Shown here one piece after another: positions 1 through 33,122 of a stretch of DNA of 33,122 bases. A program made the translations under genes and the position numbers. The notes under the pieces are model-generated. The model saw nothing but the letters and a program-made list of their open reading frames with translations. It did not search any database and was not told the origin of the DNA. This DNA comes from Candidatus Hydrogenedentota bacterium. GTDB taxonomy: Bacteria > Hydrogenedentota > Hydrogenedentia > Hydrogenedentales > SLHB01. The stretch is taken from NCBI GenBank assembly GCA_016215105.1, contig JACRLJ010000105.1, positions 1 through 33,122 of the forward strand. The letters run 5' to 3'. Within the stretch, counting starts at the first letter, position 1, and each line of letters opens with the position of its first letter.

Positions 1-2445
1 GAGGTGAACCCCGACACGGCTTCACTAAACGTGACTGTCACCGGAATGGGGTTGGAGTTCGTAGTTGACGATGTCGCTGAACTCATGCTTACCGTCGGAC
101 TGACGCTGTCGTACGTTCGAGAGAATTGGCTTGCGGCCGTATTGTTGTTTCCGGCCGCATCGGCACACACGCCGCCCGCGATGTTTGCCGTAACCACACC
201 TTGGCCACTTGGAGTCAGGCTAAAACTGTAACTTGCGCCCGAACCAGCGAACCCGCTCAGAGTGGCGTTGCTGACGCTGATATCGCTCGAAGTGAATCCG
301 GTTACGCTCTCGCTAAACGTCACCGTCACCGGAATTGGGCTCGCGTTTGTAACGGACGGCGCCCCTGAGCTGAAAGCCACCGCCGGGGCGGTGTTGTCGA
401 CCGTTACGGTCGAACTTGGACCCGCCGCGGGCGCGCTATTGCTCAACGCGTCGGTAGCGGTTCCGGCAGCGATAGTGATCCCCAGAGTGCCGTCTCCGGT
501 CACGCTGGACAGGGTTACCGTCCGAGTCACCGTTCCGCTACCGGTTACGGACACCGTTGCTGCAGCCGTGCCCGTCGTCATCAACGTGACGGCGCCTGCG
601 TTGAGCGTAACGGACACCGCGTTGTCGTAGGTGACCGTATAGTCGACCGGACCGCTCCGAGTCACTGAAGCGGACGGACCGCTCAGATTTACCGCTATGG
701 AAAGGCTGCTCACCGTGAACGTGGCGCTGGGACCGGCCGAAGGAGCGGCGTTGCCAGCGGTGTCGCTCGCGGTTCCGGCGCCGATAGAAATACCCAGCGT
801 GCCGTCACCCGTAATACTGGACAGGGTCACGGTGCGTGATGTTGCGCCGGTACCCGAAACGGAGATAGTGGCGGCCGCGGTGCCTGTGGCATTCAGGGTC
901 ACATCGCCTGTCCCTAATGTGACGGTGTCGGCGCCACCGTAGGCTACCGTGTACGATACCGGTCCAGTCGCCGTGATCGTAGCTGAAGGCGCTCCAACAG
1001 AGATCGTTGGCGCCACCGAGTCATAAGTGAAACCGAGGGAGTTGGAGAGCGAATTCGGGTTGCCTACGGTGTCGGTGCAGACTCCCACCCCGATGACAGC
1101 GCTGAATGCGCCTTGGCTGACGGGGGTAAGGGTGAAGCTGTACAGCACTCCGCCGCCGCTGAATCCGCTCACTGTTGCGTTGGTTGGAGTAATATCCCCC
1201 GAGACCAAGTTTGCACTTGACTCGCTCAAGGTTACGGTGACGGTTACCGCACTATTAACCGAGCCGGACGAGCCACTGGCCAGGGTAACCGTCGGACCTG
1301 CGCTGTCGTACGTGCGGGTAAACTGTGTTGCGGCTGCGTTGCCGTTGCCGGCCGCGTCTACGCAGACCCCGCCGGCAATGTCGGCCGTAACCGTGCCTTG
1401 ACCGCTCGGAGTCAGGTTGAAACTGAAACTCGAGCCGGAGCCGGAGAAACCACTCACACTGGCGTTGCTCGCCGTGATGTCTCCCGAAGTGAATCCCGTT
1501 ACGCTCTCGCCAAACGTCACGGTAACCGGAATAGGGGTGGTATTCGTCGGCGACGATGTGACCGAACTCATGCTCACTGCCGGGGCGACAGAGTCGTACG
1601 TCCGGGAGAATTGGGGGGCTGCCCCGTTACCGTTGCCCGCGGTGTCTGTACAGACTCCACCGGCGACGTCCGCCGTGACGGCGCCTTGGCCAGTCGGGGT
1701 CAGGCTGAAGCTGTAACTCGAGCCCGAACCGGCAAAACCGCTCACCGTGGCGTTGCCTGCGCTGATGTCTCCCGATGTAAAGCCGGTCACGGATTCGCTG
1801 AAGGTCACCGTTACCGGAATAGGGCTTGTATTCGTCGGACTCGATGCCGGCGAACTCATGGCTACAGTCGGAGGCACGGAGTCGTAGGTCCGGGACAACT
1901 GCGTTGCGGCGGTGTTGCCATTTCCGGCTGCGTCTACACACACTCCACCGGCGATATCGGCTGTAACCGCGCCTTGGCCGCTGGGAGTGAGGTTGAAGCT
2001 GTAGCTCGAGCCCGAACCGGCGAAGCCACTTACCGTGGCATTGCCCGCGGTGATGTCTCCGGACGTGAAGCCGGTAACACCCTCGCTGAATGTTACAGTT
2101 ACGGGAATTGGGTTGGAATTTGTGGTGGCGCCGGCCGCTGAGCTCATACTCACGGTTGGAGCCACGGAGTCATAGGTCCGGGAGAGCTGCGTCGCGGCGG
2201 TATTGCTGTTTCCGGCCACGTCCACACATACTCCTGCGGCGATATCCGCGGTAACCGTGCCTTGGCCACTGGGCGTCAAGTTGAAGCTATAACTTGCGCC
2301 GGAGCCCGCAAATCCACTCACGGTTGCATTGCTTGCGCTGATGTCCCCGGAGGTGAACCCCGTCACGCTCTCGCTAAAGGTCACCGTCACCGGGATAGGG
2401 CTGGTATTCGTCGGTGAGGCCGTTACCGAACTCATGCTCACGGTC
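1..2445 (-). repeat. Tandem 288-nt (96-aa) Ig-like coding repeats
   Basis: Equivalent codons recur at 2433, 2145, 1857, 1569 and 1281, exactly 288 nt apart, and again at 372 and 84. Between about 380 and 1000 lie two copies of a different Ig-like unit with a 312-nt (104-aa) period (equivalent bases at 799 and 487). The copies are alike at DNA level as well as protein level, so the array can grow or shrink by recombination, and short-read assembly may have collapsed copies. Confidence 0.85.
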
Positions 2446-4451
2446 GGAGCCGTGGTATCCAAGGTGATGGTCATGGTGTCCGCGCTCGAAGTTAGCGGCT
2501 GCGCATCCGTACCCGTGACGCTGAATGGATTCGCGCCCGCGGACAACGTGCCGGAGTACGACCATGTTGTCAGGCCGGCAGTGTAGGTCACACCACTGGT
2601 CGAGCCGTTCACCTGAATCGTGACCAGAGTGCTGTCGCAGGTTCCGGCGAGCGTCAATGAGGCGTTGTTGGTGGTGTAATCCACGCCGGCGCCGTTGCCG
2701 CCATCAGTCGTAATCACCGGCGCTGGGGGCGGTGTTCCGGAAGATGAGTACGATGCGAACGCCCCCTGGCTGGCGTTGTAGTAAGTCCCGGAAGAAGATT
2801 GTTCCAGCCGCACTGCACGAATCATGTATGTGGCGCTGCCTCCGAGCGGGGAGGTGTCGGAATACGCTGTGCCCACGACCAGGGAACCGCCGTTAAGCTT
2901 AGTAAATGGGCCGCTGGCCAACGCAGATCGGTAGACGTTGTATCCGAGTATCCCGGTGTCGGCCGACGCTGTCCAGGAGAGGTCCGCGTTGCCCCCGGAA
3001 GGAGTCGCTGAAACGGCTGTCGGCGGAAGCACGTACTGAAGGCGAAGGGTGGGGTCACCCATCAAGGCGATATGCACCTGGCTTGCGGAGTAGCTCATGT
3101 AATACAACGAACTGGTGGTGGACAACTGCATCCCGTGTCCGATGGTCTTCCCTAATCCCATGTGGTGGATGAACCAGTGAGGACGCGCGACCCAGCATGA
3201 GGTCAGCCCGTAAGTTGGGTTGCACAGCGGCGCGCGTAGAAAGTTGTTCGAGTTGTCCCAATCTCCAAAGTAGCTGCCAAACAGCATTTGGAACATCGCG
3301 CGATAGGTGCTGGCCGCGTAGTCACTAGTGCTCGCAATCCCGCTCGCGCTGGTGTAGTTTCCCGCTCCCGTTCCATAGGCCAAGAGGTAGTCGTTTGACG
3401 TCAGGGTGGACCAGCTTCCTGCGGAAACGTTCGCTGCCCCAACCAATGCCGAAAACCGCCAGCCAGTCTGCGCCGGCCCCTCCGCCAAACTCGTAAAGTT
3501 GTCGGAAACCAGCGCTCGGGCCTGCGCGGTTGTCGTCTTCTGACGAAAGTCGTGGTCTTTGTTGAGATACTGCCGCAAGAGTTCCTGCTCGCTCAACGAA
3601 AACGCGGGCATATTAGCCAAGTCCACACGGCCAACCGAAAGCTCGACCGTCGTGGGAATGGTGGATTGGTCGTACTTGAGGTCCCCGGGCGTATTGCGAT
3701 TGCGCGTGTCCGTGGCGGTGGTTGTGTTCACGGTGGTGTCTGTCCAGGTCCCGGTCATTTCGCCGTAGAATACGTCCGTCGGCCAAGCGCCTTGGTGATC
3801 CGCATGGCCGTCGGGATTCAAGTTTCCCGAGTAGGGCACTGGCACGTGACCGAACAGGAATACTGCCTTGACGTTTGTCGTGTCCGCCGTATAGTCCGTC
3901 TGGATCAGCGACTTGACACTGGAAACCGTGTCCGTGCGGTTCACGTCGTGGCGCAAGACGGTCCAGCCGTCACCGATGAGGTCTTGTTCCAGACGGGCCA
4001 ATTCCGTGGACAAGGGGGAGCTAAACGAGTTATCCACGATCAGAATCATCTTACCCCGGCTCTCCACCAAGGGAATCTGAATACCGGAGTATACGTAGCC
4101 CCGCCGGCCCGAGGTAATCGTTGCGTCGGTCTGGAACAGCAAGTATTCGTACGCCGTGCCCAGCGACACGGTCGTGTCGATGTACTGGGTCGCCGTGCTG
4201 GCCAGAGTGGCCAGAAACGAGGCCCAGGTCGTGTCCGTATCCAGCTTGCGGTAAACGTAGATTGACCCCGTGCCCGTCGAGGCAGGCCAGTTCAACGTGA
4301 TCTGCGGCGGGGAGTCCTGAACCACCGCGCTCGCCTGGATAGCCCAGTCCTGCGAAATGGTTGCGTACGATGAGGCAGGGATGAGCACTGAGAATAGCGC
4401 GGCGATGACCAGAGTCCTGAACCGCATTCTTCTCGTAAGCCATCTGCCCAT
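1..4451 (-). CDS. Giant exported protein: C25-like region, Fn3 and tandem Ig-like repeats (partial, C-terminus beyond window)
   Basis: The minus strand is open from ATG 4451 to the window edge (at least 1483 residues); I followed it through without a stop. The ATG has a GGAG 8 nt upstream. Residues 1-30 form a signal peptide (basic start, LVIAALFSVLIPASSYA). From about residue 130 to 470 the protein resembles gingipain-type C25 peptidases: ILIVDNS, VFLFGHVPVPYSGN, and near the end MGDPTLRL. I did not pin down a catalytic His/Cys pair, so activity is uncertain. An Fn3 domain follows (about 474-569), then an Ig-like linker domain (about 575-670), then tandem Ig-like repeats of the Big_12 type (TNTSPIPVTVTFSE, AGNSNTAATQLSRTYDS), with two copies of a second repeat type between them. 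It is probably a large surface or adhesin-like protein. A C-terminal sorting signal would lie outside the window. A sigma54-type site lies about 160 bases upstream of the start. Confidence 0.85.
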   Translation of the reverse strand, partial: MGRWLTRRMRFRTLVIAALFSVLIPASSYATISQDWAIQASAVVQDSPPQITLNWPASTGTGSIYVYRKLDTDTTWASFLATLASTATQYIDTTVSLGTAYEYLLFQTDATITSGRRGYVYSGIQIPLVESRGKMILIVDNSFSSPLSTELARLEQDLIGDGWTVLRHDVNRTDTVSSVKSLIQTDYTADTTNVKAVFLFGHVPVPYSGNLNPDGHADHQGAWPTDVFYGEMTGTWTDTTVNTTTATDTRNRNTPGDLKYDQSTIPTTVELSVGRVDLANMPAFSLSEQELLRQYLNKDHDFRQKTTTAQARALVSDNFTSLAEGPAQTGWRFSALVGAANVSAGSWSTLTSNDYLLAYGTGAGNYTSASGIASTSDYAASTYRAMFQMLFGSYFGDWDNSNNFLRAPLCNPTYGLTSCWVARPHWFIHHMGLGKTIGHGMQLSTTSSLYYMSYSASQVHIALMGDPTLRLQYVLPPTAVSATPSGGNADLSWTASADTGILGYNVYRSALASGPFTKLNGGSLVVGTAYSDTSPLGGSATYMIRAVRLEQSSSGTYYNASQGAFASYSSSGTPPPAPVITTDGGNGAGVDYTTNNASLTLAGTCDSTLVTIQVNGSTSGVTYTAGLTTWSYSGTLSAGANPFSVTGTDAQPLTSSADTMTITLDTTAPTVSMSSVTASPTNTSPIPVTVTFSESVTGFTSGDISASNATVSGFAGSGASYSFNLTPSGQGTVTADIAAGVCVDVAGNSNTAATQLSRTYDSVAPTVSMSSAAGATTNSNPIPVTVTFSEGVTGFTSGDITAGNATVSGFAGSGSSYSFNLTPSGQGAVTADIAGGVCVDAAGNGNTAATQLSRTYDSVPPTVAMSSPASSPTNTSPIPVTVTFSESVTGFTSGDISAGNATVSGFAGSGSSYSFSLTPTGQGAVTADVAGGVCTDTAGNGNGAAPQFSRTYDSVAPAVSMSSVTSSPTNTTPIPVTVTFGESVTGFTSGDITASNASVSGFSGSGSSFSFNLTPSGQGTVTADIAGGVCVDAAGNGNAAATQFTRTYDSAGPTVTLASGSSGSVNSAVTVTVTLSESSANLVSGDITPTNATVSGFSGGGVLYSFTLTPVSQGAFSAVIGVGVCTDTVGNPNSLSNSLGFTYDSVAPTISVGAPSATITATGPVSYTVAYGGADTVTLGTGDVTLNATGTAAATISVSGTGATSRTVTLSSITGDGTLGISIGAGTASDTAGNAAPSAGPSATFTVSSLSIAVNLSGPSASVTRSGPVDYTVTYDNAVSVTLNAGAVTLMTTGTAAATVSVTGSGTVTRTVTLSSVTGDGTLGITIAAGTATDALSNSAPAAGPSSTVTVDNTAPAVAFSSGAPSVTNASPIPVTVTFSESVTGFTSSDISVSNATLSGFAGSGASYSFSLTPSGQGVVTANIAGGVCADAAGNNNTAASQFSRTYDSVSPTVSMSSATSSTTNSNPIPVTVTFSEAVSGFT

Positions 4452-4613
4452 CGAGTTCACTCCATCCGTAGAAATTCTAACAAGACCCGCGCCCCGCGGC
4501 GGACGGGCCGCCGGGTGCTATCGCGGTGGCTACGGTAGGGCCTCTTGTTAGGGTCTCTTGGGATCCACTGCCGTGGACCGCGAGCGGAAAAGTAGTCGTG
4601 CCCGCCATTTCCA

Positions 4614-4629
4614 GGCAAGGCGCGTGCCA
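4614..4629 (-). promoter_or_regulatory. Sigma54 (RpoN) -24/-12 promoter for the giant surface protein
   Basis: On the minus strand the bases read TGGCACGCGCCTTGCC, against the consensus TGGCACG-N4-TTGCW, so only the last base differs. GG and GC are separated by exactly 10 bases as sigma54 requires. Initiation would fall near 4604, giving a leader of about 150 nt to the ATG at 4451. An NtrC-type activator would be needed; none is encoded in this window. Confidence 0.7.
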
Positions 4630-4772
4630 TTTATCTTCATTCGTCGCAAGACAAATAGCACTCATATCTTAGGCGACTTCGCGCCGACACCACACTCGCG
4701 AAATCTTGGCAACAAACGCTCACTTTGACAATTCTCCGTCACTCGAACGGGAGACTCGTGACAAAACGAGCG

Positions 4773-4810
4773 CGCCGCGACCGAACTCCAGCAGGAGTCT
4801 GGCCGCGGCG
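4773..4810. terminator. Strong imperfect hairpin downstream of PEP-CTERM gene
   Basis: Two 17-base arms (4773-4789 and 4794-4810) pair at 14 positions plus a possible G-U, around an AGCA loop. Read on the minus strand the hairpin lies 128 nt after the PEP-CTERM stop and a short T run (TTTT) follows, so it may end that transcript. It could also be an activator site, since it lies about 145-180 bp upstream of the sigma54-type site at 4614-4629. Confidence 0.4.
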
Positions 4811-4937
4811 AAAATCCTACAATTTCCTAATCGAGATTATCTCTCTCGCTGCCCACATCACGTTTACTTCCAGTCCTCAAACTTACGACCTACAGCCAGC
4901 GTGGGTAGCAGAGTTTGTCTTTCAGAACATCTGCGGT

Positions 4938-5924
4938 TTACTTCTCCGATTTCCAATGCTTGATTCTCCGAGCTCCGAGCATACCGGCGCCCATGCAACC
5001 CAGCATGATCATCGTGATTGGTTCGGGAACCGGCGGGACAGTAACCTGCGGCGTGGTGCCGTAGTCGTTTCCGCAGTCTTCGGTCCAGAACGAGCGTACG
5101 TTGACGCCACTGGCTCCGTTCAGGTTATGGGCCGTCAGCCACGCTTCGCTAAGGTAAACCTCGATTACATTATGGTCATACGGGTTCCAATCCAAAGGTG
5201 ACGTACTTGCGTACGGAAACGTGTTTGGATGGTTCTGGTTATCCCATTGACCTGTTGCAAGCAGACCGAGGAAGGGATCAATAGCCTGGCCGCCAGAAAC
5301 GATGTCACTATAGGCAAACGCTGTACCTGCGGTGCTGGCGGCAGTCAGGTCCGTAGCGGCGCCGGTTCGGATTTGGTTGGGTGCAACGCCGGTATACGCC
5401 AGTCCAGACGTGAACCACGGGTTAAGGGTGTTGTTTGACACATACACGTGTCCTGCGGTGTACCCATTATTTCCATTAGTCTCGATGGCGAGGTCGTAGC
5501 TACCATTGCTTCCGAAATCTAGGAAGAGGTCCCCCGGCAGGTATGTCGGGGCGCTGCCACCCCAATTGGCCACGCCGTTTCGATCAAAACCCGTTACAAC
5601 AGCCAGATACAGGCCTTGGCCGCTCGGCGAGGTGTTGTCGTAATACGCGTACATCGCCTCCAAGTCGTAGTTTTGTCCGCCGTAGCCCGGGCCGACGTAA
5701 CCATTGGTTCCGACACTGTCTTCCACCCACACTGCATAGCCTCCCGCTGTGGGAGTGAATGCGAGGAGTCCGGGATCTACCGCCCCGTATATAGCAGCCA
5801 TATTCACGTCCCAGTCCGCGATACTGCCGTCGACCAGCGTCGGGGTTGCGCCTGCCGAGTATGGCAACATCGCGAGCGCAGCTGCCAGAATTGGCACTGC
5901 AATTTGTAGCCGTAGCACCTTCAT
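4938..5924 (-). CDS. PEP-CTERM sorting domain protein (328 aa)
   Basis: The chosen start is ATG 5924, which has AGAGGAGG 8 nt upstream and begins directly with a signal peptide (MKVLRLQIAVPILAAALAML, cleavage after about residue 26). A longer frame to 5987 runs into the leader hairpin and is rejected. The body has no family I can name; it is rich in Gly, Asn, Thr and aromatic residues, as exported structural proteins are. The C-terminus is a textbook sorting tail: VPEP at residue 299, a hydrophobic segment (MIMLGCMGAGMLGA), then the basic end RRIKHWKSEK. Exosortase is expected to cleave near the PEP motif and release or anchor the protein at the outer surface. Its leader resembles that of the gene starting at 6886. 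Confidence 0.9.
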   Translation of the reverse strand: MKVLRLQIAVPILAAALAMLPYSAGATPTLVDGSIADWDVNMAAIYGAVDPGLLAFTPTAGGYAVWVEDSVGTNGYVGPGYGGQNYDLEAMYAYYDNTSPSGQGLYLAVVTGFDRNGVANWGGSAPTYLPGDLFLDFGSNGSYDLAIETNGNNGYTAGHVYVSNNTLNPWFTSGLAYTGVAPNQIRTGAATDLTAASTAGTAFAYSDIVSGGQAIDPFLGLLATGQWDNQNHPNTFPYASTSPLDWNPYDHNVIEVYLSEAWLTAHNLNGASGVNVRSFWTEDCGNDYGTTPQVTVPPVPEPITMIMLGCMGAGMLGARRIKHWKSEK

Positions 5925-5963
5925 TACCCTATCCTCCTCTCGGGGCTGCCGCACCCAGCAGGG

Positions 5964-6046
5964 AAAAACAAAAAAAGGCCTGCGCAAGAAAACCCTCGTT
6001 TCTTGCGCAGGCCTTAGTTCTCGTACCTAAACCATTGCCCTTATCT
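5964..6046 (-). promoter_or_regulatory. Attenuator-like leader with perfect 17-bp hairpin and T tract
   Basis: On the minus strand a 17-bp perfect stem (5975-5991 with 5999-6015; AAGGCCTGCGCAAGAAA arm, 7-nt loop) is followed by seven T, one G and five T, the form of an intrinsic terminator. It lies between the promoter at 6053-6081 and the PEP-CTERM start at 5924, so it would stop most transcripts before the gene unless read-through is controlled. The bases before the stem (AAGGGCA..GG, then AGAACT) match those in the leader at 6744-6820. Confidence 0.7.
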
Positions 6047-6052
6047 TTATCC

Positions 6053-6081
6053 ATGTTACCATTGGTGTTCCCGCGTGTCAA
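6053..6081 (-). promoter_or_regulatory. Sigma70-like promoter of the minus-strand PEP-CTERM gene
   Basis: On the minus strand TTGACA (6081-6076) is followed after exactly 17 bases by TAACAT (6058-6053). An A tract (CCCCAAAAAACTTC) lies just upstream, as in the promoter at 6709-6737. Initiation is expected near 6046. Confidence 0.7.
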
Positions 6082-6137
6082 GAAGTTTTTTGGGGACCAC
6101 AATCCGCGCGTAAGGGTTGTGTTGGTCCGGCGCTCTT

Positions 6138-6186
6138 GTGGCTTGGCCTTCCAGGCCACGGTTCTTGGGCAAGATGCCCAAGCCAC
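6138..6186. repeat. Nested palindromic intergenic element
   Basis: Outer arms GTGGCTTGG (6138-6146) and CCAAGCCAC (6178-6186) enclose two further inverted repeats: GGCC..GGCC around 6145-6156, and CTTGGGCA-AGA-TGCCCAAG at 6164-6182. The form suggests a REP-like repeat or MITE remnant. No second copy is visible in this window. Confidence 0.5.
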
Positions 6187-6517
6187 ATTGCGTCCCCCTC
6201 TTGATGCTATTTGTGTGGGTGAGCGCTCCGTTTGACTGGGGTGTACAGCAAATGCGCCGTTACTTACGCGCGGATTGTGGTGGGGATTACTTTGGTTCCT
6301 AGAGTGACTCGAAGCGCGGCCAGAAGGCCTTCCCCCTATGGCAGAACTCCGCGAAGGCCAGCACCGGTGTCAACAGCCTTCAAACGCTTTCAGGCCGCAC
6401 GGCGCCATTTGGAGGAGCTGGCGGAAGTCCCAGGAATGGCCTCCCGATATTGTCCCGGGGGGCAAGGGAGCGTTTGCGCTGGCGCGCGACGTCGAAATGA
6501 CCGCACAGCGCTAGCAA

Positions 6518-6637
6518 TCCGGCCAGAAAGTTGGTCTTTTGACGCGGCGCAGCCAGAATGCATCTGCAAGTTGTTCAATACCAGCGCTGGATCGTGCGGG
6601 GTTTTGCTATGTGGAGACTTTCTGGCCGCGCCTCTAG
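6518..6637 (+). repeat. 120-nt dispersed repeat, copy A
   Basis: It aligns without gaps to 32710-32829 in the same orientation, with 96 of 120 bases identical by my count. Its ends carry inverted GGCCAGAAAG (6521-6530) and CTTTCTGGCC. In the middle most differences fall at every third base and leave the plus-strand peptide CKLxNTSAGSCGVxL nearly unchanged, which hints at a coding origin. There is no start codon or ribosome site, so I do not call a gene. Confidence 0.8.
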
Positions 6638-6668
6638 TCTGGACGGAAGTGAACCAAATTCGAGGACA

Positions 6669-6687
6669 GCGGGCCGGACCGGCCCGC
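6669..6687. promoter_or_regulatory. 19-bp dyad upstream of PEP-CTERM promoter
   Basis: GCGGGCCGG (6669-6677) and CCGGCCCGC (6679-6687) form a perfect inverted repeat around one A. It ends 21 bases upstream of the -35 box at 6709, where a regulator could bind. No T tract follows on the plus strand, so a terminator role is less likely. Confidence 0.35.
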
Positions 6688-6708
6688 GAAAATGGCCAAA
6701 AAAACTTC

Positions 6709-6737
6709 TTGACAAATAGGATACTTTGGGCTAGAGT
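6709..6737 (+). promoter_or_regulatory. Sigma70-like promoter of the PEP-CTERM gene at 6886
   Basis: TTGACA (6709-6714), a 17-base spacer and TAGAGT (6732-6737). The bases before it (CCAAAAAAACTTC) match those before the minus-strand promoter at 6053-6081. Initiation is expected near 6744. Confidence 0.7.
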
Positions 6738-6743
6738 CATATT

Positions 6744-6820
6744 TGTTAGGCAAGGGCATAGGTTGGATTTCAAGAACTCAGGCCTGCGCAAGAAAAGAGT
6801 ATTTTCTTGCGCAGGCCTTT
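6744..6820 (+). promoter_or_regulatory. Matching attenuator-like leader with 17-bp hairpin
   Basis: A perfect 17-bp stem (6780-6796 with 6802-6818, loop GAGTA) has almost the same arm as the hairpin at 5975-6015. It is followed by TTTCTGTTCTCC, a weaker T tract. The upstream leader bases AAGGGCATAGG and CAAGAACTC match the other leader. The hairpin ends about 67 nt before the ATG at 6886. Confidence 0.65.
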
Positions 6821-6885
6821 CTGTTCTCCGCGACGATTGGCGTGGTGGAAAGATCCTTGGGGTTAGGCCGAGAAAGGAGCGCACG

Positions 6886-7542
6886 ATGAGCACGGGAAGG
6901 CGAGTACTAACGTCATTAGCCCTTGTTCTCGCTTCGGGGGCGGCGTTGGCGGACAGCGTAGTGTTTCTCGATGGCTTCGAGAGTTACAGTTCCGGCTCCA
7001 TCTTGAACTGGACACCACCAGTGAGTTCACCATGGACCCTGAGCAATGGCACAATTGACTTGATTCATACGGGTAACTATGCGTTAAGTGCATCAGCCGG
7101 ACTGGACTTGCTCAACGGCCAATCGTTCTTCCTGGATATGGACGGCTCGACCCATCAGGCAGGTCTGCTGGACCTTCACAATATCCTGACACCTGGCCAG
7201 CAATACCAACTCGACTTCATTGTGTCCGGTAACCAGCGTGGCAATATAGGCTACACGACTTCCGATACGGTGGATGTAGCTCTGCTTCAAGGCTCCACTG
7301 CGATCAGTCTTGTCAACACTACCCTAGCCCACAACGCCCCGTGGCAAATTCAGAATGCTACGTTTACCTACCAGAGCGGTGACATCATTCGGTTCAGGGA
7401 CCTTGGGTCGACGGACAACGTGGGGTACTTGCTCGACAACGTTCGGATTTCGGCGGTTCCGGAACCCATCAGTATGGTGATGCTCGGCTTCCTTGGCGCT
7501 GGGATGCTTGGCGTAAGAAAGCTGAAAGGCAAGAAACAATAA
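6886..7542 (+). CDS. PEP-CTERM sorting domain protein (218 aa)
   Basis: ATG 6886 has AAAGGAG 6 nt upstream and begins a signal peptide (VLTSLALVLASGAALA, cleavage after about residue 22). The mature part opens with FLDGFESYSSGS and ends with GYLLDNVRIS, a pattern common in beta-sandwich, lectin-like PEP-CTERM proteins. I infer a carbohydrate-binding-like fold without naming the family. The sorting tail starts at residue 191: VPEPISMVMLGFLGAGMLG and a basic end (RKLKGKKQ). It has Phe where the other two tails have Cys. It is probably an exosortase substrate placed in or on the EPS matrix. Its promoter and leader resemble those of the divergent PEP-CTERM gene. Confidence 0.9.
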   Translation: MSTGRRVLTSLALVLASGAALADSVVFLDGFESYSSGSILNWTPPVSSPWTLSNGTIDLIHTGNYALSASAGLDLLNGQSFFLDMDGSTHQAGLLDLHNILTPGQQYQLDFIVSGNQRGNIGYTTSDTVDVALLQGSTAISLVNTTLAHNAPWQIQNATFTYQSGDIIRFRDLGSTDNVGYLLDNVRISAVPEPISMVMLGFLGAGMLGVRKLKGKKQ

Positions 7543-7761
7543 TTGAATGTTGCGTAAGATCGATGCGCACTAGAGGCGCGTCGTAATTCGGATTCGCGTG
7601 TGGGAGGAAATTGGGACAACTGGAGGGTGAATCAGATAATAAGCACGACAGTAGTACGCGGCAAGAAGAGGTAACAGTGTGAGTAGGCGAAACCAAACAG
7701 TTGGCGCGAAGGGCGAGGTAGGTGGCTGGGAGCGCGCAGAGAGAAAAGGAGGTAACAACGA

Positions 7762-8499
7762 ATGAGAGTGTTAATCAGAGGAACAGGCATTCTAATGTTT
7801 GCTCTGTTCCTCATCGCCGGAAGCGCTTCGGCGAATCTGGTTACGGAGTTTGTGGATTCCGCTGATACGACAGCATACGCTGTCGATCCATGGTCGTTGA
7901 CGGTGAATGTGATATCCGATCCGCTCAACAACTTTGACCTGCTTCGGTTCCAGATACTGGGAGATCTTACTACCGGCACAATGGCGCCGAGCGGGTGGAG
8001 CACAACGAATACGTACACCACCACCTTTGAGCCACCTACGGTGATTCCTCCGACAGTTCCCGTCGGCTGGAATCAATCGTGGCTCAATGGGTCGCTGGTG
8101 GGATCGCAGCCAGCCAATACCATCCTGGATATTGTAGGTTCAAATACCGATCAGGTGCGAGTCCAGTTGAATTTCACTGGCATCTGGCAGGACATGAGCG
8201 GAGCTGCCTATCCAACAGAGGTGGGTGTTAGCGGGTCTCCAAGCCACTACCTAAACATGTTGGTGACCGCATGGAGTTGGGATAGTTACGGCTCTGTGTA
8301 CAACTTCGCGGGCGGGAATGTATTCGGCTTTTACTGGGATCCTGCGAGTTCCGGTTCCGGCAACCATCTGTCATACAACCCGACGGATGTGCATGGTCCC
8401 CCGCCGGTTCCCGAACCGGTAAGCATGGTTATGCTTGGGTGCCTAGGCGCGGGGATGCTGGGCGCACGTAAGCTAAGGAGCAAGAAAGCGGCCGCGTAA
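7762..8499 (+). CDS. PEP-CTERM sorting domain protein (245 aa)
   Basis: ATG 7762 follows AAGGAGG by 8 nt, the best ribosome site in the region. A signal peptide (ILMFALFLIAGSASA) ends at about residue 24. The body (aromatic, Asn- and Ser-rich, WSTTNTYTTTFEPP, FYWDPASSGSG) matches no family I can name. The sorting tail begins at residue 216 with VPEPVSMVMLGCLGAGMLGA and ends RKLRSKKAAA, nearly the same as in the protein encoded at 4938-5924. The gene lies 219 bases after the previous PEP-CTERM gene. The gap does not contain the leader hairpin found before the other two, so it may be transcribed from its own signals or by read-through. Confidence 0.88.
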   Translation: MRVLIRGTGILMFALFLIAGSASANLVTEFVDSADTTAYAVDPWSLTVNVISDPLNNFDLLRFQILGDLTTGTMAPSGWSTTNTYTTTFEPPTVIPPTVPVGWNQSWLNGSLVGSQPANTILDIVGSNTDQVRVQLNFTGIWQDMSGAAYPTEVGVSGSPSHYLNMLVTAWSWDSYGSVYNFAGGNVFGFYWDPASSGSGNHLSYNPTDVHGPPPVPEPVSMVMLGCLGAGMLGARKLRSKKAAA

Positions 8500-8549
8500 G
8501 AAGTAACTAGCGGTCTACTGTTACCGCAAATTGACGAGTCGTGCCTGGT

Positions 8550-8579
8550 GGAGCACGAGGGCAGTAGCCCTCGTGCTCC
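8550..8579 (+). terminator. Hairpin after the PEP-CTERM gene
   Basis: GGAGCACGAGGG (8550-8561) pairs perfectly with CCCTCGTGCTCC (8568-8579) around CAGTAG, 51 nt after the stop at 8499. The T tract is poor (GTTGCATT), so termination may be partial. Confidence 0.6.
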
Positions 8580-8772
8580 GTTGCATTAGGAGCGCCTTGA
8601 CAATGTGGCGAAGAGAAATCTTTGCTGCGCTACGATAGAACAGACTCTCCCTCTATTCCCGTTCCCATGCTCCGTTATCTGGAACGCGGATCGATACCGA
8701 TTCCCACGGTCAGAAGCTCGATGCGGGAGTTCGTCATGGGATACCGCGGGTTGACGGTCCTCGCTAACACTT

Positions 8773-8798
8773 GCCGATAACATTTGATCGATATCGGC
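8773..8798. promoter_or_regulatory. Inverted repeat, candidate enhancer-binding-protein site
   Basis: GCCGATA (8773-8779) and TATCGGC (8792-8798) form an inverted repeat with a 12-base spacer, about 155-180 bp upstream of the sigma54-type site. That is a usual distance for an NtrC-type activator site. Only one copy is visible. Confidence 0.4.
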
Positions 8799-8950
8799 GC
8801 ACTTGTCTGGATGGACGGCTTGGAGTCGTTCTGCATTATTCGCCAAGAGCGGACTCCGATGGGAGTTTTACGAGTTTTCGATCCGGGTAAGCGGAAAAGG
8901 TGCTCGTGCGATCCCTAGGAACGGCCTTGAGATCTTCGTCGAATCGGCTC

Positions 8951-8966
8951 TGGCACATGACTTGCT
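8951..8966 (+). promoter_or_regulatory. Sigma54 (RpoN) -24/-12 promoter of the EPS operon
   Basis: TGGCACATGACTTGCT matches the consensus TGGCACG-N4-TTGCW at all but one base, and GG-N10-GC spacing is exact. Initiation would be near 8977, about 110 nt before the first gene. EPS/PEP-CTERM loci in other bacteria are known to be driven by RpoN with the PrsK/PrsR pair, which fits; those regulators are not in this window. Confidence 0.75.
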
Positions 8967-9085
8967 CTCCTGTGAACCCTGACTAACTTGGGCTTGGGCT
9001 GCACTCTATCTGAACAGGACACAGTACCTAATCATCCGGGGAGCGCTGTAGGGAACACTGCGCGGCCGGGGGAAAGACGTGACCG

Positions 9086-9514
9086 ATGGAAAACGAACCG
9101 AGTCTCTTGCGGTGGGCAGTGAACTATGAGTTGCGATGTTGTGAGCGGTACCGAAGGTTCATGTCGGTAGTGTACGTGAGCCACGAGGGGCGGGAGCGGT
9201 TCCCCGATGCCTTTAGTGACGTGCTGCGAAGTTCCGATGTCTTGGTGAAAGCGCACTCTTCGTCGGCGCTGCTTATGGGCGAGACGAGTAAGCAGGGCGC
9301 TTTGCGGGCAGTAGAGCGGTTCAAATCTCAATGCGGAGATCTGATCAACATGAAATATGCCGTGGCGAGCTATCCAACGGACGGGCGCACCGCGGACGAC
9401 CTGTTGTCGACGGTCCGAGAGCGGCTTGCAGCGGCGATGAACCGGGAAAACGGCGTTGTGGTCTGGTCGTCGACGGCAAGGCAATCGAACAACGCTACGA
9501 ATACAAGTATTTGA
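9086..9514 (+). CDS. Degenerate GGDEF-like domain protein (142 aa)
   Basis: This is the first gene after the sigma54-type site. The pattern follows a GGDEF domain: an early helix with ERYRRFMSVVYVSHEG, then RSSDVLVKAHSSSALLMGET where an active enzyme has its GGDEF turn, then GALRAVERFK, then KYAVASYPTDGRTADDLLS, which is the typical end of the fold. The GGDEF motif is absent (SSSALLMGET at about residues 57-67), and the domain is shorter than usual, so it is probably not a cyclase. It may bind a partner or sense a nucleotide. GGGGGAAAG lies upstream of the ATG at a loose distance. No signal peptide or membrane segment is seen. The resemblance is my reading of the pattern and needs a profile search. 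Confidence 0.6.
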   Translation: MENEPSLLRWAVNYELRCCERYRRFMSVVYVSHEGRERFPDAFSDVLRSSDVLVKAHSSSALLMGETSKQGALRAVERFKSQCGDLINMKYAVASYPTDGRTADDLLSTVRERLAAAMNRENGVVVWSSTARQSNNATNTSI

Positions 9515-9634
9515 AAGCGCCCGAGTGTGGTTCTTAGCGTTCGGGCTTTGCGTGTTTGGGCATAGATTGTCGTGGATTCCAAACCGGCCACTTGGCCCTG
9601 GGTATTGATGAGATTTCTAGAAGGAGAGCGCCAG

Positions 9635-11299
9635 ATGGCGCAAGTCGATGAATCCTCCGCAAGCGCGCGGGAGCAGTTGGAGCTCGTCCGTCGCGTCCTT
9701 CGGAAGAGATGGTGGATGTTGGGTGTGCTCGCCGTTGTGGGGGGGATAACTGCGTTTGGAACGGCGAAGATGCTTAGTCCGGTCTACGAAGCTTCGACGA
9801 CAGTTCGCATACTCCGCCAGCCTGTTCTTGGCGGGGACCCTTCTCAGGCGCGGCCGGCCGGTACGAGGAATTCGTTATCTGCGGAGGCGTCGTGGCTGAC
9901 GAGCAGTATGGTATTGAGGCCCGTAATAGACCGACTCGCCCTGGTTGACACCCCCCCGAGTTCAGCCCTCGAGGCCGCTATCTGGCGTGGGGAAAAGGCG
10001 TTGAAGCGATTCTTCGGCGGCGCAAGTCGTGATGATGCCCGCCCCTTTGAGTTGATGGACCAATTGCGAAATAAAGCCATTAAGGTCAAAGAGCTGCAGG
10101 GGTTTGACGCGCTTGAGATTCACGTGCAGTGGCATGATCCCGAGATGACCATGCGGTTGGCCAACACCATAGTTGATGTGTTTATCGAGCGATTTACAGA
10201 ATCCAGCAAGGGGGTATCGAGGCAGAAAAAGGAATACCTCGAAGCCCAGGTACAACTCGTGAAGTTACAGCTAAACGACTCTGAGGCCAAGCTCGCGAAT
10301 TTCCAGAAGAAGACGGGAATCGTGTCGACTGATGGTACGCAGATCGGTTTCCCGAAAGGGGCCGGTACGCAACAACTTATGGTCGAGAAGCGGCAACTGG
10401 AACTGCAGTACGCAGCCGCCACTGCCGAACTTCAACAGCTTGACGCCCGCATTGAGAATAAGGATACGGGAAAAAAGAAGCCTGCTAGTGACTCCCTCAG
10501 GGCGGCGCTGAAGAACCCGAACTCCATGCTTCGGATGCTGTTGAGTCAGGCGGTCATCGCGGAAGCTGAGGTGACCAAGATGAAGAGCACCTATACGGAT
10601 GAAGGTTTAGCTACTTCGCGCGCGGCACGGGACTTGGAATCCCTCAAGACGCGCCTAGCCGGGGAACTGAAGCAACTTGGCGCCGATCCGGAAATGGCTA
10701 TGGACGACCTGTTCGTGATGGTCCAGCAGGAGGAACAGGACGCGGGTGTTTCTGAATCCCTGCTCGCCCGGTATGAGAGTGACCGCTTGAGTTTGGCAGC
10801 GCGTATTAAAACATATGCGGACCAACTGTCGAGACTCGACGCGGAAATTGGCCAAGCGGAGAAGGAATCCAAGAGCCTGCCGGATGAACTTCAGCAGTAT
10901 ATGGCGCTGACGCGTGAAAAACGGGTAAACGAAGAACTCTACACAAGGTTATGCGCGCAGTTGTCAGGCGCTCAAGTGGATGAAAATTCCAAGCTGTACG
11001 ACGTCAACGTGTTTGAACCGGCCCACCTGCCGACAGAGGCAACTAAACCGAAGCCCATGCTAATGGCGGGTGTTGGCACGTTTCTGGGCCTGTTACTAGG
11101 TATTTGTGTTGCGTTTTCCCTGGAGTACCTTGACGATTCGCTGCGCACGAGTCAGGAGGTCCAGTACTACCTGGGCCTGCCCGTCTTGGCGGAGATTCCC
11201 AAAGTAAAGGTCCACAAGAAAGCGCTCTTTGCCAAGAATTTGCCAAAGCTGGCTTCTCTCCCATGTGACGGGAAACCGGCGGCGCACAATAAGGCCTAG
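9635..11299 (+). CDS. Polysaccharide chain-length determinant / co-polymerase (Wzz/GumC type, 554 aa)
   Basis: It controls polymer length in Wzx/Wzy-type assembly and sits in the inner membrane with a large periplasmic part. ATG 9635 was chosen over an earlier start at 9572 because AAGGAG lies 8 nt upstream. TM1 is at about residues 24-46 (RWWMLGVLAVVGGITAFG), preceded by basic residues. The periplasmic part has long coiled-coil stretches (about 170-440; KEYLEAQVQLVKLQLNDSEA, LQQYMALTREKRVNEELYTR). The Pro-rich approach PAHLPTEATKPKP leads into TM2 (about 473-495) and a short cytoplasmic tail. The kinase-like gene that follows is separate, as in GumC/EpsB-type pairs. The tail is not fused to a kinase. 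Confidence 0.9.
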   Translation: MAQVDESSASAREQLELVRRVLRKRWWMLGVLAVVGGITAFGTAKMLSPVYEASTTVRILRQPVLGGDPSQARPAGTRNSLSAEASWLTSSMVLRPVIDRLALVDTPPSSALEAAIWRGEKALKRFFGGASRDDARPFELMDQLRNKAIKVKELQGFDALEIHVQWHDPEMTMRLANTIVDVFIERFTESSKGVSRQKKEYLEAQVQLVKLQLNDSEAKLANFQKKTGIVSTDGTQIGFPKGAGTQQLMVEKRQLELQYAAATAELQQLDARIENKDTGKKKPASDSLRAALKNPNSMLRMLLSQAVIAEAEVTKMKSTYTDEGLATSRAARDLESLKTRLAGELKQLGADPEMAMDDLFVMVQQEEQDAGVSESLLARYESDRLSLAARIKTYADQLSRLDAEIGQAEKESKSLPDELQQYMALTREKRVNEELYTRLCAQLSGAQVDENSKLYDVNVFEPAHLPTEATKPKPMLMAGVGTFLGLLLGICVAFSLEYLDDSLRTSQEVQYYLGLPVLAEIPKVKVHKKALFAKNLPKLASLPCDGKPAAHNKA

Positions 11300-11401
11300 A
11301 GGTCATTGGATGTGGCATGCGGGCGTATCGAGTTGTAGGTTTGCGCACATCCGACGCAAGGACACGGGACGCCCTCCTGTATAGGGTAGTCCGGAGGCAG
11401 A

Positions 11402-12304
11402 ATGTTTAGGAAGAAAGATAGAAGAAAGCTAGGCGAGAAGCTCCTGGAATCAGGCAAGATAAGCCAGGACCAGCTTCACGGGCTTCTCGAACAGCAGCAA
11501 CGGTGCGGCCGGTACCTGGGCGAACTCGTCGTTGCGGACGGGTACATCACCGAGCACGAGCTGTATGCGCTACTTCCCAAGGCCGCGACAAAAGGGGGTC
11601 TGTTCGCACTGAATCCGCGCAACGCGCTCGACATAACCGAATTGTATCTTCAACAGACCGCGATGAAGTTCACTCTGTTTTCTGACGAGCCGATTCGGAC
11701 AATTCAGATTACTAGCGCGATGCCGGGGGAAGGAAAGACAACGTGCGCCCGATACTTGGCGCAAACACTGGCCGCGGTACAGCAGGGGAGATATCTTCTG
11801 GTAGACGCCGATCTGGTCAATCCGACGCTTCACCTGCGACTGCATCTGCCGCCGGTGCCTGGTTGGACGGACTATCTCGTTAATGGGAATACCTTGGACG
11901 AGTGCATTGCCAATACCGAAATCGAAAACCTAAAAGTACTGGCCGCGGGAAGTCTGCCTCCGAATCCCGCGGCGATATTCGCCTCGAAGAAGATGAAACA
12001 TTTTGTCGAGGAATTGAAAGAACGGTTCGACCTAATCGTGTTCGACTCAAGTCCGGTGCTTACCATGTCAAGTGGCGCTGCGCTAGGCGCCGGACTTGAT
12101 GCCGCAATTATGGTCGTACAAGCGGGTCGCACAAAGCGTCAGATGGTCAAGAAGGCCCTGGCTCTGCTGAGCGAGTCACGCACGAATGTCATCGGAGTTG
12201 TGTTGAACCAAGCCGTGGACAATCAGCTCTCGTACTACGGATATGAGCGCAGCCAGTACGCGCGGAGAAACGGGTCAACAAAGCACTATACAGAGAAAGT
12301 CTAG
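11402..12304 (+). CDS. BY-kinase-like (CpsD/CapB) ATPase with N-terminal GspE-N-like domain (300 aa)
   Basis: This is the likely cytoplasmic tyrosine autokinase partner of the preceding Wzz-type protein. Residues about 7-55 (LGEKLLESGKISQDQLHGLL, LGELVVADGYITEHELYALL) resemble the N-terminal domain of type II secretion and pilus ATPases. The kinase part has Walker A MPGEGKTT (about 107), Walker A' LLVDADLVNP (about 133-142; the usual form is DADLRRP) and Walker B LIVFDSSP (about 211). A tyrosine group at the end (LSYYGYERSQYARR, then HY) is the expected phosphorylation cluster. ATG 11402 is preceded by GGAGG only 4 nt away. The N-terminal addition and the altered Walker A' are unusual. Confidence 0.88.
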   Translation: MFRKKDRRKLGEKLLESGKISQDQLHGLLEQQQRCGRYLGELVVADGYITEHELYALLPKAATKGGLFALNPRNALDITELYLQQTAMKFTLFSDEPIRTIQITSAMPGEGKTTCARYLAQTLAAVQQGRYLLVDADLVNPTLHLRLHLPPVPGWTDYLVNGNTLDECIANTEIENLKVLAAGSLPPNPAAIFASKKMKHFVEELKERFDLIVFDSSPVLTMSSGAALGAGLDAAIMVVQAGRTKRQMVKKALALLSESRTNVIGVVLNQAVDNQLSYYGYERSQYARRNGSTKHYTEKV

Positions 12305-12394
12305 TCAAACGTGAGTCAGGCGGGCGGAAGAGAATATGACGGTGAGGTGCAACACTCCCGTGCGGAGCGGGTTGGCAGGGATGACTGAAATAGG

Positions 12395-12964
12395 ATGAAC
12401 GCAAAGAATTCAAGGACTCGTGATGTGATGTTGGCAATTTCAATAGTACTAATGGCGATTCTCTTCTGGCCCGCGTTTGAGTACGCGTGGGCCAAGTGGG
12501 ACACCGATCCGAACTACGGTCACGCCTATTTCGTACCTTTCGCGACAGGCTATCTCGTCTGGCGGAAGAAATCCATCCTTTGCTCGCAGGCCTTGGCCCC
12601 TTCCAGCACGGGCTACTTTCTATTGGCGCCGGCAATATTCCTGCATATCCTGGCCAACAACGCGAGCTTGCTGAGACTATCTCTAATCGCGTTCGACGTA
12701 GCGCTAGCGGGGCTCGTGGTCTTGTTTTTTGGATGGGGCATGTTGCGGAAAGTGATCTTCCCGCTGGTTTTCTTATTGCTCGCCGTGCCCATTCCGCTCT
12801 ACTTGGAGTCCACTACGCTTCCAATGAAGCTCGCCGCGTCAAGCGCTGCGGCAAGCATCTTGAACATCGTTGGAATGAGCGTGTTTCGGGAAGGAACGAT
12901 TATTCACCTCTCGAACTTATCACTTGAGGTCGCAACGGCCTGCAGTGGAATACGTGTTACGTGA
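12395..12964 (+). pseudogene. Exosortase, N-terminal part (broken by deletion/frameshift)
   Basis: Exosortases are polytopic membrane cysteine transpeptidases that process PEP-CTERM tails. This frame gives 189 residues with several membrane helices, the typical NYGHAYFVPFATGYLVWR region and EVATACSGIR, which holds the catalytic Cys. It stops two codons later (TGA 12962-12964). The remaining part, with the conserved Arg and His, follows in another frame at 12961. Compared from memory with intact exosortases, about 13 residues are missing between CSGIR and the next stretch, so some 37-40 bases appear lost. TACGTG occurs twice at the junction, a slippage signature. As written no intact exosortase is made. 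Confidence 0.85.
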
Positions 12965-13233
12965 CACAGGAAACCAATGCGCGGCGATGGGTTGTATTCT
13001 TGGCATCGATACCAATTGCTCTCGGCGCCAATATTGCCCGGATCATCGTTACGGCGCTACTTTCCAACAGCGTCAGCAGCGAAAGGCTGCACACCGTCAT
13101 CCACGATTTTTCAGGCGGTTTCGTATTCGTAATCGCCGGCCTGCTATTCGTGTTGACGGGAGTCCTTATGGATGCGTTCTCACGGTATTGGAAACCGGAG
13201 ACCGCGTCGAGCGAGGAAGGGAGGAGTAAGTGA
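12961..13233 (+). pseudogene. Exosortase, C-terminal part (broken)
   Basis: The 90-residue frame starts at GTG 12961, overlapping the previous stop by GTGA, and continues the exosortase: WVVFLASIPIALGANIARI (NxxR motif with the conserved Arg) and HTVIHDFSGGFVFVIAGLL (conserved His), followed by a membrane helix and a polar tail. The overlap would allow coupled translation of a second polypeptide, but one expected helix around the join is largely gone, so I consider it a broken gene and not a true two-part enzyme. The stop overlaps the EpsI start (GTGA). Confidence 0.82.
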
Positions 13234-13871
13234 GAGTGGGCGAGGGAAATGCGAAGTTCGCCATTCTACTGGCCTTTCTCGGAGTCAGCATATTCTTGGT
13301 GTATCGACCGAGCGCGGCAGCCAGTGGTCACGGTGGCGTCGCGCTTGGAAACCTTCCGCTTACACTGGATAAGTGGACCTCGAAAGAAGGCCGCCTTTCA
13401 GACGAGGTCCTGGCCACTCTAGGGGCCAAGGACTACTTGGTGAGGGAATATCAATCAGGAAAGACGAAGGTGACTCTCTACATCACGTATTTTGATACCG
13501 GTAGCGGGTCACTTACGCACAACCCGGAGAAATGTTACACCGCTTCGGGCTGGACATTCTTGAACAAGAAGACGGCACAAATCCCAGGTACGAATTGGCT
13601 GGCGCTGCAATCCACCCTGGCGCGTGGAGAGGACCGTCAGGTCGTGGTGTATTGGTACCAGATTCGTGATCGGATCCTGCTAAGCAAGACGCGGCAGGTG
13701 TGGAGCGTGGTATGGCGGGCGCTAGCTGCGAAATCGACAGATAGCCTTGTGGTGTCGGTTTCAACCCAGGTGGGAAGCGCTGATCCGGAAACTAAGGGCC
13801 AGGAATTGCTGCAATTTGGCGCGCTGGCCATGAATGCTCTGATGGAAAAGGGGCTAGATGCGCAACATTGA
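13230..13871 (+). CDS. epsI: EpsI family protein, DUF3485 (213 aa)
   Basis: EpsI-like proteins accompany exosortase, as separate proteins or fused to its C-terminus, and are thought to act in EPS export or sorting. The GTG start overlaps the exosortase stop by 4 bases and has GGGAGGAG upstream; GTG 13236 is an alternative. A membrane or signal anchor lies at about residues 8-27 (FAILLAFLGVSIFLVYRPSA). The family signature is clear: PLTLDKWTSKEG early, YFDTGSGSLTHNPEKCYTAS with GW following (about residues 87-108), and VVVYWYQIRDR later. Length is normal for the family. Its intactness next to a broken exosortase is notable. Confidence 0.88.
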   Translation: MRVGEGNAKFAILLAFLGVSIFLVYRPSAAASGHGGVALGNLPLTLDKWTSKEGRLSDEVLATLGAKDYLVREYQSGKTKVTLYITYFDTGSGSLTHNPEKCYTASGWTFLNKKTAQIPGTNWLALQSTLARGEDRQVVVYWYQIRDRILLSKTRQVWSVVWRALAAKSTDSLVVSVSTQVGSADPETKGQELLQFGALAMNALMEKGLDAQH

Positions 13872-14184
13872 GCTCGAAAAAGAGAGCTTTGGAGATTCTT
13901 CTATGACTACATATCAAGTCCTGGACGCCGAGCCACGGACACACTTCAGCTTGGGTGGTCACGTCGCAAGAACGCTGTGTCCGGTCTGTCATAGACGCGT
14001 TTTTTCGTTCAGCGCGTCACGAATACGGCTGAAGACTCGAATTCTAATCTTTGACGGAGGAAACGCTTACGCCAAGTGCCGTTATTGTAAGCACGACGTG
14101 ATCGTTCCCCTAGTATTGCTCGATTCCAACGCTGGCGAGTGGTCTTCGATTTGGACCGAATCACTCGCCGAAGAAAGCAAGTAA
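13858..14184 (+). CDS. Small zinc-ribbon protein 1 (108 aa)
   Basis: I recognise no named family. Two CxxC pairs (C41/C44 in LCPVC and C74/C77 in KCRYC) form a likely zinc ribbon. Between them lies IRLKTRILIFDGGNAYAKCR, and after them VIVPLVLLD. The same layout is found in the protein encoded at 15610-15972, so the two are paralogues on either side of the sugar transferase gene. The start is uncertain: ATG 13858 overlaps the EpsI end by 14 bases and follows AAAAGGGG, while ATG 13903 has GGAG 8 nt upstream and gives 93 residues. There is no signal peptide or membrane segment, so it is cytoplasmic. A role in regulating or scaffolding EPS synthesis is only an inference from position. Confidence 0.7.
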   Translation: MRNIELEKESFGDSSMTTYQVLDAEPRTHFSLGGHVARTLCPVCHRRVFSFSASRIRLKTRILIFDGGNAYAKCRYCKHDVIVPLVLLDSNAGEWSSIWTESLAEESK

Positions 14185-14192
14185 AGGACGCC

Positions 14193-14384
14193 ATGTACTT
14201 CCGACGGTACAATCGATTCTTGAGCGGGCTGCTGCTACTCGCCGATCTGGTGACGATCGTGGCTAGCTTTCTGATCGCGTATCGGATTCGCGTCGGAGCG
14301 GAAGACGCATCGCTGGTCGAAGGACTGCCGTTTACCTCCCTATTGGCGGACTCGATTTTCTGCCCTTATGGGAAGGCTCTCTGA
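14193..14384 (+). pseudogene. Sugar transferase N-terminal membrane fragment (frameshifted)
   Basis: ATG 14193 follows AAAGGA and gives MYFRRYNRFLSGLLLLADLV and a first membrane helix typical of the N-terminus of polyprenyl glycosylphosphotransferases. The frame ends at TGA 14382-14384. Restoring one base in the T run at 14356-14359 (or at 14331-14333) would join it smoothly to the large frame that follows, giving for example [20 protein letters not shown]. Thus it is one gene with a single-base lesion or a sequence error in a homopolymer. Confidence 0.78.
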
Positions 14385-14395
14385 TTTGGACGGGC

Positions 14396-15610
14396 GTGTT
14401 CAAACCTTCCCGAACGGCCGGCGCCCTTGACACTGCGTGGACTGTTGTTGGCGCAATATTTGTATCCGCAGGGCTGTTTGGCGCGCTGGCGTTCGCGATG
14501 AAGCTTGATTTTATGAGTCGAGGATTCATCGTTGTGTTCGTCCTGATTAGCGCATTCGCGCTAGCTCTTGAGAAGTGCGCCTTGATGCGTGGGCTGAGCG
14601 CTGCGCGGCGCCGGGACCGCAATCTTATTTCAGTGCTCATCGTTGGCACTGGGCAACGGGCTCACGACTACATCAGGGATATGCAGGAACACCCGGAATG
14701 GGGCATGCGGGCTTTGGGGGTCGTCGACATCGACCGCAAGCGCATTGGTTCCGTGATTTCTGGGGTGAGGGTTATTGGCGATTTGGATTGTATCCCGGTT
14801 CTACTTGTGAACAACGTTATCGACGTTGTCGCGTTCGTCGTCCCTCGAACTTGGCTGGGCGAAATTGGGGAAAGCGTGCGCCATTGCGAGTTACAGGGCA
14901 TCGACGTTCAAATCGCGTTAGACCTATTCCCGCACAAGACCGGCAGGGTTCGCGTTACCAGTCAGGGAAGAACACCGGTTCTGTCTCTCGAAGCGACAGC
15001 GGTCCACCCCTGGCAGGCAGTCGTCAAGCGCGCTCTCGACATCGTGCTCTCGGCCGTGGCCCTGGTAGTCCTGGCGCCTGTTATGATCGTGATCGCCGTA
15101 CTTATCAAGCTCGCATCACCTGGCCCGGTGTTTTTCCGGCAAGTCAGAAACGGGCTCCGGGGCAGAGAATTCAAGATGCTGAAGTTCCGGTCAATGGTTC
15201 ACGATGCTGACGCGCAACTTGAAGCCCTGCGCGAGCAAAACCAAATGTCGGGGGCTGCGTTCAAGATGGCGAACGACCCTCGCGTGACGCCGTTGGGCAA
15301 ATACCTTCGGAAGTTCAGCCTTGACGAGCTTCCGCAATTCATCAATGTTTTACGAGGCGATATGAGCCTGGTCGGACCACGCCCGTTGATTGCCGCGGAA
15401 AAGGACAAGTATGAAGAGTGGCAACGGCGCCGCATGAGTGTGCGGCCTGGTCTGACCTGCTTGTGGCAAATCAACGGCAGAAGCACGGTTGACTTCGAGC
15501 ACTGGATGAAACTCGATCTCCAGTATATCGACAACTGGTCTATCCTCACGGATCTGAAGATACTGGCAAAAACGGTGCCCGCGTTGTTGCACGGGCGGGG
15601 CGCATACTGA
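14396..15610 (+). CDS. Undecaprenyl-phosphate sugar phosphotransferase (EPS initiation), catalytic part (404 aa as written)
   Basis: It transfers a sugar-1-phosphate to undecaprenyl phosphate and so begins each repeat unit. The frame holds further membrane helices, a nucleotide-fold middle ([20 protein letters not shown], about residues 80-100) and the complete C-terminal bacterial sugar transferase domain: [18 protein letters not shown] (about 211), [42 protein letters not shown] (about 309) and [14 protein letters not shown]. The frame remains open upstream of GTG 14396, and the natural N-terminus is at 14193 in another frame. GTG 14396 has no good ribosome site. The catalytic domain is intact, so a shortened protein might still work if translated. 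Confidence 0.88.
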
Positions 15611-15972
15611 TGGCCATCGAGCGGATGGAATCTGATGCGTTCGCCGCCGTCCCCGGGAGTCCGGGAAGTACGGTTTCCGAACGCTCTTCCGAGATGCCGG
15701 TAAATCAAGTTGACGTGAACTGTCCTGTATGCGGTTACGGCATCATCGCGGGAACGAACGGAAAGCGAAAGCTTCGTACCCGCGTACTCATCTTTAACGA
15801 GAACGGTAATACCATGGGCATCTGTCCAAAATGCAAGACTAACCTGAAGGTGCCCGTCGCACTGGTTGCTCACATCAGTCCGTCTGATACCCATACCGCA
15901 AACCATGACGTCCGGCATGGAAGTAGTAAATTGGATCTAGTTCCGCAAAGAGCAAAGGAGAGCCGGACCTAA
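15610..15972 (+). CDS. Small zinc-ribbon protein 2 (120 aa)
   Basis: The ATG overlaps the stop of the sugar transferase (TGATG), pointing to coupled translation. C38/C41 (NCPVCGYG) and C72/C75 (ICPKCKT) are the likely zinc ligands, with [18 protein letters not shown] between them and LKVPVALV after, the same layout as in the protein encoded at 13858-14184. The N-terminal 30 residues and the C-terminal 35 are polar and probably unstructured. No membrane segment is seen. The function is unknown; position suggests a partner of the sugar transferase or a regulator. The family cannot be named from memory. Confidence 0.75.
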
Positions 15973-17384
15973 TGCGCTGCGGAAGGACGATGGACCCAAA
16001 GGGCACGACGTCGTACTGGCGCGTGCGAAGGCTCGGAGTGAGATTCTGTCCTTTCGGTTTTGAATCGCACCGCGTCGCGCACTTTCTGCTCCAGGTAGCC
16101 CTGGCGTTCGCCACCTTGTTGGTCGTGCAGCCCTCCGCGCATGCGGCGCCGATCGAAATCGTCCTGCGAATGGACGATTCCGGGTACGGGCGGCACGAGA
16201 CCATCAAAGGCGCAGCTCTTTCCGACGCCGAGATAACTCGGCGGGTCATCGAAATAGTGACTAAGTACGGCGCCAAGATCAGTATCGCAGTAATCCCGAA
16301 TGTCGTTTCCGGGAGTCCAGGCTACCACCCTGCAAATCCAGAGTACCGGCCGCTATCGTCGTGCCCTGAAGAACTAAGCGTGCTCCGTGACGCGACAAAG
16401 AATCCGAACGTGGAGATATGTCTGCACGGCTGGACGCACGCGGCGCTAAACCGTAATCGGGGTTGGATTTCAGAATTTGGCGGACAACCACTTGAAGACC
16501 AAACCGCCCGCCTAAAACAAGGAAGAGAAGAGCTCGAACACTGTCTTGGTATTCCTATCGACATATTTGTACCTCCTTTCGACAATCACGACCATGAGAC
16601 GTTACAGGCGCTGCAAGTTTTGGGCTTCAAAGCGATATCCTCAGGCGCTCAGAAATCCGACGATGTGGAGGGTTTGCGCTACGTTCCCAACACAGCTTCG
16701 CTAGGGGATCTCCGAAGCGTCGTCGCGAAAGCCAGTCAGTCTTCCGCCCCAGGCTTCATCATGGCCCTATTCCACGGGTTTGACTTCGCAGAAAGTGGTC
16801 TTCCCGGCGCGCAGCTCAGTCTCACGGAGTTTGACGCTTTGCTCGGTGAGATCGCCGCGAACCCAGTCGTTAGGTTTACATCCATTGCAGCTGCGGGTCG
16901 AGTTGGAGAACACAAGTTCGACGCAGCGGAAAGTCAACTCTATGCCATATACAGTGACCGCATAGCTCGCGTTACAGATGTCGCTAGGGCACTGGGGCCA
17001 TTTGGGGCGGCGCTACGATCGCAGATTCCCTCGGCGAAATTGATTTTGCCAGATGTGGCCATGCGGCACACAGCAAAATTCCTGCGCGCGATTGAGATCA
17101 TTGTCGAGCTTGCGCTTTTCGCTGGAGTTTTATCCATCTGCTTCATCCTAATGCGGCTCTTCGGGCGTTCCTATTGGATTCGGATTCCGTCCAGAATCGT
17201 TTTTGCTGCAAGTGGGACGTGCTTTCTCTTCTTTGTGCTCAAGGGCGCATTCGGGATCCTGGGCGCCCAGGGCTTCGGCAGTCGTCTTGTGATGGCTATG
17301 TCATGTACCGCTGCAGTCCTCCTCGCGACGGTGAGTCATTGGCGCAATGGCGGGGCAGAAAAGTTGGTGAGGCGCGGCTTGTGA
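15972..17384 (+). CDS. Polysaccharide deacetylase-like membrane protein (DUF2334/NodB-like, 470 aa)
   Basis: The ATG overlaps the previous stop (TAATG). A signal or anchor helix lies at about residues 36-60 (FLLQVALAFATLLVV, then SAHA). The catalytic part resembles the NodB fold: RMDDSGYG (about 66, in place of TFDDG), HGWTHAALN (about 151, the HxxxH metal motif), FVPPFDNHDHETLQAL, and later MALFHGFDF. Metal-binding Asp and His residues therefore seem present. Two or three membrane helices end the protein (from about residue 375), which is unusual for simple deacetylases. It probably removes acetyl groups from the polymer in the periplasm, in the role of the deacetylases common in exosortase-linked EPS loci. 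Confidence 0.8.
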   Translation: MRCGRTMDPKGTTSYWRVRRLGVRFCPFGFESHRVAHFLLQVALAFATLLVVQPSAHAAPIEIVLRMDDSGYGRHETIKGAALSDAEITRRVIEIVTKYGAKISIAVIPNVVSGSPGYHPANPEYRPLSSCPEELSVLRDATKNPNVEICLHGWTHAALNRNRGWISEFGGQPLEDQTARLKQGREELEHCLGIPIDIFVPPFDNHDHETLQALQVLGFKAISSGAQKSDDVEGLRYVPNTASLGDLRSVVAKASQSSAPGFIMALFHGFDFAESGLPGAQLSLTEFDALLGEIAANPVVRFTSIAAAGRVGEHKFDAAESQLYAIYSDRIARVTDVARALGPFGAALRSQIPSAKLILPDVAMRHTAKFLRAIEIIVELALFAGVLSICFILMRLFGRSYWIRIPSRIVFAASGTCFLFFVLKGAFGILGAQGFGSRLVMAMSCTAAVLLATVSHWRNGGAEKLVRRGL

Positions 17385-17451
17385 TCTATTCCGCTTGCAT
17401 AATGAACGGAGCGCGTGATGCTAACTCCGGGTTGGGGGCGTAAGACATCGC

Positions 17452-18969
17452 ATGGCTGAAAACTCCAGTTGGGTCATGGCGCCGGGAAGCGACCTCAGGC
17501 CGAAAACGCTCGTGGTGGTCTTGATTGGCCTCCTGTTAGTCGGTTGTGTGATTGGCTTGGGGTCCACCGTACTGTTCGAGAAGTTTGACCCCAAGTGGGG
17601 TACGTATACATGTTTCGGTGCGCTTGTAATCGGACTTATCCTAGCGGTCGGCAATTTGAGACACTCTCTGCTGTTTATCGCTGCGTTCACTCTGCCGCTC
17701 AACATCGAAGTACGGATTTTCACCCGAGACAGCGCTGGCTCGAAAGGCATTTTCTTGACCGCTCCCGATATGTGTGTGCTCGTACTGATCGCATTACTCT
17801 TGCTGGGGATGCTCGCGAACAAACGGGAACAAATCCGTTGGTGTCCTCGCACGACGATGCCTTGGCTGCTGTTGCTTATTGGAGTGAACCTGTCTCTACC
17901 GTTCTCGTTTGAGAAAACGCAAACGGTCTATTACGGCGTGGTACTAATCCAGCACATTCTTTTGTACTTTGTGTTTGCCAATCTTTTGAGAACCGAGGCG
18001 GACGTCTCTAGAGCGCTTAAGTTCCTGGTCTTAGGGCTAACATTAGGTTCGGCGTTGTATCTTCTGTCATGCTTCACGGGGAAAGACTTCAACGTGGTCA
18101 CGGGAGAGGCCAAGAGTCTTGAGGGCATGGAAGAGTACGGGGGGGTGGTTCGACCCAGCGGGACGTTTGGCCACCCAATTCAGGCTGGACAATACTTCAA
18201 TGCGGCAGTATGGATTCCCTTGGCGTTGCTTAGCACGACAAGACACGGGCTGACACGCGTACTTCTCTATGCGATCTTTGCGGTCGGGTGTATTTGCACG
18301 GTGTACACCTTGAGCCGCTCTGCCTACATTGGATTTATTGGTGGACTGCTGTGCTACCTGATCTGCGGTGTACGTGTCGGTCTCGTAAGACCGGGGACGG
18401 GCGTCAAGATCGCAGTGATAATATTGCTTTTGCTCATGGTCGTCGGTGGGCTCGCATGGGATCGCTTGACACTTGATGATGGCGGGTCCGGGGAAGTGCG
18501 CAAACCGCTCAATCAACAAGCGATCTACATAGCGCTCAAGCATCCCTTGGTGGGAGTGGGGGCTGGAGCCTACAAGAGCGCGATGTGGGGTAACCAACCG
18601 CCGGGCGTTACGATTCCTTGGCAGAATTACGTACACAACGAGTATCTTCTGTGGTGGGCGGAGTGCGGCACAATTGGGCTGCTGGCATTGCTTCTGTTTC
18701 TATTCTCCGCGGCCCGCACCGGGTTTCGGACACTCAAGAATCGAAGCCTTACGCACAAAGCCGCCGGCTTTGCGCTCGTTTGTATGCTGGCCGCACTCGT
18801 CCCGAACATTTGGTTTGACGCTGGAGTGGTTGCTGCGACAACTGCGTGTGCGCGGCTTATGGCGGTGGTCTTGGGGATAAACGCCGCCGCGATAGCTATA
18901 GCGCAAGAAAGGCAAGGTGTTGAAGCGAAATTGGCCAGTGGTGCGCGTTGCGTCGCGCCGAGTGGGTGA
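17452..18969 (+). CDS. O-antigen ligase/polymerase-like (Wzy_C) membrane protein (505 aa)
   Basis: A polytopic inner membrane protein with about 11-12 helices. The family pattern is seen in GVVRPSGTFGHPIQAGQYFN, then LSRSAYIGFIGG (about 286), a periplasmic loop with HPLVGVGAGAYKSAMWG and YVHNEYLLWWAECGTIGLL (about 390-405), then final helices. It is expected to polymerise the lipid-linked repeat units together with the Wzz-type protein encoded at 9635-11299; ligase and polymerase cannot be told apart by sequence alone. ATG 17452 has only a weak upstream purine tract; ATG 17476 is an alternative. Confidence 0.88.
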   Translation: MAENSSWVMAPGSDLRPKTLVVVLIGLLLVGCVIGLGSTVLFEKFDPKWGTYTCFGALVIGLILAVGNLRHSLLFIAAFTLPLNIEVRIFTRDSAGSKGIFLTAPDMCVLVLIALLLLGMLANKREQIRWCPRTTMPWLLLLIGVNLSLPFSFEKTQTVYYGVVLIQHILLYFVFANLLRTEADVSRALKFLVLGLTLGSALYLLSCFTGKDFNVVTGEAKSLEGMEEYGGVVRPSGTFGHPIQAGQYFNAAVWIPLALLSTTRHGLTRVLLYAIFAVGCICTVYTLSRSAYIGFIGGLLCYLICGVRVGLVRPGTGVKIAVIILLLLMVVGGLAWDRLTLDDGGSGEVRKPLNQQAIYIALKHPLVGVGAGAYKSAMWGNQPPGVTIPWQNYVHNEYLLWWAECGTIGLLALLLFLFSAARTGFRTLKNRSLTHKAAGFALVCMLAALVPNIWFDAGVVAATTACARLMAVVLGINAAAIAIAQERQGVEAKLASGARCVAPSG

Positions 18970-18978
18970 GGTGTGACC

Positions 18979-20601
18979 ATGCTTGAAACGAGTGTGACAA
19001 GACCCCCTCGAATTGAGATTTCCAAGCGGCTGGTGCTCGTCAACTCCGCCAGTTCGCTTGTAACGCGCCTACTGAGCATTTCCGTGCTTGTCTGGCTTCA
19101 GCAGTATCTCTTGAAGCGTATCACACCCGAGGAATACAGCCTTCTGCCGGTGCTCTACTCGGTTATGATGTTTGCCCCGTTGGTGACCACCATTCTTACT
19201 GGCGGTCTCGGTCGCTATATTGTCGAAGCGTATGCGAAGGACGATGAAGAACGCGTTACCCAAATTGTTTCTACGATGTTTCCTATCCTATGCGCCGTGG
19301 GACTAGTCTTCCTCGCCTGCGGCTGGACCTTCGCCTGGTACATCGGCAGCGTCCTCAATATCGCTCCTGAACGGATCTGGGACGCCCGCGTCATGATGGC
19401 CCTGCTCATGTTTTCTGCCGCAATCCGCCTCCCGTTATCGCCTTTCAGTCTTGGGCTCTTCATTCGGCAGAAGTTCGTGTTGCAGAACGTAATTGCCGTT
19501 GGTACCGAACTTTTCCGCCTTTTGCTTTTGTTTGGGCTGTTGTTTGGCGTGAGCACGCGCATCATGTGGGTGATTATGGCGTCCGTCTGCGCTGAAATGC
19601 TGAATCTTGCGATTACCTTGGACGTGTCTCGTCGCGTCGTACCCAACGTGCGCTTTCGCTGCTCCCGCATTCACTGGCCTATCGCCAGGGAGTTGACGAG
19701 CTTTGGAGGATGGAGTTTTGTCTGGAATTTGGCTGACACAATTCGTACGAGCGCCGACGTTCTCATCCTGAACAAACTAGCTTCGCCATTGGACGTAACG
19801 TGTTTTTCCCTCGGGTCTATACCACTACGCCACATGCAGCAGGCATCGTACGCAATACGAGGACCGTTGGCGCCTGTTCTGACGGCGTTGTATGCGAAGG
19901 GAGATACGAAGCGGCTCGCGCGAATCTATCTCCGAGGCGGTCGCTATGCGTTGTGGGTGTCGTTGTTTTTGTGCCTTCCACTAATGGTTTACAGTCGCGA
20001 GTTGATAATCCTCTACGTCGGAGAGAAATACCTCGCAGCGGCTCCTGTAATCACCTTACTGCTAGCTCTATTTCCGATAATGTACGGCAGTGTGATGCTT
20101 CCAGAGTTCTCGCAAGCGACTTCACGTATTCGTCCCGCTGCGGCCCGCCAGGTAGCCATGAATGCTCTTAACCTCCTTCTAACGCTCTATTTTGTCGGGC
20201 CACGGCAAATGGGCGCGTTAGGATCTGCACTAGGCACAACGCTTGGCTTGCTCGTCCTTTTCCCATGGCTCATGTGGCCTCTAGGACTTAAGATGGCGGG
20301 TGTATCTTGGCGACGGTGGCTGCGTGAGACCGTGTGGCCGGGACTGGCGCCCGGCTGCACGGCAGCCGTAGTTTGGTTGGTATTGCGTGTACTCGTGCAG
20401 CCGAGCAGTTGGTGGACTCTTTTTGCGTGTGTTCTTGGTGGGGGTATGGCGTATCTCGTTGTCCTCTTGTTGTCTTGCTTGCACGGCGAGGATCGCGTGG
20501 ATTTGCACCGTTTTTGGTCGACATTTACGGCGATTCTGCGTCCTGCGGGTCTTGTGCGAAAGAGCCCTGCCGTGTACGCAGAATCCGTTTCTAGGGAATG
20601 A
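18979..20601 (+). CDS. Polysaccharide flippase, Wzx/MATE-like (540 aa)
   Basis: It moves the lipid-linked repeat unit across the inner membrane. The protein has about 12-14 helices and the usual start of this group (LVLVNSASSLVTRLLSISVL, then ITPEEYSLLPVLYSVMM). Charged residues in the early helices (LGRYIVEAYAKDDEERVTQI) and the mid-part FGGWSFVWNLADTIRTSADV fit polysaccharide transporters. ATG 18979 was chosen because GAGG lies 7 nt upstream; a GTG at 18973 is too close to that site. It begins 9 bases after the polymerase stop, so the two are surely co-transcribed. A 151-base gap without visible signals follows. Confidence 0.88.
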   Translation: MLETSVTRPPRIEISKRLVLVNSASSLVTRLLSISVLVWLQQYLLKRITPEEYSLLPVLYSVMMFAPLVTTILTGGLGRYIVEAYAKDDEERVTQIVSTMFPILCAVGLVFLACGWTFAWYIGSVLNIAPERIWDARVMMALLMFSAAIRLPLSPFSLGLFIRQKFVLQNVIAVGTELFRLLLLFGLLFGVSTRIMWVIMASVCAEMLNLAITLDVSRRVVPNVRFRCSRIHWPIARELTSFGGWSFVWNLADTIRTSADVLILNKLASPLDVTCFSLGSIPLRHMQQASYAIRGPLAPVLTALYAKGDTKRLARIYLRGGRYALWVSLFLCLPLMVYSRELIILYVGEKYLAAAPVITLLLALFPIMYGSVMLPEFSQATSRIRPAAARQVAMNALNLLLTLYFVGPRQMGALGSALGTTLGLLVLFPWLMWPLGLKMAGVSWRRWLRETVWPGLAPGCTAAVVWLVLRVLVQPSSWWTLFACVLGGGMAYLVVLLLSCLHGEDRVDLHRFWSTFTAILRPAGLVRKSPAVYAESVSRE

Positions 20602-20752
20602 TGAGTATGTTACGGAAAACTTATTGCAGTGTGCTATCCACGCAGAGTTCGGAGGGAGTGGCACTGCGAAGAGTAGTCAGTCGAAATGAATGGAATCGAT
20701 CGCAACCAATAGCTGGCGATGCAGTTCTTCAACATGACCACGAGGGAAGCTG

Positions 20753-21115
20753 GTGAAAACCGAGACTGGATATTCCGCAGCGCCTGCTGTTTCCGTGGTC
20801 ATGTCTGTCTACAACGGGGAACGATACCTGGCTGAAGCGATTGAGAGCATTCTGGGCCAGACGTACAGGGATTTCGAATTCATAATCATTGACGATGGTT
20901 CGACGGATGAATCGCTGAAGATTGTTGAAGGGTACGCCAGTCGAGATAACCGAATCCGCCTGGTTTCACGACCGAATCGTGGTCTTGCGGCCGCGTTGAA
21001 TGACGGGATTGAAATTGCCCGTGCGCCGATCATTGCGCGCATGGACGCCGACGACGTCAGTCTGCCTAAACGCTTCGAGAAACAAATGCTATACATGGCA
21101 CAGCACCCTGAATGA
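20753..21115 (+). pseudogene. GT2 glycosyltransferase, N-terminal part (in-frame TGA)
   Basis: The GTG start follows GAGGGA. The 120 residues hold the nucleotide-sugar half of a GT-A fold: VSVVMSVYNGERYLAEAI, IIIDDGSTDES and the DxD motif in ARMDADD (about 97-101), then RFEKQMLYMAQHPE. Translation stops at TGA 21113-21115. The same frame continues directly with AALGSGKEVIDEKGRLL and the acceptor half, so the gene is interrupted by one stop codon, with no frameshift. The affected position is often Cys, Val or Ile in such enzymes. A nonsense mutation (from TGC or TGT, for example) is the simplest reading. Confidence 0.8.
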
Positions 21116-21160
21116 GCCGCGCTCGGATCCGGAAAGGAAGTAATAGATGAAAAGGGGAGA

Positions 21161-21787
21161 TTGCTGACCCGCAACCCAAGTGAGCACTGTGGTCATGACG
21201 ATATTGCGGAAGGTCTCATGAAGGGGAAATGCTGGATGTTGCATCCCAGTACAATGCTGCGTAGAGACGTGGTCAGGCGAATTGGCGGCTATCGTCCGGA
21301 GTTTCGGGTTGCGCAGGACTATGACCTATGGCTCCGACTCAGTGAGGTCGGACAATTAGCCAATCTGGCCGAGCCGCTGATTCGATATCGCGAACACAGC
21401 CACGCGGCATCGACTCGTCGCGCCGTCGAGCAGTTGGCATTGGCGCGGCGAGCATTTGAGGAAGCGTGTGAGCGACGTGGGGTAACGGGGACGTTTGAAC
21501 TGACCTTGTATCGAGAGGGAGGGCGTACACCGTCAGAGGCCCGTACGTGGTCGTACCGGCATTGCAGATGGATTTCGCTGCTGACCCTCGAAGCAGGCCG
21601 GTGGTCGACCTCGTCTGTATACGCGTGGAAATGTGTTGCGCTAAAGCCCTGGCGTCCTGGAGCCTGGTGGCACGTCGGGAAAACGCTCGTGATATGGGCC
21701 CGACACACGCTTAAGAATCGTTTTTCCGCATCTTCCGCAATGAGTGGTTCGCTTATGAGTGGCGAACCAACGGAGAACGTGAAGTGA
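21161..21787 (+). pseudogene. GT2 glycosyltransferase, C-terminal part
   Basis: This is the acceptor half of the interrupted GT2, in the same frame as 20753-21115. It shows KCWMLHPSTMLRRDVVRRIG, then GYRPEFRVAQDYDLWLRLSE with the ED-like catalytic region of GT2 enzymes, and RYREHSHAAST. TTG 21161 after AGGGGAGA could restart translation, but it would give a domain without the nucleotide-binding half. The stop overlaps the next gene by GTGA. Confidence 0.75.
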
Positions 21788-23049
21788 AGACCGTGCTTAT
21801 CACTCCCCACATTTGTCGGCCCTGGCCCTTGTCGGAGGGCGGCGGTCCGCAACGGACCATGCTGATGCGGAACGCACTGCGCCAATTTGGGGAGGTGTGT
21901 GTCGTTGTGGCGACGCCTTGTACGGACGGCTCGTCGCAGGAACGACGGGAGGTAGATGGCCTGCAACAGATCTTCTATGACGCTGCTCGAGAAACGGGGA
22001 TGTTTCGTGCGCTGCAACTGGTCCTTAGAGGCGATCTGCGGCGCGTCGCGAAGAATTTGGCAATCTACAGCGCTGATTTCTCTCTCGCTGACAGGTCGTC
22101 GTCTGAACAACTTAGGCGGATTATCCGCGAGTTTCAACCTGAACTGGTGGTATGCAGGCTGCTTCCGTGGGCGGTCGCTACCGGCGCCGCATTTATCAAT
22201 GACGTTCCAGTAATTCTAGACTTTGACGACGTTGACTGGCGTGTTCACGAGTCACGTGTGGAGCAGATGGCTGAACATGGGGCGGTGCGGCGTCTGCACG
22301 GCAGGCTTGTGCGGCAGATTGTAGAGCGGAACGCACGAAAGTGTCTTCGACGATTTGCGCACGTCTTTGTCGCAAGCGAGGAAGACCGCAGCGTGGTAGG
22401 CCTGCAATCGTGCTCCGTGCTTCCAAATGTTCCCATTCTTCCCGAAGCCGACGGCGGGGACGGTCCCGGGGAATCATCGAATGAACCGAGTATTCTCTTT
22501 GTCGGGTCATTAGGCAATCCACGAAACGCGCAAGGTTTGGATCATTTCCTTGATCATGTTTGGCCAGACTTGCACAGGGCTGCTCCGGATCTGAAATTGC
22601 GGTTGGTCGGGCCGCTGCCGGATGACGAGAGCGCCAGTGTCGCGCGTTGGCGGAAGATGCCGAACGTCGAGGTGGTCGGGCTCGTTGAGGATATCGGAGT
22701 AGAGTATGAGCGCGCGCTCTTCACAGTAGCGCCCGTTTATTGGGGAGGCGGGACGAAAGTCAAAGTTCTCGAAACCCTTGGACGTGGCAGGACCTGTGTG
22801 CTGACCCCGCATGCCGTCTATGGACTTGGCCACTACGTCAAACACGGCGACAGCTTGCTGTGCGCGGAGACCGACGCCGAGTTCGTTCAGTGCTGCCTTA
22901 AGCTCGTCAAATCGGACAGCTTGCGGCGAAGTCTCGCAACAAGAGGAAGGAAGATCATCCGCGAGCACTTCTCAATCGCGAGATTCAATAGTGCGGTCGC
23001 GAGAGTCGTGGCGCGATTCGCCGAAGCGCATCAGGGAGTCGGAGCATGA
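21784..23049 (+). CDS. Glycosyltransferase, GT4-like (421 aa), tandem copy 1
   Basis: A GT-B-fold sugar transferase that probably adds one residue of the repeat unit in the cytoplasm. The N-terminal half has VLITPHICRPWPLSEGGGPQ and VILDFDDVDWRVHESR; the C-terminal half has ILFVGSLGNPRNAQGLDHFL, LKLRLVGPLP, VEVVGLVEDI and VAPVYWGGGTKVKVLETLGR, the donor-binding region of GT4 enzymes with the conserved Glu. The GTG start overlaps the previous stop. It is similar over its entire length to the next gene, so the two come from a tandem duplication. Confidence 0.87.
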   Translation: MKTVLITPHICRPWPLSEGGGPQRTMLMRNALRQFGEVCVVVATPCTDGSSQERREVDGLQQIFYDAARETGMFRALQLVLRGDLRRVAKNLAIYSADFSLADRSSSEQLRRIIREFQPELVVCRLLPWAVATGAAFINDVPVILDFDDVDWRVHESRVEQMAEHGAVRRLHGRLVRQIVERNARKCLRRFAHVFVASEEDRSVVGLQSCSVLPNVPILPEADGGDGPGESSNEPSILFVGSLGNPRNAQGLDHFLDHVWPDLHRAAPDLKLRLVGPLPDDESASVARWRKMPNVEVVGLVEDIGVEYERALFTVAPVYWGGGTKVKVLETLGRGRTCVLTPHAVYGLGHYVKHGDSLLCAETDAEFVQCCLKLVKSDSLRRSLATRGRKIIREHFSIARFNSAVARVVARFAEAHQGVGA

Positions 23050-24323
23050 GCGGCAAAATGAAGATTCTGCTCATAGTCCCGTATAGCAGGCAACCGTGGC
23101 TTTCGGAAAGAAGTGGGGGTGCGCAGCGAAGTCATCTGCTTTGCGAGGCGCTTCGCCGCCTCGGAGAGGTGTGCCTCGTCGCTGCCATGCCCCGCGCAGA
23201 CAACTCAACGCAGGCGTCCGAAGGAGATACCGTGCGTATCGACGGTCTCCAACAAATTTCGTATAACCCAGCTCGCGAGGCAGGTATCTTTCGCCCTTTA
23301 CAGAAGTTTCTAGTAGCCAACCTGCGCCGCCAAGCCAGGAATCTAGCGATATGCAACGCCGATTTTACCTTGCCTGATGTAGAGTCTGCCGGGAAACTGC
23401 AAACGATAGTGAGAAGTTTTCGTCCGAATCTGGTGGTATGTCGGTGGCTCCGCTGGGCCGTCGCTACGGGAGGCGCCTTTATTCCCGATATTCCGGTCAT
23501 TCTCGACCTGGACATTGTTGATTGGCGTGTCCATGGGTCTCAAGAAGAGCAGATGAGCGGCCGTGGACTCGTCAAACGTATACATAGCCAGTTTTACACG
23601 AGAACGATTGAGTGGAATGCGCGCAGGCGGCTTCGACAGTTTGCGCACGTCTGGGTTGTAAGCGAGGACGACCGTCAGATTATAGGCGGACGGTCGTGCT
23701 CGGTGCTACCTAATGTGCCGATACTCCCTGCGTCCGACGGACAGCGATTTGCTTCAGAGAAGCCAAACCAGCCCAACATTTTGTTTGTTGGCGACTTGGG
23801 ATTCTCATCAAATGCGCACGGATTAAGCCGCTTCTTGGAGCGTGTCTGGCCCCGCTTACATGAAGCGGCCCCGGAACTAAAATTGCGCATTGTTGGTCGG
23901 TTGCCAGACGGAGAAAGCGCATCTATCGCGCGGTGGCGTCGGGTTCCGAATGTGGAGTTAGTCGGGTTCGTTGAAGACCTCGGAGTCGAATACGAGCGAG
24001 CGCTCTTCACCGTCGCACCTATCTATTGGGGAGGCGGGACAAAGATCAAAGTCATCGAGTCTCTTGGGCGAGGCAAGACTTGTGTAGTCACACCGCACTC
24101 CCTATACGGACTAGGGCCTCATGTTAGACATGGCGAAAGCCTACTGTGCGCCCCGAGTGACGCTGAATTTGCAGACGCCTGTCTAAACTTGACGCGTTCG
24201 GAAGACTTGCGCCAGCGGCTTGCGCTGAAAGGTCGGCACACGATTCACGAATACTTCTCGGTCGCAAGATTTAATGATGTGGTCGCAGAGACCGTGCAGC
24301 CATTCGAATTGCCGCGAGAATAA
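23046..24323 (+). CDS. Glycosyltransferase, GT4-like (425 aa), tandem copy 2
   Basis: The ATG overlaps the preceding stop (ATGA). The protein aligns with the preceding one from start (ILLIVPYSRQPWLSERSGGA) to end (FSVARFNDVVAETV). The donor-site region is nearly the same: DLGVEYERALFTVAPIYWGG, KVIESLGRGKTCVVTPH. One change of interest is LDLDIVDWRVHG here against LDFDDVDWRVHE in copy 1, near the acceptor side, where specificity could differ. Both copies appear intact. A 35-base gap separates it from the FkbM gene. Confidence 0.87.
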   Translation: MSGKMKILLIVPYSRQPWLSERSGGAQRSHLLCEALRRLGEVCLVAAMPRADNSTQASEGDTVRIDGLQQISYNPAREAGIFRPLQKFLVANLRRQARNLAICNADFTLPDVESAGKLQTIVRSFRPNLVVCRWLRWAVATGGAFIPDIPVILDLDIVDWRVHGSQEEQMSGRGLVKRIHSQFYTRTIEWNARRRLRQFAHVWVVSEDDRQIIGGRSCSVLPNVPILPASDGQRFASEKPNQPNILFVGDLGFSSNAHGLSRFLERVWPRLHEAAPELKLRIVGRLPDGESASIARWRRVPNVELVGFVEDLGVEYERALFTVAPIYWGGGTKIKVIESLGRGKTCVVTPHSLYGLGPHVRHGESLLCAPSDAEFADACLNLTRSEDLRQRLALKGRHTIHEYFSVARFNDVVAETVQPFELPRE

Positions 24324-24358
24324 AGAAGACCTATGCGACCAAGTACGGAGATCGCGAG

Positions 24359-25327
24359 ATGACTGACCGCATCGGAATGCAAATACCTTCGGTCACGGAA
24401 TCGGCTGACGCAGCGGGTATGGGATTTCCTTTGACCAGACTCAAGTTTGGGGAGCTGGCCCGCCCGCTGATCACCCGACTTCCACGGGGGCGCCACTTCC
24501 TTTACAAGCGTATATTGGGCCCGTTCCTGTCTACAAATCTAGCGGACGCGTTCTTGCGCGAGCGGCTTAGCAATGCGCACCGCATTTTCTTCGATCCGGG
24601 GATTGGCGCGTATATAATTGCCGACCTGCGAGATTGGTGCTCACGGGGTCATTACTTCAGCGCAAAGTACTATGACCAGCTCGTACCGCAATTGATCCGT
24701 CGCTTTCTGGGCCGGGGAGGGATATTCGTCGACGTGGGCGCGAACCGCGGAATTCATGCGCTTTGCGCGGCGCGAGTCCTCCGGAGAACGGGGCACGTGT
24801 ACGCTTTCGAACCAAACCCGGCGGCTTTCAGCATATTGCAGGCACACCTGGCAATCAACGAGATCACGAACTGCACCACATTTAACATGGGTTTGTCGGA
24901 CCGAGTAGGCGAGCTGTCCCTCCGTTGTCCCCATCATTCCGGGGCGGCCTCGTTTGTCGACACCTGTCCAGTGGAAGACTTGGTAACAGTCCAGGTGCAG
25001 ACGCTCGAGCGGGCGCTTGGCGCGCTGCCGCAGAAGGAGAGAATCCTGGTTAAGGTCGATACTGAGGGCTTCGAACACCATGTGCTTACGGGAATGGGTG
25101 CTCTTCTTAAGTACTCCCAACTGCTCGTTGCGTGCGAAATAACTGATGAGTGGCTGGCTAAAGCCGGCTCGTCCGCCGTGGCCCTCTTCAGCTTTATGCG
25201 TGATAGGGGCTATCGAGCCTATGAGCCCGTGCCAGACGGAACTGACTATCGGCTAGTGGAACTCGTGTCACCACTAGATAGGTGGCAGTATGACGTTGTG
25301 TTTATCCGGGGACAACTGGAAGTCTGA
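24359..25327 (+). CDS. FkbM family methyltransferase (322 aa)
   Basis: An SAM-dependent O-methyltransferase family often found in EPS and O-antigen loci, where it methylates sugar hydroxyls. Motif I is GIFVDVGANRGIHALCAARV (about 121-140), followed by VYAFEPNPAAFSILQAHL and, later, ILVKVDTEGFEHHVLTGMGA (about 229-248), the typical FkbM signature. An N-terminal region of about 90 residues precedes the SAM domain. ATG 24359 lies after GGAGATCGCGAG. The stop overlaps a following ATG at 25327, though I place the next gene's start at 25420. Confidence 0.88.
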   Translation: MTDRIGMQIPSVTESADAAGMGFPLTRLKFGELARPLITRLPRGRHFLYKRILGPFLSTNLADAFLRERLSNAHRIFFDPGIGAYIIADLRDWCSRGHYFSAKYYDQLVPQLIRRFLGRGGIFVDVGANRGIHALCAARVLRRTGHVYAFEPNPAAFSILQAHLAINEITNCTTFNMGLSDRVGELSLRCPHHSGAASFVDTCPVEDLVTVQVQTLERALGALPQKERILVKVDTEGFEHHVLTGMGALLKYSQLLVACEITDEWLAKAGSSAVALFSFMRDRGYRAYEPVPDGTDYRLVELVSPLDRWQYDVVFIRGQLEV

Positions 25328-25419
25328 TGTATAGGGCCAAGATTACGATAGCGTACCCAGCGCAATGCGGCAGACAACGACGTGTTGTCGGAGCTAGCAA
25401 GTCGAAAAAGGGGGAGGTA

Positions 25420-26436
25420 ATGCGAGCAGCGTTCCTTGTAGAGAGGGAAATCTACGAAAGTATGAACTTGTTTGAAAATAGCTTTGTTACTGCCGTAGTT
25501 CAGGTGTCGCCAGAAATGGATGTCTTTCCTGCTGGACCGGACTACGGCAAAGCAATGGCGGCTATTAGGGACAGACAGAATGACTACGACTGTCTTATAA
25601 CGTTCCTGCGCTTTAGCAATATATGCGAGCGGAGTGATTTCTTCGATGGAGTGCGTCTTCCGACAATTATGTTGGAACACGACGCATGGATGAACTTCTC
25701 CGATAGGAACCCATACTATCGTAAGTACAGTGAGTACCTGTCGAGGGAAAGAGTTGATGCTATTGTTGTATCAAGTCTGTTTGTGCAGGAACGCCTCGAG
25801 CAGGAGGGGCACCGGTGCATCTATTTGCCCAAAGGAGCGCCGGCAAGTTTTCTCCACCAACCGAATTCATATTCAGGCTTTACATGTGTGTTTGGCAGTA
25901 CGATTTGCTTTCCTGGCACATATGAAATCCGAAAGAGTGTGTATGACGCGGTTAAGGAAATTAGCTTCTTGGACAAAGTAGGCTTCAAACTGGGCTCCCG
26001 GTTTGTGCGTGTGCGCCAGCGTATGCCTCGCCGGAATGGGCAACTTCCTGTGCACAGGCTTCGCTTCAGGTTTAGGGATATGCCTGGAATGCTCAGCAGA
26101 TATTCCGCGAGCATCATCTGTGACGCCGGTATGAGCGAGCCGATGGCGAAACATTTTGAAGTTAGTGCGCTGGGTTTGGTCCCAATACGGGATCCAGAAG
26201 CGAAAGTGGAGTTGGAGTTGCTTGGGTACAAGGACGGGAAGTCGATGATTATCTACGAAGACGTGGACGATCTCGTGGATAAGCTAAGGTACTACAGCGA
26301 GCATCGGGACGCACTCCATCTCCTGCAAGATAGTGCGAGGGATGCGGCGCGTGCGAATACGTGGGAGGTGCGCGCGGCGTCGCTACGAAGACTGGTCGAA
26401 GGTTTTTTGTCTGGGAATGTTCAAGAAAGGGTATGA
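25420..26436 (+). CDS. Glycosyltransferase, CgeB/Glyco_trans_1_2-like (338 aa), tandem copy 1
   Basis: The start at ATG 25420 (MRAAFLVEREI) matches the start of the paralogue downstream (VRAALVVDKEM); GGGGGAGG lies just before it at short distance. An ATG at 25327 overlapping the FkbM stop would add 31 residues without similarity. The middle has MLEHDAWMNFSDRNPYYRKY and RVDAIVVSSLFVQERL; the end has SIICDAGMSEPMAKHFEVSA with LGLVPIRD following, the C-terminal pattern of spore-maturation CgeB-like glycosyltransferases. Family assignment is by pattern and moderate. No membrane segments. Confidence 0.75.
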   Translation: MRAAFLVEREIYESMNLFENSFVTAVVQVSPEMDVFPAGPDYGKAMAAIRDRQNDYDCLITFLRFSNICERSDFFDGVRLPTIMLEHDAWMNFSDRNPYYRKYSEYLSRERVDAIVVSSLFVQERLEQEGHRCIYLPKGAPASFLHQPNSYSGFTCVFGSTICFPGTYEIRKSVYDAVKEISFLDKVGFKLGSRFVRVRQRMPRRNGQLPVHRLRFRFRDMPGMLSRYSASIICDAGMSEPMAKHFEVSALGLVPIRDPEAKVELELLGYKDGKSMIIYEDVDDLVDKLRYYSEHRDALHLLQDSARDAARANTWEVRAASLRRLVEGFLSGNVQERV

Positions 26437-27482
26437 CAACCGTGCGTGCGGCTCTTGTTGTAGACAAGGAAATGTGTGAAGTCCATCACCGGCGGCATCG
26501 GCTTGTGTCGTCTCTTCTCGAGGAATTCCCCGGCTCGCAGTTGTTTCCAGCGACGGGCAATTATGCTCCGATAGTACGAGAGGTGCGGGAACGGCAGTCG
26601 GATTTCGAGTGTGTAATCGTTTTTGCAAAATTTATGAACATCTACAAACAGGATAATCTGTTTGCAGGGTTGCGCGGTCCCGTTTATATGGTCGAGCATG
26701 ACGCCTGGATGAACTATAGCGAGAGAAACCCGCTATATCGAAGGTGGAGTGAGTACCTGTCAAAGAACAGAATAGACGCCATTGCGGTATCGGGACGTTC
26801 CGTGCAGGAGCGGCTTCAGGAGGAGGGATTTCAGTGTTGGTACCTGCCAAAGGCGGCGCCGGCGGCCTTCCTGGAGCATCGTAATTCGTATTCGGGTTGC
26901 GTGTGCATGTTTGGCAATACGCAATCGTTGCCAGGGATGTATGAATCCCGGAAGGAGATGTTCGACTCTGTTAGACGTGTTGGACTCTTGGATAGGCTGG
27001 GGTTCAAGTGCGGCGCCGGATTCGCTAAGATGCGTCAGACGCTGGCGTCGCCGAGGGGTATTCCTCGTATCCATACGCTGCGTTTCGAGTTTCGAGAAAT
27101 GCCCGAGATGCTCCGGCTATATTCCGCGGCCATAATTTGTGACATCGGCATGCGCGAGCCCATGGCGAAACATTTCGAGGTGAGTGGGCTCGGTGTGGCG
27201 CCAATACGCGATGACGAGACGAAGGGGGAGTTGGAGAAGCTTGGCTACAAGGATGGGGAGTCAATGGTTCTATACAACGGTGTCGATGACCTTGTGGACA
27301 AACTGAACTTCTATTCGCAAAACGATGGGCAGCTTCGCAGTATTCAGGATGCGGCTCGCGAGGCGGCTCGCGCAAACACCTGGGAGGTCCGCGCGCGGAC
27401 CCTGCGGGACTACATCGAGAACTTGTTACAAACAGATTGGAAGGGTAATAGCGTTGGGATGGAGCGCAGATCCTGTGGTTAG
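26433..27482 (+). CDS. Glycosyltransferase, CgeB/Glyco_trans_1_2-like (349 aa), tandem copy 2
   Basis: ATG 26433 overlaps the previous stop (ATGA). The protein resembles the preceding one along its length: MVEHDAWMNYSERNPLYRRW, RIDAIAVSGRSVQERLQEEG, AIICDIGMREPMAKHFEVSG and ANTWEVRARTLRDYIENLL. The last 15 residues are an added polar tail. It is the second neighbouring duplication in this locus. Both copies are intact, so each may add a sugar at a different position. Confidence 0.75.
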   Translation: MTTVRAALVVDKEMCEVHHRRHRLVSSLLEEFPGSQLFPATGNYAPIVREVRERQSDFECVIVFAKFMNIYKQDNLFAGLRGPVYMVEHDAWMNYSERNPLYRRWSEYLSKNRIDAIAVSGRSVQERLQEEGFQCWYLPKAAPAAFLEHRNSYSGCVCMFGNTQSLPGMYESRKEMFDSVRRVGLLDRLGFKCGAGFAKMRQTLASPRGIPRIHTLRFEFREMPEMLRLYSAAIICDIGMREPMAKHFEVSGLGVAPIRDDETKGELEKLGYKDGESMVLYNGVDDLVDKLNFYSQNDGQLRSIQDAAREAARANTWEVRARTLRDYIENLLQTDWKGNSVGMERRSCG

Positions 27483-27557
27483 GGCGTCTGAGCGCCCAGG
27501 GCGCTCGATTATTCAAAAAGAAGAGGTCGTATGGTAGACGTCTCGAAGGTAAAGAAT

Positions 27558-27579
27558 GACTGCCACCTAGGCGGCAGTC
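27558..27579. terminator. Small hairpin in the gap before the methyltransferase
   Basis: GACTGCC (27558-27564) pairs with GGCAGTC (27573-27579). No T tract follows, so termination is doubtful; it may serve RNA processing or stability in the 140-base gap. Confidence 0.3.
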
Positions 27580-27622
27580 CGATTAGCTTGGTCAGCCGCA
27601 GAATGAAGGGTGAAAAGCAGGT

Positions 27623-28453
27623 ATGAATGCGGCACGGCAAGTAGGGTCGGCAAGGGCCTCAAAGCGTGGGGACTATGGAGTTGCGTTTTCGTACGGTCCG
27701 GGGCGTACTTTCAACATGGAGCGCGAGTTGCAGCGGACCCTTTGCGAACCGGCCAGCCTGGAGCCCCCTAGCGGGCTTCCATATCACCTGGACGCGCGAC
27801 ATGCAAAAGTGCTGTCTGAAGTGAAAAAAGGGGCGAGTGTCCTTGAGATTGGTTGCGGCGGTGGACAGATGGGACGCTGGGTCACGGAATTAGGTCTGTG
27901 GTATTGCGGGTCCGATGTGATAGCCGTTCCGATTGATGAGGAACTTCAAGTCTATGATGGCCCAAATCTAGTTAGCGATGCGCACTTTCTCCCGTTGGGG
28001 AACTGCTCAGTTGATCTTGTTTACTCGTCCGCCGTTACGGAGCATTTAGCGTGTCCTGTTCTGGCGTTCCAGAATGTCTTCCGCGTTCTCAAGCCAGGGG
28101 GCTACTTCTTGGGCAACTGCAGCTTCCTGGAGATTTGGCACGCTAACAGCTACTTTCACATGACTCCTCTCGGAATTATCGAGGTCCTGACTTGCGCGGG
28201 ATTTGAGATAGATTACGTGTGGCCAGAACGCGGCTATAGTGTGTTTGAGGCCGCGGTACGGATGGCGTTTCGCGGACCGTTCAAGTGCGTCTTTCCCATT
28301 GCGGCCCTCTTGTCGGCTCTCTATAGACTGCAGACGCGAATGCGTGTACTTAAGCACCGGCTAACAAATTCCGGCGCCGAGAATCCACTAATGGACTCGG
28401 CGAAGGTGGCGGGAGCCGTTGCCTTTATTGCGCGAAAGCCGAGCACAACATAG
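27623..28453 (+). CDS. Class I SAM-dependent methyltransferase (276 aa)
   Basis: Motif I is ASVLEIGCGGGQMGRWVTEL (about 71-90). The later regions SDAHFLPLGNCSVDLVYSSA and VFRVLKPGGYFLGNCSF are typical of the Methyltransf_11 group. It probably methylates a sugar or a modified intermediate of the polymer. The C-terminal part has a hydrophobic, basic stretch (FKCVFPIAALLSALYRLQTR) that could touch the membrane. ATG 27623 has only a weak upstream purine tract (GAAAAGCAGG). A 143-base gap without clear signals follows. Confidence 0.83.
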   Translation: MNAARQVGSARASKRGDYGVAFSYGPGRTFNMERELQRTLCEPASLEPPSGLPYHLDARHAKVLSEVKKGASVLEIGCGGGQMGRWVTELGLWYCGSDVIAVPIDEELQVYDGPNLVSDAHFLPLGNCSVDLVYSSAVTEHLACPVLAFQNVFRVLKPGGYFLGNCSFLEIWHANSYFHMTPLGIIEVLTCAGFEIDYVWPERGYSVFEAAVRMAFRGPFKCVFPIAALLSALYRLQTRMRVLKHRLTNSGAENPLMDSAKVAGAVAFIARKPSTT

Positions 28454-28596
28454 TTCCAATGTGCCCATTGAATAGTGTCGTATGGTACTGGGTTTGATGG
28501 AGATAGATTGCTGCGGTAAGAAGAGGTTACTGGGAACACGCTGGGCGACGGTCACGAATCGACGGTTGTCAACGGAAAAGATCAGGGAGTTACATT

Positions 28597-30240
28597 GTGA
28601 GTGAGGTGGCGCAAGTCGTGAACGAACCTGGAATCGCCGCTGTTGGCGATCTCGCCAAAGGAGAAGGCTCCGTTCATCCGGTGATTAGTTTCGTAGTCAT
28701 AGGCCTCAATGAAGAGCGCATCATAGAAGACTGTCTGCGGTCCGTGGCGCGGTGCGGGTTTCTTGGACGGATGGAGATCATCTACGTTGACTCGGGATCG
28801 ACCGATCGGACGCTAGAAATCGTGAAATCCGTGGCAGGTGTTACCGTGATTCATCTTAACGATCCGCGTCCCAACGCGGCAAAAGGCAGGAATGCGGGGT
28901 GGCGGGCGGCTAAGGGAGAATATGTGCAGTTCTTCGATGGGGATATGGTTGTGGATACGGACTGGCCGGGCACGGCGGTCAAGTTCTTGGAAGAGCGAAA
29001 TGACGTGTCGTGTGTATCGGGATGTCTTCAGGAGTACCGGGAGCCGGGAAACCCGTATTCGGTTATCTTCGACCGAATCTGGAGGCAGGCGCCTGGGGCT
29101 TCCAAAACGCTGGGGGGGGCGTTCCTGGCTAGGCGCGAGGCGCTGGCAGAGGTAGGTGGTTTTGATGAAAACCTGAAAGGTCAGGAGGAACCGGACCTGG
29201 CGGCTCGCATTCTGCGCCAAGGGGGTGGGATTTGGTCCCTTCCAGAATCCATGGCAACACACTACTCGGGCATACGCACGTTCGCCTCGTACTGGTCTCG
29301 AATGGTCGCTTATGGAGTTCACGTTGAGAATGCCCGCTACAAGATTAGGACGGAAGGCGGCGAATCAGTGAGTCTTCCGAGTTTGAGGAAGGATTTCTTG
29401 ATTGCCGTAATTCCGGTGCTATTGCTGTTGTTCGCTGCCGTGGAAAAGTCGCTAATACTGTCCGCGCTTGCCGGCGCGCTTCCGCTCTGCTTTGTGGCTC
29501 GGGTAGCGGCACGCGAGTACCGTAACACGCGCGTCTTCTCCGATAGCGTCCTTTACGCGGCGCACCTCTTTATATCGAAGTACGGAATCGTATACGGGGA
29601 AATTCAAACGAAGCTATCGAGGACCAAGCCGCGGCGTGTGCTGCGCGGCGTTTGGCGGCCCTTCCTGAAACTGTTGTACCACTGTGTAGCTAAGCAGCTC
29701 CCCTCGTCGTATTCAGATTTGGGAGGACGTGTTTCCAATGCGTTGCGCATTTGGATTTGTAAAGGCCTATTTTGCGGCCGTTGTGACGCCCTTCACATCG
29801 AGCGCAATGCCCACCTGGGGTATTGGGATAAGATCACGATCGGTAGCGGTTCAAGTATAGGGGAGAATGCGTATATCGATGCAGAAGTCAGTATCGGCGA
29901 CGACGTGATGATGGGCCGGGACGTGGTGATACTAGGACGGAATCATGAATTCTCGGATACGACATTGCCGATGCGGTTTCAGGGCTTTGGCCCACACCGT
30001 CCTGTTCGTATTGGAAACGACGTTTGGATTGGACTTCGAGTGATTATACTGCCCGGAGTCAGTGTGGGTGAGCACAGCATTATCGGGGCGGGGGCGGTGG
30101 TGACGTCGGACGTTCCAGAATATGCGATTGTCGGCGGGGTTCCAGCCAAGATCATTGGGTGGCGCCGCAGTAGCGAGAGAATGGCCTTCGAGGCGTCGAG
30201 TTTGCGGAAAGGGAATTCTAGTGTCCATACCACCGTATAG
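28597..30240 (+). CDS. GT2 glycosyltransferase fused to hexapeptide-repeat acyltransferase (547 aa)
   Basis: GTG 28597 has GGGAG 8 nt upstream. Residues about 28-260 form a GT2 domain: [32 protein letters not shown] (about 65), DGDM (about 114, DxD), [21 protein letters not shown] hydrophobic stretch of about 40 residues (268-308) follows. Residues about 405-521 are a left-handed beta-helix acyltransferase ([29 protein letters not shown] with the likely catalytic His at about 450, [33 protein letters not shown]). It may transfer a sugar and then acetylate the product. The domain link is in one open frame without breaks. Confidence 0.87.
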
Positions 30241-31507
30241 AATCGCAGTGCTTACGGGCATCTATCCCGCTGTTTCGCAGACCTTCATTACTCGGGACGT
30301 AGTGGGTTTGCGAAAGCAGGGGTTTGAGGTGTGGACATGTTCACTTAACAAACCCAAGAAGGAGGAGCTCCTCACTGCATTATACCGTGACGAGTGTGAG
30401 AACACGTTCTACATCAAGGCGCAAGAGCTGAGCGCCATAGCTATCGCGCATTTGGGTTTGCTACTGCGATCTCCTGCTAGATACTTGAGCAGCCTTGTTG
30501 GCGCGATCAGATCGCACGAAGCGGGCATTCGAGGACTGTTGTGGAGCGTATTCTATTTCGTTGAGGCGGGAATCCTGGCCAACTGGGCGGAGCGTAAAGG
30601 TATAAAGCACCTATTCGTGCATTTTGCTCAGTCTGGGTCGGCGGTCGCCATGATCGCGGCGCGGTTGGGGCATCTTACCTTTTCTGTACGACCGCACGGC
30701 CCGGACGAGTTCTATGACTGCGAGGATTTGAATCTCGAGGAAAAATTCCGTGCGGCGAGAGCCATTGTCTGCATTAGTGACTTTTGCAGAAGCCAGGTTT
30801 TACGGCTGCTTCCGGAGAACCATTGGTCGAAAGTCAGCATCGTTCGATGCGGCGTTGACATCGCGTCGTATTCATCAAGGCCGGCGCGGAATGAGGTGGA
30901 GTCTACAACCCATTTTCTTTGTGTTGCGCGCCTGGCGTGCGCGAAAGGATTGCCCGTACTCCTTCATGCGTGCAGGAGGCTGGCGGACGCGGGTGTGGAC
31001 GTCGATTGCACGATAGTCGGCGATGGTCCGGATAAGAAATCACTTTATCAGCTTGTCGAGCGACTCGATCTGCGTTCACGCGTTTGCTTTGTCGGGGCCG
31101 TAGGGCAGGACCGTATACAGGACTACTACGACCGCGCGGACGTTTTCGTATTGCCGAGTTTTGCGGAGGGGGTTCCGGTGGTCCTCATGGAGGCGATGGC
31201 GAAGGAGTTGCCCGTTATAAGCACCCGGGTCATGGGAATTCCGGAACTGATTGATGACGGTGTAAATGGGCTGCTCGTTCCTCCGGCGGATAATGTGGCT
31301 CTTGCCATGGCCATGGAACGCCTGGCCGGGGACGCGGACCTGCGCCGGACATTGGGAATGGCCGGCCGCGCAAAGGTCGCCACTGAATACAACATCGATT
31401 TGAACACTAAGAAACTGGCGCTTTGTCTGCAGGAAATCGCAAACGGCGATCAGTCGGACGTAATCGCTACGACCGCGCTGGCGCGAGAGTTACAGATCGG
31501 AAAATGA
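30221..31507 (+). CDS. GT4 glycosyltransferase, WcaL-like (428 aa)
   Basis: The GTG start at 30221, after GGGA, overlaps the previous gene by 20 bases; the protein begins [20 protein letters not shown], the standard start of this colanic-acid-type group. An upstream extension to 30122 lies inside the previous gene and is rejected. The GT4 C-terminal domain spans about 229-393: [51 protein letters not shown] (donor-site Glu about 323) and [20 protein letters not shown]. The family is well supported, but the sugar transferred cannot be read from sequence. Confidence 0.9.
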
Positions 31508-32706
31508 TTACTAACGGAATCGTGATACTTCTAATCTTAGCGGCGCTGGGCTGTCTGGCCTGCGCGTTGTACCTGATCATACTTCTGGGGGCAGCGTTGG
31601 TCGGCGGGACTGGCAAGGCGACCAAGATCGCCGCCGAGTTGAAGCTGGTGGTGGTGATCCCTGCACACGACGAAGAGAAGCTCCTTGCGCGCACTATAGG
31701 GAGCATACAGTGTTGCGATTATCCCAGTGAACTTCGCGAAGTCGTCGTCGTGGCCGATAACTGTACGGACCGCACTGCCGATGTCGCTCGGGCGTGTGGA
31801 GCCACTGTTCTCGAACGGACAGACGCGTCGCGCCGGGGGAAAGGGCACGCGTTGGACTATTTCATCGGACAGTACTTGGCGAGTCATGAGTTGGTGAATG
31901 CGGTGATAGTGATCGACGCGGATAACGTCGTAACGCCCAACCTCCTGGCGGCGGTTAGCCAACGCGTGGTTGAGGGGTGCGTCGCTGGACAAGTACGCGA
32001 TGCGGCGGACAATGCCGAAGAAGGATGGCGGCCGTCGATGCAGTACATCAGCCTTGCGCTGAAAAACCACGTCCGGGCGCTCGGACGCCAGGCGCTCGGG
32101 TGCTCGGGGGGGCTTTTCGGCAATGGGATGTTCTTTTCGCGGGACCTGCTTCTTGGGCGGGGTTGGCCTGCCACTTCCATCGTCGAAGACGTGGAGTTCG
32201 CCTCTCGGCTGATTATGGAAGGCGTCAAGATCGCTTACGCTCCTGAGGCGTCGGTTAGTACGAGCATGCCCGTGTCGAGCGCCGCAGCTGAGGCGCAGAA
32301 GTCCCGGTGGGAGGCGGGTCAATTCCGCATGGCGAGGAGTTGTGGCATCCCGCTGCTCAGGCACGCGGTCCTGACGTTGTCGCTGGATGCCCTGCTCTGG
32401 GGTATTGACTTGATGATTCCTCCACTAATGATGCTTTTTGCCTTCGCCGGTTTGGTACTTGCGGTGTCAGTGGTCGGACTTGCGCTGTCATCGAGCAGTC
32501 TCATGATTGCGCTGGCTTCGGTCAGTGGCGCTGCGAGTGTTTTGCTTGTGGTTTACGCCATTGGGGGGCTTTGGTGTTCTCGCGCCCCAAAATGCGTGTG
32601 GTTTAGCCTGCTTAAGTTACCGGCGTACGGGCTCTGGAAGGCTGGATTGTACTTGGGTATGGCGGTAAATGGCGCCCCGAAGGAATGGGTACGGACAGGA
32701 CGCTAA
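31504..32706 (+). CDS. Membrane GT2 glycosyltransferase with QxxRW motif (400 aa)
   Basis: ATG 31504 overlaps the previous stop (ATGA) and follows GGAAA. TM1 is at residues about 5-30. The GT-A domain shows VVVIPAHDEEKLLARTIGSI, VVADNCTDRTAD, VIDADN (about 137-141, DxD), SIVEDVEFASRLI (ED at about 228) and QKSRW (about 265, the QxxRW motif of processive synthases such as cellulose and hyaluronan synthases). Several helices end the protein. It may be a polymerising or single-sugar enzyme on a lipid carrier; QxxRW by itself does not decide. It is the last complete gene of the operon. Confidence 0.86.
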   Translation: MITNGIVILLILAALGCLACALYLIILLGAALVGGTGKATKIAAELKLVVVIPAHDEEKLLARTIGSIQCCDYPSELREVVVVADNCTDRTADVARACGATVLERTDASRRGKGHALDYFIGQYLASHELVNAVIVIDADNVVTPNLLAAVSQRVVEGCVAGQVRDAADNAEEGWRPSMQYISLALKNHVRALGRQALGCSGGLFGNGMFFSRDLLLGRGWPATSIVEDVEFASRLIMEGVKIAYAPEASVSTSMPVSSAAAEAQKSRWEAGQFRMARSCGIPLLRHAVLTLSLDALLWGIDLMIPPLMMLFAFAGLVLAVSVVGLALSSSSLMIALASVSGAASVLLVVYAIGGLWCSRAPKCVWFSLLKLPAYGLWKAGLYLGMAVNGAPKEWVRTGR

Positions 32707-32709
32707 GAC

Positions 32710-32829
32710 TCCGGCCAGAACGCAGGCTATTTGACGCGGCGCGCCCAGAAAGCAACTGTAAGTTGCTTAACACGAGTGCTGGCTCTTGCGGAGTTACGCT
32801 ATACGGAGGCTTTCTGGCCGCGCCTCTAG
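32710..32829 (+). repeat. 120-nt dispersed repeat, copy B
   Basis: Gap-free match to 6518-6637 in the same orientation (96/120 by my count). The left end has GGCCAGAACG, one base off a perfect inverted match to the right end CTTTCTGGCC. It starts 3 bases after the stop of the last complete EPS gene and ends 16 bases before the next ATG, so it fills the gap. Confidence 0.8.
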
Positions 32830-32845
32830 AGGATTACATTCACGA

Positions 32846-33122
32846 ATGATTGTCAAAGTTGCGCCAAGTGACGTCGTGGTGAATACGACCCCACAGCTAC
32901 GCGCGGCGATACCGCCAGAACTCGAACTTCTCTCCACAGAGAAGCCCGGCTTCCAAGACGCGCTGTCCGACGCAACCGCGCAGGGACATGCGACAGCTCC
33001 GATAACGGTGCTCGGTGTGCGTATCGCATGCTTATCCGTGGACGAGGGCGTTCGGGCCATAGATGCGTTGGTACGGCAGGGTGTAAACCGTTCCGTGTTT
33101 ATTGTGAACGCCCATACCCTGA
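32846..33122 (+). CDS. WecG/TagA/CpsF family glycosyltransferase, N-terminal part (cut by window edge)
   Basis: The 92 visible residues start at ATG 32846 and stay open to the edge. After a variable start, ITVLGVRIACLSVDEGVRAI, then DALV and SVFIVNAHTL, match the opening of this family, whose members add N-acetylmannosamine-type or similar sugars to lipid-linked intermediates. The nearest purine run (AGAGGA, about 14 nt upstream) is far for a ribosome site, so the start may differ or be weak. It continues the EPS locus after copy B of the repeat. Confidence 0.75.
   Translation, partial: MIVKVAPSDVVVNTTPQLRAAIPPELELLSTEKPGFQDALSDATAQGHATAPITVLGVRIACLSVDEGVRAIDALVRQGVNRSVFIVNAHTL

Follow-up and report, generated by a model that had tools for sequence, protein, structure and literature searches.

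The window, which is the whole stretch of 33,122 nucleotides analysed here, contains two divergent genes for PEP-CTERM proteins, each preceded by a leader consisting of a promoter, a conserved 5' core and a hairpin, with a second PEP-CTERM gene following on the plus strand.

4938..5924, minus strand: gene for a 328-aa PEP-CTERM protein with tail VPEPITMIMLGCMGAGMLGARR of the GAGM class; the hairpin lies 50 nt ahead of the start codon
5962..6015, minus strand: intrinsic-terminator hairpin of the minus leader; 17 bp with a 7-nt loop at 5975-6015, T tract at 5974-5962
6009..6040, minus strand: 5' core of the minus leader, GGGC AAUG GUU ... AAC UAAG GCCU; predicted antiterminator hairpin P1/P2
6053..6094, minus strand: A tract and sigma-70-like promoter of the minus leader, TTGACA-17-TAACAT at 6081-6053
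6696..6737, plus strand: A tract and sigma-70-like promoter of the plus leader, TTGACA-17-TAGAGT at 6709-6737
6754..6785, plus strand: 5' core of the plus leader, GGGC AUAG GUU ... AAC UCAG GCCU; predicted antiterminator hairpin P1/P2
6780..6830, plus strand: intrinsic-terminator hairpin of the plus leader; 17 bp with a 5-nt loop at 6780-6818, weaker T-rich tail
6886..7542, plus strand: gene for a 218-aa PEP-CTERM protein with tail VPEPISMVMLGFLGAGMLGVRK of the GAGM class; the hairpin lies about 67 nt ahead of the start codon
7762..8499, plus strand: gene for a 245-aa PEP-CTERM protein, also GAGM-class; it comes second after the plus leader and has no separate leader

An earlier note on this DNA had read TTGACA-17-TAACAT (minus) and TTGACA-17-TAGAGT (plus) promoters behind a common A tract, and both are present as described. 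The same CCAAAAAA(A)CTTC tract precedes each of them, and they are the only sigma-70-like sites in 5800-7000, where shuffles lead to an expectation of 0.3; no good second promoter was found in the window spacers between hairpin and start codon. The leader bases that the note reported as shared are indeed shared, with 83% identity across 69 nt in addition to the A tract and the -35 region, but the conserved stretch is longer than was described and takes in the AGGCC of the terminator 5' arm. Each leader has the perfect 17-bp hairpin that had been claimed, with unlike loops of 7 nt and 5 nt, and the tail that follows is a full T tract in the minus leader (TTTTTTTGTTTTT) and a weaker one in the plus leader (TTTCTGTTCTC). 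Compared with shuffled sequence, both hairpins fold much more stably (z = -5.3 for 5975-6015 and -4.8 for 6780-6818; 0/200 shuffles as good), and the minus-leader core overlaps the 5' arm of the minus terminator. The note had recognised no known riboswitch pattern, and at the Rfam level a known riboswitch is excluded: the window has 0 matches above the gathering threshold, with chance-level matches only at E<=10.

The leader family in the parent genome

Further copies of the leader first came to light when the parent genome was searched with a 16-nt arm and at the DNA level. A covariance model built from seven copies (R1) returned 10 intact sense copies from the 6.7-Mb genome with E values of 1e-19 to 1e-7, and a second model built from all ten intact copies (R2) scored those same copies at 64-86 bits (E 1e-19 to 4e-13). 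The intact copies are distributed over contigs C68 (two), C15 (one), C103 (two), C27 (three), C161 (one) and C24 (one). An eleventh, on C149, is interrupted by ten Ns of an assembly gap; its promoter and the first part of its core lie on one side of the gap and the end of its hairpin on the other. The many copies that the earlier note had expected amount to 11, with 10 intact ones found by covariance model and one broken by the gap, and given these copies a chance likeness of the two window leaders is excluded. All copies are in sense orientation and upstream of an open reading frame, the reverse-strand model matches being the same hairpins read backwards.

Every intact copy has the same order of promoter, 5' core of about 32 nt, intrinsic-terminator hairpin of 13-19 bp, and gene. 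The distance from hairpin to start codon is 50-210 nt in ten copies (50-76 nt in several), and that from the -10 element to the core is 13-32 nt. The copy on C161 (L027, C161:23742-23818) lacks a sigma-70 site and has TGGCATTGCTCTTGC at the proper place, a 9/10 match to the sigma-54 consensus. It is the sole copy with a sigma-54-like promoter, as a good -24 GG / -12 GC site was found only there among the ten copies and the others scored at shuffle level, and the RNA core behind this promoter is unchanged. Retention of the leader behind a sigma-54 promoter suggests that control acts after initiation, at the RNA level.

The hairpin, a GC-rich stem-loop followed by a T-rich tail, has the form of an intrinsic (Rho-independent) terminator, with a weak T tract in the plus-strand window copy and in the C161 copy. 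Alignment A5 of the ten copies shows pairing over 95% of the terminator stem and two-sided changes at 10/17 pairs, and 0/500 shuffles were as good; the compensatory changes that had been predicted are therefore present, and in the C24 copy the stem sequence is almost wholly different. All ten copies have the same AGGCC, which belongs both to the core and to the terminator 5' arm, whereas at two positions the partners on the 3' side have changed so as to pair as G.U (in four copies and in one copy); this indicates that the 5' arm is constrained by more than terminator pairing.

The core does not share this drift of the stem: its GGC (with one C to T), GUU, AGAAC (with one A to G) and AGGCC are constant. 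Folded on its own to minimum energy, the core adopts GGC[ANAG]GUU-loop-AAC[WVAG]GCC, with small variations, in 9/10 copies, and its seven antiterminator pairs all hold in 10/10. Column 3 closes the hairpin with column 34, as GU, GC, AU or CG across the ten copies, the inner stem reaches four pairs through column 10-27 or 14-23 in most of them, and the loop ranges from 8 to 10 nt. Two changes within the core hairpin, both in the copy C27c, keep pairing as G.U. Covariation support for the core hairpin is real but modest, as the whole hairpin has one two-sided change and its score is reached by 20/500 shuffles; the core folds better than shuffles in some copies only (p 0.007-0.37). As this hairpin uses the GGCC(N) base of the terminator 5' arm, the two folds exclude each other, and such a mutually exclusive alternative sharing bases with the terminator is predicted in all ten copies. 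When the core hairpin is forced, its outer stem ends exactly at the start of the remaining upper terminator stem in 10/10 copies, and the resulting antiterminator state is predicted to be 7-16 kcal/mol less stable than the full terminator state. The leaders contain no conserved start codon or leader-peptide open reading frame, which makes ribosome-mediated attenuation unlikely.

Genes behind the leaders and their distribution

As the earlier note had stated, both genes behind the window leaders encode a PEP-CTERM tail at their end; these two and the gene at 7762-8499 have a C-terminal TIGR02595 tail above the curated cut-off. A tail profile search of the genome identified eight genes, and no more, as members of the class PEPxxMxMLGCxGAGM; they score 69-75 bits, with the next match at 36. 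Seven of the eight have the leader directly upstream, the eighth, 7762-8499, comes second after the plus leader, and the leader stands before every transcription unit encoding GAGM-class PEP-CTERM proteins. By comparison, it precedes none of the approximately 12 PEP-CTERM genes with other tails in this genome (7/8 vs 0/12, Fisher p 1e-4; 2e-5 counting first genes only). The probability of 7/11 copies falling within 250 nt upstream of the eight GAGM-class genes by chance is about 1e-25. The expectation that copies would always stand before PEP-CTERM genes held for these seven and failed for the other four, which precede the following genes.

C103:108438: Ig-like surface protein of very large size, its C-terminus sorting-like
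C27:1552: TPR protein
C27:8765: small ORF, unassigned
C27:12902: HDOD-like protein (named by eye), some 350-400 nt from the leader, then a GAF/PAS histidine kinase

Three leader copies (L026, L055, L056) lie on one 13 kb contig, C27, and the leader-bearing genes there are possibly the regulon's own signalling genes. With a near-identical leader before eleven genes, including all GAGM-class units, the proteins are probably induced together by blocking the stop.

Covariance-model searches for the copies that the earlier note had proposed to look for in relatives, of limited reach in their first pass, found none. R1 gave no full-length match with the core across 59 relatives; the sole full-length match among them (G047, 28 bits) was without the core on inspection. 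R2 found no copy in 67 other genomes of the phylum, except for one hairpin-only match. The core pattern with two mismatches allowed yielded no copy in 24 other family genomes, its matches in genus g3 being within coding-like sequence and without the hairpin. Searched for in 85,000 species genomes and in viral contigs, the exact core pattern, which would miss diverged leader forms, had 4 and 1 matches, respectively, all coding or chance and none with a leader. Tails of GAGM type were absent from relatives above 34 bits, vs 69-75 bits in the genome itself, and no similar leader was found upstream of the relatives' PEP-CTERM genes. As relatives are without both, the element and the tail class appear jointly in one lineage, and the leader is known from one genome assembly only.

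A candidate transcription attenuator

We consider it likely that the element is a cis-acting transcription attenuator, off by default, that defines a regulon. RNA polymerase would start at the promoter, copy the core of about 32 nt and, by default, meet the intrinsic terminator of 13-19 bp, in most copies 50-200 nt ahead of the start codon, and stop. Alternatively, the core is predicted to fold as N-GGC[ANAG]GUU-loop-AAC[WVAG]GCC-N, with its outer stem capturing the GGCC base of the terminator 5' arm. Judging from the NasR and LicT mechanisms, the shortened terminator stem, moved off the U tract, would permit read-through. Given that the antiterminator state is the less stable one, a factor should be needed to hold the core hairpin; this may be an RNA-binding protein or a small ligand that reads the conserved internal loop and the apical RAG. 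Under its signal, exosortase-sorted surface proteins of one class would be induced together with a few linked genes. The earlier note's proposal, that exosortase substrates are controlled by a cis-acting RNA or by antitermination, is supported by the copies and their covariation, for one tail class of PEP-CTERM gene only.

A bolder and doubtful reading is that the core represents a new class of sensor, either a riboswitch aptamer among the smallest of its kind, with the ligand-bound hairpin breaking the terminator, or an antiterminator-protein site, that would switch on a whole surface-protein set defined by its sorting tail. If this is true, tail class and RNA leader would evolve as a matched pair.

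Attenuation by competing hairpins has precedents with which the proposed attenuator can be compared. ANTAR-responsive leaders have two tandem hairpins with small fixed loops, unlike the single core hairpin found here with its conserved internal loop and variable loop of 8-10 nt. In NasR antitermination, the antiterminator hairpin shares the terminator base, and stabilising it shortens the stem and parts it from the U tract; the predicted antiterminator here likewise shares the terminator base, as in ANTAR/NasR-AmiR leaders (PMC3369936). A search for an ANTAR-domain gene gave no match in the genome and was silent in control genomes too. The regulon consists of surface proteins and not of sugar uptake genes, unlike that of BglG/LicT, and the core sequence, we presume, differs from RAT. 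What the predicted core hairpin has in common with LicT-RAT is a short imperfect stem interrupted by an internal loop, together with its exclusion of the terminator, the antiterminator of LicT-RAT being likewise mutually exclusive with its terminator (PMC3369936).

Sibling small RNAs are the best placed of the other explanations and are still unlikely. Here, RNAs of about 70 nt made up of promoter, core and terminator would act in trans, and the genes would use their own promoters or leaky read-through. Every unit does have a promoter and a strong terminator that would give a discrete short RNA, and the core is conserved though the hairpin sequence drifts. However, all copies being sense and upstream of an ORF, seven of them before one gene class, argues for control in cis, as do the start codons that lie just 50-76 nt past the hairpin in several copies with no better promoter there. 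The AGGCC of the core also sits inside the terminator, as competition in cis would predict.

There is a smaller chance that the core is a DNA operator, bound as double strand by a regulator just downstream of the promoter, with the hairpin as a by-product. The high conservation of the core near the start site would fit this, as would two CWNAGG half-motifs that recur about 20 bp apart. The compensatory changes are of RNA type, however, and the variable core loop (8-10 nt) and promoter-core distance (13-32 nt) are unlike a fixed operator, with the spacing between half-motifs varying as well. The same core occurs behind the sigma-54 promoter, and an operator leaves unexplained why a terminator of diverged sequence is kept.

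Processive antitermination of the RfaH/LoaP type is common for polysaccharide operons, and the GGCATAGG core bears what we take to be a loose resemblance to the ops site. Under this explanation a specialised NusG paralogue would be recruited at the core as a pause or recruitment site. The window leaders adjoin the exosortase/exopolysaccharide cluster, and RfaH/ops and LoaP are likewise cases in which a leader element controls termination near exopolysaccharide genes (PMC7819879). Against this, a second NusG family member was not found, the 95% complete assembly having one NusG-domain protein above cut-off, and the targets are mostly one- or two-gene units. We regard this explanation as very improbable, and the single NusG also makes a specialised NusG unlikely as the factor holding the core hairpin. 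Least probable of all is a constitutive role of the 5' hairpins in mRNA stability or in insulation against transcription from upstream. Stems of 13-19 bp do exceed what a terminator needs, but such a role does not require conservation of the T tract and single-strand core, and with the only good promoter upstream of the hairpin insulation would silence the gene itself.

PEP-CTERM genes are known to be under sigma-54 regulation by PrsK/PrsR, with a regulon-wide upstream motif, and in the same study many PEP-CTERM genes were left without an assigned mode of control (Haft 2006, PMC1569441). The leader family resembles this system in its regulon-wide upstream motif, in the sigma-54 site of the C161 copy and in a sigma-54 response regulator near the cluster, and differs from it in that promoters are mostly sigma-70-like and the common element is a transcribed RNA and not a promoter motif. 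None of the papers searched ties PEP-CTERM or exosortase genes to antitermination or RNA leaders. We describe a new family of RNA leaders and the putative regulon that it defines, both seen in a single genome, of a kind (terminator/antiterminator attenuation) that is already known and with a strikingly specific set of targets. This candidate RNA leader groups PEP-CTERM genes into a regulon that matches their tail sequence. If the attenuator reading is true, a class of exosortase substrates is controlled after initiation, surface proteins produced together become predictable from the leader, and the 32-nt element offers a testable means of fishing out its factor.

Surroundings of the leaders

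The window runs on into an exopolysaccharide/exosortase cluster, which includes sugar transferases and the following genes.

9572-11299: chain-length protein
11402-12304: tyrosine autokinase with an N-terminal MshE-type c-di-GMP-binding motif (NF053729 above cut-off)
12395-13233: exosortase, split in two frames; the first ORF stops shortly past the CSGI cysteine motif
13230-13871: EpsI

The plus leader is not claimed to head this whole operon, as a 13-bp hairpin and a gap of about 1 kb follow the second PEP-CTERM gene. That hairpin (8549-8579, GGAGCACGAGGGC/GCCCTCGTGCTCC) is perfect and has no T tract. A small ORF at 9086-9514 appears by eye to be a degenerate GGDEF-like sequence and has no Pfam match. 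The MshE-type motif of the autokinase hints at c-di-GMP control of the polysaccharide. The remainder of the split exosortase (NIARI...H) lies in another frame with no Ns nearby, and represents either a frameshifted gene or an assembly error; a second exosortase is intact at C71:16099-16803. Downstream of the cluster are a TPR protein, a sigma-54 response regulator and a histidine kinase, a trio that resembles the PrsT/PrsR/PrsK set (Haft 2006, PMC1569441).

Finally, two kinds of repeated or insertion-like sequence occur in the window. A dispersed repeat of about 128 bp, with ends like CGGCCAGAAAGT...ACTTTCTGGCCG, occurs at 6510-6638 and 32701-32829 and also on C68 (at about 45.5 kb), C24 (two), C103, C27 and C41, with several near leader copies; it has the appearance of a non-autonomous mobile element (MITE). 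A 186-bp stretch at 6096-6281, bounded by a perfect 19-bp inverted repeat (ACCACAATCCGCGCGTAAG) and with a further imperfect hairpin inside, forms a second insertion-like element in the interval that separates the two divergent genes.
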